Source: Candidatus Limosilactobacillus intestinigallinarum
Lineage (GTDB): Bacteria; Bacillota; Bacilli; Lactobacillales; Lactobacillaceae
Assembly: GCA_019117285.1 (NCBI GenBank)
Contig: DXAA01000012.1
Location: 1 to 56,469, forward strand
Length of the DNA: 56,469 nt
Direction of reading: 5' to 3'
In this document: positions 1-56,469 of the stretch, piece after piece
Numbering within the stretch: position 1 is the first letter of the stretch
How the letters are laid out: every line of letters begins with the position of its first letter
Program-made: the position numbers and the translations under genes
Notes under the pieces: model-generated
The model's input: the letters and a program-made list of their open reading frames with translations, nothing else
The model's database searches: none
Told to the model about the DNA's origin: nothing

Positions 1-7
1 GGCTATA

Positions 8-66
8 ATGCCCTCTAAGTATACAGATGAAATAGAAAATTCATCTTATATACTTGGAGGGCATTT
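8..66 (+). promoter_or_regulatory. 5' hairpin of the IS that covers the orfA ribosome site
   Basis: Bases 8-31 and 41-66 form a long, nearly perfect inverted repeat. The 3' arm contains the Shine-Dalgarno GGAGGG (56-61) that serves the GTG start at 70. A transcript entering from outside the element would fold the whole hairpin and hide the ribosome site. A transcript starting inside the left end would lack the 5' arm and leave it open. This is a known protective arrangement in other IS elements; its action here is inferred from the fold only. Confidence 0.7.
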
Positions 67-69
67 TTT

Positions 70-783
70 GTGGATAGGAATTCAAAATATAGTACAGAAG
101 AAAAGCTATCGATATTAAACGAATTAAGTCATTCTAGTGTTAAAGAGATTGCTAGAAAGTATTCAGTTAATGACAGTACCATTTCACATTGGCAATTACT
201 TTATAAATACCAAGGGATTGATGGATTGCGATCTACTCACCACAATCGTAGCTATTCAAAGGAATTTAAGCTGGCTTTGGTTCAACAATACCAGGAATCA
301 ACAGATTCCCTTGAAGTATTCGCAATCAAACATGGATTAAAGTCAAAAAGGCAATTATCAAATTGGATTATCCAGTATAATGGATCAAAACTAATGGCTT
401 ATACGCCAAGAAAGCGAGATTCAATTATGCCAGGACGTAAAACCACTTTTGAAGAACGATTATCGATAATTGAGGAACTGATTAAACACGATATTGACTA
501 CAACTGGGCAGTAAATAAATATCATGTTAGTTACCAACAAGTCTATGGTTGGTATCAAAAATACCGTAAAAGTGGTAATGACCCGCAATCACTTCGTGAT
601 CGGCGGGGTAAAGCCAAGCCGAAGGAAGTATGGACAGAAGTTGATCGACTAAAAGCCGAAAATCGATTATTAAAGGCCCAACTTCTTCGTAAAGAAATGG
701 AAGATGCCTACTCAAAAAAAGTAATGGAAATACGCAATCGGGAGGTGAACGGTTCCTCAAACAACAAGCCATCAAAGAACTAA
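70..783 (+). CDS. IS3-family transposase OrfA (helix-turn-helix subunit)
   Basis: The 237-residue product binds the element ends and, fused to OrfB, forms the transposase. It contains two successive helix-turn-helix segments: residues 5-50 (STEEKLSILNEL, ending HWQLLYKYQG) and about 120-165 (FEERLSIIEELI, VYGWYQKYRKSG), followed by a leucine-rich coiled stretch (WTEVDRLKAENRLLKAQLL) typical of OrfA dimerisation. The GTG start is supported by GGAGGG eight bases upstream. The last 20 or so codons are probably rarely used in the fusion, because a run of seven A at 714-720 allows a shift into the orfB frame. Confidence 0.88.
   Translation: MDRNSKYSTEEKLSILNELSHSSVKEIARKYSVNDSTISHWQLLYKYQGIDGLRSTHHNRSYSKEFKLALVQQYQESTDSLEVFAIKHGLKSKRQLSNWIIQYNGSKLMAYTPRKRDSIMPGRKTTFEERLSIIEELIKHDIDYNWAVNKYHVSYQQVYGWYQKYRKSGNDPQSLRDRRGKAKPKEVWTEVDRLKAENRLLKAQLLRKEMEDAYSKKVMEIRNREVNGSSNNKPSKN
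714..721 (+). other. Programmed -1 frameshift site between orfA and orfB
   Basis: Seven consecutive A followed by G, with zero-frame codons AAA AAA at 715-720. Slipping back one base enters the frame that reads through 720-812 without a stop (ending LNQEHGWPIST) into the orfB domain. That stretch has the conserved N-terminal sequence of IS3 OrfB but no ATG, GTG or TTG before 813, so OrfB is best explained as part of an OrfAB fusion. Confidence 0.75.
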
Positions 784-812
784 ATCAAGAACATGGCTGG
801 CCAATTAGTACC

Positions 813-1631
813 TTGTGTCAGATCGCTGGTATTACTAGAGATGCCTATTACAAGTGGCTTTATAGAAAGCCAAGTAACTATAAAACTGAACAGTCAGAAC
901 TACTTAAGGCCATTTTAAAACTAGAAGAAGAACACAAATGGACACTGGGCTACCTAGCGATGACAACACAGTTAGCTTTCAAAAATAAGCTAAGTTTCAA
1001 GGCGGGACTAAAGCGGGTAACTAATTGTATGAGAAACCATGGAATCAGAGCTAATGTCCGCAAGAAGAAGCATAATCGCGTTAAGCGTCATGAAGAATAT
1101 ATTAATGACAATTTACTCAATGAACAATTTGATCGTCAGAGAAAAAACGAAGTTTGGGTAACCGATACTACAGAGGTCTTATACGGGATAGACCAGGTGA
1201 AAAAGGCTCGCGTGCATGTCGTTTTGGACCTGTATGGACGTTATGCTTTAAGTTACAATATTTCATCTACAGAAACTGCGGTGTCAGCAATTGAAGCGTT
1301 TGAGCGGGCCTTCAAAGTGGAACCAGATGCCCATCCGCTGATCCATACGGATCGCGGATCAGCATATTGTTCAATGGCTTTCAATGACTATCTAGCCGAT
1401 CAAAATTGTATTCATAGCATGTCACACCCGGGCCATCCTTGGGAGAACTCGCCAATGGAGCGTTGGTGGAATGACTTTAAGCTCATTTGGTTAGCTAAAC
1501 GTTCGCGGCCTAAGACATTGGCGGAATTGGAGCAATCAGTAAAAGAAGCTATTAAATATTTCAACACTCAACGAGCTTATGCGTCAAAAAACGGCTTGAC
1601 CGCGGAAAAATTCCGCGCTCAAGCCGCATAA
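813..1631 (+). CDS. IS3-family transposase OrfB (DDE catalytic subunit)
   Basis: Catalytic rve-type integrase domain. The N-terminal HTH_21-like part (LCQIAGITRDAYYKWL) precedes the DDE core: first Asp in WVTDTTEVL, second Asp in HTDRGSAY, and Glu in NSPMERWWNDF. The only start codon in frame is a TTG at 813, which has no convincing ribosome site, and homologous sequence continues upstream of it. Translation is therefore likely to come mainly from the -1 shift at 714-720. The reading frame is intact, so the element may still be active. Confidence 0.9.
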   Translation: MCQIAGITRDAYYKWLYRKPSNYKTEQSELLKAILKLEEEHKWTLGYLAMTTQLAFKNKLSFKAGLKRVTNCMRNHGIRANVRKKKHNRVKRHEEYINDNLLNEQFDRQRKNEVWVTDTTEVLYGIDQVKKARVHVVLDLYGRYALSYNISSTETAVSAIEAFERAFKVEPDAHPLIHTDRGSAYCSMAFNDYLADQNCIHSMSHPGHPWENSPMERWWNDFKLIWLAKRSRPKTLAELEQSVKEAIKYFNTQRAYASKNGLTAEKFRAQAA

Positions 1632-1649
1632 ACTATTTTTCTATTTGGA

Positions 1650-1667
1650 CTGTATACTTGACAGGCA
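1650..1667 (+). repeat. Right terminal inverted repeat with an outward -35 box
   Basis: The repeat contains TTGACA (1658-1663) reading outward, four bases from the element edge. The left end contains TATACA (20-25). When the ends meet in a circle with a 3-base bridge, these boxes lie 18 bases apart, which is the layout of the junction promoter known for IS3-family circles. Confidence 0.65.
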
Positions 1668-1732
1668 CTAGTGCCCCGTTGCGATTTTGAATGGTGCTTC
1701 TGTATTAAGGGGAAGTTTAATCCCTGAAGTGG

Positions 1733-3094
1733 TTATTTCTGCTTGTCCTTGTCATCGGCGGCGTTGGCCGGCTTCTTCTTCGGCTTGATGTAGATGACCT
1801 TGAACTTGTTGACGTAGGCGTTCTGCAGGTCCAGCGGGGTGAAGGAGAAGTTGTCGACTCTAATCGGTTGGCCGACCTTCAAGTCATACTGCCGTTCCAG
1901 GAAGAACCCAGTCAGGGTCGTGACTTCGGAGTTGTCGAACTGCTCGATGTTGGTGTTGAAGTAGCGCTCGAAGTCCGCCAGGGGCATCTTCCCGGAAACC
2001 TCGTAGGTCGGATTACCCTTACTGTCGGGGTCCTTCTTTTCGATCATGTCCGAGGTGGCGTGGTCGATTTCCTCACCGACCGTACCGAACAGTTCCTCGT
2101 AGATATCCTTGTCGGTGATGATCCCGGAGGTCCCACCGTACTCGTCCTGGACGACGACGATCGGCACCTGCTTCTTCATCATGACCTGGAGAACCTTGGT
2201 GATCGGCTCGCTCTCGTAGACGATCGGGATCTTCCGCATGATCGTCCGGATGGATTGTTCAGGGTTGATCTGACTCTGCCGCATGATGTCGTAGGAGAAG
2301 ATGTAACCGAGGATGTGGTCCTTGTCGTTGTTGGCCACGACCGGGAACCTGGTGAACTTCTTCTCGAAGTAGAGTTTGGCCGCGTCATCGATCGTCGCCT
2401 GGATGTCGATCACGGACAGCTGGGTCCGGTCGATCATGATGTCCTCGGCGACCTTGTCGTTCATCTGGAAGGCCCGCCGCATGAAGAGGACGTCTTCCTT
2501 GTCCATCTCACCGGCCTTTTCGGATTGCTGAGAAAGGGTCACAATTTCGTTCTGTGAGTAGGTATCTTCCTCTGGCTGGACATTGTAACCCAGGAGCTTG
2601 GTGATCTGGGCGGCCACGACGGCAAACAGCCAGACGAATGGGTAGAAGATCGTGTGGAAGAACTGGATCGGGTGAACAATTGACAGCAGGATCGGGACCG
2701 GCCGGTCGATCGCCATGTTCTTCGGGACCAGGTCGGTGAAGACGGCATGGAAGAAGGTGAAGATCAGCACACCCAGGATTGGGGAGATGATCTCCCGAAC
2801 CGTTGCCGGTACGACCGTGATCTTGAGCAGGAGGTCGGTGATGAACTGGTCACCAATCCACCCTAATACCAGGGAGGTCATCGTGACCCCGACCTGGGCG
2901 GTGGACAGGTACTCGTTCAGGTTGCCGACCATGTGCTCGGCACGCTTGACCTTGCGGGTCTGCTTGAGCTCCTTCAGTTCGCTCGGCCGCACCTTGACGA
3001 CCGAGTACTCCAGCAGCGTGAATAGCGCCGCCAGCAGTAAAATCAGGATAATAACAATTAATTTAAACCAATATGAAGACCATAATGCACCCAT
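1733..3094 (-). CDS. HlyC/CorC family membrane transporter (DUF21-CBS-CorC)
   Basis: Predicted integral membrane protein of about 453 residues. An N-terminal DUF21 domain with four hydrophobic segments (residues about 8-30, 60-90, 95-125, 140-165; motif TDLVPKNMAI) is followed by paired CBS domains (about 215-340, motifs MIDRTQLSVIDI and VVQDEYGGTSGI) and a C-terminal CorC/HlyC domain (about 360-440). The family is linked to magnesium or cobalt export and metal homeostasis; substrate here is unknown. I start at the ATG at 3094 because AGGTGA lies nine bases upstream; a GTG at 3109 overlaps that ribosome site. Runs divergently from the AarF gene. Confidence 0.88.
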   Translation of the reverse strand: MGALWSSYWFKLIVIILILLLAALFTLLEYSVVKVRPSELKELKQTRKVKRAEHMVGNLNEYLSTAQVGVTMTSLVLGWIGDQFITDLLLKITVVPATVREIISPILGVLIFTFFHAVFTDLVPKNMAIDRPVPILLSIVHPIQFFHTIFYPFVWLFAVVAAQITKLLGYNVQPEEDTYSQNEIVTLSQQSEKAGEMDKEDVLFMRRAFQMNDKVAEDIMIDRTQLSVIDIQATIDDAAKLYFEKKFTRFPVVANNDKDHILGYIFSYDIMRQSQINPEQSIRTIMRKIPIVYESEPITKVLQVMMKKQVPIVVVQDEYGGTSGIITDKDIYEELFGTVGEEIDHATSDMIEKKDPDSKGNPTYEVSGKMPLADFERYFNTNIEQFDNSEVTTLTGFFLERQYDLKVGQPIRVDNFSFTPLDLQNAYVNKFKVIYIKPKKKPANAADDKDKQK

Positions 3095-3240
3095 ATTTGA
3101 TAAATTCACCTATTTCTATAAATAATTTCTGTATCTATTGTATCAAGTTTGTTATACCCTGACCAACATTTTTGCTGATTATTTTGGACCTAACTTGCGG
3201 TAGAATAGAGATAACATTTCAAGCAGTGAGGATGATGCAA

Positions 3241-4992
3241 ATGACCAGTGCGACCGACAGTGAAATCAAGAAGGGACAGCGCCTGCGCGAGATCATGGCG
3301 GTGATGCGCCGCCACCACTTTCTCAGCAATTTCTACCACCAGAAGAATCCCGAAGAGGTCGTTGCCGCCCTCCAGGAGCTCGGCCCAACCTTCATCAAGA
3401 TGGGGCAGATCCTGTCGACCCGGCCGGACCTGATCTCGCCGGCCTACGTCAGGGCCCTCCGCAAACTCCAAGACCAGGTCAAGGCCGACCCCTTTGCCAG
3501 CGTCCAGGCGACCTTCAAGGCCCAGACCGGCCACGAAATTGATGAGGTCTTCGCCAGCTTCGACCACCAGCCCTTCGCCTCGGCCTCGATCGGCCAGGTT
3601 CACCACGCGACCCTCAAGGACGGCACTCCGGTGGTGGTCAAGGTCCAGCACCCGGCGGTCGGCCAGCTGGTCAACACCGACATTGCCCTGCTGCGGCGGG
3701 CGGTCAAGCTCTTCCAGTACGTGCCCAATGAGGTGACGGTGGTCAACCTCGATAAGGTCCTGGATGAACTCAGCCGCTCCCTGCTCAGCGAGGTCAATAC
3801 GATGAACGAGGTCCACAACGGCCAGGAATTCTACCGGCTGAACAACGGCGACGACATCATTATCGTCCCCAAAGTTTATGCCAAGTACTGCGCCCCCCAG
3901 ATCCTGGTTAACGAGGCTATGGCCGGCCGAAGTGTTCGCCACCTCTTCCCGCAGAACAGTCAGGATGATGACGATCCGCAGCTGCCGGACCAACGCAAGT
4001 ACATCGCCCACGTCCTGGTCAGGAACTTCATGAAGCAGGTCTTCGTCGACCACTTCTTCCACGCCGACCCGCACCCGGGGAATATCCTGGTTCACGAGCT
4101 CGACCCGGCCGATGAGCAGGCGCCCGCGATGAAGACGACCCACCAGCACCAGGTCCAGGTCGGGAAGACAACCGTCGGCTACCAGAAGCAGGAAGCCCTG
4201 CCGCCGTACCGGATCGTCTACCTGGACTTCGGAATGATGGGGACCCTGACCCCGGCCATGGCCGACGGGATCGCCAACGTCGTCTTGGCCATCACCACCA
4301 AGAACGTGCGGCGGATCGCCCAGGCGGTCCTGGCCATCTGCAACCAGACCGGGCCGCTGGACGAGCCGGCCTTCACCAAGGAGCTGGGTGGGTTCATCCG
4401 GCCCTACCTGGCGATGGGGGTCGGGGAGATTGACTTTGCCTCCATGCTCTACTCGATCGTCCAGCTCTGCCAGCGCAACCACCTGCAGATGAAGCCCGAG
4501 GTGACGCTGTTGATCAAGGCCTTTGGCACCTTGGAGAGCACCGTCGCCCGGCTCGACCCCGATATCTCGATGATGGAGGTGGCCCGGCCGTTCGGGCTCC
4601 GTTACCTCAAGCGCAAGTTCAACTGGCGCGACAGCCTTGACGACCAGCTGATCAGCCTGGTCACCGGTGCCCAGGAGATGACCCAGCTGCCGGACCGGAT
4701 CAACGCCACCCTGGAGACGATTGCTAACGGTGACGCCCAGGTCAACTTTCGGCTCAAGGGTCAGGACCGGCTGATCAAGCAGATCGAGCGGATCACCAAC
4801 CGTTTCTTGATCGTGATCATCCTGGCGGCGGTGATCCTCGGCTCCTCGGTGATCGTCGAGGGTAGCAGCCAGCATCCCCACATCTTCCGCCTCGGGGTGA
4901 TTGGCTACTCGATCGCCCTGGTCGTAATCGTTGCGCTTGTCTTGAGCGAGCTCGGTCACCGTTGGCGAAATTGGCGGAATAAGAACAAATGA
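3241..4992 (+). CDS. AarF/UbiB (ABC1) family atypical kinase
   Basis: ADCK/UbiB-type protein-kinase-like ATPase, about 583 residues. Visible motifs: the family-specific KxGQ signature (FIKMGQILSTRPDLI), the alanine-rich loop replacing the glycine loop (FASASIGQVHHA), the lysine strand VVVKVQHP, catalytic HADPHPGNIL and metal-binding YLDFGMMG. Two C-terminal hydrophobic segments anchor it (about 525-545, 555-575). A family-unusual insertion of about 40 residues, rich in Gln and Lys, separates HPGNIL from LDFG. Lactobacilli make no ubiquinone, so its role is probably in membrane lipid or menaquinone-related physiology, which is inference. GTGAGG nine bases upstream favours the ATG at 3241 over ATGs at 3232 and 3235. 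Confidence 0.87.
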   Translation: MTSATDSEIKKGQRLREIMAVMRRHHFLSNFYHQKNPEEVVAALQELGPTFIKMGQILSTRPDLISPAYVRALRKLQDQVKADPFASVQATFKAQTGHEIDEVFASFDHQPFASASIGQVHHATLKDGTPVVVKVQHPAVGQLVNTDIALLRRAVKLFQYVPNEVTVVNLDKVLDELSRSLLSEVNTMNEVHNGQEFYRLNNGDDIIIVPKVYAKYCAPQILVNEAMAGRSVRHLFPQNSQDDDDPQLPDQRKYIAHVLVRNFMKQVFVDHFFHADPHPGNILVHELDPADEQAPAMKTTHQHQVQVGKTTVGYQKQEALPPYRIVYLDFGMMGTLTPAMADGIANVVLAITTKNVRRIAQAVLAICNQTGPLDEPAFTKELGGFIRPYLAMGVGEIDFASMLYSIVQLCQRNHLQMKPEVTLLIKAFGTLESTVARLDPDISMMEVARPFGLRYLKRKFNWRDSLDDQLISLVTGAQEMTQLPDRINATLETIANGDAQVNFRLKGQDRLIKQIERITNRFLIVIILAAVILGSSVIVEGSSQHPHIFRLGVIGYSIALVVIVALVLSELGHRWRNWRNKNK

Positions 4993-4995
4993 AAT

Positions 4996-5030
4996 AAAGG
5001 ACACGTGACCGTAAAAGCCATGTGTCCTTT
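4996..5030. terminator. Bidirectional intrinsic terminator
   Basis: AAAGGACACGTG pairs with CATGTGTCCTTT around an 11-base loop. A-rich and T-rich flanks on both sides let it serve the AarF gene and the converging VOC gene. Confidence 0.85.
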
Positions 5031-5036
5031 TATGGT

Positions 5037-5429
5037 TTATTTGTTCTTATAGACGGCGATCTCGACCAGGTTGTTGTCGGGGTCGTGGACGTAGATCGAG
5101 GTCATTTCACCCTCGGAGCCGTGCTTCTCGACCGGCCCGGCGACCACGTCCACGTAGTAGCTGCGCAGGTGGTGGAGAATGTCCTCCAGCTTGTCCCCGG
5201 CGACCAGGCAGAGGTCCGCGCTGCCGATGGTTGGTTTGGCCGCCTTCAGGTCGGTGGGGCGGTCGGCCTTCTGCAGGCGGATCAGCTGGTGGCCGCAGCG
5301 CAGGGTGATCACGTCATCCGTGGTCTGGCGGTCGATGATCGGCATGTCGAAGACCTCGTGGTAGAAGCGGCTGCTCTCCTCAAGGCTGGTGACGGTTAAA
5401 ACAATGTGGTCGATACGACGCATCTTCAT
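5037..5429 (-). CDS. VOC family protein (glyoxalase/dioxygenase fold)
   Basis: 130-residue single-domain vicinal oxygen chelate protein. The N-terminal half begins RRIDHIVLTVTSLEESSRFY and the second half ends VHDPDNNLVEIAVY, the usual beta-alpha-beta-beta-beta repeats. Metal-ligand candidates are His in IDHIVL, His in CGHQLIRL and Glu in LVEIA. Members include glyoxalases and antibiotic-binding proteins, and the reaction cannot be told from sequence. Start: ATG at 5429 with AAGGGAG nine bases upstream. Confidence 0.8.
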   Translation of the reverse strand: MKMRRIDHIVLTVTSLEESSRFYHEVFDMPIIDRQTTDDVITLRCGHQLIRLQKADRPTDLKAAKPTIGSADLCLVAGDKLEDILHHLRSYYVDVVAGPVEKHGSEGEMTSIYVHDPDNNLVEIAVYKNK

Positions 5430-5463
5430 GGTAAATTACTCCCTTATCTTCATGTTTGTCCCC

Positions 5464-5516
5464 ATTATACCAGCTCGGTGGGGGTGATTGGCAAACCGCG
5501 GCCGGCGTAGTAATAT
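5464..5516. promoter_or_regulatory. Overlapping divergent promoters of the VOC and crcB genes
   Basis: Forward promoter: TTGGCA (5488-5493), 17-base spacer, TAATAT (5511-5516), driving the fluoride channel pair. Reverse promoter: extended TG-TATAAT (complement of 5464-5469), with TTGCCA (complement of 5489-5494) as a 19-base-spaced -35. The two -35 boxes share the same bases, so the polymerases should compete. Confidence 0.65.
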
Positions 5517-5550
5517 GAAAGGATGATTTTTTATTAAGGGAGTTTTACAA

Positions 5551-5931
5551 ATGAAGTTAACGAATGCCATCAGCGTGGCGGCCTTCGGGTTTGCCGGCGG
5601 GATCTGCCGGGCCCTGCTCAGTACGGCCCTGGACGCTAATGGGGTCTTGATCGCCAACCTCCTGGGCTGCTTTCTCTTGGCCTTTCTGACCTACTACGTC
5701 ATCGAGCGGGACCTCCTGGCCGGTTGGCTGAACGCCGGGCTCGGCACCGGACTGATCGGGGCCTTCACCACCTTCTCCTCGTTTTCGACGACCACCATCA
5801 GGCTCGCCCAGCACAGCCTGCTCCGCGGTGGTGGCTACCTGCTGGTCAGCATGATTGGTGGCCTGGTGATGGCCGGGCTGGGGATGCTTCTGGCCCGGTA
5901 CCTAGGAAGGATGGTGGGCCGCCATGCTTAG
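5551..5931 (+). CDS. crcB1: Fluoride channel CrcB/Fluc, first subunit
   Basis: 126-residue membrane protein with four hydrophobic segments. Fluc channels export fluoride; in many Firmicutes two adjacent genes encode partners of a heterodimer, which fits the 8-base overlap with the next gene. Diagnostic residues seen: the GGICRALL start of helix 1, conserved Asn in IANLLGCF (helix 2), and the TGLIGAFTTFSSFS break of helix 3 with the pore phenylalanines and Thr/Ser. Ribosome site AAGGGAG sits nine bases before ATG. Confidence 0.9.
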   Translation: MKLTNAISVAAFGFAGGICRALLSTALDANGVLIANLLGCFLLAFLTYYVIERDLLAGWLNAGLGTGLIGAFTTFSSFSTTTIRLAQHSLLRGGGYLLVSMIGGLVMAGLGMLLARYLGRMVGRHA

Positions 5932-6262
5932 TATTGGTTGCGGTGCGGCCCTCGGTGCCCTCCTGCGCTACTGGTTGACCAGCCTCTGGAAGCGGCAGCG
6001 GGTTGACTGGCCCCTGGCAACCCTCCTGATCAACCTGACCGGGACCCTGGTCCTTGGGATCTTGACCGGACACCTGGTTGCCGATGGTGCGGCAATGCGT
6101 TTCTGGGGCGTCGGCCTGCTGGGTGGTTACACGACCTTCTCGACCTTCAACACCGAGCTGGTCGCGATGATCGATGAGCACCGCTGGGGGAGCCTGCTCG
6201 CCTACTTCATCATTTCCTATGGTGGGGGCCTGGCCGCCGCCTGGGTTGGGATGCAAATCTAA
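5924..6262 (+). CDS. crcB2: Fluoride channel CrcB/Fluc, second subunit
   Basis: 112-residue partner of the upstream Fluc protein, with which its start overlaps by eight bases, suggesting coupled translation and equal dosage. It shows the same plan of four membrane helices: GALLRYWL in helix 1, LLINLTGTLVLG with the conserved Asn in helix 2, and GLLGGYTTFSTFNTE with the pore TTFSTF motif in helix 3. The two proteins are diverged, as expected of an antiparallel heterodimer. Confidence 0.9.
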   Translation: MLSIGCGAALGALLRYWLTSLWKRQRVDWPLATLLINLTGTLVLGILTGHLVADGAAMRFWGVGLLGGYTTFSTFNTELVAMIDEHRWGSLLAYFIISYGGGLAAAWVGMQI

Positions 6263-6265
6263 ACG

Positions 6266-6300
6266 AAAAAGACCGTCAGTCTTGGGGCTAGCGGTCCTTT
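6266..6300. terminator. Convergent terminator between crcB and uvrA-like genes
   Basis: AAAAGACCG pairs with CGGTCCTTT around a loop of about 16 bases. The stem is modest (five strong pairs), with A-rich and T-rich flanks on opposite sides, so it may act in both directions. Confidence 0.55.
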
Positions 6301-6303
6301 GCT

Positions 6304-8829
6304 TTACTTGTTATAGCGGTGCCAGTACTCGGCCAGGTAGCGCGTCGTCAGGCTGGTCGGGTGGGCGATCAGGTCCCGCGGCCGGCCGGTGGCGACGATC
6401 TGGCCCCCGTTCTTGCCGCCGCGCGGCCCCATGTCCAGGATGTAGTCGGCGTTGGCGATCAGGTTGAGGTCGTGGGTGATGGTGACGATCGTGGCCCCGC
6501 GGTCCAGCAGGCGTTGCATAACCCCGAGCAGGGTCTTGACGTCCAGGGGGTGGAGGCCGATCGTCGGCTCATCGAAGACGAAGAGGGTCGTGGCCTGGTT
6601 GCGGTCGAGGTGCTTGACTAGCTTCAGCCGTTGGGCCTCCCCACCGGACAGGCTCGGCGTGCTCTCACCGAGGTGGAGGTAGCCCAGGCCGACCTCCTCC
6701 AGTAGTTTCAGCTCGCGTTCAATCTTTGGGACGTCCTTGAAGACGGGCAGGGCGGCGCGGACGTCGAGGTTGAGCAGGTCGACGATTGAGTAGCCATGCC
6801 ACTTGACCGCCTGGACGGCCTGGTTGTAGCGCTCCCCGTTGCAGACGGGGCAGGTTTGCTGCATGTCGGGCAAAAACTGGATGTCCAAAGTGACGATCCC
6901 GCTGCCACCGCAGTTCGGGCAGGCCCCCTGCTTGTTGTTGTAGGAGAAGTAGCTCGGCGTGTAGTGCTTCTTTTTGGCGAGAGGTTGGGCCGCGAAGAGC
7001 TTGCGCAGGTTGTCCATGATACTGGTGTAGGTGGCGACGGTTGACCGCATCGTCTTGCCGATTGGGGCGGCATCGACGCTGACAACCTCCTTGAGCGGGG
7101 CGGCCAACTTCTTAACTTGCTTGGGCAGACCGAGCCCCTTGGCCTGGTCCTTGATCGCCGGCACCAGGCTGTCGAGGATCAGGCTGGTCTTGCCGGCCCC
7201 GGAGAAGCCGGTGACCGCGCTGAGCCGGTTGACCGGCAGCTGACCGCTGACGTCAGCCAGGTTGTAGTAGTCACCAACTTCAAAGGAGATCGCCTGGTCG
7301 GCGGGCTCATCAGCAATCGGCCGGGCGAGCAGGTCGGCGCTGCCGTTCAGGTAGGGACCAATCTTGGAGTCAGGATCCTGGGCGATCTGGGCTGGGGTTC
7401 CCTGGTCGAGGATCTTGCCGCCCAGTGCCCCAGAGCCAGGGCCGATCTCGATGATCCAGTCGGCGGCTTTGATGATGTCGACGTTGTGGTCGACGACGAC
7501 CAACGAGTTGCCCTGGTCGACCAGTTCGCGGAAGACGTTCAGCAGGCCGGAAACGTTGTCGGGGTGCAGGCCGATCGAGGGTTCGTCCAGGATGTAGAGG
7601 ACCCCGGTTGTCTGCGTCCGCAGGGTCCGGGCCAGCTGGATACGCTGCAGCTCCCCGGTCGAGAGGGTGTTTCCGTTCCGCGACAGGGTCAGGTAGTCCA
7701 GGCCCAGTTCGAGGAGGGGCCGCAGGTTGTCGTCGAACTCCTTGAAGAGGGAGTGGGCCATCTTGCCCATGTTGGCCGGCAGCGCCTTGAGCACGTCCTG
7801 CTTCCAGGCGGTTAGGTCACCGAGGGTCAACTCACTGACCTGGGCGATGTTCAACCCGCCGGCCAACTGGGTCAGCAGGACCGGCTTCAGGCGCGTCCCG
7901 TGGCAGACCGGGCAGGTAGAGTAGTGGAAGAACTCGCTGATCCGCTTCTGGGCCCGTTCACTCTTGCTGGTCCGGGCCGACTCGTAGACCGCCTCGTGGG
8001 CGTTTTCGTAGAGGGCGTTGAAGTCGTGGAAGACCCGGCCGGTCCCGGAGCGGAAGTCCATCTTGAACTTCTTCTTCGGACCATTGAGAACGAATTCCTT
8101 CTCCTTATCGGTCAAGTCCTTGTAGGGCACGTGGATCCGGACCCCGGCCTGCTCGGCCACGCTCGGCATGAAGTTCCGGCCGGGCAAGTGCCAGGACGCC
8201 ACCGCCCCGTCGGCCAGGCTGAGGTTCTCGTCGCCGATTAGCTTGCTCTCGTCGATCTCACGGACAACCCCGGTTCCCTGGCACTTCTCGCAGGCCCCGG
8301 CCGAATTGAAGGCAAAGTCCTCGGCACTGAAGGCCGGGAAGGTGGCCCCACAGGTTGGGCAGGTGATCATCCCCATCTGGTCGCCGGACTTACTCATCGC
8401 CTCGGCAATCGCCAGGCTGGGCTTGACCTGATGGCCGTTGGGACAGCGGGGCGACCCCAGCCGGGAGAAGATCAGCCGGATGATGTTGAAGATCTCACTC
8501 ATCGTTCCAACGGTGGCCCGCTCGGATGGGATCGCCGGGCGCTGCTTGAGGGCCAGGGCCGAGGGGATGTGCTTGACGCTGGTCACCTCGGCCTGGGCCC
8601 CGAGCTTGATCCGGCGCCGGGTGTAGGTCGACAGGGCCTCCAGGTAGCGCCGCGACCCCTCCTCATAGAGGATCCCCATCGCCAGCGAGCTCTTCCCAGA
8701 GCCCGACAGGCCGGAGATGGCGACGAACTTGTGGAGGGGGATGTCGACGTCGACGTTCTTCAGGTTGTGAACGCGGCCACCCCGGACCTCGATCTGGGTC
8801 GGGAGGGCTGCTACTTGCTTACTCATCAT
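6304..8829 (-). CDS. Short UvrA-type excinuclease ATPase (UvrA2-like)
   Basis: 841-residue ABC-type DNA damage-recognition ATPase, about 100 residues shorter than canonical UvrA (about 940). It has two nucleotide-binding halves: Walker A GLSGSGKSSLA (about 40) and GFSGAGKTSLI (about 545), signature motifs LSTGELQRIQLA and LSGGEAQRLKLV, and Walker B strands ending LDEPSIGLHP and FDEPTIGLHP. Zinc modules are present (CPTCGATF...CEKCQGTG; CPNCGGSG...CPVCNGER). The missing length lies in the first half, where UvrA carries its UvrB-binding insertion, matching the class often placed with UvrA2 or drug-resistance DrrC proteins. Role in repair versus antibiotic tolerance is uncertain. Confidence 0.88.
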   Translation of the reverse strand: MMSKQVAALPTQIEVRGGRVHNLKNVDVDIPLHKFVAISGLSGSGKSSLAMGILYEEGSRRYLEALSTYTRRRIKLGAQAEVTSVKHIPSALALKQRPAIPSERATVGTMSEIFNIIRLIFSRLGSPRCPNGHQVKPSLAIAEAMSKSGDQMGMITCPTCGATFPAFSAEDFAFNSAGACEKCQGTGVVREIDESKLIGDENLSLADGAVASWHLPGRNFMPSVAEQAGVRIHVPYKDLTDKEKEFVLNGPKKKFKMDFRSGTGRVFHDFNALYENAHEAVYESARTSKSERAQKRISEFFHYSTCPVCHGTRLKPVLLTQLAGGLNIAQVSELTLGDLTAWKQDVLKALPANMGKMAHSLFKEFDDNLRPLLELGLDYLTLSRNGNTLSTGELQRIQLARTLRTQTTGVLYILDEPSIGLHPDNVSGLLNVFRELVDQGNSLVVVDHNVDIIKAADWIIEIGPGSGALGGKILDQGTPAQIAQDPDSKIGPYLNGSADLLARPIADEPADQAISFEVGDYYNLADVSGQLPVNRLSAVTGFSGAGKTSLILDSLVPAIKDQAKGLGLPKQVKKLAAPLKEVVSVDAAPIGKTMRSTVATYTSIMDNLRKLFAAQPLAKKKHYTPSYFSYNNKQGACPNCGGSGIVTLDIQFLPDMQQTCPVCNGERYNQAVQAVKWHGYSIVDLLNLDVRAALPVFKDVPKIERELKLLEEVGLGYLHLGESTPSLSGGEAQRLKLVKHLDRNQATTLFVFDEPTIGLHPLDVKTLLGVMQRLLDRGATIVTITHDLNLIANADYILDMGPRGGKNGGQIVATGRPRDLIAHPTSLTTRYLAEYWHRYNK

Positions 8830-8903
8830 TCAGGACACCTTTCCAATTAATCTTAACTTCATCTTAGAATAGGCGTGCCGTGATTGGCAAATGAAAAGCG
8901 GCT

Positions 8904-8932
8904 TTCCCATTTACTAAGAAATCACGTATAAT
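8904..8932 (+). promoter_or_regulatory. Promoter of the mazG-exoA pair
   Basis: TTCCCA (8904-8909), 17-base spacer, consensus TATAAT (8927-8932). Runs divergently from the UvrA-like gene, for which TTGCCA reading the other way is visible near 8889. Confidence 0.6.
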
Positions 8933-8955
8933 AGCCCTGAGATGAGGTGAGAAGG

Positions 8956-9276
8956 ATGGACTATGAAGAACTGATCCCCAAGATCAATGCCTGGGCCCAC
9001 GCCCGGGGGATCGATCAGGCCGACCCGCGGGTGGAATTTATGAAAATGGCCGAGGAACTCGGCGAGCTGTCGGCAGCCTACAACAAGCAGAACCACGAGC
9101 GGCTGGTCGACAGCATCGGTGACCTGCAGATTGCCTTGCTGATCTTCTGTCGCCTGGTCGGGGTTGACCACCAGCAGGCCCTGAACGCGGCCTACCAAGA
9201 GATTGCCCACCGGACGGGGGAGACCACGCCGGATGGGGTGTTCATCAAACAGAGTGACATTGAAAAGGAGAACTAG
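8956..9276 (+). CDS. MazG-like nucleotide pyrophosphohydrolase
   Basis: About 106 residues, one all-alpha MazG-type domain. The acidic metal-binding motifs are visible as EFMKMAEELGEL and RLVDSIGDLQIALL, spaced as in the EExxE-x12-28-ExxD family signature. Such enzymes hydrolyse (d)NTPs to monophosphates and help keep damaged nucleotides out of DNA. Co-transcription with exonuclease III (two-base gap) fits a nucleotide and DNA repair role. I prefer ATG 8956 to GTG 8947, because the GTG lies inside the ribosome-site sequence GAGGTGAGAAGG. Confidence 0.83.
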   Translation: MDYEELIPKINAWAHARGIDQADPRVEFMKMAEELGELSAAYNKQNHERLVDSIGDLQIALLIFCRLVGVDHQQALNAAYQEIAHRTGETTPDGVFIKQSDIEKEN

Positions 9277-9278
9277 CA

Positions 9279-10106
9279 TTGAAATTTATCTCATGGAACA
9301 TTGATTCAATCAACGCAGCCTTGACCGGGACTTCCAAGCGGGCCGGGGAAACCCGCCAGGTCCTGCACACGATTGCCGACCAGGACCCGGACGCCATTGC
9401 CATCCAGGAAACCAAGCTGTCCAAGGATGGGCCGACCAAGAAGCACCTGGCTGTTCTGGCCGACCTCTTCCCGGACTACGCGGTGGCCTGGCGGAGCTCG
9501 GTCGAACCGGCGCGCAAGGGTTACGCCGGGACGATGTACCTCTACAAGAAAGAATACCAGCCGATGGTCACCCAGCCGCAGATCGGGGCCCCGGCGCCGA
9601 TGGACGATGAGGGGCGAATTCTGACTCTGGAGTTTCCCGACTTCTACCTGACTGAGGTCTACACGCCCAACTCGGGCAACGGTCTCAAAAGGTTGGCCGA
9701 TCGCCAGGTCTGGGATGACCGCTATCGGGACTACCTCCATCAGCTCGACGCCGACAAGCCGGTGATCGCCAGTGGAGACTTTAACGTCGCCCACGAGCCG
9801 ATCGACCTGGCCCACCCGGCCAACAACCACCATTCCGCCGGCTATACCGACGAGGAACGGGAGCACTTCACCAAGCTGCTGAAAGCCGGTTTCACGGACA
9901 GCTTCCGCTACCTCCATCCGGATACGGCCGGTGCCTACTCCTGGTGGGCCCAGCGGGTGATCACCAGCAAGCAGAACAACTCGGGTTGGCGGATCGATTA
10001 CTGGCTGGTTAGTGACCGCCTGGCCGACAAGCTGCAGTCCTCGACGATGATCGATAGCGGGGCCCGCCGTGACCACACGCCGATCATGTTGGAGATTGAC
10101 CTTTAA
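9279..10106 (+). CDS. exoA: Exodeoxyribonuclease III (AP endonuclease, ExoA type)
   Basis: 275-residue endonuclease/exonuclease/phosphatase-fold enzyme that cleaves at abasic sites in base-excision repair. Motifs in order: MKFISWNIDSINA (Asn), IAIQETKLS (catalytic Glu), TVYTPN-type loop LTEVYTPNSG (Tyr/Asn), ASGDFNVAHEPID (Asp and Asn) and C-terminal RRDHTPIMLEIDL (catalytic His). Start codon is TTG, with AAAAGGAG eight bases upstream and family-standard MKFISWN immediately after, so the unusual start is well supported. Confidence 0.93.
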   Translation: MKFISWNIDSINAALTGTSKRAGETRQVLHTIADQDPDAIAIQETKLSKDGPTKKHLAVLADLFPDYAVAWRSSVEPARKGYAGTMYLYKKEYQPMVTQPQIGAPAPMDDEGRILTLEFPDFYLTEVYTPNSGNGLKRLADRQVWDDRYRDYLHQLDADKPVIASGDFNVAHEPIDLAHPANNHHSAGYTDEEREHFTKLLKAGFTDSFRYLHPDTAGAYSWWAQRVITSKQNNSGWRIDYWLVSDRLADKLQSSTMIDSGARRDHTPIMLEIDL

Positions 10107-10133
10107 TTGCGAATTGATCTTTAAACGACAATA

Positions 10134-10173
10134 AGTGGCTGGGAGAAAATGCTGTTTTCTCACCAGCCACTAT
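10134..10173 (+). terminator. Strong intrinsic terminator after exoA
   Basis: AGTGGCTGG-GAGAAAA pairs with TTTTCTC-ACCAGCCACT around a short loop. A similar GTGGYTG..CAGCCAC stem recurs at 35171. Confidence 0.75.
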
Positions 10174-10361
10174 TAGCTAATATTACAATGCAGATAGGAA
10201 ACCTATTTTCCTCCTAGGCGAATACTGATTCAACGATTTAAGCAGTTGTACATTAAAACGCCTGAGCTTGATACGTATCAGAAATAAGCAGCAATGTTCT
10301 TTGCAAAGCGTTTCAATAACCGGGAGATCGGCCATGATAAAATAGTTGTCCATAAAGTTCG
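10174..10361. other. Degenerate non-coding stretch
   Basis: No intact gene. On the plus strand a broken frame with one internal stop can be read at about 10222-10365 (FKQLYIKTPELDTYQK, stop, AAMFFAKRFNNREIGHDK), which has protein-like composition and may be relic coding DNA. On the minus strand a 50-codon frame also exists (start near 10334). Neither is recognisable, and neither has a ribosome site. Confidence 0.35.
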
Positions 10362-10898
10362 TTAGGGTTGTCTGATAACCTTGGCGGGGACACCAGCTAC
10401 TACGGCATTGTCAGGAACGTCCTTGGTTACTACCGCGCCCGCAGCAACAATCGCCCCCTTACCAATTGTTACGCCGGGTAAGACTTGGGCGCCAGCGCCA
10501 ATCCAGGCAGAATCTTTGATCGTGACCGACTTGCAGTGAAGTATTTGCAGGTTGTCTTGATCATGGTTGGCGGTCAGCAAAGTAACGTTCGGCGCGATCT
10601 GAACATGGTTACCGATCTTGATCCCACCCAGGGCAACAGTCGTCAGGTGGTGGTTAATGAAAACGTCTTTACCAATCGAGATCTTATTGGCTCGATCGAT
10701 GTAAACGGGAGTCATGATTTTAACATCATCTGACAAATTGTTATTAAATAGTTCTTCTAGGTAGTTGTGAATTGTTTTTTTCTGACTTGGCAGGGTCATA
10801 TTAGCTTTGAAGCAGAGGTCCTTACTGCGGGGCACCTCGGCATCTTCTGCGTGGTATTTAGCGCTTTGCATATCGTATGTGGTTTCGTCGTTAGTCAT
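10362..10898 (-). CDS. Sugar O-acetyltransferase, hexapeptide-repeat family
   Basis: 178-residue left-handed beta-helix acyltransferase of the maltose/galactoside acetyltransferase type. The N-terminal Mac domain (about 10-60) is followed by hexapeptide turns: [31 protein letters not shown] (catalytic His), [38 protein letters not shown] and [11 protein letters not shown] at the C end. It transfers acetyl from acetyl-CoA to sugars and acts as a trimer in the cytosol. It lies back to back with a LysR regulator, its probable controller. An acetyltransferase tail closely resembling its C-terminus is left at 24398. Confidence 0.87.
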
Positions 10899-11012
10899 TC
10901 TAGTTGCCTCCTTATCGTTTTTAGCTTCAGTATAGATAGTTCAACCGGTAAGGAGAAGTACAGATTATTTACCGCAGTGGCAACCAAAAGTTACGAAAAA
11001 GAAAGGCACACT

Positions 11013-11852
11013 ATGTATAATCCCTTGTTAGACACCTTTTTAATCGTTGCCCAGGAACTGAGCTTCACACGTGCGGGAAAGCGATTGTTTATTTCGCACA
11101 CCGCAGTAATGAAACAGATTAATACCCTAGAGTCGCAGCTGGGCGTTTCCCTTTTCGATCGTGATAACCAAGGAGTTAAATTGACTTCTGCCGGAGGGAA
11201 ACTACTTGCTGCGTTACCACAATATTTATCAATGTCACGGCAGTTGCTTCAGCGGATTCGACAAGAGCCGCAAGAGATCAGAGTCGGAATCTCTCCACTT
11301 TATCCTATCCATGAGTTTTTGCGGTGGTGGCGAAAGAACCCCCATAAAACTAGTTTGATATTGGTTCCCTTCCAGGATGATTTTATGGGTGGCTTAGCAC
11401 GTGATTTTGATTTCTTCATTGGTGCCTTTGATGACCCGCGGAAGACATCACAACTTATCTTTTCACCTCTGGGCAATTATCAATTAGGGTTCCAGGTACC
11501 AGTTAAGAGCCAGCTAACTCACCGGCAAGTGATCACCCCAGAAGATTTACGCGGACAAACGATTATGATGCTGGAGGAGGGAATCAGTCCGGCAAATGAT
11601 GAGATGCGTTCAACAGTCGAGAAATATTGTAAAAGAATTATTGATGTTCCTGAACGCTATTCCCTCGCTACATTTAACAAGTGTGTTAAGAATGGTTATC
11701 TACTGGTTGCACCAGATTGCTGGCGTGATGTTCACCCGGCGCTGCGGCCAATTCCCTTTTCGCGATCATTTGCTATTCCGTATGGCATTGTGACCAGGAA
11801 AAACAAATTGTGGATAATTCAACAACTAACTGAATTACGTAGGCAAGCATAA
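11013..11852 (+). CDS. LysR family transcriptional regulator
   Basis: About 279 residues. The winged helix-turn-helix covers residues 1-60 (LLDTFLIVAQELSFTRAGKRLFISHTAVMKQI, then LESQLGVSLFDR), followed by a divergent periplasmic-binding-like effector domain. The ATG at 11013 is the natural start because the LysR domain begins there; longer upstream reading is not supported. It is transcribed away from the acetyltransferase gene, and the 110-base gap should contain a shared control region. The effector is unknown. Confidence 0.85.
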   Translation: MYNPLLDTFLIVAQELSFTRAGKRLFISHTAVMKQINTLESQLGVSLFDRDNQGVKLTSAGGKLLAALPQYLSMSRQLLQRIRQEPQEIRVGISPLYPIHEFLRWWRKNPHKTSLILVPFQDDFMGGLARDFDFFIGAFDDPRKTSQLIFSPLGNYQLGFQVPVKSQLTHRQVITPEDLRGQTIMMLEEGISPANDEMRSTVEKYCKRIIDVPERYSLATFNKCVKNGYLLVAPDCWRDVHPALRPIPFSRSFAIPYGIVTRKNKLWIIQQLTELRRQA

Positions 11853-11863
11853 GGAGCGTGATT

Positions 11864-11905
11864 ATGGGGTTTAGAAGCGATAGCATCTTAACACTTGACG
11901 ATTAG
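11864..11905 (+). other. Thirteen-codon mini-frame with a good ribosome site
   Basis: AAGGAG follows the lysR stop directly, and eight bases later an ATG opens a 13-codon frame (MGFRSDSILTLDD). This is either the start of a lost downstream gene or chance; nothing similar is recognised. Confidence 0.25.
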
Positions 11906-11958
11906 TTCTAGAAAATAGAAAATCCTGCTATTGTTCAGTTTGATTTTTGTATTTAGGT

Positions 11959-12651
11959 TTAGGCGGCTTCCTCATGTCCGGTGCGGGAGCGGTCGATCAG
12001 CTTGCGGACAACCACATAGCCGAGCAGGATAACGACGATTGCCACAACCGCCCCGATCAGGCGCTTACTGTCACCGCGGAAGATGGCATCCCCACCAAAG
12101 GCGTAGATGAACGAGGTCGGGGCCATCCCGACCGCCACCATCGTCAGAAAACGGCCCCGGCTGAGCTTGAGTCGGGCGCCGGCGTAGTTGACCAGGGCGC
12201 TAGGGATCACTGGGATCATGTAGCCGATGGTCAGCCCGACCAGCGGGTGTTTCTGGTGGAGGAGGTAGGTCAAAAGCTTGGACTTCTTGGTCCGCTTGGA
12301 GATGTCGACCTTGCGGATCAGACTCATTACGGCACAGTTACCGAGGACATTGCCCAGCCAATTGATCAGGAAACCGATCCAGGGTCCGTAACAGAGCCCG
12401 GCAAAGATACAGATGACCGAGTTGGACATGCCGGGAATGGCGTTGAAGATTGCGATCAGGATCAGGAGCAGGCCCATCGTGGCCAGGCCGTGGCTGCGGA
12501 TCAGGTGGAGGAGGATGACCTGGTTATGCGGGGTCAGGTTGAAGAGCAGGTTGATTTCCGGCCGATAGTCACGGTAAATCCCGTAGATCACGACCAGGGC
12601 GACAACGAAGGCCGCGATGATCAGGACGTGCTTGTTGAGGTGTTTTTTCAT
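11959..12651 (-). CDS. VTT/DedA-type membrane protein (TVP38/TMEM64 family)
   Basis: 230 residues, five or six hydrophobic segments. The conserved SNARE-associated/VTT core is seen as NAIPGMSNSVICIFAGLCYGPWIGFLINWLG... (about 65-105) and MIPVIPSALVNYAGA (about 145-160), where a conserved proline-rich re-entrant loop lies. DedA/VTT proteins are linked to lipid scrambling or undecaprenyl-phosphate recycling; the activity here is not known. It follows the DUF2075 gene with a three-base gap, hence probably one transcript. Start: ATG 12651, with GGAAGGTAAC upstream. Confidence 0.82.
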   Translation of the reverse strand: MKKHLNKHVLIIAAFVVALVVIYGIYRDYRPEINLLFNLTPHNQVILLHLIRSHGLATMGLLLILIAIFNAIPGMSNSVICIFAGLCYGPWIGFLINWLGNVLGNCAVMSLIRKVDISKRTKKSKLLTYLLHQKHPLVGLTIGYMIPVIPSALVNYAGARLKLSRGRFLTMVAVGMAPTSFIYAFGGDAIFRGDSKRLIGAVVAIVVILLGYVVVRKLIDRSRTGHEEAA

Positions 12652-12654
12652 CGG

Positions 12655-13917
12655 TTAGTTACCTTCCTTTGGTAGTTTAAAACCGGCCGCGCTAAACAGC
12701 TGGTAGAGGGTCTGGCGCAAAAGGGGATCGTGGGCGTAGAGGTAGGTGCCGTAGACCCCGCGCTTGAAGAGGACGTTGAGCGAGTTCATGATCATCCGCT
12801 TCTCTAAGGCGGTGATCTCCTTGGGGTCGGTCAGATCGGCCCGCTTCTTGAAGGCCTCGGTGTCGGTGTAGCGATCCAGGTTGATCTGAAGGCGGTTAGT
12901 ATCCGGCACCTGGCTGATCGGCGGCCCGAGAATGATCCCGGTGTAGTTGAGGTCAAAGCCCTGACAGGTGTAGATTGAGCCAACCTCGTCGATCGTCTGT
13001 GGTAATTCGGCCCAGGGGGTCACCGTATAGTTGTACTGGTCCCAGGGCATCTTGAAACGCCCCTCCTGAATGTAGTGCTTGCCGCCGTCTAGGGTCGACG
13101 GGTAGCCTGAGGTTGAGAGAATCCGGGAGAGGCCGACCTCCCGATTGCGGCGGACAATTGCCTGGCGCATTTGCTCGGCATCCCCATAGATCCGGAAATC
13201 ATAGTGGTCACGGGCGTTCTCCGGCAGGGGGGCCAGCCGGTAGTCGTTGGTGAAGGTATTGAACCAGTCGACCAGGTCCTGGCTGGCGTTCATCCGAAAC
13301 ATCTTGGTGAGCTGGTATTCCTTGTGCGGATACTGATCGGTGATCTGTCGCAGACGGTCCGGTGTCCAGAGGCTTTTCATCCGTAGAACCTGGTACTGGT
13401 CGAAGACAATCACCACCACCTTGGCCCGCTTGATGATCTCGACCAGCTGGTTGTCGTGGTAGAAGTTGTTGTAGTGATCGGGCTTGGACAGGAGAAGGTG
13501 GGCCTCGTCGATGATGGCGACGTCGATCCGTTCATCCTTCTTATCGAGCTGGTTGATCAGGGACGTCGGCCGGGCGAAGTCCTTCTTGTATAGCTCCGGC
13601 AGGCCACCCGCAATCTCTCGGTAGACCTTGAGAATCTCGGGGTGGTTGACGAGAAAGTAGTTGGTCGTCTGGTAGAACGGCGAGGTCGGGTCCTTACGCG
13701 CGGCCTGCTGCAGGCGGTCGAAGAGCTGGGAGAGGACGACGCTCTTCCCGGTCCCGGCATCCCCAAAGATGGTGTAGGTGGCCGGGTAGTCGCCGTGCAG
13801 GTGGTCGGCGGTGAAGGCCAGGATGTCGTCAACCAGACTTTCCTGTTCGGCCGTCAGTTTTTTGAAGGGCGAAAGTTTATCAATCGCCGCATTGCTTGTC
13901 TTAATCATTACTTCCAT
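12655..13917 (-). CDS. DUF2075 P-loop ATPase (Schlafen/helicase-like)
   Basis: About 420 residues. Walker A is FGDAGTGKSVVL, Walker B is VAIIDEAHLLL, and downstream superfamily-1-like motifs include VVIVFDQYQVL, LTKMFRMNAS and the C-terminal YTCQGFDLNYTGIILGP. The DUF2075 family is grouped with SF1 helicases, but no substrate is established. The frame is open up to 14034, but similarity and a ribosome site (AAAAGGA) begin at the ATG at 13917; ATG 13908 (MIKTSN) is an alternative. Confidence 0.82.
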   Translation of the reverse strand: MEVMIKTSNAAIDKLSPFKKLTAEQESLVDDILAFTADHLHGDYPATYTIFGDAGTGKSVVLSQLFDRLQQAARKDPTSPFYQTTNYFLVNHPEILKVYREIAGGLPELYKKDFARPTSLINQLDKKDERIDVAIIDEAHLLLSKPDHYNNFYHDNQLVEIIKRAKVVVIVFDQYQVLRMKSLWTPDRLRQITDQYPHKEYQLTKMFRMNASQDLVDWFNTFTNDYRLAPLPENARDHYDFRIYGDAEQMRQAIVRRNREVGLSRILSTSGYPSTLDGGKHYIQEGRFKMPWDQYNYTVTPWAELPQTIDEVGSIYTCQGFDLNYTGIILGPPISQVPDTNRLQINLDRYTDTEAFKKRADLTDPKEITALEKRMIMNSLNVLFKRGVYGTYLYAHDPLLRQTLYQLFSAAGFKLPKEGN

Positions 13918-14081
13918 CGGTCCTTTTGTGCATAGTCTTCTTAATGGTAGCTTAGAAAACCACCGGTCGTCAATTTGATTGACAATGATTTTCTGATAAC
14001 TTTGCCAAGTAGTGTTAAAATAATGATATGACAACGGAATTTAAATTATGGATATACTAAGTCTAAAGGAGTGGGTATTAG

Positions 14082-15854
14082 ATGAATCGGCATCCTGATT
14101 ACCTGTTAAACGATGTGAACGAGCCGCGCGATATCAAGCAAATGTCGCTGAGCGAATTGAAGGAATTGGCCAAGGAGATGCGTCAGCTGGTCCTGGAGCG
14201 GGACGCCGCCATTGGTGGCCACGTTGGTCCCAATCTTGGGGTCATGGAGCTGACGATTGCCTACCACTACGTCTTCAACTCACCTCACGACAAGGTGGTC
14301 TGGGATGTTTCTCACCAGTCCTATGCGCACAAGATGCTGACGGGTCGCAAGCTGGGCTTCTTGGACCCTGACCACTATGAGGACATCACCGGTTACACCT
14401 CCCCCGAGGAGAGTGTCCACGACTTCTTCGAGATCGGGCACACCTCGACCTCGATCTCCCTGGCGGTCGGCCTGGCCCAGGCGCGGGACATGCTGCGGCC
14501 GGAAAAGCATAACAACGTTGTGGCCGTGATTGGGGATGGTTCGCTGAGCGGTGGTCTGGCCTTTGAAGGATTGAACAACGCCGCCAAGCTGCACTCCAAC
14601 CTGATCATCGTGGTCAACGACAATCAGATGGCTATCGATGCCGATCAGGGTGGCCTCTACAAGGGCCTCAAGGAGCTGCGCGACACCGATGGTAAGTCAG
14701 AAAACAACATTTTCAAGTTCATGGGGCTGGACTATCGTTACATCGCCGATGGCAACGACCTGCAGACGATGATCGACGCCTTCCGTGACGTCAAGGACAT
14801 CGACCACCCGATTGTCCTTCACGTCAACACCTTGAAGGGGAAGGGGTACGCGCCGGCCGAGGAACACAAGATGGAGTATCATTGGCGCGACCCATTTGAC
14901 CTCAAGACCGGGGAAGATAAGCAGCCAGCTGATAATGGCTACAACGATGCCGTGATGGCGGAGTTGGATCGTCAGGTTAATGCCGGGGCCCCAGTGGTGG
15001 CCATCAATGCCGCCATCCCCGGAGTCTTTGGCTTGAAGGATTTCCAGGCTAAGCACCCCGACCGCTACTTCGACGTCGGCATTGCTGAGCAGGATTCGAT
15101 CACGACGGCGGTGGCGATGGCCGCAGCCGGCGCCCGACCGGTCGTTTTCCAGAACAGTACCTTCCTGCAGCGGGCCTATGACCAGTTGATCCACGACATG
15201 GCCCTCAATGATGCCCCCGTGGTTATGATCGTGCGCGGTGGCACGATCGCCAGCGGTTCGGCTACCCACCAGGGTTCCTTTGACATCTCGATGATCAGTG
15301 ACCTGCCGAACATCGAGTACCTGGCCCCAACCAACGTCGAAGAGATGATCTCGATGTTGCGGTGGGCGATCAAGCAGACCGACCAGCCGGTGGTCATCCG
15401 CCAGCCGGAAAAGGCCCTGCTGCATGGTCACCCGAGTCAGGACGACTACAGCACCATCAACTACGACGTCGTCCATCACGGGAGCGAGGTTGCCATCATG
15501 GCTGTCGGGGACTTCTGGCAGCTCGGCGAGGAGGTCTGCGAGCAACTGAAGAAGAAGCTCAACATCGATGCTACCCTGATCAACCCGAAGTCAGTCACCG
15601 GGATCGACCAGCATGACCTTCACCACCTGGCCGAGAACCACGACGTCGTGGTCACCCTGGAGGACGGCAATTTGAGCGGGGGCTTCGGTGAGACGATTGC
15701 TCGCTACTATGGGCCGACCGACATGAAGGTCCTCAACTTTGGGGCGCCACGAGAGTTTGCCGACAACGTGCCGCTTGACGTTATGTATGAATGGTACCAC
15801 CTGACGCCAAAACAGATCGTTGATGATATCGAAAAGGTTATTCATTCACTTTAA
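14082..15854 (+). CDS. dxs: 1-deoxy-D-xylulose-5-phosphate synthase
   Basis: 590-residue thiamine-diphosphate enzyme that joins pyruvate and glyceraldehyde-3-phosphate. Features: GGHVGPNLGVMELTIAYHYVF (His), the WDVSHQSYAHKMLTGR segment, the ThDP/Mg motif GDGSLSGGLAFEGLNNA...VVNDN, then a pyrimidine-binding domain (VGIAEQDSITTAVAMAAAG with the key Glu) and a transketolase C-terminal domain. Its 590 residues are slightly short for Dxs (about 620). No other methylerythritol-phosphate gene is nearby, and lactobacilli normally use mevalonate, so DXP may instead feed thiamine or pyridoxal synthesis, or the substrate may differ. Ribosome site AAAGGAGTGG lies upstream. Confidence 0.86.
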   Translation: MNRHPDYLLNDVNEPRDIKQMSLSELKELAKEMRQLVLERDAAIGGHVGPNLGVMELTIAYHYVFNSPHDKVVWDVSHQSYAHKMLTGRKLGFLDPDHYEDITGYTSPEESVHDFFEIGHTSTSISLAVGLAQARDMLRPEKHNNVVAVIGDGSLSGGLAFEGLNNAAKLHSNLIIVVNDNQMAIDADQGGLYKGLKELRDTDGKSENNIFKFMGLDYRYIADGNDLQTMIDAFRDVKDIDHPIVLHVNTLKGKGYAPAEEHKMEYHWRDPFDLKTGEDKQPADNGYNDAVMAELDRQVNAGAPVVAINAAIPGVFGLKDFQAKHPDRYFDVGIAEQDSITTAVAMAAAGARPVVFQNSTFLQRAYDQLIHDMALNDAPVVMIVRGGTIASGSATHQGSFDISMISDLPNIEYLAPTNVEEMISMLRWAIKQTDQPVVIRQPEKALLHGHPSQDDYSTINYDVVHHGSEVAIMAVGDFWQLGEEVCEQLKKKLNIDATLINPKSVTGIDQHDLHHLAENHDVVVTLEDGNLSGGFGETIARYYGPTDMKVLNFGAPREFADNVPLDVMYEWYHLTPKQIVDDIEKVIHSL

Positions 15855-15863
15855 AGAAAAAAT

Positions 15864-15894
15864 AAGGGTCGCCTGTGCAGCGGGCGGCTCTTTT
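15864..15894 (+). terminator. Terminator after dxs
   Basis: AAGGGTCGCC pairs with GGGCGGCTCTT (with G-U pairs) ahead of a TTTTA run. Confidence 0.6.
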
Positions 15895-15910
15895 ATTTGG
15901 GAGGTTAAAT

Positions 15911-16082
15911 ATGGTTAGTGAAGCACAAAAGCGGGCGAGTGCTCGTTATAAAGATAAACACCCCGATAAGCGGCGCCTTTACCAGTACCGTTCAAACGCC
16001 CGGACATTCATCCGTAAGTATGCCCGGGCTGATCAAACAGTGGGAGGAGGGGCATAAGCAGGCCAGTGCTGGCAACAATTAA
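15911..16082 (+). pseudogene. Small basic protein gene with a 3' frameshift
   Basis: From ATG 15911 (GGGAGGTT upstream) the frame gives 48 residues: MVSEAQKRASARYKDKHPDK, a basic middle with the segment RSNARTFIRKYA, and stop at 16057. This plan resembles short hypothetical proteins common in lactobacilli. Their usual amphipathic C-terminal helix is found in the next frame, where LIKQWEEGHKQASAGNN reads to a stop at 16080-16082. One base change near 16015-16025 would join them, so I read this as a frameshifted gene. Function unknown; resemblance is from memory of the family pattern only. Confidence 0.5.
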
Positions 16083-16154
16083 TGGAAATTTCGCGCATTT
16101 TCTCCTGATGGCCGTATATATCTAGTGAAGGTCAAAAATAAAGGAGAATGCAAA

Positions 16155-19100
16155 ATGAACCAGAAATTATCACATCACGTTTACCGGTCCTCTCTGATCG
16201 GGTTGCTCTCAACCTCAGTCCTGCTCACCATGGCGGTCGGCGGGGCCACCGCCGCGTCGCATCCTCAGCAGGCGGCTGCCTCGTCGTCAACGGTGGCGCG
16301 GCATGATCCCCACGGTCAATTGACCACCAAGGAGGTCGTGCGGACGATCAGCTATGTTGATCCCCTGACCAAACAGAAACATACCATTCGCCAGGTGGCA
16401 CGTTACCAGTTCGATCGTAAGGGCCAGCTGGTCAAGAGTAGTAATCAGGTCTGGCCGGCCTACTTTGCCCCGGTCTTTGCGGGGTATGCCCCCAACTGGG
16501 TTGAGATTCCACCCAAGCTTACCAGTCCGGGTGCGGGTCCCAAAAATGAAATAATCACCTACACCAAACTACCTGAACGGCTCGCCGCTTCCACTGCCAA
16601 GGTGATGTTTACAACCGTGGACGGAAAAGTTATAGACTGGCAATTCCCGTCAGTTGTGGACGCTGCCGGCCAAACGCTGGCTACGTTTAACCTACCGACA
16701 CCACCGGCTGGTTGGGAATACGTAAATGGCGCCCAACTGCCAACGACACTCCGGATAACCCCAGGGACAGCGAACGCCTTTACCTTCCTTATCCAGAAGA
16801 AGGCCGCCCAGCACGAAAGTAAGCCATTCAGCAAGCCGAAGATTAAGCAGGAGACAAAGCAACTCTTGCGAAAAATTGTGCTGCACCTGCCGGCTGGCGA
16901 CCAGATCGTCACGCAACACGCCACGGCGACGCGCCGGGTCACCGTCAAGGACGGGAAGACGACCTATGGCAAATGGCAAATTAGCCCCTTTGATGAGCTG
17001 CAGCTAGCCCCGATGGCGGGTTATCAAACCTCGACCGATCGGATTGCGGCCCTGTGCCTGACCCCGGAGCAGCTCGACCAGGAGTTACCGACAATCGAGG
17101 TTCAGTATCATAAGCTGACGAGTGACGAGGGAACGAATACGTCGACCACCAGCGATGCCGCAACCATGACCGATCCCATTCCGATGACGGATGCGGGCAG
17201 CCAAACCACTAGCAGCGACAAGGATGAAGGCAGTCAGACGCCAGCTCCGGCAACCAGTGCGGATGGTACCCAGACCGACGCGGTTACCGGCGTGGATGCG
17301 GACACACAGACCGCAGTCAGCGATAAGGACGAAGAAAACCAAACTGACGTGGTCGCCGGTAAGGATAAGGGTACCCAGACGGATCCGGTCGCTGGGCATG
17401 ACGCCAGCAGCCAGACGGAAAATACCGGTAAAGACGCGGGCAGCCAAACGGATGCTCCCGCAACGAGTGACAGTAGTACTCAAACGGACCTAAGCAAGGA
17501 TGCAGGCAACCAAACCGATACACCGACAACCAGCGAGGGCGGTACGCAAACTGATGTCGCGGCTGGTAAGGACGAGGGGAGTCAGACCACAACCCCTGAA
17601 ACGACTGTCGAAGGGACCCAAACAGACCTGAACCAGGATGTGGGCAGCCAAACCGATACACCGACAACTAGCGAGGGCAGTACCCAAACTGACGTAGTCA
17701 CCGGTCAGGATGCCAATACCCAGACCGACGCCAACAATCAGGATGCAGGTACCCAGACATCTACGCCAACGACCAGTGAAGGCAGCACGCAGACGGATGT
17801 CGTTACCAACCAGGACACGAGTACCCAGACGACTACCAGCAGTCAGGACGCCGGTAGCCAGACCGACAATCCGACTGACCAAGACACCGGTACGCAAACT
17901 ACGGATCCGGCAATGGGCACGATAAGCACCCAGACTGATACAACCAATAACGCGGATGCGGGTACACAAACCGCACAGCCACACGTGACGACTACCGGCA
18001 GCCAAACCGCTGAAGTACCAACGGTTGATACGGGGGTTGGCGACAATTCAGTGGCCGACACTGATCGGAGCACCCAGACGGACAACGTCACTACCGTTGA
18101 TAGCGGAGTCGGCGATGACCGCGTCGCTGGGGTTGACCAGGAGACGCAAACCCGCCAGGAACCACTGGCTGACGCTGGGGTCGGTAATGATGACATTGGT
18201 CAGGTTGATCAGGCATCCCAGACGGATCAAGCATCAACGGTCAGTACGGGCAGTGGTGCGGGAACAGCTGCTGAGACCGACCACGGCACTCAAACGGACC
18301 CTTCACACACGGTTAGCGTGGCGGTCGGGGATGATCCCGTTAGCACCGTCGACCAGGCAACTCAGACCGACACCCCAACTACCGTGGCCACGGGGACCGG
18401 TGATGGAGCAGTAACGGTGATCGGTCAAGCAACCCAGACCGCATCGTCGACCGATGCAACCACAGTTGACCGGGTCAGCCAGGGGACTCAGACGACGCTG
18501 GAGCCAATGACTGATGACGGACATCAGGTTACCAGCACCGATCGGGGGACGCAGACCGATGAGACGATTGCGCCGGATAACATTGATGATCATCATAACA
18601 AGGGCGTCGACCAGGGAACGCAAACGGAACTGACAACGTCCCCCACGGCGGTTGCCCCCGGTCTTGCCAGCGCTGAATCAAGTACCCAGACACCTGCGCC
18701 CCTAATGGTCGACACTGGGGTCGGGGACGACACAATTGGAGAAGCAACTCCATCGACCACGGTCAGTCAGGATACCCCATCAGGGATGGTGACTAACGAT
18801 GAGCCAACCACACTGGCAGGAGCTAGCCCGACTGATAAGCCAGCTAACCACGGTGATCACGCCGGCCAACTGGTGGAGGAGCCTTCATTAATGAGTGACC
18901 ACCAAGCAACCGGGGGAGAAGAAGGTCGCCTGGCTGCACCGACGCCGGCCCCAACCACACTTAGAAATAATATCGATCCGGTGGCCTTTCATACCGAACT
19001 GGACCGCCTTCAGCAGCCATTGCGAAAGTTAGCTGCGCACCCCGGACCATCAGCAACTGCTGCCCGCCTTCCCCAGACGGGAAACGAACAGCTGGCTGGC

Positions 19101-19178
19101 GGATTCACCCTGGTGGGGCTCTTGACCAGCCTGCTGGCGGCCGGGGCGGCGAAGTTCAAGCTAAAGCGGCGCCCCTAG
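16155..19178 (+). CDS. LPQTG-anchored, Asp/Thr/Gln-repeat surface protein
   Basis: 1007 residues exported and sortase-linked to the wall. The signal peptide is residues 1-35 (SLIGLLSTSVLLTMAVGGATA, cleavage after about AAS). An N-terminal globular part (about 40-335) includes strands such as VVRTISYVDPLTKQKHTIRQVARY, reminiscent of mucin-binding-type modules, but I cannot assign it. Residues about 345-850 are acidic repeats centred on (T/S/N)QT. A linker rich in Pro, Thr and His follows, then LPQTG, a hydrophobic segment and KLKRRP tail. The start at 16155 has AAAGGAG nine bases upstream. Probable adhesin or wall stalk; ligand unknown. Confidence 0.85.
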   Translation: MNQKLSHHVYRSSLIGLLSTSVLLTMAVGGATAASHPQQAAASSSTVARHDPHGQLTTKEVVRTISYVDPLTKQKHTIRQVARYQFDRKGQLVKSSNQVWPAYFAPVFAGYAPNWVEIPPKLTSPGAGPKNEIITYTKLPERLAASTAKVMFTTVDGKVIDWQFPSVVDAAGQTLATFNLPTPPAGWEYVNGAQLPTTLRITPGTANAFTFLIQKKAAQHESKPFSKPKIKQETKQLLRKIVLHLPAGDQIVTQHATATRRVTVKDGKTTYGKWQISPFDELQLAPMAGYQTSTDRIAALCLTPEQLDQELPTIEVQYHKLTSDEGTNTSTTSDAATMTDPIPMTDAGSQTTSSDKDEGSQTPAPATSADGTQTDAVTGVDADTQTAVSDKDEENQTDVVAGKDKGTQTDPVAGHDASSQTENTGKDAGSQTDAPATSDSSTQTDLSKDAGNQTDTPTTSEGGTQTDVAAGKDEGSQTTTPETTVEGTQTDLNQDVGSQTDTPTTSEGSTQTDVVTGQDANTQTDANNQDAGTQTSTPTTSEGSTQTDVVTNQDTSTQTTTSSQDAGSQTDNPTDQDTGTQTTDPAMGTISTQTDTTNNADAGTQTAQPHVTTTGSQTAEVPTVDTGVGDNSVADTDRSTQTDNVTTVDSGVGDDRVAGVDQETQTRQEPLADAGVGNDDIGQVDQASQTDQASTVSTGSGAGTAAETDHGTQTDPSHTVSVAVGDDPVSTVDQATQTDTPTTVATGTGDGAVTVIGQATQTASSTDATTVDRVSQGTQTTLEPMTDDGHQVTSTDRGTQTDETIAPDNIDDHHNKGVDQGTQTELTTSPTAVAPGLASAESSTQTPAPLMVDTGVGDDTIGEATPSTTVSQDTPSGMVTNDEPTTLAGASPTDKPANHGDHAGQLVEEPSLMSDHQATGGEEGRLAAPTPAPTTLRNNIDPVAFHTELDRLQQPLRKLAAHPGPSATAARLPQTGNEQLAGGFTLVGLLTSLLAAGAAKFKLKRRP
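17190..18710 (+). repeat. About 34 tandem QT-centred repeats in the surface protein gene
   Basis: Two repeat classes are visible in translation. The first half has units of 12-14 residues of the form DAGSQTDxPTTSEGSTQTDV. The second half alternates DTGVGDDxVxxVD with xxTQTD, giving a period of about 24-25 residues. Codon choice varies between units (CAG/CAA, ACC/ACG), so the array is old or under protein-level selection rather than freshly amplified. Confidence 0.85.
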
Positions 19179-19313
19179 TCAGATTCGGTGAGAATAAAGA
19201 CGTTGGTGGTACTGAAAATTGCCATGATGGTGAAATGCAAAGTAGCAATCCTACCCGTTTGTCAAGATTCCGCTCATCACTTTATAAAACAAAAGAGAAA
19301 TTTAAACTTTTCC
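19179..19313. other. Intergenic region upstream of the attenuator
   Basis: No gene, hairpin or repeat that I can support; AT content rises toward the promoter at 19314. Confidence 0.5.
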
Positions 19314-19342
19314 TTGCAATTTTAATTTTCTAATAGTATTCT
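19314..19342 (+). promoter_or_regulatory. Promoter of the leader-peptide/permease transcript
   Basis: TTGCAA (19314-19319), 17-base spacer, TATTCT (19337-19342). It lies about 40 bases before the leader-peptide start. Confidence 0.6.
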
Positions 19343-19380
19343 AATAACAACGAAAGAAAAGGGAATTGGAGGAATGCAAC

Positions 19381-19464
19381 ATGCAATTACAATTTAAAGC
19401 GATTATTCATCAACTAACCTCCACCTCAACCACAACAACAAGCATCGTGGTTGAGCACCTTTAA
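19381..19464 (+). CDS. Thr/Ser-rich leader peptide (27 residues)
   Basis: ATG at 19381 is preceded at eight bases by GGAGG (19368-19372). The peptide is MQLQFKAIIHQL, then TSTSTTTTS, then IVVEHL and a TAA stop. Codons 13-21 are nine Thr or Ser codons in a row (ACC TCC ACC TCA ACC ACA ACA ACA AGC). A peptide this short, this biased, with a strong ribosome site and overlapping RNA hairpins is the hallmark of translation-coupled attenuation as in trp, thr and his operons. The role is inferred; the sequence features are direct. Confidence 0.78.
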   Translation: MQLQFKAIIHQLTSTSTTTTSIVVEHL

Positions 19465-19564
19465 TATACTTAAACAAGATATTAATCGAAGCTATCCAAA
19501 GCGACTCAACCACTAACCTGATCCTGGTTTTCCTGGTTGCTGGTCGCATTGGGTAGCTTTTTTC
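19425..19564 (+). promoter_or_regulatory. Attenuator with alternative hairpins
   Basis: Segment A, CTCAACCAC (19425-19433), lies inside the Thr/Ser codons. Segment B, GTGGTTGAG (19447-19455), is its exact complement. Segment C, CTCAACCAC (19505-19513), is an exact copy of A and forms part of the 5' arm of the terminator. With free translation A is covered or pairs with B and the terminator can fold. With ribosomes stalled on Thr or Ser codons, A is masked, B can pair with C, and the terminator is broken. This predicts permease expression when charged Thr or Ser tRNA is scarce. Confidence 0.75.
19491..19564 (+). terminator. Attenuation terminator upstream of the permease
   Basis: GCTATCCAA (19491-19499) pairs with TTGGGTAGC (19549-19557), GCGAC (19501-19505) with GTCGC (19543-19547), and CAACCA (19507-19512) with TGGTTG (19534-19539), followed by TTTTTT. 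It ends only about 25 bases before the permease start, as expected of a regulatory terminator. Confidence 0.8.
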
Positions 19565-19587
19565 GTATCAAGAAATGGGGTTATGAG

Positions 19588-20970
19588 ATGGATAATCAAA
19601 AGAAAGTGAAATTAAATCGGACGATGACGCCGGGACAGATGGAGATGATCGCCATCGGGGGGACCATTGGGAGTGGGCTCTTCATGGGGGCCACCTCAAC
19701 CATCAAGTGGACCGGGCCATCGGTACTGCTGGCCTACGCCTTCGTCGGCCTGGTCCTGTACGGGGTCATGCGGGCCCTAGGAGAACTGATCTACATCAGC
19801 CCCGGGACCGGTTCGTTTGCGGACTACGGGTCGAAGTACATTCACCCCCTGGCCGGCTACCTGACCAAGTGGAGCAACGTCTTCCAGTTCATCATCGTCG
19901 GCATCTCGGATATCATCGCGATGAGTCAGTACCTGAACTACTGGTGGCCGAACCTGCCGGACTGGATCTCGGGCCTGGTCATGATCACGATCCTGACCCT
20001 GGCCAACCTGGCCTCGGCCAAGGCCTATGGGCGCCTGGAATTCTGGTTTGCCATGATCAAGGTGGTCACGATCATCGCCATGATCATCCTCGGGCTGCTG
20101 GTCATCGTCCTCGGGCTCGGTAACAACTGGCACCCAGTCGGGATCTCCAACCTCTGGACGCACGGTGGCTTCTTCACCGGTGGCTTTATGGGCTTCATGT
20201 TCTCCCTATCCGTGATCGCCGGTTCCTACCAGGGAATTGAGCTGCTCGGGATCACGGCGGGGGAGGCCGCATCACCACGCCATGCCATCGTCAAGTCGGT
20301 TAAGTCCGTCATCTGGCGGATCCTGATCTTCTACATCGGGGCCATCTTTGTGATCGTTTCGATCTACCCATGGGACGAACTCAAGGCGGTTGGTTCACCG
20401 TTCGTCGAAACCTTCACCAAGGTCGGCATCACCGGGGCGGCCGGGATCATTAACTTCGTCGTCCTGACGGCGGCCCTGTCCGGCGCCAACTCCGGGATCT
20501 ACAGTGCCAGCCGGATGCTCTTCAAGCTTTCCGTCGACGGCGAGGTGCCCAAGGTCTTCAGCAAGCTCTCCAAGCGGGTGGTACCAAACGTTGCCATCCT
20601 GACGATTGCCTTCTGGATCTTCCTCGGCTTTGCGATCAACATGCTGCTGTCGATGTTCAGTGCCAGCGCCAAGAACATCTTCGTGATCGTCTACAGTTCC
20701 AGTGTCCTGCCGGGGATGGTGCCGTGGTTTATCATCCTGCTATCCGAGCTGAACTTCCGGAAGAACAACCCGGACCAGCTGGTCAATCACCCCTTCAAGA
20801 TGCCATTCTACCCGGCATACAACTACTTCAGCCTGATCGCCTTGACGGTCATCCTGATCTTCATGTTCTTCAACCCCGACACCCGGGTTTCCGTTTCGGT
20901 CGGTGTGGTCTTCCTGGTCATCATGACCTTGATCTACAAGTTCCACACCGCCCCCAAACTACAAAAATAA
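19588..20970 (+). CDS. APC-superfamily amino acid permease, probably Ser/Thr
   Basis: About 460 residues with 12 predicted membrane helices. The first helix carries the AAT-family signature MTPGQMEMIAIGGTIGSGLFMG, followed by GPSVLLAYAFVGLVLYGVMRALGEL. The C-terminal part (LVNHPFKMPFYPAYNY) is also typical of the lysine/GABA/serine permease group. These are proton-coupled importers in the cytoplasmic membrane. Substrate cannot be read from the protein, but the Thr/Ser leader peptide directly upstream points to serine and threonine, as for lactococcal SerP proteins. Start at ATG 19588 is the family start; only a weak GGGG ribosome site precedes it. Confidence 0.85.
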   Translation: MDNQKKVKLNRTMTPGQMEMIAIGGTIGSGLFMGATSTIKWTGPSVLLAYAFVGLVLYGVMRALGELIYISPGTGSFADYGSKYIHPLAGYLTKWSNVFQFIIVGISDIIAMSQYLNYWWPNLPDWISGLVMITILTLANLASAKAYGRLEFWFAMIKVVTIIAMIILGLLVIVLGLGNNWHPVGISNLWTHGGFFTGGFMGFMFSLSVIAGSYQGIELLGITAGEAASPRHAIVKSVKSVIWRILIFYIGAIFVIVSIYPWDELKAVGSPFVETFTKVGITGAAGIINFVVLTAALSGANSGIYSASRMLFKLSVDGEVPKVFSKLSKRVVPNVAILTIAFWIFLGFAINMLLSMFSASAKNIFVIVYSSSVLPGMVPWFIILLSELNFRKNNPDQLVNHPFKMPFYPAYNYFSLIALTVILIFMFFNPDTRVSVSVGVVFLVIMTLIYKFHTAPKLQK

Positions 20971-20975
20971 CCCAC

Positions 20976-21005
20976 AAAGGTAGGCAAATCGCCTGCCTTT
21001 TTAAT
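20976..21005 (+). terminator. Terminator after the permease gene
   Basis: AAAGGTAGGC and GCCTGCCTTT pair around five bases, followed by a T-rich tail. Confidence 0.85.
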
Positions 21006-21072
21006 TTTTCTGATCATTTGTTCGGCTAAACATTGTATAATGGTGGAAAAGCATTCAAAGAGGGACGATTTT

Positions 21073-21927
21073 ATGTACCGCATCAAGAAAAAAATCTGGC
21101 ACATTGTCTTCGGGATCGTGGCCCTGCTCGTCGTCGGTGGCGTGATCCAGAAGCCGACCGAGGGTGATGCCTCCCTGAGCCAGGGAATCCAGCGTTTCAT
21201 GGCCTGGGGCAAGAATAACTCGGCCCAGGCCGGTCACTATGGCAACCAGCAGCAGGAGCCACCGACCGAGCAACAGGCAGCGGTGGTCCTGACCCCGGCC
21301 GTGCGTCAGCAACTGGGCAACAACATTGTCTGGAATGGCCACGGGGCCTTCATCATTAACCACAACCAGGCCGACTTGAACACCAACATCAGTAGTGCAC
21401 CCTACGCGGTCAACCAGGTGGACAGTCAGGGCCGAGCCTGGCGCGGGGATGCCTGGCTGAACAAGACGACCCGCCAGTACCAGAACCGGGCCGCCACCGG
21501 GAACGGGGCAACCGACTGGAAACCCGCGGGCTTCCTCCAGGCCCACAACCTGACCGGGGGCTACAACCATGCCTATGACCGCGGTCACCTGCTCGGCTAT
21601 GCCCTGGTCGGCGGGATTCGGGGCTTCGACGCCTCCGAGTCCAACCCCAAGAACATCGCCACCCAGACGGCCTGGGCCAACGAGGCGCGCAGTTCCACTT
21701 CGACCGGGCAGAACTACTACGAGGGGATTGTCCGCAAGGCCCTCGATCAGGGCAAACAGGTCCGTTACCGGGTCACCGACATCTACAGCGGTAACAGCGT
21801 GGTGCCGGCCGGCGCCCACATCCAGGCCCAGTCCAAGGACGGCAGCGTGAACTTTAACGTCTTCGTGCCGAACGTGCAGAAGAATATTGACATCAACTAC
21901 GCCAACGGGGCGGTTAAACAAAGATAA
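21073..21927 (+). CDS. Membrane-anchored DNA/RNA non-specific endonuclease
   Basis: About 284 residues. An N-terminal membrane anchor (residues about 8-25, WHIVFGIVALLVVGGVI) is followed by a 70-residue linker and a beta-beta-alpha-Me nuclease domain (about 110-280). The catalytic motif YDRGHLLGYALVGG holds the DRGH histidine, and NPKNIATQTAWANEARS supplies the metal-binding Asn. Organisation matches EndA-type DNA-entry nucleases of streptococci and lactobacilli, which process DNA at the cell surface during uptake or nutrient scavenging. ATG 21073 is preceded by AAAGAGGGACG. Confidence 0.85.
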   Translation: MYRIKKKIWHIVFGIVALLVVGGVIQKPTEGDASLSQGIQRFMAWGKNNSAQAGHYGNQQQEPPTEQQAAVVLTPAVRQQLGNNIVWNGHGAFIINHNQADLNTNISSAPYAVNQVDSQGRAWRGDAWLNKTTRQYQNRAATGNGATDWKPAGFLQAHNLTGGYNHAYDRGHLLGYALVGGIRGFDASESNPKNIATQTAWANEARSSTSTGQNYYEGIVRKALDQGKQVRYRVTDIYSGNSVVPAGAHIQAQSKDGSVNFNVFVPNVQKNIDINYANGAVKQR

Positions 21928-21939
21928 ATAAACGTTGAG

Positions 21940-21968
21940 ATGACGGCATTTGCGCCGTCTTTTCTTTT
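21940..21968 (+). terminator. Terminator after the nuclease gene
   Basis: GACGGC and GCCGTC pair around a six-base loop, followed by TTTTCTTTT. Confidence 0.8.
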
Positions 21969-22004
21969 ACCTTTGAAAATCAAGCCTTACTCTAGCCAAT
22001 TTAA

Positions 22005-22059
22005 AAGCCTTCCAAGTATCAGATGATTTTTTATCTCATCTGTATACTTGGAAGGCATT
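22005..22059 (-). repeat. Solo copy of an IS-end hairpin
   Basis: AAGCCTTCCAAGTAT-CAGATGA pairs with TCATCTGTATACTTGGAAGGC. Read on the minus strand it is the same hairpin, with the same loop type and the same TATAATGCC edge, as the left end of the IS3 element at 8-66. No transposase is attached, so it is a relic end or a minimal derivative. Confidence 0.7.
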
Positions 22060-22088
22060 ATAATACAATTTCAAATCGGTGATTTCTT

Positions 22089-22184
22089 CTATTTAACATC
22101 GGAAATCAGACCATAAGCCGCATAGTCTAAACATCTTTCAAAACCTATATAGGCCATCGTAGCCGTATAGATCTGGAAGCGCGA
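22089..22184 (-). other. Open extension of the tetR frame beyond its stop
   Basis: Directly after the TGA of the tetR gene the same frame stays open for 31 codons, including an ATG that opens MAYIGFERCLDYAAYGLISDVK before TAG. Composition looks protein-like. It may be a lost C-terminal part of the regulator or the tail of another gene; no family is recognised. Confidence 0.3.
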
Positions 22185-22781
22185 TCATTTATGCCCGAAT
22201 TCACTCACTTTAAGTGCTTTGATAATCATAGACGCTATTTCGTCAATAGTAATACTTTGCGCGGAATAATTCTCGTAGTGAATATCTTTGATGTAATTGA
22301 CAACGTTATGATATGCGAAAAACATGGCTCCATACGGATCAATTTCAGTGAAGACCCCCTCTTGAATACCCTGTTTTATAATGTTGGTCCATGGATCGAC
22401 CATATCATGAGGTTCCTTAGCATCAGGGAAGAACTTGGCGCGTAAATGACTATTTACCACTGAATCAATTAACGACAGATTCTTATAATACTCTGTTCCG
22501 TAATTGTATAGATTTCTAACATATGAGTTCAATTTAGTCTCGGCATCACCATTTTTAGAAATGTGATCCAGTAAGTAGTCATTATAATGCCTGCGTTTAC
22601 TCAAATAAACATTATAAAGTAAATCCTGCTTATTCTTAAAGTATGTATAAGCGGTTCCAATAGAAAGATGGGCTCTTTTAGCAACCTTGCTCATAGATAC
22701 ACTCTCAATCCCTGATTCGGTAATTATATCAGCAACAACTTCTAATAGTAATTTGCGTTTATTATCATCTTTAACTTTCAT
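22185..22781 (-). CDS. TetR/AcrR family transcriptional regulator
   Basis: 198 residues. The N-terminal helix-turn-helix spans residues about 9-55 (KLLLEVVADIITESGIESVSMSKVAKRAHLSIGTAYTYFKNKQDLL), as in AcrR-type repressors. The C-terminal ligand domain is AT-rich and unlike the surrounding GC-rich genes, which suggests acquisition. A 20-bp near-palindrome between the boxes of the divergent promoter (22824-22843) is its likely operator. The gene it would control has been broken by a tnpB element. Confidence 0.83.
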   Translation of the reverse strand: MKVKDDNKRKLLLEVVADIITESGIESVSMSKVAKRAHLSIGTAYTYFKNKQDLLYNVYLSKRRHYNDYLLDHISKNGDAETKLNSYVRNLYNYGTEYYKNLSLIDSVVNSHLRAKFFPDAKEPHDMVDPWTNIIKQGIQEGVFTEIDPYGAMFFAYHNVVNYIKDIHYENYSAQSITIDEIASMIIKALKVSEFGHK

Positions 22782-22815
22782 ACTTCTATTTTACTCCAAA
22801 ATTCATTTTAGTGTA

Positions 22816-22844
22816 TTGACTATTAGTAAATGATCATTTATTAT
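22816..22844 (+). promoter_or_regulatory. Promoter with a TetR-type operator in the spacer
   Basis: TTGACT (22816-22821), 17-base spacer, TATTAT (22839-22844). The sequence TAGTAAATGATCATTTATTA (22824-22843) fills the spacer and is a palindrome with one mismatched pair. Repressor bound there would block polymerase. The promoter faces the truncated gene starting at 22927. Confidence 0.6.
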
Positions 22845-22918
22845 TAGAAGCACAGAAAAGCTTTTCTCCTTAATGTTGTTGTATGTATTGATGAATATCT
22901 GTTTCTTTATAGAAGGAG

Positions 22919-23057
22919 GTGTAATCATGGATCGTTTAGTGAACTACTCGGCCATCAATGACCGAGCTTCTGGGAACATGGGGTAGTATTTAGGATGTTA
23001 TACCTGTATTCAGGATACCTAACTTACGGAACCCCACTCTTTTACCATGGCTAGTCC
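22919..23057 (-). ncRNA. Predicted reRNA (omega RNA) of tnpB copy 1
   Basis: TnpB nucleases use an RNA made from the 3' end of tnpB plus the element's right end, with the adjoining 16-20 bases as guide. Here the right end carries the stem around CTCGGCCATCAATGACCGAG, and the adjoining bases on the minus strand begin TAAACGATCCATGATTAC. RNA existence and exact borders are inferred from known TnpB systems. Confidence 0.45.
22927..22938 (+). pseudogene. First four codons of a gene cut by the tnpB element
   Basis: GAAGGAGG then ATG GAT CGT TTA, with the right end of the inserted element starting at 22939. The ribosome site is excellent and the TetR-controlled promoter lies upstream. The rest of the gene may be the acetyltransferase tail beyond the element or may be lost. 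Confidence 0.5.
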
Positions 23058-24393
23058 CTAGCCCACGGCGTTTAATCCTTGATGCAAGATATTAACTGCC
23101 GCATTAATATCCCGATCGTGATGGGTACCACAGTTTGGGCACGTCCATTCACGAATTTGTAACGGTTTTGGTCCACTATGGTAACCACAGTAGCTACAAA
23201 TTTGGCTAGTATAGTTTGGTTTAACTACCACCAAACGTTTACCATACCAGGTACATTTATATGCCAACATGGTCCGGAATTGATACCAGCTGGCATTCGC
23301 AATGGCTTTAGCTAGGCAATGATTTTTCTGAAGATTCTTGGCTTTCAAATCCTCAATGACGATTACGTCGTACTGCCTAACCAAGGCCGTTGTCAGTTTA
23401 TGCAAATAATCTTTCCGTTGGTTCGCTACCTTTGCCTGATAGCGGGCCTTTTGTTGTTGGGCTCGTTGCCAGTTTTGGTAATTGCTCAATTCTTTCTTCA
23501 TGGTCTTGTGATTATGGTTCCGTTGACGGACGGCAACCGTCGCTTGATGTTTTCGCTTGGCATACTTGCTTTGCCACTTTGTTACTTGTTTTTCAGCCCA
23601 TTTAGCGTTAAAGGTTCCATATTTAATACCATCAGAACTAATGGCTAGATCGGTAATTCCAACATCAATTCCGATTGCTTTTCCCGTCTTCCTTAAATGG
23701 TTGGGAGCCTCAAATGCTACTTGTAATGATAGATAGTAGTGACCAGTGGGCACAAGGCAAACCGTATAGCACTTGATTTTGCCATTAGTTAACCGGGTCG
23801 TCTTACTAGTCCGAATGCTCCCTAGCTTAGGTAATCTCACTCGCCGCTTAGCAAGCACCCGACAAACCGACCGTCCCGTATAAGCCTGCCGATTGGAATG
23901 ACGTGATTTGAAGCGTGGATAGCCGCCTTGATGTTTAAAAAGCATTTTAAAAGCCTGGGCAAGATTATGATTAACCACCAAGAAACTAGTTGCGTCACTA
24001 GTCTTAAGAAATGGATATTCCTGCTTGAGCCGTTTCAGAAGATAATTCATGCCGTATTCATTGACGAAGTGACTGCTGGGATTGTTTTGATATCGTTCTT
24101 TGGCCATCGCCAACATCTGGTTCCAAACAAAGCGATCGTTGCCAAACATTTGCCGCAGCTGCTCTCTTTGCTGAGCATTGGGATATAGACGGAGCTTAAT
24201 ACCTTTTATAATCTGCACCATTTCCACCACCATTCCTTCATCAGCGGTCAGTCAACAAAGCAAATTAATATCTGAGTACCAATCTTTCTGTTAAGTAAAT
24301 TATATCATATCTTAAAACATACGTTCGACTAAAAGCTAAAAAACTAGGCAATTCATCACGCCCTTAAAAGAACGTGTTTCCTTGCCCATTTTC
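22939..24393 (-). mobile_element. tnpB-only IS200/IS605-type element, copy 1
   Basis: Compared with the copy at 49743-51198, similarity starts and stops at the same points, giving borders GAAAATGGG (left) and GTAGTTCAC (right) in element orientation. Each end holds a subterminal imperfect palindrome (near CACGTTCTTTTAAGGGCGTG on the left and CTCGGTCATTGATGGCCGAG on the right), as needed by Y1 transposases. There is no tnpA, so mobility would need a transposase in trans. Both copies are preceded by TTTTT. The two copies are in opposite orientation. Confidence 0.8.
23058..24221 (-). CDS. tnpB: RNA-guided endonuclease TnpB, copy 1
   Basis: About 387 residues. N-terminal OrfB_IS605 helix-turn-helix part ([19 protein letters not shown]), then a split RuvC nuclease: Asp in [14 protein letters not shown], Glu in [12 protein letters not shown] and Asp in [14 protein letters not shown] zinc ribbon (CSYCGYHSG...CPNCG) sits before the third motif. 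All catalytic residues are present, so it should be active. It differs from copy 2 at a few dozen residues spread along the protein, meaning the two are not a recent duplication of one copy. ATG 24221 is preferred over 24233, because GGTGG is suitably spaced. Confidence 0.88.
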
Positions 24394-24397
24394 AAAA

Positions 24398-24505
24398 ATC
24401 GGTGAGAATGCAATTGTTGGCTCCGGCGCGGTAGTAACTAAGGATGTTCCAGACAATACGGTCGTTGTAGGCAGTCCAGCCAGAGTAATCAAAGCACTAG
24501 ATTAA
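24398..24505 (+). pseudogene. C-terminal remnant of a hexapeptide acetyltransferase
   Basis: Thirty-five codons, [17 protein letters not shown] then [18 protein letters not shown] and TAA, clearly the final beta-helix turn and C-terminal hook of a maltose-acetyltransferase-like protein (compare [18 protein letters not shown] in the gene at 10362). The first 140 or so codons are missing. The five A bases at 24394-24398 adjoin the inserted tnpB element. Confidence 0.75.
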
Positions 24506-24540
24506 TAACTTGTACTTATCGATTTGATTGGGTTCTGGAA

Positions 24541-24569
24541 TTGGTTAGATTGAACCGTAAACATACAAT
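24541..24569 (+). promoter_or_regulatory. Promoter of the CMD-NmrA-alcohol dehydrogenase operon
   Basis: TTGGTT (24541-24546), 17-base spacer, TACAAT (24564-24569), 38 bases before the first start codon. Confidence 0.5.
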
Positions 24570-24607
24570 AATACTTGTAAGCTAATGCAGAGCAAAGGAG
24601 TAATACA

Positions 24608-25381
24608 ATGGCAATTAGCGAGAATGCAAAAAATTATCACGAAAAAATGTTTCCCGGATATAGGTCCGACTTTAAACGGACGGATCCTGAGTTTATTGAG
24701 CGGTTTGACAACTTTGCCTTTGATGAAGTCGTTAATCACGATGACATGGACGACCGAACGCGCTTTATTACAATCTTGGCATCGCTGATTGGTTGTCAGG
24801 GCAAAGAAGAGTTTAAGGCGATGATCCCGGCTGCGCTGAACTTCGGTGTGAAGCCGGTTGAAATTAAGGAAATTGTCTACCAGGCGGTTGCTTACCTGGG
24901 CATCGGCCGGGTCTTCCCGTTTTTGAAGGAAACCAATGAGGCCTTTGAAAAGCAGGGAATCAAGCTGCCTCTCGAATCACGGTCAACCACCACGACTGAG
25001 AATCGATTAACGGCTGGTGAAAAGGCTCAGGTTGATATCTTTGGCGAGGGCATGAAGAATTTCTGGAAGACTGGTCCTGAAGAAAGTCGCCACATTAACT
25101 ACTGGTTAACTGATAATTGCTTCGGTGACTACTATACTCGTAAAGGCCTGACTTACGCAGAAAGGGAACTAATTACCTTCTGCTTTCTATCAGCTCAAGG
25201 CGGTGTCGAACCCCAACTTACTTCGCACGCTAAGGCCAATATGCGCAATGGGTACGATAAGCAGTTCTTGATTAACGTTATTTCGCAAAATATTCCGTAC
25301 ATCGGTTACCCCCGGAGTTTGAATGCATTGCGGTGTGTGGATAACGCGGCTGCAGAAGTGGAGGGACAAAACAATGACTGA
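24608..25381 (+). CDS. Tandem carboxymuconolactone decarboxylase-family protein
   Basis: 257 residues with two CMD/AhpD-like helical domains: about 55-115 (ITILASLIGCQGKEEFKAMIPAALNFGVKPVEIKEIVYQA) and about 175-250 (TYAERELITFCFLSAQGG to IPYIGYPRSLNAL). No CxxC active site is present, so peroxidase activity of the AhpD type is unlikely. It heads an operon of NAD(P)-binding proteins. AAAGGAG lies nine bases before ATG. Confidence 0.82.
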   Translation: MAISENAKNYHEKMFPGYRSDFKRTDPEFIERFDNFAFDEVVNHDDMDDRTRFITILASLIGCQGKEEFKAMIPAALNFGVKPVEIKEIVYQAVAYLGIGRVFPFLKETNEAFEKQGIKLPLESRSTTTTENRLTAGEKAQVDIFGEGMKNFWKTGPEESRHINYWLTDNCFGDYYTRKGLTYAERELITFCFLSAQGGVEPQLTSHAKANMRNGYDKQFLINVISQNIPYIGYPRSLNALRCVDNAAAEVEGQNND

Positions 25382-25745
25382 TGAAGAAACAATCATTAAC
25401 CTCTACCGCCAGGAGAATAAGGCAATGGTCGAGAAGAATATCGTTAAGTTGAATGAGATTTTAGCACCATCCATGCAACTTCGGCACATGACTGGTTACC
25501 TACAACAAAAGCTAGAATGGATTGACCAGATCCAAAATGGCGAGATGAAATATTTTTCGTCGGTGGAAGAAAACATCAAAGACGTCCATGTCGATGGCGA
25601 TTCTGCAAGCCTGATTGGTCAAAACAGGGTGAAGGCTAGCGTATGGGGAAGCGGTGTTGCAACGTGGCCGCTGCAGATGAAGATGGAATTCACGAAGAGT
25701 AACGGGAAATGGGTCATTACTAATCAATATGCAAGTACATACTAA
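25374..25745 (+). CDS. NTF2-like (SnoaL/DUF4440-type) protein
   Basis: About 123 residues, cone-shaped NTF2-like fold inferred from the pattern of an N-terminal helix (TIINLYRQENKAMVEKNIVKLNEILAP), central strands (MRYFSS-type EMKYFSSVEENIKDVHVDGDSASL) and the closing FTKSNGKWVITNQYAS strand pair. Members are isomerases, hydratases or binding proteins. The ATG at 25374 overlaps the upstream stop by eight bases, so translation is coupled. Confidence 0.72.
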   Translation: MTDEETIINLYRQENKAMVEKNIVKLNEILAPSMQLRHMTGYLQQKLEWIDQIQNGEMKYFSSVEENIKDVHVDGDSASLIGQNRVKASVWGSGVATWPLQMKMEFTKSNGKWVITNQYASTY

Positions 25746-25765
25746 ATTTTAGGAGGATGAAGATT

Positions 25766-26371
25766 ATGAAAAACGTATTAATTATTGGCGCAACTGGTAC
25801 TTTGGGTAGTGCCGCGCGGCAGGCAATTTTAGCGGGAACGGATGATCAGCTGACCTTATTTGCCCGTTCCGCTAACCGGATTCGCGTTAATGATGACAGT
25901 CGCGAAACGGTAATCAGTGGGAACGTAATGAGCGATGCTGACCTGGATAAGGCGATGACCGGTCAAAATGCTGTTTTCGCCGCCTTGAGCGGCAACCTAG
26001 GAGCTTACGCTGAACAGATCGTGGCCGCAATGGATCGTAACAATGTCTCACGACTGGTATTCATTACTTCAATGGGAATTTATGATGAGATTCCTGCATC
26101 AATCGGTGCTAGCGGTAATCTCAGCTCCAATCCGATACTGCAAACCTACCGTGATGCCGCGGATGAAATTGAAGCATCTGATCTAAACTACACAATTGTT
26201 CGTCCCGGTTGGTTTACCGGTGGTCCGGTTAACTATGAAGTCACACGGAAGGGCGAACCATTCGGTGGGCATGATGTTTCCGTCAGCTCAATTGCGGATA
26301 TTGTCATGAAACTGGTTGATGACGACACCCTGTACTCACGGGATAGCATTGGGGTCAACACCCCGCGTTAA
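25766..26371 (+). CDS. NAD(P)-binding NmrA-like reductase/isomerase
   Basis: About 201 residues. The glycine-rich Rossmann turn is IIGATGTLGSAARQA, with FARSANRI marking an Arg-containing NADP-preference loop and later FITSMGIYDEIP and YTIVRPGWFTGG elements of atypical short-chain dehydrogenases. It resembles the proteins at 26395 and especially 44638, indicating duplication. ATG 25766 is preferred, because AGGAGG (25751-25756) is nine bases upstream; ATG 25757 would touch it. Confidence 0.82.
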   Translation: MKNVLIIGATGTLGSAARQAILAGTDDQLTLFARSANRIRVNDDSRETVISGNVMSDADLDKAMTGQNAVFAALSGNLGAYAEQIVAAMDRNNVSRLVFITSMGIYDEIPASIGASGNLSSNPILQTYRDAADEIEASDLNYTIVRPGWFTGGPVNYEVTRKGEPFGGHDVSVSSIADIVMKLVDDDTLYSRDSIGVNTPR

Positions 26372-26394
26372 TTGTTGATTGGAGGTATCTGAAA

Positions 26395-27042
26395 ATGAAA
26401 AAGGTATTGATCTTAGGTGCAAACGGACAAATTGCCCGGATCGTTGAAGAGCGATTATTAAACGAACAAACTGATGTTGAACTAACCCTTTTCTTGCGGA
26501 ATGAGAACCGCCTGCGTAACTTAGCAGGAAATGACCGGGTAACCTTGATTGATGGTGACGTCGAAAACGCTAACGATGTTAATACGGCAGTGAGGGGGCA
26601 GGATATTGTTTACGTAGCAATGGTTGACCACGATTCTGATAACAATGTTACCAAGAATGTTATCAGTGCTATGAAGAACAACGGTGTTAAGCGGGTTATC
26701 TCCTCAAACATCTTGGGAATTTACAATGAAGTCCCTGGTGAATTTGGCCGCTGGAATCGGGCACAGGTTAGCTGGGGCTTACAAGCAGCAATCAATGCCG
26801 ATAAGCTATTGAAGGATTCCGGCCTCGATTACACGACCATTAGGATTCCATGGTTAAACGATCACGATGAGGTGAAGTATACCGTTACCCACGAAGGCGA
26901 AGAGTATGTTGGCGTATCAGGTTCCCGACAAAGCGTTGCTGACGTAATCGTTAAGATGGTTGCCGACCCGACCTACTTGGCAAAGGATAGTATTGGTTTA
27001 GCTGATCCTGACACCCAGGGTTTAGACCGACCGGTATGTTAA
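26395..27042 (+). CDS. NAD(P)-binding NmrA-like protein
   Basis: 215 residues, second atypical SDR in the operon. Rossmann turn ILGANGQIARIVEERLL, followed by LFLRNENRLRNLAG, SSNILGIYNEVPGEF and DYTTIRIPWLND. No Tyr-x-x-x-Lys catalytic pair is evident, as usual for NmrA-like proteins, which may sense NAD(P) or reduce small carbonyls. GGAGG lies upstream of ATG at a good spacing. Confidence 0.82.
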   Translation: MKKVLILGANGQIARIVEERLLNEQTDVELTLFLRNENRLRNLAGNDRVTLIDGDVENANDVNTAVRGQDIVYVAMVDHDSDNNVTKNVISAMKNNGVKRVISSNILGIYNEVPGEFGRWNRAQVSWGLQAAINADKLLKDSGLDYTTIRIPWLNDHDEVKYTVTHEGEEYVGVSGSRQSVADVIVKMVADPTYLAKDSIGLADPDTQGLDRPVC

Positions 27043-27112
27043 CTTAAAGTCAAATCTGAGCTTCATAGTGAATAATATTGAGAAATAAATGATAAATAAA
27101 GGAGCGGAGACA

Positions 27113-28150
27113 ATGAAAGCAGCTGTATTTATGGAACCCGGTAAGATGGAGGTTCATGAGGTTGAGAAGCCAACCATTCAAAAGCCAACCGATGCGATCC
27201 TGAAGATTGTCCGGGCCTGCGTGTGTGGGTCTGACTTATGGTGGTACCGTGGGATCGCTGATCGAAAACATGGTTCATTAGTTGGTCATGAGGCCATCGG
27301 AATTGTGGAAGAGGTCGGGAATGCCGTTAAAAATGTTAAGCCAGGTGACTTTGTGATTGCCCCATTCACCCACGGTTGTGGCCACTGTGCGGCCTGCCTG
27401 GCTGGCTTTGATGGTAACTGCATGAACCAGGAAGCCGGCGGCAATGGCGGTTACCAGGGTGAATACCTGCGTTTTACCAACGCTAACTGGGCGCTGGTCA
27501 AGATTCCTGGTCAACCGTCGGACTACACTAACGAACAATTAAACGACTTCTTGACCCTGGCTGACGTGATGGCGACAGGTTACCACGCCGCTGCGAGCGC
27601 GGAAGTCAAAGATGGTGACACGGTGGCTGTCATTGGTGACGGTGCGGTTGGCCTCTGTGGGGTCATCGCTGCCAAGTTGCGCGGTGCTAAGCGGATTATT
27701 TCCCTCAGTCACCACGAAGACCGGGCTAAGCTGGCTAGGGAATTCGGTGCTACCGATATTGTTTCCGAACGTGGTGATGACGCCGTTAAGAAGGTTGTGA
27801 AATTGACTGATGGCAATGGTGTTGATGCGGTTCTCGAATGTGTTGGCGCTGTATCCGCAATTGAACAGGCCGGAAAGTTAGCTCGCCCAGGTGCTATCGT
27901 TGGTCGAGTAGGGGTTCCACAAACTGAACCTGCGTCTAACAAACTCTTCTGGAAGAATATTGGTCTTCGTGGTGGAATTGCTTCGGTTACCACTTATGAT
28001 CGTGAAGTTCTCTTGGACGCGGTTCTCAATGGCAAAATTCACCCTGGCAAGGTCTTCACGAAACATTTTAGTCTTGATGAAATCCAACAGGCTTACGAGG
28101 CAATGGATAAGCGGGAAGCAATCAAGTCGTTAGTAATTGTATGTGAATAG
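27113..28150 (+). CDS. Zinc-dependent alcohol dehydrogenase-like protein
   Basis: About 345 residues, medium-chain dehydrogenase. Catalytic zinc ligands: Cys in ACVCGSDLWW and His-Glu in GHEAIGIVEEVG. The structural zinc site is the four-cysteine loop GCGHCAACLAGFDGNC. The cofactor turn is VIGDGAVGLCGVIAAK. It reduces aldehydes or oxidises alcohols with NAD(P). It is a close paralogue of the gene at 48504, with long runs of near-identical DNA. Ribosome site AAAGGAGCGG favours ATG 27113. Confidence 0.88.
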   Translation: MKAAVFMEPGKMEVHEVEKPTIQKPTDAILKIVRACVCGSDLWWYRGIADRKHGSLVGHEAIGIVEEVGNAVKNVKPGDFVIAPFTHGCGHCAACLAGFDGNCMNQEAGGNGGYQGEYLRFTNANWALVKIPGQPSDYTNEQLNDFLTLADVMATGYHAAASAEVKDGDTVAVIGDGAVGLCGVIAAKLRGAKRIISLSHHEDRAKLAREFGATDIVSERGDDAVKKVVKLTDGNGVDAVLECVGAVSAIEQAGKLARPGAIVGRVGVPQTEPASNKLFWKNIGLRGGIASVTTYDREVLLDAVLNGKIHPGKVFTKHFSLDEIQQAYEAMDKREAIKSLVIVCE

Positions 28151-28316
28151 GAATGAATTATGAATTACACGATTAAATCGATGAATTCTATAGCATAAGC
28201 AATCTTCAAGGCCTAGTTAACCAAACAGCTGTGTTATTGATGAAGTAATTTGGACAAATACCTTTATACAACTGGTGACAATATAATGAAATCAATAAAG
28301 CTGTTGCCACATGGTA
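28151..28316. other. Intergenic region with an inverted repeat
   Basis: No gene. AACAGCTGTGTTATTGAT (28224-28241) and ATCAATAAAGCTGTT (28291-28305) form spaced inverted repeats with a few mismatches around about 50 AT-rich bases. Could be a relic mobile end or an RNA fold; no further support. Confidence 0.4.
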
Positions 28317-28372
28317 AATACCCCCGGGAACCAACGTGCGATTAAGAGCGTCGATCCTCGGGGGTATTAATT
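28317..28372 (+). terminator. Terminator of the alcohol dehydrogenase operon
   Basis: AATACCCCCG and CGGGGGTATT pair perfectly around a 32-base loop; AT-rich flanks on both sides suggest bidirectional use with the gene at 28407. Confidence 0.7.
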
Positions 28373-28406
28373 TAAGCTTTATTTAGTTGAAAATTTAATA
28401 TGGCCA

Positions 28407-28700
28407 TTAGCCGGCGACGGTGAAGATCCGGACTTCCGGATCATTGACCCAGTTTGGCTTCAGGCCAGGGAAGACGTGCTTGGTGAACATGTCGCTCTTC
28501 AAATAGGCCTGGGCGTGCTCAACGGAATCAAAGCCGTGCAGCACCTGGACATCCTCGTCACGAACCAACAGCTGTTTACTCTCCGCACCAGGGATGGTCT
28601 TCAAGAACGGTTCACGGTAATCGGTATATACCTTGATCGCGGCCGCCCGATTCTTTTCCGGAATATTCATGGTAACCTGTAAGTATGCTTTTACTGTCAT
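28407..28700 (-). CDS. Small ABM-type (antibiotic biosynthesis monooxygenase fold) protein
   Basis: 97 residues: strand MTVKAYLQVTMNI, helix RAAAIKVYTDYREPFLKTIPG, strand SKQLLVRDEDVQVLHGF, then helix VEHAQAYLKSDMFTKHVFPGL. This ferredoxin-like dimeric fold is shared by quinol monooxygenases and stress-response dimeric barrel proteins. The ATG at 28700 has AAAGGAAG eight bases before it; the frame is open further upstream, but it lacks family similarity there. Divergent from a HxlR regulator, its likely controller. Confidence 0.75.
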   Translation of the reverse strand: MTVKAYLQVTMNIPEKNRAAAIKVYTDYREPFLKTIPGAESKQLLVRDEDVQVLHGFDSVEHAQAYLKSDMFTKHVFPGLKPNWVNDPEVRIFTVAG

Positions 28701-28813
28701 GATTGCAGCTTCCTTTCTTGATTGATTACAGTAGTAAGCATAGGATAAGAATGATGAAATCAAAATGTTTTCAAGAACGATTAAGGTGCTAAACAATTGT
28801 TGAGGAGGACCCA

Positions 28814-29209
28814 ATGTATCACCGTAAGTTACCAAAAGAGTATTATTGCACCGTTGATTATGCCCTCGATATCTTTGGCGGCAAGTGGAAGCCACGCCTG
28901 CTCTGTATCCTTGGCCATAATAAAGCGGTCCGTTATCGTGACCTAAAGGAAGGAATGGAGAACATCTCGGATACGGCCCTGGCGGACTCGCTGCGGGAGC
29001 TCCAGGAAAGTGGCATCGTCGCCCGTCGGCAATACAACGAAATGCCCATCCGCGTTGAGTATTCCTTAACGGCGAAGGGCCAAACCCTGATTCCGGTCCT
29101 GGATACTATTTCAGACTGGGCAGTTCAGCACAGCGATGTTGGCATCTACCAAGGGCGCCACTTCGCCCAGGTGCACCGGGCCAGCTTTAAGAATAAGGAC
29201 GGGCAGTAA
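28814..29209 (+). CDS. HxlR family transcriptional regulator
   Basis: 131 residues, winged helix. Signature sequences: DYALDIFGGKWKPRLLCILG, VRYRDLKEGMENISDTALADSLREL and YSLTAKGQTLIPVLDTISDWA. HxlR proteins respond to aldehydes, quinones or redox; this one has Cys residues near the N-terminus (YYCTVDY) and in LLCILG, positions used for sensing in YodB/HypR-like members. The gene faces away from the monooxygenase gene with a 113-base shared control region. GAGGAGGAC precedes ATG. Confidence 0.88.
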   Translation: MYHRKLPKEYYCTVDYALDIFGGKWKPRLLCILGHNKAVRYRDLKEGMENISDTALADSLRELQESGIVARRQYNEMPIRVEYSLTAKGQTLIPVLDTISDWAVQHSDVGIYQGRHFAQVHRASFKNKDGQ

Positions 29210-29211
29210 CG

Positions 29212-29263
29212 AAAATCGCCTGCGATAACGCCATTACTGGTTGTTATCACAGGCGATTTTTTA
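29212..29263. terminator. Bidirectional terminator between hxlR-type and marR-type genes
   Basis: AAAATCGCCTG and CAGGCGATTTT, extended by GATAAC/GTTATC, form a long stem with T-rich tail. Confidence 0.85.
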
Positions 29264-29265
29264 CC

Positions 29266-29709
29266 TTAATCGAAGTTCTGTTCAGCGTTTTTGACCATTT
29301 GATCCATCACGCGAGCCACCGTGTTAAGGTCAGCCTGCGGGATTCCCTTGGTCATCAAGCCCTGAAAGTGAGTCACGGTTGGCAGACTCTTCATCAGTTT
29401 ATCTTCACCATCTTTAGTCAGTTGGATGATCTTCTGGCGGTGATCGTTATCATCCTGGCGGGTCTGGACCAGCCTGTCGTCGTCCAGGCGGCGGATGATC
29501 TTGACCATGCTCGGCCCCTTGATATCGACCAGGTTAGCCAGCTCGTTTTGGGTGATCTGGCCATTTTGATCAATGAAGTAGAGCGATAGCCAGATATTAC
29601 GGTTGAGGCCGATCTTACGTAACTCGCGATCGAGGGTATCACCGAATAGTTTGCTGCTGCGGTTGGTGATACACATGATGCAACTATCGAGATTGAATAC
29701 TGTTTGCAT
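29266..29709 (-). CDS. MarR family regulator, OhrR-like
   Basis: About 147 residues. The winged helix is NGQITQNELANLVDIKGPSMVKIIRRLDDDRLVQTRQDDNDHRQKII, and the N-terminal helix contains CIMC (residues about 11-14), close to where OhrR-type peroxide sensors keep their reactive cysteine. Its neighbour on the other side is an OsmC pair, the class of genes OhrR controls. An 18-bp perfect palindrome at 29754-29771 lies between them. ATG 29709 has AAAGG eight bases upstream; ATG 29736 sits on the TATAAT box and is less likely. Confidence 0.85.
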   Translation of the reverse strand: MQTVFNLDSCIMCITNRSSKLFGDTLDRELRKIGLNRNIWLSLYFIDQNGQITQNELANLVDIKGPSMVKIIRRLDDDRLVQTRQDDNDHRQKIIQLTKDGEDKLMKSLPTVTHFQGLMTKGIPQADLNTVARVMDQMVKNAEQNFD

Positions 29710-29753
29710 TTTTAACGCCTTTCGTTTTTTACTCATTATATCACGCCAAAATG

Positions 29754-29798
29754 AATAGTTAGTTAACTATTGACTTTAAAGACACTTAACCATATCAT
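29754..29798 (+). promoter_or_regulatory. MarR-type operator and osmC promoter
   Basis: AATAGTTA-GT-TAACTATT (29754-29771) is a perfect 8+2+8 palindrome. It overlaps the -35 of the forward promoter TTGACT (29770-29775), 17 bases, TATCAT (29793-29798), and sits upstream of the reverse TATAAT near 29737. One bound dimer could repress both genes. Confidence 0.68.
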
Positions 29799-29848
29799 GA
29801 TTGTGTAAGCGGTTTATTAGTACTTATTACGTGAAAGGTGTGAAGATA

Positions 29849-30286
29849 ATGAAACACTATGAAGCAACCGCCCGGAAAACGGACCAGAGCCTGCAAGTCG
29901 ATGTTCACTCACGGGGAATCCACCAAACAATTGATGAACCGAAGAACGCCGGGGGAACCAATACGGGGATGAACCCGGTCGAGCTGGAACTCAGTGCGCT
30001 GGGGGCGGCCCTCCAGGAAACGGCGGAACGACTAGCCGGACAACAGGGCTTTAAGTACGACCAGCTGACGATCAACCTTGAAGGTGACCTTGACGCCCGT
30101 GGCTTCATGGGCGATCCGGACATCCGGAATGGTTTCCAAGAGATCCGGGTTGACTACCGTTTTAAGACAGCTGAAGTGGCGGCGGATTGCAAGCAATTTG
30201 TCCAGGAGGTCGAGAAGCAGTGCTGGCTCTACAATACCCTGGTTAATGGCACCAAGGTAATTGTTGATGACGTGGTTAAGAACTAG
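29849..30286 (+). CDS. OsmC/Ohr family protein lacking the first cysteine
   Basis: About 145 residues. OsmC fold with the pattern GMNPVELELSALGAALQETAERLA, where peroxidase members have a reactive Cys in the ...GAC... position; here it is Ala (GAALQ). A Cys in the second position (KQCWLYNTLVNGTKV) is present. Thiol peroxidase activity by the standard two-cysteine mechanism is therefore unlikely unless its partner supplies it. First gene behind the MarR operator; GAAAGGTGTG precedes ATG. Confidence 0.8.
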   Translation: MKHYEATARKTDQSLQVDVHSRGIHQTIDEPKNAGGTNTGMNPVELELSALGAALQETAERLAGQQGFKYDQLTINLEGDLDARGFMGDPDIRNGFQEIRVDYRFKTAEVAADCKQFVQEVEKQCWLYNTLVNGTKVIVDDVVKN

Positions 30287-30298
30287 GAGGTAAGAATT

Positions 30299-30715
30299 AT
30301 GGCCGTTACAGTTTATAGAGCAACCGTGTCGAGTACGGACCGTCCGCACAAGTACGTCGCCCAGGTTCGTGATTTTACGATGACCTTTGATGAGCCACGG
30401 GTCGCCGGTGGTCTAAATGAAGGCATGCGTCCGTAAGAGGCAATCCTCTGCTCGCTCGGCGCCTGCGAGGATATCGTTGCCGGGACCTTTAGCAAGGCAA
30501 AGAAGTTTAAGTATTCCTCCCTGTACCTTCCGCTATCCTGGACCGATACGGGGGCGGACCAGATTCCGGAGATTCACATGAGTGCCCACTTCCGGACCCC
30601 CAACACGAAGAAAGAGGAGAAGGCCTTCGTGGAATTCATGGAAAACACCTGCCCAGTCCGGGACAACCTGGCCAATGGGGTACCGATTGTCACTAAATCC
30701 GTTGAGACCGCGTAG
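30299..30715 (+). pseudogene. OsmC family protein gene with an in-frame stop
   Basis: AGGAGG precedes ATG 30299, and a 138-codon frame encodes an OsmC protein with both reactive cysteines (CSLGACEDIVAGTF and NTCPVRDNLANG), but codon 46 is TAA (30434-30436, in MRP-stop-EAILCSLGAC). A single base change would restore it. Unless the stop is read through or is a sequence error, the gene that could work as the peroxidase is dead while the cysteine-poor paralogue is intact. Confidence 0.82.
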
Positions 30716-30760
30716 GGATGATCAAGGTCCGCCCATTCCTGCCTTATCAATCGGATACTC

Positions 30761-30789
30761 TTTACAAAAAGTTAGTGAAGAGCTATACC
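30761..30789 (+). promoter_or_regulatory. Promoter of the riboflavin operon
   Basis: TTTACA (30761-30766), 17-base spacer, TATACC (30784-30789), about 20 bases upstream of the FMN aptamer. Confidence 0.6.
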
Positions 30790-30809
30790 TTAAGAAAATT
30801 AAATAAAAT

Positions 30810-30944
30810 TTCTTCGGGGCAGGGTGAAATTCCCAACCGACGGTGACAAGTGCAGCTTGAAGTCCGTGACCCGTTGATTACCATAATCAACGGTTGAACC
30901 AGTGGAAGTCTGGTACCGACAGTATAGTCTGGATGGGAGAAGAA
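30810..30944 (+). promoter_or_regulatory. FMN riboswitch (RFN element)
   Basis: Conserved RFN segments are all visible: TTCGGGGCAGGGTGAAATTC, CCGACGGTGAC, the variable stem CGTTGATTACCATAATCAACG, GAACCAGTGGAAGTCTGGT, ACCGACAGTATAGTCTGGAT and closing GGGAGAAGA. Binding of FMN is known to favour termination or hide the ribosome site in riboflavin operons. A short hairpin (ACGGTA..TACCGT, 30951-30972) follows and may take part in the switch. Confidence 0.95.
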
Positions 30945-30991
30945 ATAAAAAACGGTAGTGTCATATTACCGTCAGTGGATTTAAATATCGG

Positions 30992-31028
30992 CCCCGGGTA
31001 GCAAATATGTTACCCGGGTTTAATTTTT
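30992..31028 (+). terminator. Riboswitch-controlled terminator 1
   Basis: CCCGGGTA and TACCCGGG pair around ten bases, followed by TTTAATTTTT. Confidence 0.8.
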
Positions 31029-31054
31029 AAAACCTTATTTGTCCTACCCTAACT

Positions 31055-31085
31055 AGCCTCGAGGAAATTCCTTGAGGCTTTTTTT
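31055..31085 (+). terminator. Second terminator directly before ribD
   Basis: AGCCTCGAGG and CCTTGAGGCT pair around five bases, followed by TTTTTTT ending a few bases before the ribD ribosome site. Confidence 0.8.
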
Positions 31086-31104
31086 GTGGAGGAGGTAAGG
31101 ATAA

Positions 31105-32169
31105 ATGAGCAACGATGAGCAGTGGATGCGGCTGGCAATTAGACAGGCCTGCCAGGCGGACTACCAGACCTGGCAAAATCCCCGCGTTGGTGCCGTGGTG
31201 ATCAAGGAACACCAGGTGCTAGCGGTCGGGCATACCCAACAGTTTGGTGGCCCCCATGCTGAACGGGACGTGATTAGTAAGCTCACGGCCAAGCAGTTAG
31301 CAAATGCCACCCTGTATGTCACCCTGGAGCCCTGTAACCACTATGGAAAGCAGCCGCCCTGTACGCAATTAATCGTTGAGTCAGGGATTAAACGGGTGGT
31401 AATCGCGGAGACCGATCCGCATTCGCTGGTGACGGGCAAGGGGATCCAATATTTACGTGATCACGGGATAGCGGTGACGACCGGGGTATTAACGGCGCAA
31501 GCGATGGAGGTGAACCCGCACTACAACTACTATTTCCGGACACACCAGCCCTGGGTAACGGTGAAACAGGCCATCTCACTAGACGGTAAGGTTGCTGCCG
31601 GTAGGGGGAAACAGACGGCCATCACTAACCAACGGGTATATGACATTGTGCATCGTGAGCGGGCCTGGTATCACGGCATTCTGATTGGTAGTGAAACCGC
31701 CATTGTCGATGACCCGCGGCTAACGGTTAACGTCACAACGGCATTTCCGCCCGTGCGGATCGTTATCGACCGTCGGGGACGGCTGGCTGACCACCCTAAT
31801 TTACAATTGCTACACAATTCGCGAGCGAAGACATGGGTGTTTTCGGAAAATTCCGGCTTAGCAAATGTGTTGAGCAAAACTCGGGCAGAAGTAATCTGCC
31901 TGGCAGATTGCTCAATCGAAAGGGTAATTGAAGAGTGTGGTCGCCGGGGCTTACAGTCGCTGTACGTCGAAGGGGGGCCCACTATTCAACAAGCATTGGT
32001 TGATGGTAACTTGGTCAATGAATTGATTACCTACTTGAGTCCCCAGTTTATTGGCCGGCAGGGTGTGGCAGCCGTTCAGGTCCCCCCAACCGTAAAAATG
32101 GTCGCCACCGATACAAAATTATTAGGTAACAATGTCCGAATTGAAGGTCAGGTGAAGCAAAATGTTTAG
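31105..32169 (+). CDS. ribD: Bifunctional riboflavin deaminase/reductase RibD
   Basis: 354 residues. N-terminal cytidine-deaminase-like domain with zinc ligands in GGPHAERDVIS (His, Glu proton shuttle) and TLEPCNHYGKQPPCTQLI (two Cys). The C-terminal reductase domain starts near 145 (PWVTVKQAISLDGKVA) and contains the NADPH-site glycine loop YVEGGPTIQQALVD. It converts the pyrimidine from GTP cyclohydrolase II to the 5-amino-6-ribitylamino-uracil phosphate. First gene of the operon, ribosome site GGAGGAGGTAAGG. Confidence 0.95.
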   Translation: MSNDEQWMRLAIRQACQADYQTWQNPRVGAVVIKEHQVLAVGHTQQFGGPHAERDVISKLTAKQLANATLYVTLEPCNHYGKQPPCTQLIVESGIKRVVIAETDPHSLVTGKGIQYLRDHGIAVTTGVLTAQAMEVNPHYNYYFRTHQPWVTVKQAISLDGKVAAGRGKQTAITNQRVYDIVHRERAWYHGILIGSETAIVDDPRLTVNVTTAFPPVRIVIDRRGRLADHPNLQLLHNSRAKTWVFSENSGLANVLSKTRAEVICLADCSIERVIEECGRRGLQSLYVEGGPTIQQALVDGNLVNELITYLSPQFIGRQGVAAVQVPPTVKMVATDTKLLGNNVRIEGQVKQNV

Positions 32170-32764
32170 TGGTTTAGTAAGTGGAACAGGGAAAATAAGC
32201 AAAATGAAGGTCGGTCAAAGGACGATTACGTTGGCGGTTGCGCTGACTAGCTCCCGCTTCTTAGCGCAGGCTCAGGTAGGCGATTCGATTGCCATCGACG
32301 GAACGTGTCTAACGATTGAAGACCTTAGTGACCGGCAATTTACGGTGACGCTGATGCCGCAGACGTTTAAGAAGACGACTTTTAAGGATCGGCAGGTGGG
32401 CGATTTGGTTAATCTTGAACGCTCCTTACAAGTGGGCTCACGACTGGAGGGACACATTGTCACGGGCCATGTTGATGAGGTAACACAAGTCGTTGACCGG
32501 CGGCAAAACGAAAACGCCATTGAACTGGTGTTTAACCTACCGAATCGTTTAGCTGGCCAGGTGGTCGCGCAAGGCAGCGTGGCCATTAACGGGGTCAGTC
32601 TGACGGTGATGACGGCAACGAAAGATACCTTCAGCGTCGGGCTGATTCCGCATACCCAAACCGTTACCAACCTTGATGAATTACGGATCGGCAGTCGAGT
32701 CAACCTTGAGACTGATATCTTGGGCAAATACGTTAATGTAAACTTGAAGGCGAGGGAATACTAA
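32162..32764 (+). CDS. ribE: Riboflavin synthase alpha subunit
   Basis: 200 residues built from two lumazine-binding repeats: MFSGLVSGTGKISKM...GDSIAIDGTCLTIED (1-95) and GHIVTGHVDEVTQV...GSVAINGVSLTVM (96-190). The trimer dismutates two 6,7-dimethyl-8-ribityllumazine to riboflavin. It overlaps the ribD end by eight bases. Confidence 0.95.
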   Translation: MFSGLVSGTGKISKMKVGQRTITLAVALTSSRFLAQAQVGDSIAIDGTCLTIEDLSDRQFTVTLMPQTFKKTTFKDRQVGDLVNLERSLQVGSRLEGHIVTGHVDEVTQVVDRRQNENAIELVFNLPNRLAGQVVAQGSVAINGVSLTVMTATKDTFSVGLIPHTQTVTNLDELRIGSRVNLETDILGKYVNVNLKAREY

Positions 32765-33945
32765 TGGATGTTAAAAAGATACAGGATGCATTGGCACACC
32801 TTAAAGATGGTGGCCTAGTGATCGTAATGGATGATGAGGACCGGGAGGCAGAAGGTGACATGGTCGGTCTCGCAGGCCGGGCAACCCCACAAAAGGTAAA
32901 CTTCATGACCAAGTATGCCCGGGGGCTAATGTGTGTACCGATGGCGCCGGAAGTGGCGCAACGACTTCAGTTGCAGCAGATGACCGCCGATAATACCGAT
33001 CCGTTTGGGACGGCATTTACGATTAGCGTTGACCACAAGTCGACTACCACTGGGATTTCGGCCTTTGACCGCTGGCGAACGATCACGCATTTGGCGGATC
33101 CATCGGCTAAGAACGCGGATTTCTACAAGCCGGGCCATATTTTCCCGCTGGTTGCGAAGAAAGGTGGGGTCCTCGAGCGGAACGGGCATACCGAGGCAGC
33201 GATTGACCTCGCCAAGCTGGCGGGTGAAGCGCCGGTCGCCTACATTTGTGAGATTCTTAAGTCAAATGGTGAGATGGCACGCGCCAAGGAACTTCACGAG
33301 ATCGCGGACGAATATAGTTTGCCAATTATCACGATTAAGGAGTTGCAAGAGTATCGTAAAAGTGAAGTGAGTAGGCCGGTAGAGGAGGTTAAGCTGCCAA
33401 CCGAGTATGGTGATTTCAAGCTGCGGCGCTTTGCCGGCGACAACTTAGCCCTGATCAAGGGTGACATCCGCGGCGACGAGCCCGTGATGGTGCGCTTGCA
33501 CTCCGAATGTTTCACCGGGGATGTCTTAGGGTCGCTGCGCTGTGATTGTGGTCCTCAGTTACACGAGGCAATGCGGCGGATTGAAAAGCACGGCCGGGGA
33601 ATCGTCCTGTACTTACGGCAAGAAGGTCGGGGAATCGGTTTGCGAAATAAGCTAAAGGCCTACCGCTTGCAGGAACAAGGGTTTGACACCGTTGAGGCCA
33701 ACACTCATCTGGGTTTCAAGGCCGATGAGCGGCACTATGCAATGGCGGCCCAAATACTGAAAGAGTTAAGAGTCCGTAAAATTGACTTGCTGACAAACAA
33801 TCCGGATAAGATCGACCAGTTGCGGCTCGACGGAATTGAGATTAATCGTCGCTTGCCATTAGAGATCGCGCCGAACCTTCACGACCAGAAATACTTAATG
33901 ACCAAGAAGCAGAAGTTTCACCATCTCTTAAATTTGGAGGCCTAA
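32764..33945 (+). CDS. ribBA: Bifunctional DHBP synthase/GTP cyclohydrolase II
   Basis: 393 residues. The N-terminal RibB domain carries MDDEDREAEGDMVG (acidic metal site) and GHTEAAIDLAKLAG; the C-terminal RibA domain starts near 205 and has the zinc site SECFTGDVLGSLRCDCGPQL and the catalytic stretch YLRQEGRGIGLRNKLKAY. It makes both precursors of the pathway, from ribulose-5-phosphate and GTP. It overlaps ribE by one base at TAATG. Confidence 0.96.
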   Translation: MDVKKIQDALAHLKDGGLVIVMDDEDREAEGDMVGLAGRATPQKVNFMTKYARGLMCVPMAPEVAQRLQLQQMTADNTDPFGTAFTISVDHKSTTTGISAFDRWRTITHLADPSAKNADFYKPGHIFPLVAKKGGVLERNGHTEAAIDLAKLAGEAPVAYICEILKSNGEMARAKELHEIADEYSLPIITIKELQEYRKSEVSRPVEEVKLPTEYGDFKLRRFAGDNLALIKGDIRGDEPVMVRLHSECFTGDVLGSLRCDCGPQLHEAMRRIEKHGRGIVLYLRQEGRGIGLRNKLKAYRLQEQGFDTVEANTHLGFKADERHYAMAAQILKELRVRKIDLLTNNPDKIDQLRLDGIEINRRLPLEIAPNLHDQKYLMTKKQKFHHLLNLEA

Positions 33946-33948
33946 ACA

Positions 33949-34416
33949 ATGAATGAAATTAGTGGAAAATTTGATCAACATGATATGAAGATTGCGGTGG
34001 TGGTTGCTGATTTTAACGAGACCGTCACCCGGCAACTTAAGGATGGGGCGGTTAATACCCTGATTAAGTTTGGCCTAAGCAGTGACCAAATTAACGTTTA
34101 CCACGTCCCGGGGGCCTTTGAGATCCCATTCGCCGTTAAGCGGCTCCTCGCCAGCGGTAAGTTTGCGGGGATCATGACCCTGGGGGCAGTTATTAAGGGC
34201 GATACGGACCATTATGATCTAATTTGTCAAAATGTTACCAGTGCAATAATGCAGTTGAACCTGCAAGGCGCGGTCCCAGTAACGTTTGGGCTCCTGACGA
34301 CTGACAATATCGAGCAGGCAATGCAGCGGGCCGGTTTAAAGATGGGCAATGAGGGGGCCAGCACCGCGCAGAGCCTCCTCGAGATGGTCTCGCTGAATCA
34401 CCAATTGTCCGATTAG
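33949..34416 (+). CDS. ribH: 6,7-dimethyl-8-ribityllumazine synthase
   Basis: 155 residues, subunit of the lumazine synthase capsid. Conserved substrate-site segments are [46 protein letters not shown] (catalytic His) and [19 protein letters not shown]. Last gene of the riboflavin operon, three bases after ribBA, with GGAGG upstream. I see no strong terminator before the next promoter. Confidence 0.95.
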
Positions 34417-34462
34417 GACGCAGCCTGCTGATTGGCGCAACAGGATTATGATGCGTCACCCT

Positions 34463-34514
34463 TTGACAAGCGCCACCAACCGTAATAAACTATTCAACAA
34501 AATATTTGAATAGT
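34463..34514 (+). promoter_or_regulatory. Promoter and ArsR-type operator of the rhodanese regulator
   Basis: TTGACA (34463-34468), 17-base spacer, TAAACT (34486-34491). A perfect inverted repeat, ACTATTCAA (34489-34497), eight bases, TTGAATAGT (34506-34514), covers the -10 end and start region. ATTCAA-N8-TTGAAT is the type of dyad bound by ArsR/SmtB dimers, so autorepression is likely. The same dyad recurs at 35261. Confidence 0.72.
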
Positions 34515-34526
34515 GAGGTGCGAACG

Positions 34527-35171
34527 ATGAATCAGCAAGCCCTTGAGTACAAAAACAAACTATATAAGGAGTTATCCCGGATTGGTAAGGGGCTTAGCAG
34601 TGACAAGCGCTTGGCGATCCTGGATTTGCTGTCCCAGTCCCCAAAGTCAGTCGAGCGCATTGCCCAGGAGACGGGAATCAGCGTGGCCAACACGTCACGC
34701 CACCTCCAGATCCTGAAGGATAGCCGATTGGTCAAGGCCGTCCAGGATGGCAACCACGTCATCTACCAGCTCGGCTCCCCCAAGATCCAGGCGCTTGTCG
34801 CCCTGCTGATTTCCGTGGGTGAGCAAGAGCTATCAGAGATTGGTGCCCTGCACGCCGAAGCTGAGCGGCCAAAGGATGTTAAGCCAATCGGCCTGGCGGA
34901 GGCGATCGGTGAGGCCCAGCAAGACCTGATTTTAGATGTGCGGCCGGCTGATGAATACGCGGCTGGTCATATTGATACGGCAATCAATATCCCGGTGGAT
35001 GAATTGTCGGCAAACATGTCACGGCTGCCAAAGAAAAAGACGATCATTGTGTACTGCCGTGGCCGGCTGTGCCCCTATGCCAACCTAGCAACCCAGCTGC
35101 TAAACCAGCATGGCTTCAGGGCCCGCAGCCTTAATTACAGTTTCTACGACTGGAAAAAGAAGAAACAGTAA
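34527..35171 (+). CDS. ArsR-type regulator fused to a rhodanese domain
   Basis: About 214 residues. Residues 1-95 are an ArsR winged helix (LYKELSRIGKGLSSDKRLAILDLLSQSPKSVERIAQETG, SVANTSRHLQILKDSRLV) and residues about 120-214 a rhodanese domain with active site VYCRGRLCPYANLATQLL, containing two cysteines (CRGRLC). No metal-binding Cys or His pair is visible in the ArsR part, so the rhodanese cysteine, persulfide-forming in this family, may be the sensor of sulfane sulfur or thiol stress. It precedes a thioredoxin/DsbA operon sharing its operator. GTGAGGTGCG favours ATG 34527. Confidence 0.87.
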   Translation: MNQQALEYKNKLYKELSRIGKGLSSDKRLAILDLLSQSPKSVERIAQETGISVANTSRHLQILKDSRLVKAVQDGNHVIYQLGSPKIQALVALLISVGEQELSEIGALHAEAERPKDVKPIGLAEAIGEAQQDLILDVRPADEYAAGHIDTAINIPVDELSANMSRLPKKKTIIVYCRGRLCPYANLATQLLNQHGFRARSLNYSFYDWKKKKQ

Positions 35172-35208
35172 AGTGGTTGAGAGATTAACGTCTCTCAGCC
35201 ACTTTTTA
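35171..35208 (+). terminator. Terminator after the ArsR-rhodanese gene
   Basis: AAGTGGTTGAGAG and CTCTCAGCCACTT pair around eight bases, followed by TTTT. Confidence 0.85.
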
Positions 35209-35226
35209 TTTAACGAGATTGATGTC

Positions 35227-35280
35227 TTGACTTATTAAAAGTAGGTGGTACTATTAAATCATTCAATTGATTTGTTGAAT
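35227..35280 (+). promoter_or_regulatory. Promoter and matching operator of the thioredoxin operon
   Basis: TTGACT (35227-35232), 16-base spacer, TACTAT (35249-35254), with the dyad ATTCAA (35261-35266), eight bases, TTGAAT (35275-35280) just after the start region. Half-sites and spacing equal those at 34492-34511. Confidence 0.7.
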
Positions 35281-35308
35281 AGTTTTATGAAAGCAAGGTG
35301 ATTAATCG

Positions 35309-35611
35309 ATGAACACGTTGCAATCAGACGTTATGACGCCGACCACGGGGCTAACCCTACTGGCCTTTGAGAATGATTGGTGTGCCCAATGCTATACTGA
35401 GCGCCCGGTCATTCAGCAGATTGCGGACGAGTATCGTGGCCAGCTGACCGTCCAGTCGGTTAACGTCAGCGCGGATACCGCACTCGCTGATAAGTATCAG
35501 GTAAAGACAGCGCCCAGTGTTGTGCTGGTTAAGAATGGCGAAGTGGTCGAAAAGATTCCCCGCTTCATCGATCATGACCAGCTGGCAGGGGTTATTCGTT
35601 ACTACTTATAG
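35309..35611 (+). CDS. Thioredoxin-like protein with WCAQC active site
   Basis: 100 residues, thioredoxin fold. The redox site is ENDWCAQCYTERPVIQQIA, the cis-proline turn VKTAPSVVLVKNGEVVEKI. The CAQC pair differs from CGPC and suggests a less reducing potential or a dedicated partner. First gene of the operon behind the shared ArsR-type operator. Confidence 0.83.
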   Translation: MNTLQSDVMTPTTGLTLLAFENDWCAQCYTERPVIQQIADEYRGQLTVQSVNVSADTALADKYQVKTAPSVVLVKNGEVVEKIPRFIDHDQLAGVIRYYL

Positions 35612-35640
35612 GAAACAATTAGTTTTACGGGAGGAAATCA

Positions 35641-36291
35641 ATGATGGAAATCAAATATTGGTCCGATATTGCATGCCCGTTTTGCTACATCGGTTCGAGC
35701 CGAATGAAGCGGGCAATGAAGGAAGTGGGACTTGCCGATAATACCAAGCTGGCGTTTAAATCCTTCCAGCTGGACCCGACCGCACCGCAGAAGACGACCG
35801 ACAGCTACCTCAACCACTTCACCCGGGGCAATGCGGCCCTGGAGCCCCAGGCCAAGCAGCAGATGGCCCAGATCGAGGCAATGGCTCACGGGGATGGCCT
35901 GCCGATGCAGATTGACCGGGTGGTTCCGACCAATACCATGGACGCCCACCGGTTGATCAAGTTGGCCGACAGTATGGATGATCCGGCCCTCACCGAGCGG
36001 GTTATCAAGCGCTTCTATCAGGTATACTTCAACGATGGCCAGTCGATCGCTGACCACGATGTCTTGACCCGGGCAGCCGTGGAAGCAGGCCTTGATCGGG
36101 ACGCGGTCGAACGGGTACTGACGACGGATGATTACCGGCAGGCCGTCATCGACGACGAGCGTGAGGCTCAGCAATCTGGGATTCAGGCGGCCCCGTTCTT
36201 CGTGATCAACAATAAGTACGGGATTAGCGGCGCCCAGCCCTATGAAGTCTTTGTGAAGGCCCTGAAGCAGATTCAGGCTGAGGAGGGATAA
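35641..36291 (+). CDS. DsbA family (FrnE-like) thiol oxidoreductase
   Basis: 216 residues. Thioredoxin fold with a helical insert: strand and active site EIKYWSDIACPFCYIGSSRM (CPFC), helical part about 60-160, and the cis-proline region IQAAPFFVINNKYGISGAQP near the end. No signal peptide, so it acts in the cytosol. It ends at TAATG shared with the next small gene. GGGAGG precedes tandem ATGs. Confidence 0.87.
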   Translation: MMEIKYWSDIACPFCYIGSSRMKRAMKEVGLADNTKLAFKSFQLDPTAPQKTTDSYLNHFTRGNAALEPQAKQQMAQIEAMAHGDGLPMQIDRVVPTNTMDAHRLIKLADSMDDPALTERVIKRFYQVYFNDGQSIADHDVLTRAAVEAGLDRDAVERVLTTDDYRQAVIDDEREAQQSGIQAAPFFVINNKYGISGAQPYEVFVKALKQIQAEEG

Positions 36292-36437
36292 TGATGGATA
36301 AGGATAAGGCAACCAGTTTCAAGACGTTTGGCAGCCAGGATGCGGCCGGCGTCTGCGGACCGGATGGCTGCAATATTGCGGCTCATCGTGAACTGACTAA
36401 ACAGGACAAGAAAACGGAGGAAAAACAACATGATTAA
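36291..36437 (+). CDS. 48-residue protein with a CGPDGC motif
   Basis: Starts inside the stop of the DsbA-like gene (TAATG, AGGAGGG upstream) and overlaps the trxA start by eight bases, so it is embedded in a tightly coupled operon. The peptide has KTFGSQDAAGVCGPDGCNIAA at its centre, with two cysteines four apart, and is charged at both ends. Similar Cys-rich tails end some FrnE-like DsbA proteins, so this may be a detached C-terminal tail working as a small redox or metal partner. That link is inference. Confidence 0.65.
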   Translation: MMDKDKATSFKTFGSQDAAGVCGPDGCNIAAHRELTKQDKKTEEKQHD

Positions 36438-36744
36438 GAACTTAACTGATCAAAACTTTGAACAAGAAACCAGTACGGGAGTAACGTTAACCGACTTTTG
36501 GGCAACCTGGTGCCCACCGTGCCGGATGCAGGGGCCAATCGTTGAAAAGATCGCCGCGGAATACGGCGACCGGGTCAAGGTTACCAAGATGGATGTCGAC
36601 GCTAACCAGGAAACACCGCTGAAGTTTGGCATCATGTCCATCCCGACCCTGATCGTCAAGAAGGACGGTCAGGTAGTGGAAAAACTGGTTGGCCTGCGCA
36701 GCAAGGACCAGTTGGAACAGGTCCTGAACCGGTACGCCGACTAG
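36430..36744 (+). CDS. trxA: Thioredoxin
   Basis: 104 residues, classical thioredoxin length. Active site DFWATWCPPCRMQGPIVEKIA, cis-Pro loop GIMSIPTLIVKKDGQVVEKLVG. The CPPC dipeptide replaces the usual CGPC, which normally shifts redox potential. Reduced by thioredoxin reductase in the family; no reductase gene is in the window. Confidence 0.9.
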   Translation: MIKNLTDQNFEQETSTGVTLTDFWATWCPPCRMQGPIVEKIAAEYGDRVKVTKMDVDANQETPLKFGIMSIPTLIVKKDGQVVEKLVGLRSKDQLEQVLNRYAD

Positions 36745-36757
36745 GAGGGTGACAAGA

Positions 36758-37078
36758 ATGGAAAAGATTCCCGTAATGAACAAGCAAGAACTACTGACCC
36801 GGCTGGGTGATGGCCAGTATGTCCTGGAATTTATGGCCGAGTGGTGTCCAGATTGCAACTTCATTAAGCCGCACCTGCCGGAGATCGAAGCCGACTTTCC
36901 GGAGTACCAGTTTCTTCAAGTGGACCGGGACCAAAACCTGGACCTCTTCAAGGAGTTCAATGTTTTCGGCATCCCAAGTTTTATTGTCTTTAAGGATGGC
37001 AAAGAGGCGGGCCGGCTGGTTAATAAGGCGCGGAAGACGAAGGAGGATGTGGAAACCTTCCTCCATAAGATCAAGTAA
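36758..37078 (+). CDS. Thioredoxin family protein with WCPDC active site
   Basis: About 106 residues. FMAEWCPDCNFIKPHLPEIEADF holds the CPDC site, and FNVFGIPSFIVFKDGKEAGRLVNKARKTKEDV the cis-proline and C-terminal helix. With the CAQC and CPPC proteins this makes three thioredoxin-fold proteins with different active-site dipeptides in one operon. AGGAGG nine bases upstream favours ATG 36758 over the touching GTG 36749. Confidence 0.85.
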   Translation: MEKIPVMNKQELLTRLGDGQYVLEFMAEWCPDCNFIKPHLPEIEADFPEYQFLQVDRDQNLDLFKEFNVFGIPSFIVFKDGKEAGRLVNKARKTKEDVETFLHKIK

Positions 37079-37099
37079 TAATATTAGGGAGGGTAAGTG

Positions 37100-37171
37100 A
37101 TGGGACAATTCATTGGTATTGCGGCGTTGGTGACCCTGTTGTTCGCGCTGGTCGCCGATACGCCTAAGTAG
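37100..37171 (+). CDS. 23-residue single-helix membrane peptide
   Basis: GGGAGGG (37087-37093) precedes ATG by six bases. The peptide MGQFIGIAALVTLLFALVADT-PK is one hydrophobic helix with a short polar tail, and its stop lies just ahead of the operon terminator. Very small membrane peptides are often missed in annotation; the position suggests a role with the thioredoxin operon, unproven. Confidence 0.55.
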   Translation: MGQFIGIAALVTLLFALVADTPK

Positions 37172-37183
37172 AGAGTAGCTATG

Positions 37184-37226
37184 TGTGAAGGGCACTGTTC
37201 AGATTTTCTGGGCGGTGCCTTTTCAC
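37184..37226 (+). terminator. Terminator of the thioredoxin operon
   Basis: GTGAAGGGCAC pairs with GTGCCTTTTCAC around an 18-base loop, with a T run inside the 3' arm. Confidence 0.7.
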
Positions 37227-37302
37227 TTGGCTTGAATTAATCTGTCAGGACTGGGAATTTGCCGGTCGGTACACTAAAATAGAAGAAAAGGGGATGAAGA
37301 TA

Positions 37303-38682
37303 ATGGAAACACACACTTGTACGATGTTCTTGGCGGGGAAGAAGGCCACCCTAGATGGCTCGACGATCGTCTGTCGGGAGGAAGACTACTCCAACGCCTT
37401 TGACCCCCAGCGCTTTGTCTTTGTGAAGCCGGCTGATCAGCCGCGCCACTATGAGAGCAAGTCGACGAGTTTCAAGATCGACCTGCCTGACGACCCGGTT
37501 GGCTACACCTCGACACCGGACGCGGACAGTTCTGCTGGCGTATTCGCGGCTGCTGGGATCAACCAGCACAACGTCAGCATGACCGGGACCCTGACGATCA
37601 CCACCAACTCCCGGATTCGCGGAATTGATCCCTTCAACACCACCGACGGGATCGGCGAGGAGGACCTGGTCACCCTGGTCCTGCCCTACATCAAGACGGC
37701 CCGGGAAGGGGTAGCACGGTTAGGTCACCTACTGGAGAAGTACGGGACCTACGAGGCAAACGCCCTGGCCTTTGGCGACCAGAATGAGGTCTGGTACATG
37801 GAGACGTTCGGTGGGCACCACTGGGCCGCCGTCCGGATCCCGGACGACGCCTTCATGATTGCGCCGAACCGGCAGACCATCGCTGACTTCGACTTTGCTT
37901 CCGACCAGACGGCCTGCTCACCTGACCTGAAGGAGTTGATCGACCGCAACCAGCTCAACCCAGCCCTTGACGGTCACTACAACCTGCGGCAGATCTTCGG
38001 CAGCCAAACCGTCACCGACACCCACTACAACAACCCGCGGGCCTGGTACGTCCAGCACCAACTGGCTGCCGATCCGGTCGGTCAGCCGACCGACCAGGAT
38101 CTGCCGTTCATCTGTCATCCCCGGCACAAGATTGCCATCGAGGATATCAAGCAGGTGATGAGCTCGCATTACCAAGGTACCCCGTACGATCCTTATGAAC
38201 GCGATGGCAAGGCCCCGTACCGGTCGATCGCCCTCAACCGGAACCTGGAGCTCCACATTCTCCAGATTCGTAACCACGTGCCGGCCGCCATCGCCGGGGT
38301 CCACTGGCTCGCCTTTGGCCCGAACGCCTTCAACACGGTCGTGCCGTTCTACGCCAACGTCACCGATACCCCGGCCAGCTACCGGGATACCCCGACCGAC
38401 TATGCTGCCGGTAGCATGTATTGGCTGACCCACACGATCGCCGCCATCGGGGACCGTCACTACGATCAGGCCCGGGCCGCGGTGGAGGACTACGAGCAGC
38501 AGGTCGTCGCCACTTGCCGGCAGCTGCAGCGGACCACTGACCAGGAGGTGGACCCGGCATCCCCGCAGGCCCAGCTCACCCGCGCCAACCAGCAGATGGC
38601 CGAAATCGCCATGAAGGAGGCCACGACCCTGCTCGGCAAGCTAGTCACAGTGGCCTTCAAGGACGCCAAACTCCAGTATTAA
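37303..38682 (+). CDS. pepD: C69 family dipeptidase (PepD type)
   Basis: About 459 residues, N-terminal nucleophile hydrolase. The mature catalytic cysteine is the Cys in THTCTMFLAGKKATLDGST near residue 5, the usual place in lactobacillar PepD. Further conserved parts are AAGINQHNVSMTGTLTI, YGTYEANALAFGDQNEVWYMETFGGHHWAAVRIPDD and the C-terminal half with YAAGSMYWLTHTIAAIG. Cytosolic hydrolysis of dipeptides. Start at ATG 37303, because AAAAGGGG is better spaced than for ATG 37294. Confidence 0.92.
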   Translation: METHTCTMFLAGKKATLDGSTIVCREEDYSNAFDPQRFVFVKPADQPRHYESKSTSFKIDLPDDPVGYTSTPDADSSAGVFAAAGINQHNVSMTGTLTITTNSRIRGIDPFNTTDGIGEEDLVTLVLPYIKTAREGVARLGHLLEKYGTYEANALAFGDQNEVWYMETFGGHHWAAVRIPDDAFMIAPNRQTIADFDFASDQTACSPDLKELIDRNQLNPALDGHYNLRQIFGSQTVTDTHYNNPRAWYVQHQLAADPVGQPTDQDLPFICHPRHKIAIEDIKQVMSSHYQGTPYDPYERDGKAPYRSIALNRNLELHILQIRNHVPAAIAGVHWLAFGPNAFNTVVPFYANVTDTPASYRDTPTDYAAGSMYWLTHTIAAIGDRHYDQARAAVEDYEQQVVATCRQLQRTTDQEVDPASPQAQLTRANQQMAEIAMKEATTLLGKLVTVAFKDAKLQY

Positions 38683-38707
38683 AAATCATAAATTGATTTA
38701 AACGGCT

Positions 38708-38754
38708 AATCGCCTCCGCTAACAATGTACTCGTCGTTAGCGGAGGCGATTTTA
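38708..38754. terminator. Strong terminator after pepD
   Basis: AATCGCCTCCGCTAAC and GTTAGCGGAGGCGATT form a perfect 16-bp stem; TTTTA follows. Confidence 0.88.
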
Positions 38755-38847
38755 GTGTGTGCGTTTGGATTTATCGTTGATCGAATGTATTGCTAGTCGA
38801 TCATTCCTCGTCCATTCTTAGGAATCACTGCGGGCAAGGATTTTCAC
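38752..38847 (-). pseudogene. Last 30 codons of a decayed merR gene
   Basis: Read on the minus strand: ILARSDS, stop, EWTRNDRLAIHSINDKSKRTH, stop. The intact MerR at 43233 ends NPQEWTRDNRPAMHSLNAKAKRTH, so this is plainly the 3' end of a paralogue, with one Gln codon turned to TAA and the rest of the gene gone. It sits next to a terminator and opposite a reductase gene exactly as the intact merR does. Confidence 0.8.
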
Positions 38848-38907
38848 ACTGCCTATCAATCGATTGAATATCCTAAGATCCGACTTCCTTAAAATAAGAA
38901 ATTTCCC
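38848..38907. other. Residual non-coding sequence between merR remnant and promoter
   Basis: AT-rich, no readable frame; probably the eroded rest of the merR paralogue. Confidence 0.35.
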
Positions 38908-38938
38908 TTGACTTAGAGTTAACTCCAAGTAGTAACCT
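38908..38938 (+). promoter_or_regulatory. MerR-type promoter (19-bp spacer) of the reductase operon
   Basis: TTGACT (38908-38913), 19-base spacer, TAACCT (38933-38938). The dyad CTTAGAGTTAACTCCAAG (38912-38929) fills the spacer. The long spacer with a central GAGTTAACTC dyad is the hallmark of MerR-activated promoters, and the sequence resembles sites of aldehyde-responsive NmlR/AdhR-type members. Confidence 0.75.
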
Positions 38939-38972
38939 GATGGTGAAAAATGAATCCATGGGAGGTAATAAA

Positions 38973-39908
38973 ATGACTAAAGAAGCAAAACTCGTATTAG
39001 GAACCTGGGCATGGGGTGATAACGGCAGCTACTTCGGTAATCATTTCGATGAGAATCACTTCAAGCCGGTCTACGATGAAGCACTTAAGGATGGCCTAAA
39101 TATCTGGGATACCGCATATGCATACGGCGCGGGGGCTTCGGAAACGATCCTCGGTGACTTGACAAGTGATACCCCACGCCAAAAGATTGTGATCTCGACC
39201 AAGTTCACCCCTCAAATGGAGGATGGTACGGCCAACGCAATGGAAAATATGCTTGAGGGGAGTCTGAAGCGTTTAAAGACGGATTACGTTGACTATTACT
39301 GGATTCACAATGATGCCGATGTTGAAAAATGGACGCCTCAACTCATTCCATTGCTCAAATCAGGTAAGATCAAGCACGTCGGGGTTTCAAACCATACCTT
39401 GAGCGAGATCAAGCGGGTTCAAGCAATCCTCGGTGAAGCCGGTTTTAAATTAGATGCGGTCCAAAATCACTTGAGTTTATTAGATCGGTCATCTGAACAG
39501 GCCGGCATCCTGGATTACTGCAAGGAAAACAACATTGCATTTTGGGCTTATATGATCTTAGAGCAAGGGGCCTTAACCGGGAAGTACGATGTTGACCGCC
39601 CATTCCCAGCAGGCAGTGCCCGCGCCCAGATTTATAACGCCAAGCTACCAGAATTGACCGAATTGATTAACACCTTGAAGGAAGTCGGCGCAGCGCATGA
39701 TCTAACCGTCGCGCAAACGGCAATGAGTTGGGCGGTCACCAAGGGGGCTTTACCAATTGTTGGCGTCACCAGTGCCAAACACGTTGATGATGCTGCTAAG
39801 GTGAGCGCCAGTCAATTAACTGATGAAGAAATGGTCCGTCTCGAAAAGGTTGCCGACAAGGCTGGTGTTAACACGATCGGTAGTTGGGAACCAGATATGC
39901 GTGAATAA
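38973..39908 (+). CDS. Aldo/keto reductase (AKR)
   Basis: About 311 residues, TIM-barrel NADPH reductase. Catalytic tetrad visible: Asp and Tyr in NIWDTAYAYGAGASE, Lys in VISTKFTPQ, His in DYYWIHNDADVE. The remaining barrel shows GKIKHVGVSNHTLSE and the C-terminal cofactor region GALPIVGVTSAKHVDDAAK. Reduces aldehydes and ketones; probably MerR-controlled. Start at ATG 38973, preceded by GGGAGG. Confidence 0.88.
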   Translation: MTKEAKLVLGTWAWGDNGSYFGNHFDENHFKPVYDEALKDGLNIWDTAYAYGAGASETILGDLTSDTPRQKIVISTKFTPQMEDGTANAMENMLEGSLKRLKTDYVDYYWIHNDADVEKWTPQLIPLLKSGKIKHVGVSNHTLSEIKRVQAILGEAGFKLDAVQNHLSLLDRSSEQAGILDYCKENNIAFWAYMILEQGALTGKYDVDRPFPAGSARAQIYNAKLPELTELINTLKEVGAAHDLTVAQTAMSWAVTKGALPIVGVTSAKHVDDAAKVSASQLTDEEMVRLEKVADKAGVNTIGSWEPDMRE

Positions 39909-39922
39909 TTTGCGAGGTGAAA

Positions 39923-40330
39923 ATGGCAGATCTATCAATTACGCAGGTTAGCAAAAAGTACGATATTACGCCAGATACGCTCCGTTATTATGAACGGATT
40001 GGCTTAATTCCTGAAGTCCCAAGAAGGGGTAATGGTAATCGTTACTATAATGACGGGATGCAAGGCTGGATTGAGATGATCGTTTGCTTGCGGCACTCAG
40101 GTGTAACCGTTGAAGCATTGATTGATTATGCTCAAATGCTGAAGTAGGGTGATTCGACCTTAGATGCCCGTGAAGACTTACTCAAGGAACAGCTAGCGAT
40201 GTTGGAAGAGAAAAAGCATAACCTAAACAGGTCAATCAATCGCTTGAAACATAAGATTTCTTTGTATGAGACCGGTGAGATCAAAAAGGGTAAATCATAC
40301 TTTGAAGAATACAAGATTATGGATGATTAG
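39923..40330 (+). pseudogene. MerR family regulator gene with an in-frame stop
   Basis: The frame encodes a typical 135-residue MerR protein: winged helix SITQVSKKYDITPDTLRYYERIGLIPEV, conserved Cys 55 in IEMIVCLRHSGVTVEALIDYAQM, and a dimerisation coiled coil (DAREDLLKEQLAMLEEKKHNLNRSINRLKHKI). Codon 75 is TAG (40145-40147), where homologues usually have a polar residue such as Gln, splitting the DNA-binding half from the coiled coil. The front half alone would not dimerise. Follows the reductase gene in one operon. Confidence 0.82.
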
Positions 40331-40352
40331 GAACATTGAGGGAGGTTATAAA

Positions 40353-41147
40353 ATGGAATACGTTACGTTAAATGACGGTCATAAAATGCCAATCTTAGGC
40401 TTTGGCGTCTGCCTTATTCCGGCAAGTCAAACTGTTGATGCGGTCAGGACGGCCTTGAATCATGGCTATCGCCTAATTGATACCGCGGAATACTACAATA
40501 ATGAAAAGGCGGTTGGTCAGGCGGTCAGAGAAAGTGGCATTCCACGGAATGAAATTTTCGTTACCACTAAGATGCCGCCGCAGGCTAGTTATCAAGCAGC
40601 CGCCAAAAGGATTGATGAGTCGCTAGCGGCGCTGGATATTGACTACATTGACTTAATGCTGATTCACTGGCCAGGTAGTAACAACGTTGAAACTTATCGG
40701 GCACTGGAGGATGCCCAAAAAGCTGGTAAAGTTCGTTCAATCGGCCTGAGCAGTTTTTATGGCGCTGATTATCAACAAATCCTTGATGAATGTGATGTTG
40801 TCCCAGCGGTTGATCAAAATGAAACCCACATTCTAAACCAACAACAAGCATTTCAGAAGGTCTTGAACAGCCATGGTACCGTCCTAGAGGCATGGTCACC
40901 GTTTGCCGAGGGAAAGGGGAACATCTTCAAGAACGCGACCTTGGCCAAGATTGCCCAAAAGCACAACAAGAGCGTCGCACAGGTGATCTTACGTTTCCTG
41001 ATTCAACGTGGCATTATCGCCATTCCCAAGAGTGTTCACGAAAATCGAATTGCCGAAAATATCGATATCTTTGATTTTGAACTAGACGCTGAGGACATGG
41101 CGACGATTGGTTCAATGGATGAAGAAAGATCATTATTTAGATGGTAA
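40353..41147 (+). CDS. Aldo/keto reductase (AKR5/2,5-diketo-gluconate reductase type)
   Basis: About 264 residues. Tetrad: Asp and Tyr in YRLIDTAEYYNNEKAVGQAVRES, Lys in VTTKMPPQ, His in DLMLIHWPGSNN. Opening MEYVTLNDGHKMPILGFGV and the C-terminal IPKSVHENRIAENIDIFDF are typical of AKR5. Close paralogue of the genes at 43791 and 47256. GGGAGG precedes ATG 40353. Confidence 0.9.
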   Translation: MEYVTLNDGHKMPILGFGVCLIPASQTVDAVRTALNHGYRLIDTAEYYNNEKAVGQAVRESGIPRNEIFVTTKMPPQASYQAAAKRIDESLAALDIDYIDLMLIHWPGSNNVETYRALEDAQKAGKVRSIGLSSFYGADYQQILDECDVVPAVDQNETHILNQQQAFQKVLNSHGTVLEAWSPFAEGKGNIFKNATLAKIAQKHNKSVAQVILRFLIQRGIIAIPKSVHENRIAENIDIFDFELDAEDMATIGSMDEERSLFRW

Positions 41148-41164
41148 ATAGGGGATGATGATGG

Positions 41165-41818
41165 ATGGAAACAAAAGCGGCTATTAATAACAGAAAATCA
41201 ACACGCGCTTTTTTGAAGCAAGCAGTTTCAAAGGAAACAGTTGAAGAATTATTGAATTTGGCCAAGCAGGCACCATCGTGGGTTAATTCTCAACCGGAGC
41301 ATGTTTACGCCGTATCGGGTGAAAAATTAGCTGAATTGAAAAGGGCCTACAAGGCAGCCGCTCAGTCTGGCCAAAAGGGTAATCCTGATATACCGGTCAA
41401 GTCACGCGCCGAATGGGCTGAGCAAGGTCAATCTAACATGAAGGAATGGAATGATAATCTCCCCAAAGTATTGGGCGCAAAGTGGGCCGAGATAATGGGC
41501 GAGCATTCTGCCGTCCTTTATAACGTGCCGAACCTACTAATTCTGACTTTACCAAAGGGTTATTCAGACTGGTCCTTGTATGATTTAGGAGCATTCGGCC
41601 AAAACTTCATTACTGCGGCGACCGATAAGGGCTTGGCGACCATGACGGCCTATCAATTTATTAAATATCCGAAGATCCTGCGTGAAACCTTAAATATTCC
41701 AGATGACGAGGTCGTCGTTATTGGTATCGGTTTTGGCCATGCCGATCCAAATGATCAGATGAATAAGATTACCTCCACAAGGATGCCCCTTGAAGAGTTT
41801 GTTACTTTTGAGGATTAA
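41165..41818 (+). CDS. Nitroreductase family flavoprotein
   Basis: 217 residues. FMN-binding start NNRKSTRAFLKQAVSKETVEELLNLAKQAPSWVNSQPEH, then SLYDLGAFGQNFITAATDKGLATMTAY and the C-terminal VVIGIGFGHADPNDQMNKI. NAD(P)H-dependent reduction of nitro-compounds, quinones or enones. Probably the last gene of the 38973-41818 operon. Confidence 0.88.
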   Translation: METKAAINNRKSTRAFLKQAVSKETVEELLNLAKQAPSWVNSQPEHVYAVSGEKLAELKRAYKAAAQSGQKGNPDIPVKSRAEWAEQGQSNMKEWNDNLPKVLGAKWAEIMGEHSAVLYNVPNLLILTLPKGYSDWSLYDLGAFGQNFITAATDKGLATMTAYQFIKYPKILRETLNIPDDEVVVIGIGFGHADPNDQMNKITSTRMPLEEFVTFED

Positions 41819-42063
41819 TGACACCCCGCATGCCAAATAAAAGTGTGAACTTCGGTCGTTACGATCAGGCGCTTTTGGCACTCTTAACTAATGAGTTAAA
41901 ACGAAGTTAACACGTCATTACAGGGAAAGGTGACTGGAAAAGCCCGGCCGTTTGGAATCGTTAGTATAATTAACGTTTATACTAGCATGCTAAGAAAGCA
42001 ATTTTCAGCCACCCCGGCCGGCAATATAATGAACCATGAAAAGTGATGAGGGAGGAATGACCA
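41819..42063. promoter_or_regulatory. Intergenic region with a dyad operator
   Basis: Near its middle TAGTATAA (41962-41969), seven bases, TTATACTA (41977-41984) form an 8-bp inverted repeat around a possible TATAAT box (41965-41970), a likely operator for the flavodoxin genes. Upstream, GTGTGAACTTCG (about 41842) and CGAAGTTAACAC (about 41902) are spaced inverted repeats. No gene is convincing, although a 26-codon frame from 41830 lacks a ribosome site. Confidence 0.45.
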
Positions 42064-42600
42064 ATGGCAAAGATTGTTATTTTAACTGGGAGTCCCCATG
42101 ACCCCGGAACATCCAAAAAGCTCGCGGACGCCTTTGAACGCGGTGCGCGCGAAAGTGGTAACGACATTTACCGCTATGATGCCGGGCTCCAGGGCCCAAG
42201 TAATCCCCATTTTCTCCAGCTAGAGCAGGCGCCCGGCATGGAGGTCGGCATCCACGATGATGACGTGGTTGAGCGAGAGGTCATTCCGCACCTACTCGCG
42301 GCGGATGTCGTCGTCCTGGTCTCCTCGCTGTACTATTTTGGTATCAACGCCCAACTGAAGGCGGTCATTGACCGTTTCTACGAGTACAACCACCAGCTGA
42401 AGGACAAGCATTCGGTCGTTTTGGTGACCGGGTACGGCAGTCAGGACGACCTCGGCGCCATCAAGCTCCACATGCAGAAGCTGCAGAAGTACATGCGCTG
42501 GCCAAGCCTCGGCGACGTCTACGCCGACGATTCATGGAACGAGCGTAAGCTGGCTAATTTTGCTCAGCAGGCCTATCAAATCGGCCAGCAGATCCATTAA
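42064..42600 (+). CDS. NAD(P)H-dependent FMN reductase (flavodoxin-like fold)
   Basis: 178 residues. The phosphate-binding turn is ILTGSPHDPGTSKKLADAF, with LLAADVVVLVSSLYYFGINAQLKAVIDRFY typical of NADPH-dependent FMN reductases and azoreductase-like proteins. The CxxxC iron-sulfur insert of some relatives is absent. Upstream GAGGGAGG. Confidence 0.83.
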   Translation: MAKIVILTGSPHDPGTSKKLADAFERGARESGNDIYRYDAGLQGPSNPHFLQLEQAPGMEVGIHDDDVVEREVIPHLLAADVVVLVSSLYYFGINAQLKAVIDRFYEYNHQLKDKHSVVLVTGYGSQDDLGAIKLHMQKLQKYMRWPSLGDVYADDSWNERKLANFAQQAYQIGQQIH

Positions 42601-42617
42601 CAAAGGGAGGAATTAAC

Positions 42618-43103
42618 ATGGCTAAGACACTGGTACTCTATTACTCAGCTACTGACACCACGAAGCGGATTGCGGAAACGATCGCCGACCGCCTGGACGC
42701 GGATATCCACGCGATCCAGGCCCAGCAGCCCTACACCGCCGCCGACCTCAACTGGAACGATCCCCAGGCGCGGACCACGATTGAGCAGCACCAGCATGCC
42801 CAGCGGGTGCCGATCAAGGATGACCTGCCGGACACTGCTGGTTACCAGAACATCATCATCGGCCACCCAATCTGGTGGGGGATCCCGCCCCGTCTGATCA
42901 GTGCGACGATCGATGCCCTCGACCTCAACGGCAAGCACCTGGCCACCTTCGCCACGTCCGGCGGCTCCAACTACGACCGTTCCCAGCGTTTTGTGGAACG
43001 GACCGTGAAGGAAAATGGCTACGATGTCCAACTCAACCAGGGCCAGGTTCTCAATAACCCCGCTCAGGTGGACAGCTGGCTAAATTCACTGAACCTCGCA
43101 TAG
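42618..43103 (+). CDS. Flavodoxin-type protein
   Basis: 161 residues. FMN phosphate loop LVLYYSATDTTKRIAETIADRL, then IIIGHPIWWGIPPRLISATID and ATSGGSNYDRSQRFVERTVKENG. This arrangement is usual for flavodoxin_4 proteins of lactobacilli. Follows the FMN reductase gene with 17 bases, with GGGAGG, so the two may form an electron-transfer pair. Confidence 0.87.
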   Translation: MAKTLVLYYSATDTTKRIAETIADRLDADIHAIQAQQPYTAADLNWNDPQARTTIEQHQHAQRVPIKDDLPDTAGYQNIIIGHPIWWGIPPRLISATIDALDLNGKHLATFATSGGSNYDRSQRFVERTVKENGYDVQLNQGQVLNNPAQVDSWLNSLNLA

Positions 43104-43116
43104 ATTAAATTTGTGC

Positions 43117-43146
43117 AGCGGACCGCTGGAATGACAACGGTCCGCT
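43117..43146 (+). terminator. Hairpin after the flavodoxin gene
   Basis: AGCGGACCG and CGGTCCGCT pair perfectly around 12 bases; no T run, so termination is uncertain. Confidence 0.5.
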
Positions 43147-43186
43147 AGCATCTCGCGAGGAAGTTGCGTTAGCACTAGATAGAGTC

Positions 43187-43235
43187 TAATAGCCTATTCT
43201 GACGGCATCTTTAGTCGTTAGAATAGGCTATTTTA
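43187..43235. terminator. Bidirectional terminator, flavodoxin and merR genes
   Basis: AATAGCCTATTCT and AGAATAGGCTATT form a 13-bp stem with A/T-rich flanks on both sides; the merR stop codon lies in the tail. Confidence 0.85.
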
Positions 43236-43688
43236 GTGAGTGCGTTTGGCTTTAGCGTTGAGCGAATGCATGGCCGGCCGGTTGTCCCGTGTCCATTCTT
43301 GGGGATTGCTATCGTCGGGAATGTCACCGGCCAGGATTTGCTGATAATGCTGCACCTTGTGATTCATATAGTCAACCGTCGCCTGTGCTTCTGCCAGCCG
43401 CTGGTAAGCCCGCTGGCGTTGGCGTAGGATGATTTGATACCGCTTCTGCAGGTTTGCTTGTGACTCGGGCAGCTTACAGAGCCGGCAGTACTCCTTAATG
43501 TCGTCGATCGAGGCCCCGCACCCCTTCAGGCAGGTGATGCCCTGCATCCAGTTGAGCGACTCGTCGTTGAAGACCCGGCGGTTGCGGCCGTCGCGCGCAC
43601 ACGGGAGGATGCCGATGTCGGTATAGTAGCGGATGGTGTATTCCGTGACGTGGAACATGGTGGCAAATTGATTTAGTGAGTAGGTCAT
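43233..43688 (-). CDS. MerR family regulator (aldehyde/redox-type)
   Basis: 151 residues. Winged helix SLNQFATMFHVTEYTIRYYTDIGILPCARDG, then Cys 53 in MQGITCLKGCGASIDDIKEYC, the position of the single sensing Cys in NmlR/AdhR regulators, and a coiled coil (QKRYQIILRQRQRAYQRLAEAQATVDYMNHKVQHYQQIL). Extra Cys residues (57, 69, 72 region) could bind metal or form disulfides. Divergent from a reductase gene with a textbook MerR promoter between them. Confidence 0.88.
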   Translation of the reverse strand: MTYSLNQFATMFHVTEYTIRYYTDIGILPCARDGRNRRVFNDESLNWMQGITCLKGCGASIDDIKEYCRLCKLPESQANLQKRYQIILRQRQRAYQRLAEAQATVDYMNHKVQHYQQILAGDIPDDSNPQEWTRDNRPAMHSLNAKAKRTH

Positions 43689-43710
43689 CTGATTCTCCTT
43701 AGCGTAATGA

Positions 43711-43741
43711 TTGACTTCGAGTTACACGAACTAACTATACT
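43711..43741 (+). promoter_or_regulatory. MerR-type promoter (19-bp spacer) of the 43791 reductase
   Basis: TTGACT (43711-43716), exactly 19 bases, TATACT (43736-43741). The spacer holds CGAGTTACACGAACT, a loose dyad. Good boxes with an over-long spacer fit activation by DNA distortion from MerR. Confidence 0.75.
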
Positions 43742-43790
43742 TAATGTTAGCACAAGTAGTTAAGCAATGTTTGGAAAGGGAGATCTTACA

Positions 43791-44624
43791 ATGGAATACA
43801 TCACGTTGAATAATGACGTCAAAATGCCGCTACTGGGCTTTGGCACCTTCCAGCTGACCGGTCAGCAATGTGCGACTGCGGTCAGCGATGCCATCCAGGC
43901 CGGCGATCGACTAATCGATACCGCCGAGGCCTACGGAAACGAGGAAGCCGTTGGCCAGGGAATAAAGATGAGCGGCCTTGACCGGCGGGACCTCTTCCTC
44001 GCCACCAAGGTCAATTTCACGTCGTATGATGATGCCCGGGCCACGGTCCTGGCATCCATGCGTAAACTGAATACCGACTATTTGGACCTGGTCCTCCTCC
44101 ACTGGCCATTTGGGAACTACTACCGGGCCTGGCACGAACTAGAGAAGCTTTACCAGGAGAAGCGGATCCGGGCCATCGGCGTCTCTAACTTCGAACCCGA
44201 TCGGCTGGTTGACCTCATCGCGTACAATCAGATGGTCCCCGCCGTCAACCAGATTGAGACGAACGTCTACTGCCAGCAAGGGGCAGCCCGCAAATGGATG
44301 GCCAAGTATGGGGTCCAACCGATGGCTTACGCTCCCCTGGGGCAGGGGCGGCGCAACCACATGTTCACGGAGCCAACGATCGTTTCCTTGGCAGAAAAAT
44401 ACGGGAAGACCCCGGCCCAGGTATTACTGCGTTACCTCACCCAACGGCAGGTCATCGTCATTCCCCGGAGCACCCAGCCAAAGCATATTCAGGAAAACAT
44501 CGCTATCTTTGATTTTACGATGACCGATGCGGAATTGCAGGCGATTGCGGCCCTTGACCAGCGGCAGCCACTGATCGGGAATCCGGAAGATCCGCACCTG
44601 GTCGAAGCGGCCCAGAACTGGTAG
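43791..44624 (+). CDS. Aldo/keto reductase
   Basis: About 277 residues. Tetrad: Asp and Tyr in RLIDTAEAYGNEEAVGQGI, Lys in LATKVNFTSYDD, His in DLVLLHWPFGNYY. The opening MEYITLNNDVKMPLLGFGTF matches the gene at 40353. Likely carbonyl detoxification with NADPH. First gene behind the MerR promoter; the ATG at 43791 follows GGGAGATC. Confidence 0.9.
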   Translation: MEYITLNNDVKMPLLGFGTFQLTGQQCATAVSDAIQAGDRLIDTAEAYGNEEAVGQGIKMSGLDRRDLFLATKVNFTSYDDARATVLASMRKLNTDYLDLVLLHWPFGNYYRAWHELEKLYQEKRIRAIGVSNFEPDRLVDLIAYNQMVPAVNQIETNVYCQQGAARKWMAKYGVQPMAYAPLGQGRRNHMFTEPTIVSLAEKYGKTPAQVLLRYLTQRQVIVIPRSTQPKHIQENIAIFDFTMTDAELQAIAALDQRQPLIGNPEDPHLVEAAQNW

Positions 44625-44637
44625 GGGGTGAAGATAG

Positions 44638-45255
44638 ATGAACGTGTTAATTCTGGGCGCCACCGGCACGCTGGGGACGGCCCTGACCAAGGAATTGCTG
44701 AAAACCACGGACAATCAGTTGACCCTGTTTGCCAGACACGTCGACCGGTTGACACCATCAGCCCGGACCCGAGTGGTAGCCGGGGATGCCCTCGACCCAA
44801 CCGCCCTGAGGCAGGCATTGCGGGGTCAGGATGCGGTCTACTGTGCCATCTCCGGCAAGCAGCTGCCGCAGGTTGCCCAAAACCTGGTCACCACCATGTC
44901 GGCGGCGAATGTCCAGCGGCTGATCTTTACCGCCGCCGTCGGCATCTATGACGAGATTCCGGATGCCATGGATGGCCAGGACAATTTGGCGAATAACCAG
45001 GCCCAACTGCCCAACCGGCAGGCCGCTGACATTGTTAGCGCTAGCAGCCTCAACTACACCATCATTCGTCCCGGCTTTCTCCGGCCGGGCGACCCGGAAG
45101 ATTTCGTGCTGACCAGCAAGGGCGAACCAGCGCAGGGCTACATCACGACAATCCCATCCCTGGTTAAGTTTGCCAGCCAACTGCTTAGTAATGATAAGAT
45201 GTACTCAAGGGGAAACGTCAGTATCACTAGCGATAATACCGATGTGACCTCCTAA
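44638..45255 (+). CDS. NAD(P)-binding NmrA-like protein
   Basis: 205 residues. ILGATGTLGTALTKELLKTTDNQLTLFARH is the Rossmann start; IFTAAVGIYDEIPDAMDGQDNLANN and YTIIRPGFLRPGD follow. Paralogue of the protein at 25766, including the shared YDEIP loop. GGGGGTGA precedes ATG 13 bases after the reductase stop, so the two are co-transcribed. Confidence 0.84.
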   Translation: MNVLILGATGTLGTALTKELLKTTDNQLTLFARHVDRLTPSARTRVVAGDALDPTALRQALRGQDAVYCAISGKQLPQVAQNLVTTMSAANVQRLIFTAAVGIYDEIPDAMDGQDNLANNQAQLPNRQAADIVSASSLNYTIIRPGFLRPGDPEDFVLTSKGEPAQGYITTIPSLVKFASQLLSNDKMYSRGNVSITSDNTDVTS

Positions 45256-45279
45256 TCTAAAGATTCACAGGGGCTAGAC

Positions 45280-46164
45280 ATGGAAACAAGAATATTGCGT
45301 TACTTTTTGGTCGTCGCTAAGCAGGGGACGATCTCGGCGGCGGCACGGGAATTACACATCTCCCAGCCAACTCTCAGCCGGCAGATTCAACAACTCGAAT
45401 CCCAGCTCAACACACCGCTATTTATCAGGGCGAGTCGGCACATGTATCTCACCAAGGCGGGCAGTGCCTATGAGGAGAAGGTACGTCGGATCCTGACGGA
45501 ACTGGATCAGGCCAATGAACTGGTCGCCACGATCAGTAATGATGATTTGACCGGCACGATTCGCATCGGTTGCGTGGAATCGGAGGTCACCAAGATATTG
45601 GTGCCGGCGCTGACGGCCTTTCACCAACGGTACCCGCACGTTCGTTACGAATTCTACGATGCTGATGGTGAAGATATCCAGGAACGACTGGATCAGGGCA
45701 TCCTGGAGTTAGGGATGGTTTCCGCGCCGATTAGTACGGTCAAATACCACACCCTCAAGCTGCCGGTTCAGGATCGCTGGGGCCTGTTGGTCAGACCCGA
45801 TAGTGAACTGGCCCGCCACCGGGTCATTACCGTCAGGGACCTCGTGACCGTGCCCCTGATCATCCCCCACCGGGCGCTGTTTTACAATGACCTGAATGAG
45901 CTGGTGCAGGGCCGGCAGTTAAACATCGTGGCGGAGTCGAACCTGCTGACCAACGTCTGTTACCTTGCCCAGGCCGGCGTTGGCAACGTGGTTTGCATCG
46001 AGGGCGCCCCACGACCGGCCACCACCAACCTGAAGTTTATCCCGTTTGCTCCCGAACGTCGCCAGGAGCAATTCCTCATCTGGCCTAAGGGCACGACGAT
46101 GACTGAAGCAACACGAAAGTTTGTTAGCCAGTTTCGCCAAGAAATTGATGCCCAAAGTGAGTAG
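45280..46164 (+). CDS. LysR family transcriptional regulator
   Basis: 294 residues. Helix-turn-helix ILRYFLVVAKQGTISAAARELHISQPTLSRQIQQLESQLNTPLF, then a full effector domain starting GTIRIGCVESEVTKILVPAL and ending with WPKGTTMTEATRKFVSQF. Same-strand position inside the reductase cluster suggests it controls the 46234-49553 genes; the inducer is unknown. Confidence 0.88.
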   Translation: METRILRYFLVVAKQGTISAAARELHISQPTLSRQIQQLESQLNTPLFIRASRHMYLTKAGSAYEEKVRRILTELDQANELVATISNDDLTGTIRIGCVESEVTKILVPALTAFHQRYPHVRYEFYDADGEDIQERLDQGILELGMVSAPISTVKYHTLKLPVQDRWGLLVRPDSELARHRVITVRDLVTVPLIIPHRALFYNDLNELVQGRQLNIVAESNLLTNVCYLAQAGVGNVVCIEGAPRPATTNLKFIPFAPERRQEQFLIWPKGTTMTEATRKFVSQFRQEIDAQSE

Positions 46165-46233
46165 ATAAGTACTAATTATAGGTAATTTACATCTGTGCTT
46201 GATCATTCCATAATTGAGGCGAGGAAGTGATGG

Positions 46234-47241
46234 ATGATGAAGTATAGTCATATTCCAACGACGGATATTAAGATCTCAAAACTGGCGGTTGGTGGGATGA
46301 GCTTCGGCAAGCCGGCCATGAAGACCTACCGCTGGATCCTCGACGAAGGGCAGACTGATCGGGTGGTGCAGCACGCCCTGAGTCTCGGGATCAACTTTTT
46401 TGATACGGCCAACGTATACGGGATGGGGACCAGTGAAGAGTACATCGGTAACTCACTGCGAAAGCACCAGGTGCCGCGTGACCAGGTGGTCCTGGCCAGC
46501 AAGGTTTACTTCAACGATGGCCGCCTCTCCAAGGAAGCGATCAACCGGGAGATCGATGGCACCCTGCAGCGGCTCGGCACCGACTACCTGGACCTCTACA
46601 TCATTCACCGTTTTGACTACGACCACCCGATCGAAGAGACGATGGCGGCCCTGGACAACCTGATCAAGGAAGGCAAGGTTCGGGCGATCGGCGCCTCGGC
46701 CATGTACGGTTACCAGTTCCAGAACATGCAACACGTGGCCGAACAAAATGGCTGGCACCGGTTTGTTGCGATGGAGAACCACTACAACCTGCTTTACCGT
46801 GAGGACGAGCGGGAACTGATCCCGATCTGTAAGCAGGATGAGGTGATGCTGATGCCGTATAGTCCGCTGGCCAGCGGTCACCTGACCCGGCCAACCTGGG
46901 AGGGGCACTCCAAGCGCAACGCGACGGATACCTCACAACGGGCCAAGTACGACCACGCCAAACAACAGGACATGCCAATCGTGGAGCGGGTTGCCGAAGT
47001 GGCCGCTCAGCACCACGTCAAGATGTCGCAAATTGCCCTGGCTTGGCAATGGGCCAAGGGGATCACGGCGCCGATCGTCGGGGCCACCAAGACCCAGTAC
47101 CTGGACGATGCTGCCAAGGCCGTCGACATTGAACTAACCCCCGCTGAGGTGAAGTACCTCGATGAACCGTACACGGCCCATGAGATCGTCGGCGCTCTCA
47201 ACCAGAACCCGGTGGGGATGCTGCCCAAGGACGTTAAGTGA
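46234..47241 (+). CDS. Aldo/keto reductase (YdjG/Tas-like)
   Basis: 335 residues, the longer AKR class. Tetrad: Asp and Tyr in NFFDTANVYGMGTSEEYIG, Lys in VVLASKVYFNDGR, His in DLYIIHRFDYDHP. C-terminal cofactor region KGITAPIVGATKTQYLDDAAKA. It overlaps the next gene's frame only at a non-preferred GTG. Confidence 0.89.
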   Translation: MMKYSHIPTTDIKISKLAVGGMSFGKPAMKTYRWILDEGQTDRVVQHALSLGINFFDTANVYGMGTSEEYIGNSLRKHQVPRDQVVLASKVYFNDGRLSKEAINREIDGTLQRLGTDYLDLYIIHRFDYDHPIEETMAALDNLIKEGKVRAIGASAMYGYQFQNMQHVAEQNGWHRFVAMENHYNLLYREDERELIPICKQDEVMLMPYSPLASGHLTRPTWEGHSKRNATDTSQRAKYDHAKQQDMPIVERVAEVAAQHHVKMSQIALAWQWAKGITAPIVGATKTQYLDDAAKAVDIELTPAEVKYLDEPYTAHEIVGALNQNPVGMLPKDVK

Positions 47242-47255
47242 GGGAAGTGCGAGCG

Positions 47256-48116
47256 ATGCAGATGGTTAAACTCAATAACGGGATCACGATGCCACAGCTG
47301 GGCTTTGGCGTCTTCCAGATGGACGACTTAGACGAATGCTACCGCGCCGTGACCGCCGCAATTAGGGCCGGTTATCGCCTGTTTGATACGGCGGCGGCAT
47401 ACGGAAACGAGGCCGCTGTCGGTAGGGCGATTCGGGATAGTGGCATTCCCCGTGACCAGTTCTTCGTTACCTCGAAGATGTGGATCCCAGATTATCAGGG
47501 AACCAAACCGCAAGCGGCGATTGACCAGTCCCTGACCAAGCTGGGCCTGGATTACATTGACCTCTATTTGATCCATATGCCCTATGGGGATGTCTTCAAT
47601 GCCTGGCGGGCGATGGAAAAGGCCTATCAGACTGGTAAGCTCCGGGCAATCGGCGTTTCCAACTTCTCGCCGGATCAGGTGACCAACTTAACGCTTTTCA
47701 ATAGTGTCAACCCAGCGATCAATCAATTAGAGATTAACCCCTGGAACCAGCAGCAAGCGAACCTGGCCTTCAATCAAAAGCAAGGCATTCAGCTTGAGGC
47801 CTGGGCACCGTTTGCGGAGGGAAAAGATCAGATATTTACGAATGTGATTCTAAGGACGGTTGCCCAGGCGCATCACAAGACGACTGGTCAGGTCATCCTC
47901 CGCTGGTTACTGCAACGTGGCATTGTGGTTATCCCGAAGAGTGTTCACCAGGACCGGATTCAAGAGAATATTGACGTCTTTGATTTCTCCCTGTCGGAAA
48001 CCGAGATGCAGCTGATTGGGGAACTCGATCGGCACCGCAGCCAGTTCTTTGATCCACATGACCCGGCAGCGATCGAAACAATCGTGAAGGGCGGTCGCCC
48101 GGGAGCAAATCACTAG
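47256..48116 (+). CDS. Aldo/keto reductase (AKR5 type)
   Basis: About 286 residues. Tetrad: Asp and Tyr in YRLFDTAAAYGNEAAVGRAI, Lys in VTSKMWIPD, His in DLYLIHMPYGDVF. MVKLNNGITMPQLGFGVFQM is the family opening. C-terminal IPKSVHQDRIQENIDVFDF is nearly the same as in the 40353 gene. ATG 47256 has GGGAAGTG upstream; GTG 47238 overlaps the preceding stop. Confidence 0.89.
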   Translation: MQMVKLNNGITMPQLGFGVFQMDDLDECYRAVTAAIRAGYRLFDTAAAYGNEAAVGRAIRDSGIPRDQFFVTSKMWIPDYQGTKPQAAIDQSLTKLGLDYIDLYLIHMPYGDVFNAWRAMEKAYQTGKLRAIGVSNFSPDQVTNLTLFNSVNPAINQLEINPWNQQQANLAFNQKQGIQLEAWAPFAEGKDQIFTNVILRTVAQAHHKTTGQVILRWLLQRGIVVIPKSVHQDRIQENIDVFDFSLSETEMQLIGELDRHRSQFFDPHDPAAIETIVKGGRPGANH

Positions 48117-48143
48117 AATGGGTAAAGTGAAGGAGGCAGATCG

Positions 48144-48476
48144 ATGAGTCTAGTAGTAAACCTGTATTACACCGGCAAGGGCGGCAGCGCCAAGCGCTTC
48201 GCCGCGGCGATGGAAAGCACCGGTGTGGCCCAACGGATTCGTAATGAACCGGGCAACGAACGTTATGATTATTTTCAACCACTGAATGATCCCGAGACGA
48301 TCCTCCTGATTGATCAGTGGCAAGACCAGCAAGCCCTGGATGCCCACCACGCATCCCCAATGATGCAGGAGCTCGCTGACCTGCGGGAAAAGTACGACCT
48401 GCACATGAAGGTGGAGCGTTACGTCACCGATGAGCAGGGGATGCCAGCGGGTGATCAGAAATTCATCCGTAAATGA
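48144..48476 (+). CDS. Putative quinol monooxygenase (ABM fold)
   Basis: 110 residues with the ferredoxin-like dimeric barrel pattern: SLVVNLYYTGKGGSAKRFAAAM, then YFQPLNDPETILLIDQWQDQQALDAHHASPMMQELADLREKY, with the conserved W-x-D/H-x-x-H region. Related YgiN-type proteins act on quinols or remove reactive carbonyls. Ribosome site GAAGGAGG. Confidence 0.82.
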   Translation: MSLVVNLYYTGKGGSAKRFAAAMESTGVAQRIRNEPGNERYDYFQPLNDPETILLIDQWQDQQALDAHHASPMMQELADLREKYDLHMKVERYVTDEQGMPAGDQKFIRK

Positions 48477-48503
48477 ATTATTAATGAAAGGAGTCGTTTC
48501 ATT

Positions 48504-49553
48504 ATGAAAGCAACTGTATATGAAAAACCGGGCGATGTTGAACTTAAAGAGGTTCCGAAGCCGGAAATAAAGACGGCCAATGACGCCATCATCAAGGTTG
48601 TTCGGGCCTGTGTCTGTGGGTCGGACCTATGGTTTTACCGTGGTATCCATGAATTCTACCGTCCAGGAACGGTGGTTGGCCACGAGGCAATCGGTATCGT
48701 GGATTCGGTTGGTGAAAACGTCAAGAACGTTAAACCGGGCGACTTTGTCATCGTACCGTTTACCCATGGCTGTGGGCACTGTGTTGCCTGCAAGAATGGC
48801 TTTGACAGCAACTGCCTTAACAGCAACTTCGCCAGTGGTATCACCACCGGTTACCAGGCGGAATACCTGCGGACGGAGAATGCCAGCTGGGCGTTGGTAA
48901 AGATCCCCGGTCAACCAAAAGACTATTCCGATGCACAGTTGAATGACCTCTTGACGCTGGCCGACGTGATGGCAACTGGTTACCACGCTGCTGCCAGTGC
49001 CGAGGTCAAGGACGGTGAGACCGTGGCTGTTATTGGTGACGGTGCGGTTGGCCTCTGTGGTGTCATCGGTGCCAAGTTGCGCGGTGCCAAGCGGATCATC
49101 CTCTTGAGTCACCATGATGATCGGGCAAAGCTAGGCCGTGAATTTGGCGCCACGGACATCGTTTCCAGCAAGGGTGACCAGGCCGTTAAGGACGTCTTAG
49201 CACTGACCGAGGAAAACGCCGGGGTTGACGCCGTGCTTGAATGCGTGGGGGCAACGAGTGCCATCGAGCAGGCGGGCCAGATTGCCCGTCCAGGGGCAGT
49301 GATTGGCCGGGTTGGTGTTCCCGAAACGGAGCCTAAGGCCAACCAGCTCTTTGGTAACAACATTGGCCTTCGTGGGGGAACGGCGCCGGTAACCACTTAC
49401 GATCGGCAGGTATTACTTGATGCCGTTCTAAATGGCAAGATCCACCCCGGAAAGGTATTCACGAAGCGGTTCAAGCTTGATGAAATTAAGCAGGCTTATG
49501 AAGCAATGGATAAGCGGCAAGCAATCAAGTCACTGGTAATCGTGAGTGAATAA
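48504..49553 (+). CDS. Zinc-dependent alcohol dehydrogenase-like protein
   Basis: 349 residues, paralogue of the gene at 27113. Zinc ligands: ACVCGSDLWFYRG, GHEAIGIVDSVG and the structural loop GCGHCVACKNGFDSNC. The cofactor turn is VIGDGAVGLCGVIGAK. DNA around the cofactor site is almost identical to the other copy, while flanks differ more. Last gene of the cluster before a terminator. GAAAGGAG precedes ATG. Confidence 0.9.
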   Translation: MKATVYEKPGDVELKEVPKPEIKTANDAIIKVVRACVCGSDLWFYRGIHEFYRPGTVVGHEAIGIVDSVGENVKNVKPGDFVIVPFTHGCGHCVACKNGFDSNCLNSNFASGITTGYQAEYLRTENASWALVKIPGQPKDYSDAQLNDLLTLADVMATGYHAAASAEVKDGETVAVIGDGAVGLCGVIGAKLRGAKRIILLSHHDDRAKLGREFGATDIVSSKGDQAVKDVLALTEENAGVDAVLECVGATSAIEQAGQIARPGAVIGRVGVPETEPKANQLFGNNIGLRGGTAPVTTYDRQVLLDAVLNGKIHPGKVFTKRFKLDEIKQAYEAMDKRQAIKSLVIVSE

Positions 49554-49582
49554 ATCGCCAAATCAACTACTTGTATTAGGTC

Positions 49583-49619
49583 AAATAGAGACTGAGTTAA
49601 CGCCCAGTCTCTATTTTAA
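49583..49619 (+). terminator. Terminator after the alcohol dehydrogenase gene
   Basis: AAATAGAGACTG and CAGTCTCTATTT pair around ten bases, followed by TAAAT. Confidence 0.85.
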
Positions 49620-49742
49620 ATACTTAAATTCAGCTCGCCGATAAGGACGGGAGCTAGCTTAACTATTCTAAAATGAAGGAGTAAGTCTTCGATGAACAAT
49701 CAAGATAACAGTTTGATAAGTGACCCGAAAGGTAAGGTTTTT

Positions 49743-51198
49743 GAAAATGGGCAAAGAAACACGTTCTTTTAAGGACGTGATGAATTGCCTAGTTTTTTTA
49801 GCTTTTAGCCGAACATATGTTTTAGGATATGATATAATATACTTAACAGAAAGATTGGTGCTCAGATATTAATTAGCTTTGTTGACTGACCGCTGATGAA
49901 GGAATGGTGGTAGAAATGGTGCAGATCATAAAAGGCATTAAACTCCGCCTATATCCCAATGCCCAGCAAAGGGAACAACTGTGGCAGATGTTTGGTAATG
50001 ATCGCTTTGTTTGGAACCAAATGCTGGCGATGGCGAAGGAACGTTATCAAAATAATCCCAGCAGTCACTTTGTCAATGAATATGGCATGAATTACCTATT
50101 AAAAAGACTCAAGCAGGAATATCCATTCCTTAGGACTAGTGACGCAACTAGCTTCCTGGTGGTCAATCATAACCTTGCCCAGGCGTTTAAAATGCTTTTT
50201 AGGCACCAGGGCGGTTACCCGCGATTTAAATCGCGTCGTGCTATTCGGCAGGCTTATACGGGACGATCAGTTTGTCGGGTGCTTGCTAAGCGGCGAGTGA
50301 GATTACCTAAGCTAGGGAGCATTCGGACCAGTAAGACGACCCGGTTAGTTAATGGCAAAATCAAGTGCTATACGGTTTGTTTTGAGCCCACTGGTCGTTA
50401 CTATCTGTCATTACAAGTGGCATTTGGGGCTCCCGAACATTTAAGTAAGACAGGAAAAGCGGTCGGCATTGATGTTGGGATCGCTGATCTAGCCATTAGT
50501 TCTGATGGGATTAAGTACGGAACCTTTAACGCTAAATGGGCGGAAAAACAAGCAGCAAAATGGCAAAGTATGTATGCCAAACGGAAACATCAAGCGACGG
50601 TTGCCGTCCGTCAATGGAACCATTACCATAAAACGGTGAAAAAAGAATTGGATGATTACCAGAACTGGCAACGAGCCCAACAACAAAAGGCCCGCTACCA
50701 AACAAAGATAGCGAACCAACGGAAAGATTATTTGCATAAACTGACAACGGCCTTGGTTAAGCAATACGACCTAATCGTCATTGAAGATTTGAAAGCCAAG
50801 AATCTTCAGAAGAACCATTGTCTAGCTAAGGCCATTGCGAACGCTAGCTGGTATCAATTCCGGACCATGTTAGCATACAAGTGCACCTGGTATGGTAAAC
50901 GCTTAGTAGAGGTTAGACCAAACTATACTAGTCAGGTTTGTAGCCACTGTGGTTACCATAGCGGACCAAAGCCGTTACAAGTTCGTGAATGGACGTGCCC
51001 AAATTGTGGTACCCATCACGATCGGGATATTAATGCGGCAGTTAATATCTTACGTAAAGGATTAAAAGTCGTTGGCTAGGGACTAGCCGTGGTAAAAGAG
51101 TGGCGTTCTGTAAGTTGGGTATCCTGAACACAGGTGTAATATCCTAAATACTACCCCATGTTCCCAGAAGCTCAGTCATTGATGGCCGAGTAGTTCAC
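49743..51198 (+). mobile_element. tnpB-only IS200/IS605-type element, copy 2
   Basis: 1456 bases, from GAAAATGGGC to GTAGTTCAC, with tnpB only. Left subterminal hairpin CACGTTCTTTTAAGGACGTG and right hairpin around CTCAGTCATTGATGGCCGAG. The element lies 3' of TTTTT (49738-49742), as does copy 1, and makes no target duplication, which fits single-strand transposition of this family. The restored host frame verifies both borders. Confidence 0.85.
49916..51079 (+). CDS. tnpB: RNA-guided endonuclease TnpB, copy 2
   Basis: About 387 residues, same plan as copy 1: RuvC Asp in AVGIDVGIADLAIS, Glu in [12 protein letters not shown], zinc ribbon CSHCGYHSG...CPNCG, final Asp in [16 protein letters not shown]. 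All catalytic residues intact. It cuts DNA next to a target-adjacent motif under guidance of RNA from the element's right end. ATG 49916 is preferred, because GGTGG is spaced five bases; ATG 49904 abuts AAGGA. Confidence 0.9.
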   Translation: MVQIIKGIKLRLYPNAQQREQLWQMFGNDRFVWNQMLAMAKERYQNNPSSHFVNEYGMNYLLKRLKQEYPFLRTSDATSFLVVNHNLAQAFKMLFRHQGGYPRFKSRRAIRQAYTGRSVCRVLAKRRVRLPKLGSIRTSKTTRLVNGKIKCYTVCFEPTGRYYLSLQVAFGAPEHLSKTGKAVGIDVGIADLAISSDGIKYGTFNAKWAEKQAAKWQSMYAKRKHQATVAVRQWNHYHKTVKKELDDYQNWQRAQQQKARYQTKIANQRKDYLHKLTTALVKQYDLIVIEDLKAKNLQKNHCLAKAIANASWYQFRTMLAYKCTWYGKRLVEVRPNYTSQVCSHCGYHSGPKPLQVREWTCPNCGTHHDRDINAAVNILRKGLKVVG

Positions 51199-51218
51199 AA
51201 GTCGATGCAGGACGAATA
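51080..51218 (+). ncRNA. Predicted reRNA (omega RNA) of tnpB copy 2
   Basis: Runs from the tnpB end through the right-end stem (CTCAGTCATTGATGGCCGAG) to the border GTTCAC at 51198; adjoining guide bases would begin AAGTCGATGCAGGACG. Differences from the copy 1 right end preserve base pairing only in part (GACTGAG against GACCGAG). Inferred from known TnpB systems. Confidence 0.45.
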
Positions 51219-51363
51219 CGATGTTTTGACCCAAGAGAAGAAGCGTCGGCTGACTATGACTAACGAAAAGTAATAATACGGCTCTGCCAACCGAATCACG
51301 GTTGGCCGGGACGATTGGGAACCGATCTTATCCATTCATAAATAGTAAATGTAATTACCGAGC

Positions 51364-51412
51364 AAAATAGCCTGCTCTAGCGACTGCAGTGACGCTAGAA
51401 CAGGCTATTTTA
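51364..51412. terminator. Bidirectional terminator before ltrA-like gene
   Basis: AAAATAGCCTG-CTCTAGCG pairs with CGCTAGAA-CAGGCTATTTT around ten bases. Confidence 0.85.
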
Positions 51413-51427
51413 TGTTTGTGGGCGACT

Positions 51428-52528
51428 TTAGTTGTTCTTCAACAGGTGGGCGGTAAGGACGGCCGCGTTCAGGAGGGTGACGATCGCGACGGTGGCCGTG
51501 AAAATTGCAAACGTCGGCCGGGCAAGGGCAATCACGAACCCCGCCACGGTGGTTGCGGCGAAGCAGGCCATCACCGGCTTAGTGATGACAATCCGGTTGT
51601 AGTGGTTGGCAATCACCAGCCCGATGTAGAACAGGCCGAGTCCACCGAAGAGGCAGGCGGCGGTGAAGAGTGGCTGGGCATTCTCCTCACTGATGAACTT
51701 CAGGGCCACCGTGAACAGGCTGATGCCAAAGAGGATGAAGTAGTGGAGGTAGATCATCAGATTGCCGGTTTCCTTAGTATGGTGTTCGTCAATGAGGTGG
51801 TCAAACTCAACGATGTAGGTGAAAAAGAGGTTGACCACGCTGACGAAGATGAGGATGGAAAAGATCGACAAGTTGGCCTGGGTGAAGTAGTCCGCAATCC
51901 CCACGATGGTTTCGCCAAACATCAGGATGATCAGGGCCGTCAGCCGCTCCAGGAGGTGGGAGAAGATGATCGGGCGGTGCCGGGTGTACTTCCCGGTGAA
52001 GGCCGGCCCAATCCAGGAGACAATGATCCCAATCAAGGCGATGGTGATGCCGACGCCATTGGGGGAGAGTCCCCCGATCAAAAGGGCGACCGTGCGCAGG
52101 CCGAGGATCAGCGCAAACGTCCGGGAGATCTGGCGGTCAACCTGATCCCGGGCCTGATGGTAGACAATCAGGTACTGGAGACACAGGGTTAGCGAGAGCA
52201 GGCCGGCCGCCGTGAAGAAGGTCGCCAGGTGCCGGTCAAAGGTGGCCGTGAAGGCGTTGGACATGTAGAGGACAATCGCCATGTCGACAAACGAGAAGCT
52301 GATGTTGGTCCACGACGACTTTCCGTAACGGTTGGTGAAGACCATCTGGACCATCCAGGAATTGATGAAGACGATCACGACCAGGGCAAAGATGGCCAGG
52401 GTCACCGGGCTGACGATCCCGTGCTGGAGGTGGTGGATCAGACCGGTGGCCCGGGAGATCATGTAGACGAAGACCAGGTCATAGAACAGTTCGACCAATG
52501 ATACGCGTTTGGTTAAGACGTTATCCAT
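51428..52528 (-). CDS. Low temperature requirement A (LtrA) family membrane protein
   Basis: 366 residues with about ten hydrophobic segments. N-terminal family signature VSLVELFYDLVFVYMISRATGLIHHL, with FTNRYGKSSWTNISFSFVDMAIVLYM and IIFSHLLERLTALIILMFGETIVGI further on. LtrA was named for cold growth in Listeria; the molecular function is unknown. Monocistronic by terminator placement. Confidence 0.87.
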   Translation of the reverse strand: MDNVLTKRVSLVELFYDLVFVYMISRATGLIHHLQHGIVSPVTLAIFALVVIVFINSWMVQMVFTNRYGKSSWTNISFSFVDMAIVLYMSNAFTATFDRHLATFFTAAGLLSLTLCLQYLIVYHQARDQVDRQISRTFALILGLRTVALLIGGLSPNGVGITIALIGIIVSWIGPAFTGKYTRHRPIIFSHLLERLTALIILMFGETIVGIADYFTQANLSIFSILIFVSVVNLFFTYIVEFDHLIDEHHTKETGNLMIYLHYFILFGISLFTVALKFISEENAQPLFTAACLFGGLGLFYIGLVIANHYNRIVITKPVMACFAATTVAGFVIALARPTFAIFTATVAIVTLLNAAVLTAHLLKNN

Positions 52529-52835
52529 AATTACAATTCCTTTCTCTTACGGCCACAATACCGTGTACTTCAAGTATTATTCTACCATGGTTAGGCTTCT
52601 TATTCTGGCGAGGACGGGGATAGGGTAACCGTCGTTTACTTATGCTCGCAAAGATTTGAGTGATGATGGGTTTGCACAACTGGATCCATCGATTAGTAAG
52701 ATCACCCACGTCGCACATTATTTAGTTTGAAAGCCAATATTCAAGAGACAGTGATAAGTTACTTTAACTTTAATAAAAAACAAAAATAAAACAAGAAAAA
52801 CTAAAAACCAACAAATCTTTTACTTTGAAAGGCAC
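52529..52835. other. AT-rich intergenic region with a coding relic
   Basis: No intact gene. Between about 52637 and 52730 the plus strand reads YARKDLSDDGFAQLDPSIS and KITHVAHYLV before a stop, without a start or ribosome site, which looks like the tail of a lost gene. The last 80 bases are very A-rich. Confidence 0.4.
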
Positions 52836-52866
52836 CACAACTATGGAGTAAACTATAGGGTGTAAT
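52836..52866 (+). promoter_or_regulatory. Weak MerR-type promoter of the 52876-53528 operon
   Basis: Dyad CTATGGAGTAAACTATAG (52841-52858) with TGTAAT (52861-52866) as -10 and a poor -35 (CACAAC) at 19-base spacing. The geometry equals that of the sites at 38908 and 54356; the poor -35 makes activator dependence plausible. Confidence 0.5.
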
Positions 52867-52875
52867 AATAGTTGG

Positions 52876-53088
52876 ATGGCGATCTCCCACTCATTGAACG
52901 TTGCCAACCACCAGAAGATGTTTAAGGCTCTGTATGACCTAAGTGGGAAGACGGTGCTGTTGGATCTGCTGATCAAGGTTGTTGGTCTGATCCTGTCGAT
53001 GACGATTTACGCCCCGGCCATGCTGTACGCGATCCTGCTGTCGGTTTCGAGTTTTGCAGCCCAGTTGAAGAAAGGACAGATGAATTGA
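52876..53088 (+). CDS. Small membrane protein, possibly a truncated gene
   Basis: 70 residues. A hydrophilic start (AISHSLNVANHQKMFKALYDL) is followed by a hydrophobic stretch (TVLLDLLIKVVGLILSMTIYAPAMLYAILLSVSSFAA) able to cross the membrane once or twice, and a basic tail. No clear ribosome site precedes ATG 52876. It ends overlapping the merR start by one base, so the two are translationally coupled. Family not recognised; may be a leftover of a larger transporter. Confidence 0.5.
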   Translation: MAISHSLNVANHQKMFKALYDLSGKTVLLDLLIKVVGLILSMTIYAPAMLYAILLSVSSFAAQLKKGQMN

Positions 53089-53528
53089 TGGATAACAAGA
53101 CGACGAAAATGTCCTCCAAAGACGTGGCGGACTATTTCGGGGTGACCACCGACACCCTGCGCTTCTACGAGCGGAAGGGGGTCATTCCACCGGTCCACCG
53201 GGATAAGAATGGTTACCGGGTCTACACCGACGTGGAGCTGAATTGGTTATACCTGGTACTCAACCTGAAACGGGCCGGGTTATCATTGGAAAAAATCACG
53301 GAGTTTGCCCAGCTGGCGTTGAGCAAGGGCCAGGATGCCAAGGCGGCGCAAAAACAGCTGCTCCAGGAACAGATCGACGAGGTTGATAAACAGCTGTTTA
53401 ATCTGCAGCAGACGCGCAAGGTCCTGCAGTGGAAGCTGGATACCTTCGACGAGCACCTGGGCCGCATCGACGCCGGAAACCTGGATGCCGTGGACATTCG
53501 CAAGGAATGGCAAGATTACAAAAAATAA
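53088..53528 (+). CDS. MerR family transcriptional regulator (no sensing Cys)
   Basis: 146 residues. Winged helix SSKDVADYFGVTTDTLRFYERKGVIPPVHRDKNGYRVY, linker WLYLVLNLKRAGLSLEKITEFAQ and a long coiled coil (KAAQKQLLQEQIDEVDKQLFNLQQTRKVLQWKLDTFDEHL). The usual Cys at the WxxxVxCLK position is Leu, and the protein has no Cys at all, so it must sense something other than a thiol-reactive compound. Probably controls the divergent promoter pair at 54307-54386. Confidence 0.88.
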   Translation: MDNKTTKMSSKDVADYFGVTTDTLRFYERKGVIPPVHRDKNGYRVYTDVELNWLYLVLNLKRAGLSLEKITEFAQLALSKGQDAKAAQKQLLQEQIDEVDKQLFNLQQTRKVLQWKLDTFDEHLGRIDAGNLDAVDIRKEWQDYKK

Positions 53529-53571
53529 GGGTGAGGACGGAATCATTACGATTCCTGCCTCACCTTTTTTA
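53527..53571. terminator. Bidirectional terminator between merR and hydrolase genes
   Basis: AAGGGTGAGG-GGAATC pairs with GATTCC-CCTCACCTT, followed by TTTTT. Confidence 0.87.
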
Positions 53572-54207
53572 GTGCTTCCGAACGAAGTCGATCAGGTCAG
53601 CGGTGACCGTCTTTTCCTGGTGACCATAGAAACCGTGGCCGGCCCCCTGGACCGTGATCAGCTGGGCATGGGGGTACATGGCGGCCGCCTGTTGAGAATA
53701 GTGGATCGGGACATAGAGGTCACGGGTGCCGTGGAAGATCAACACCGGGCCCTGGTACTTGCTGACCGTCCCCAGCAGGTTATACCCCGGAAGGTCCTTG
53801 ACGTATTCCCGGCCCAGGGTCATGCCCATCAGGTTGAATGTCGTGGGGAAGTCCTGCCGCGGGAATAGGTCGTGCATCATGTCCGGAATCACGAAGGCGG
53901 GGTAGAGGAGCATGAGCCCCCTGATGTCGTCACGCTGGGCAGCCACCATCGCCGAAACGACCCCGCCCTGGCTAGCCCCAAGGAGGTAAATATTCTGGTA
54001 ACCCTGCTCCTTAAAGTGGTCGACTACCGTGTTGAGGTCATCACGTTCAGTGAAGATCGACATCTTGGTCATGTCATCACGGAAGGTCCCGTGGTTGAAG
54101 TCAAAGGTGTAGGCCGAGTAACCCTGCTTGGCGAAGGCGCGGGCGTAGTCGATGCCGCTGTATCCCGAATCGCCCAGACCGTGGGCGAAGATAACCAGCG
54201 GGGCCAC
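53569..54207 (-). CDS. Alpha/beta hydrolase, 5' end disturbed
   Basis: 212 residues from a GTG. Motifs: oxyanion loop VIFAHGLGDSGYSG, nucleophile elbow LLGASQGGVVSAM (Ser), Asp in LIFHGTRDLYVPI and His in VQGAGHGFYGHQ. Typical esterase/lipase of the BD-FAE type. The true N-terminus seems to lie further upstream: the frame continues back as FKQNFVLNGHLYTKTKDL, but the only ATG with a ribosome-like AAAGGAAG (54271) is one base out of frame and stops after four codons. Either a frameshift truncates it or it starts at the GTG without a clear ribosome site. Confidence 0.72.
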   Translation of the reverse strand: MAPLVIFAHGLGDSGYSGIDYARAFAKQGYSAYTFDFNHGTFRDDMTKMSIFTERDDLNTVVDHFKEQGYQNIYLLGASQGGVVSAMVAAQRDDIRGLMLLYPAFVIPDMMHDLFPRQDFPTTFNLMGMTLGREYVKDLPGYNLLGTVSKYQGPVLIFHGTRDLYVPIHYSQQAAAMYPHAQLITVQGAGHGFYGHQEKTVTADLIDFVRKH

Positions 54208-54306
54208 TAAATCCTTGGTTTTCGTATAGAGGTGGCCATTTAGTACGAAATTTTGCTTAAAGATAGTGCATCTTCCTTTCTTATTAATGTTCTCACGCTA
54301 ATGGCT

Positions 54307-54386
54307 AAGATACACCCTGGAGCTGACTCCACACCAAGAAAATTTAAAAAAGTCCTTGCCCTGGAGCTTACTCCATAGTTTAGAGT
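54307..54386. promoter_or_regulatory. Back-to-back MerR-type promoters
   Basis: Reverse: TTGGTG (complement of 54332-54337), 19 bases, TATCTT (complement of 54307-54312), with the dyad TGGAGTCAGCTCCA in the spacer. Forward: TTGCCC (54356-54361), 19 bases, TAGAGT (54381-54386), with CTGGAGCTTACTCCATAG. Each direction has its own 19-base spacer and CTGGAG..CTCCA dyad, so one regulator can activate both the hydrolase and the SDR operon. Confidence 0.8.
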
Positions 54387-54429
54387 AAGAATCGTTGAAA
54401 GCAAACCAAGCAGAAAGAAGGAATTTTTA

Positions 54430-55173
54430 ATGGCTGAAAGTAAAGTTGTTGTGATCACTGGTGCATCCAGTGGAATGGGTGAAGCCACTGCCAAGCTCCT
54501 GGCCAAGGACGGCGACAAGCTGGTATTGGGCGCGCGTCGTGAGGAACGGCTGAAGGAAATTGCCAAGGACATCGAGGAACTGGGTGGCGAGGCAGCATAC
54601 CTGGCGACCGACGTTACCAACGATGACGAGGTGGAGGCCCTGGCCAAGCTCGCCATCGATAAGTTTGGCCGGATTGACGTCTGGCTCAACTCTGCCGGGA
54701 TCATGCCTCAATCATTCCTGGCCCAGAAGAAAATCAAAGATTGGGACAACATGATTGATATCAATATCAAGGGGACCCTTTACGGAATCGGTGCGGCCCT
54801 CCCATACATGATGAAGCAGAAGAGTGGCCAGATCATCAACATCGCCTCGATTGCCGCCCACGTCTCCGGACCAATGAGTGCCGTTTACTCCGGCACCAAG
54901 TTTGCGGTGCGGGCAATCAGTGAAGGCCTGCGTCAGGAGATGGCCCAAGCCAAGACCAACGTCCGGGTTACTTTGATCTCACCAGGGGCCGTTGACACCG
55001 GTCTGATCAATTCAATCACTGACGAGAAGGTTAAGGCCGGCACCGAAGAATTCTACAAGAACTTCAGTATTCCGGTTGACCGGATCGCTACGACCATCAA
55101 GCAAGCCATCGACCTACCCGCCGATGCCGCCTGGAATGAGGTCATCATCCGGCCAACTGCTCAACAGATGTAG
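54430..55173 (+). CDS. Short-chain dehydrogenase/reductase
   Basis: 247 residues, classical SDR. Cofactor motif TGASSGMGEATAKLL, LNSAGIMPQS (NNAG equivalent), catalytic Ser in INIASIAAH and Tyr-x3-Lys in YSGTKFAVRAI, then SPGAVDTGL. ARREERLKEIA after the second strand suggests NADP preference. First gene of an operon with an FMN reductase and a CMD protein. Confidence 0.91.
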   Translation: MAESKVVVITGASSGMGEATAKLLAKDGDKLVLGARREERLKEIAKDIEELGGEAAYLATDVTNDDEVEALAKLAIDKFGRIDVWLNSAGIMPQSFLAQKKIKDWDNMIDINIKGTLYGIGAALPYMMKQKSGQIINIASIAAHVSGPMSAVYSGTKFAVRAISEGLRQEMAQAKTNVRVTLISPGAVDTGLINSITDEKVKAGTEEFYKNFSIPVDRIATTIKQAIDLPADAAWNEVIIRPTAQQM

Positions 55174-55185
55174 GGACCTGATCAG

Positions 55186-55641
55186 ATGGCGAAAATTCTC
55201 TTTATCAACGCGAGCGAAAATCGCAATGGCAACACCGTCCGCTTGGGTAACAAGCTGCTGGCGGGGGAGGATTTTGTCCAGGTCAACTTAGTGGACTATA
55301 AGATCTATCAGATCGGTCAAGACTTTGCCGACGACCAGTTTGCGGCGATCTACCACCAGATGGCTACCGCAGACACGATTATCCTGGGCACGCCGGTCTA
55401 CTGGCATGACATGAGCGCCTACCTGAAGACACTGATTGAGCGGATCTCCCAACGTAGCGGGAGTAACGAACTCGCCGGGCGCAGGGTCGGTCTACTGATT
55501 CAGGGGGCCAACCCGCTTGATGCAATCAAGCCCGTGTCCAGTGTCATCAAGCGTTTCTGTCAGGTTGCCGGGATGACCTACATTGGCAATGCTAGCACGA
55601 CGCTGGGCCTGGCAAAGATGAAGAAGCAATTGGACGATTAA
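55186..55641 (+). CDS. NAD(P)H-dependent flavin oxidoreductase (flavodoxin-like fold)
   Basis: 151 residues. FINASENRNGNTVRLGNKLL is the phosphate loop, ADTIILGTPVYWHDMSAYLKTLIERIS the FMN-contacting region. Shorter than the 178-residue relative at 42064. Twelve bases after the SDR stop; likely reduces quinones or azo compounds. Confidence 0.82.
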   Translation: MAKILFINASENRNGNTVRLGNKLLAGEDFVQVNLVDYKIYQIGQDFADDQFAAIYHQMATADTIILGTPVYWHDMSAYLKTLIERISQRSGSNELAGRRVGLLIQGANPLDAIKPVSSVIKRFCQVAGMTYIGNASTTLGLAKMKKQLDD

Positions 55642-55654
55642 GGAGGAGATAACG

Positions 55655-55975
55655 ATGGCTAAAAAACAAACGGCTGGCCGCAAGTACCTGGGTGACTTTG
55701 CCCCCAAGTTTGCGGAACTAAACGATGATGTGTTGTTTGGTGAGGTCTGGTCCCGCGAAAAGGAACTCAGCCCACGGGACCGGAGCATGGTGACTGTCTC
55801 GGCATTGATTACCAAGGGCGCCTTTGCACAGTTGCCTAACCACATGAAGCTGGCCAAGCAGAACGGGGTTACCAAGGACGAAATCGTTGAGGTAATCACC
55901 CAACTGGCATTCTACGTCGGCTGGCCGAATGCCTGGTCCGCCTTCAATATTGCCAAGGACGTCTGGAAAGACTAA
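55655..55975 (+). CDS. Carboxymuconolactone decarboxylase family protein
   Basis: 106 residues, one CMD domain: DVLFGEVWSREKELSPRDRSMVTVSALITKG and LPNHMKLAKQNGVTKDEIVEVITQLAFYVGWPNAWSAF. The AhpD CxxC is absent (GAFAQL), so this is of the YurZ/gamma-CMD type, whose natural substrate is usually unknown. AAGGAGG precedes ATG. Confidence 0.88.
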   Translation: MAKKQTAGRKYLGDFAPKFAELNDDVLFGEVWSREKELSPRDRSMVTVSALITKGAFAQLPNHMKLAKQNGVTKDEIVEVITQLAFYVGWPNAWSAFNIAKDVWKD

Positions 55976-56019
55976 TAAGGGGACCGCTGAATGGTTGGGA
56001 CCCGTCAGCGACGCGGAAT

Positions 56020-56355
56020 ATGATGAAACCTATGGATATTCACCAAGCAGCGGCAGAGCTTGCAGTTACGCCGGATAAGATTAGGTTCTGGGAGCAGCAG
56101 CACCTGATTCCACCAATTAAGCGTGATCAAAGTGGCCTTCGCCAGATCACAAAAACCGATCTCGATTGGATGCGTCTGGTATTGGCACTGGAGCAGCCAG
56201 ACTTAACGGTTGACTTTCTGAGTGAATTTAGTCAGCTCTTTACCTTTGGTGCGGCGGCCCAACCAGCGCGAGAGGAATTCGTGAACTGTAAGTGCCAAGA
56301 ATTACAGAAAAAGTGTGTGGGCCTGATCGTACAATACCCGTACAATACCCCTTAG
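56020..56355 (+). CDS. MerR family regulator, short C-terminus
   Basis: 111 residues. Winged helix MDIHQAAAELAVTPDKIRFWEQQHLIPPIKRDQSGLRQI, then LDWMRLVLALEQPDLTVDFLSEFSQLF. The sensing Cys position is Leu. After about residue 90 the normal coiled coil is replaced by a short tail (CKCQELQKKCVGLIVQYPYNTP) that runs into the terminator and a GTACAATACCC direct repeat, so the C-terminus looks truncated by a secondary event. The start is uncertain (ATG 56020 or 56032) because no good ribosome site is seen. Confidence 0.72.
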   Translation: MMKPMDIHQAAAELAVTPDKIRFWEQQHLIPPIKRDQSGLRQITKTDLDWMRLVLALEQPDLTVDFLSEFSQLFTFGAAAQPAREEFVNCKCQELQKKCVGLIVQYPYNTP

Positions 56356-56404
56356 GGTTGACACTTTAAATAATAAAAGTGTGAATCCTAGGGGGTATTT
56401 TTTA
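56344..56404 (+). terminator. Long-stem terminator at the window end
   Basis: AATACCCCTTAGG pairs with CCTAGGGGGTATT, and GACACTTT with AAAGTGTG inside it, followed by TTTTT. The remaining 65 bases of the window hold nothing I can identify. Confidence 0.82.
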
Positions 56405-56469
56405 TTGCAAGTTATTCTACGATGGAGAAACTCAAGTTACTTCGTAACTACCAAAAATCAGATTGTGAT

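Follow-up and report, generated by a model that had tools for sequence, protein, structure and literature searches.

The window analysed here is a stretch of 56,469 nts from a contig of Candidatus Limosilactobacillus intestinigallinarum, whose assembly amounts to 1.22 Mb and is 67% complete. It carries an amino acid permease gene preceded by a short leader frame and a terminator (Table 1). The permease matched PF00324 with 345 bits (gathering score 24.6) and is 98% identical to a permease of Limosilactobacillus pontis. The initial annotation had called it 'SerP-type', a label for which we found no support: the best named NCBIfam model is ThrP (NF047867), matched with 552 bits and hence below its curated cut-off of 850. 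Further upstream on the + strand are a 1-deoxy-D-xylulose-5-phosphate synthase-like gene (14082–15854, PF13292; the mevalonate route is usual in lactobacilli) and a gene whose 1017-residue product has numerous TQTD-like repeats, an LPQTG-type end and no Pfam match at 1e-5 (16125–19178).

Table 1. Features of the permease leader region, in window coordinates
Feature	Positions	Strand	Basis
Possible promoter TTGCAA-17-TATTCT	19314–19342	+	by eye; weak
Shine-Dalgarno GGAGG of leader peptide	19368–19372	+	letters; comparable motif in related leaders
Leader peptide, 27 codons (ATG 19381, TAA 19462–19464), Thr/Ser run at codons 13–21	19381–19464	+	translation, comparison
Segment A, within Thr/Ser codons; partner B	19425–19433	+	complementarity, comparison
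Segment B; partner A or C	19447–19455	+	complementarity, comparison
Segment C, inner portion of terminator 5′ arm; partner B or D	19505–19513	+	complementarity, comparison
Intrinsic terminator hairpin (C:D) with TTTTTT (19558–19563)	19488–19563	+	folding, −37 kcal/mol, z −7.4
Amino acid permease (ATG 19588), 460 aa, best NCBIfam model ThrP	19588–20970	+	model searches

The leader frame, translated as MQLQFKAIIHQLTSTSTTTTSIVVEHL, contains nine Thr/Ser codons in an unbroken row, three of them Ser, and its Shine-Dalgarno motif lies 8 nts upstream of the ATG. The 9-mer CTCAACCAC occurs twice, exactly, as segments A and C, with GTGGTTGAG, segment B, between both copies; the permease start codon lies downstream of the TTTTTT. 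Frame, ribosome site, Thr/Ser run, 9-mers and terminator, all described in the initial annotation, were each recovered in place, exact to the base. Such an A-B-A arrangement appeared in only one among 2000 dinucleotide shuffles of 19314–19590, and it is unique on both strands of the window (B at most 60 nts from A, second A at most 100 nts from B). Similarly, the A:B pattern matched once in the window versus never in 100 window shuffles. The nine-codon run was the longest found in 2217 start-to-stop frames of 10–40 codons on both strands (1033 and 1184 respectively, nested starts counted). Upstream, a loose form of the promoter was seen before 30 of 43 leaders, 28 of them similar in sequence and place, and missing in the other 13; the same form occurs five times on the + strand of the window and once on the − strand. 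A simple consensus scan detected neither a sigma-70-like site on the + strand nor, under a narrow rule (loop of 3–8 nts), a terminator.

We then considered folding. The terminator hairpin (19488–19560) was equalled by none of 200 shuffles. The longer segment 19423–19567, in which A:B and C:D coexisted, had a folding energy of −53.4 kcal/mol (z −8.2); the stretch from B to C folded by itself into the B:C form (−18.4 kcal/mol, z −5.1), with a 10-pair A+U-rich hairpin between B and C. Compared with C:D, the B:C pairing has much lower stability, so a switch between them would have to be kinetic.

To compare the leader among relatives, we searched named genomes with short peptide patterns taken from the window permease and obtained 60 related loci. 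This sample is uneven, and one locus cut off upstream (L045) was left out, giving 59 relatives. A leader was scored when at least five Thr/Ser fell within 10 codons together with a purine-rich ribosome-site motif. By this definition, 42 of the 59 permeases are preceded by a Thr/Ser-rich leader with its ribosome site, 149–222 nts ahead of the gene, and 10 by a T-box; neither was found in the remaining seven (L030, L050, L053, L057, L058, L059 and L065). On the other strand of three of these loci (L057–L059) a T-box was seen at 276–513. The 42 leaders comprise 34 from Limosilactobacillus or grouping with it in the permease tree, four from Ligilactobacillus, two from Pediococcus and one each from Weissella and Lentilactobacillus. 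In Limosilactobacillus caecicola (L030, 2364–2481) the B:C duplex and the terminator precede the permease with no recognisable leader frame, possibly a natural loss of the frame. Within the window's genome, a 69% identical paralogue of the permease (L002) showed no such leader by eye in the 350 nts upstream.

A second scan was made with a core pattern, ACCTCAACCAC followed after 9 to 25 bases by GGTTGRG. Within the family it gave one match in each of 42 genomes out of 397, spread over 6 of its 40 genera; the window's genus, represented by 23 genomes, contributed 15 of the 42. Used as control, the pattern in reverse matched none of the 397. The pattern is strict, and divergent leaders would escape it. 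Thirty of the 42 places were fetched, the window included: 27 carried the leader and, downstream, a permease of 69–100% identity, several of the 30 being probably the same species as in the 60-locus scan. The other three, all of one genus, carried neither. In an order-wide scan of 198 genomes, 26 from the family itself and 172 from elsewhere in the order, a single match was obtained in the 172, inside an unrelated reading frame, by its motif presumably a phosphoglycerate-mutase-type gene; the reversed control also gave one, i.e. chance level.

A:B, B:C and C:D exclude one another, and all three pairings were retained among relatives despite sequence change. Terminator and B:C duplex were present in all 44 sequences tested (the window, 42 relatives and leaderless L030), and in 42 of them B:C was better than after mononucleotide shuffling of the terminator arm (500 shuffles, p ≤ 0.05), L037 being not significant (p 0.448) and L018 borderline (0.058). 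We also exchanged partners between 19 representatives hand-picked from the 44: matched B:C averaged −15.5 kcal/mol versus −12.4 kcal/mol for swapped pairs, a difference that none of 20000 permutations equalled, by a statistic that ignores relatedness. The matched partner was the single best in one case only, ranking 1–8 in 18 of the 19 and 18th in L037, because the B segments resemble each other. Counting only pairs formed by the program, column −3 of B showed G-C in 25, C-G in 9 and T-A in one sequence; columns 4 and 6–9 likewise showed pair types differing on both sides. A:B changed in concert as well: CCACAACCAC instead of CCTCAACCAC in A goes with GTTGGGG instead of GTTGAG in B.

The leader frame is placed consistently with respect to these segments. 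In all 42 leaders measured (41 relatives and the window; L037 left out), the stop codon begins from −8 to +13 nts from the GG of B. A terminating ribosome, which covers the span from the stop codon over B, would thus sit on or beside B. In each of the 43 leaders, two or more Thr codons are found 16 nts or further upstream of B; hence B can be free to take C when a ribosome stalls there.

Taken together, these data make it highly probable that the ThrP-like permease is controlled by a ribosome-mediated transcription attenuator responding to threonine. The pairings and their positions were read from sequence and comparison; the ribosome steps and the response are modelled on the trp/thr attenuators, the source of the ribosome-stalling steps, and on Rli60 of Listeria monocytogenes (see below). 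When threonyl-tRNA is plentiful, the ribosome would reach the stop codon and cover B, C:D would form and transcription would end. When threonyl-tRNA is short, the ribosome would stall on the Thr codons and cover A, leaving B free to capture C, and RNA polymerase would read on into the permease gene. If the leader were not translated at all, A:B would form first and the terminator would stay on. Comparison of relatives thus favours the trp/thr-type reading of the initial annotation, the Thr/Ser run and the A-B-C complementarity being kept, not lost, across several genera, with L037, L018 and L030 among the exceptions.

Conservation of the run could also reflect a role of the peptide itself, as a nascent-chain arrest sequence or a small functional protein, with RNA pairing secondary. 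The run is indeed strongly conserved and of odd composition. Outside it, however, sequence and length differ between genera, synonymous Thr codons vary within the runs, and in one clade the C-terminal residues VVE(H/Y)L are what segment B encodes. We therefore regard a function of the peptide as extremely improbable. A terminator controlled by a riboswitch or a protein, with an incidental reading frame, would account for the hairpins of L030, retained there without a frame, and attenuators in general have alternative hairpins ahead of a gene. Yet no Rfam family matched the leader above chance: the search, Thr_leader and T-box (RF00230) included, gave nothing at or above gathering score, and the five sub-threshold matches within 19300–19600 all lie on the other strand and belong to unrelated families. 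Moreover, the related leaders retain the frame, the ribosome site and a stop that overlaps or adjoins B (the stop in 41 of 42 and in the window). Such a terminator is accordingly very improbable here.

The geometry of the terminator raises a further question for the proposed attenuator. The B region would pair with a portion of the terminator 5′ arm while D is still untranscribed. In the window leader, B:C blocks 9 of the 28 terminator pairs and 14 outer pairs stay free. Among 20 sequences hand-picked from the 44, one of them the leaderless L030, 0–4 outer pairs remain free in ten, and 9–15 in the other ten, which include the window. In principle, the outer stem could still form as a pseudoknot beside the U-run and terminate transcription. 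Half of the terminator pairs being free in the B:C form would fit a constitutive terminator or a relic, in which B:C cannot disrupt the outer stem and no switching takes place in the window's clade. B:C is nevertheless retained in this long-terminator clade too, and the 10-pair hairpin between B and C may hinder the pseudoknot; we consider a constitutive terminator or relic improbable. For a working attenuator, either kinetics or this hairpin blocks the outer stem, or the switch is leaky in the window's clade.

We next asked which amino acid is the signal. The runs of the 43 leaders contain 262 Thr versus 83 Ser codons; Thr codons outnumber Ser codons in 42 runs, with a tie in the remaining one. 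Each frame carries 3–10 Thr codons, ten being reached in L024 with the frame begun at an upstream TTG, and Thr/Ser runs of only 3–4 were found in L023, L025, L031 and L066. Among Thr codons of the runs, ACC (140) and ACA (95) dominate over ACT (25) and ACG (2). In five loci (L017, L025, L032, L035 and L048) the core Ser codon TCA is replaced by the Thr codon ACA and B reads GTTGGGG, A:B being retained with one bulged base; the five form one clade and thus probably represent one event.

The T-boxes of relatives bear on the same point. We read by eye ACU (Thr) at the specifier of all ten, eight from the covariance alignment and two (L044, L055) from identical flanking letters only; other frames, e.g. 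UAC, are possible from the letters. Read by eye in the same way, control T-boxes of the window's genome gave GTA for valS, AAC for asnA, CTC for leuS, TTC for pheS and ATC for ileS, these genes being named by NCBIfam, ileS from a fragment below cut-off.

Codons of the runs, the ThrP model and the ACU T-boxes thus make threonine a more likely signal of the predicted attenuator than threonine and serine equally. The initial annotation had proposed both: its threonine half is supported by these counts, while an equal part for serine is not. A leader that senses both about equally, either uncharged tRNA stalling the ribosome, would agree with the three Ser codons of the window's run, with the common use of TCA (39) and TCC (34) in the runs, and with E. 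coli ThrP/YifK, which takes up threonine and, to a lesser degree, serine according to PMC10070963. Against it stand the excess of Thr in nearly all runs, the Thr specifiers of the relatives and the position of TCA within segment A, where it is constrained by pairing with B and gives way to ACA in the five-locus clade. Equal sensing is therefore rather unlikely; threonine would be the main signal, with perhaps some serine sensing through the Ser codons of the run.

T-boxes bind tRNA directly, with no ribosome, and at the related permeases they share with the leader the proposed signal, threonyl-tRNA, and the kind of target gene, although the window leader itself has no T-box match. With the RF00230 covariance model, eight of them scored above and two below the gathering score. 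They occur at eight Liquorilactobacillus loci, in Periweissella and in Ligilactobacillus ubinensis; Thr leaders occur in Limosilactobacillus, other Ligilactobacillus, Pediococcus, Weissella and Lentilactobacillus. In a tree of the permeases, leader and T-box rows were split by a branch with 100/100 support and leaderless rows fell on both sides. Labels changed three times for the leader and three times for the T-box, versus means of 15.1 and 9.4 after shuffling. This tree includes two short rows, L065 and L066, whose translations end early at a stop, and long rows for L002, L066 and the outgroup. Instead of orthologues with swapped sensors, its two sides may represent ancient paralogues. We give an even chance to the combined proposal that related Thr permease genes in one family exchanged threonyl-tRNA sensors and that the long-terminator clade may antiterminate kinetically, blocking only the inner terminator. 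Two ways of sensing one charged tRNA at related genes would offer a natural comparison.

The predicted attenuator resembles several known systems. The thrL leader of enterobacteria (Rfam Thr_leader) likewise combines a Thr-rich leader peptide, alternative hairpins and a terminator before Thr genes. It carries Thr/Ile instead of Thr/Ser codons and precedes biosynthetic genes, whereas the window's target is a permease, and the window leader was not detected as Thr_leader. In a Firmicute, Staphylococcus aureus, sections of PMC5794164 describe attenuation of ilv-leu by a leucine-rich leader peptide; this operon is biosynthetic and responds to another amino acid, and it is likened here by mechanism, not by sequence. 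Rli60 of L. monocytogenes, a BCAA biosynthesis leader, also combines leader peptide, antiterminator and terminator, and in excerpts of PMC5864092 mutants of its start codon and ribosome site are super-attenuators with lower expression. That system is experimentally shown, unlike the window switch, which is predicted from sequence. Predicted leader-peptide attenuators for His are reported from bacilli and other Firmicutes in parts of PMC2965389 and PMC9413887; they precede hisS paralogues and his operons rather than Lactobacillaceae permeases. A passage of the former (2010) says that leader peptides replace T-boxes. A counterpart of the T-box alternative is described in PMC2494555, where a SteT-type Ser/Thr exchanger of the Bacillus cereus group has a Thr T-box ahead of its gene.

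Given these shown or predicted Leu, BCAA and His attenuators, the Thr leader joins a mechanism class already known in Firmicutes, which qualifies the novelty suggested by the initial annotation. For lactobacilli it may hold: in our literature search, covering titles and beginnings of abstracts with few subscription papers, the matches listed included no lactobacillus leader peptide of the Thr or Thr/Ser type. A term search in the accessible text of PMC8632094 found neither 'threonine' nor 'lactobacill'; PMC10219788, by its opening part, is a tool paper on conserved upstream frames. We consider the Thr leader attenuator well supported as an element, its switch function being predicted. As such, it would extend the few leader-peptide attenuators known from Firmicutes by a Thr-specific case that controls a permease; its hosts include probiotic and food lactobacilli, for which amino acid uptake is central. 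It also predicts a substrate, threonine, for a permease group that models name only by analogy.

Other regulatory elements were seen in the same genome. Fourteen T-box matches (L097–L110), eight of them above cut-off, include none at a Thr permease; one (L104) lies ahead of a gene like those of polar amino acid ABC transporter permeases. Another permease of the family, 36% identical to that of the window, is preceded by a lysine riboswitch (L004, 1204–1377). Finally, the window itself carries an IS605-type TnpB/OrfB gene on the − strand (23058–24233; PF07282, PF01385, PF12323) and an FMN riboswitch on the + strand (30806–30948, 122 bits).
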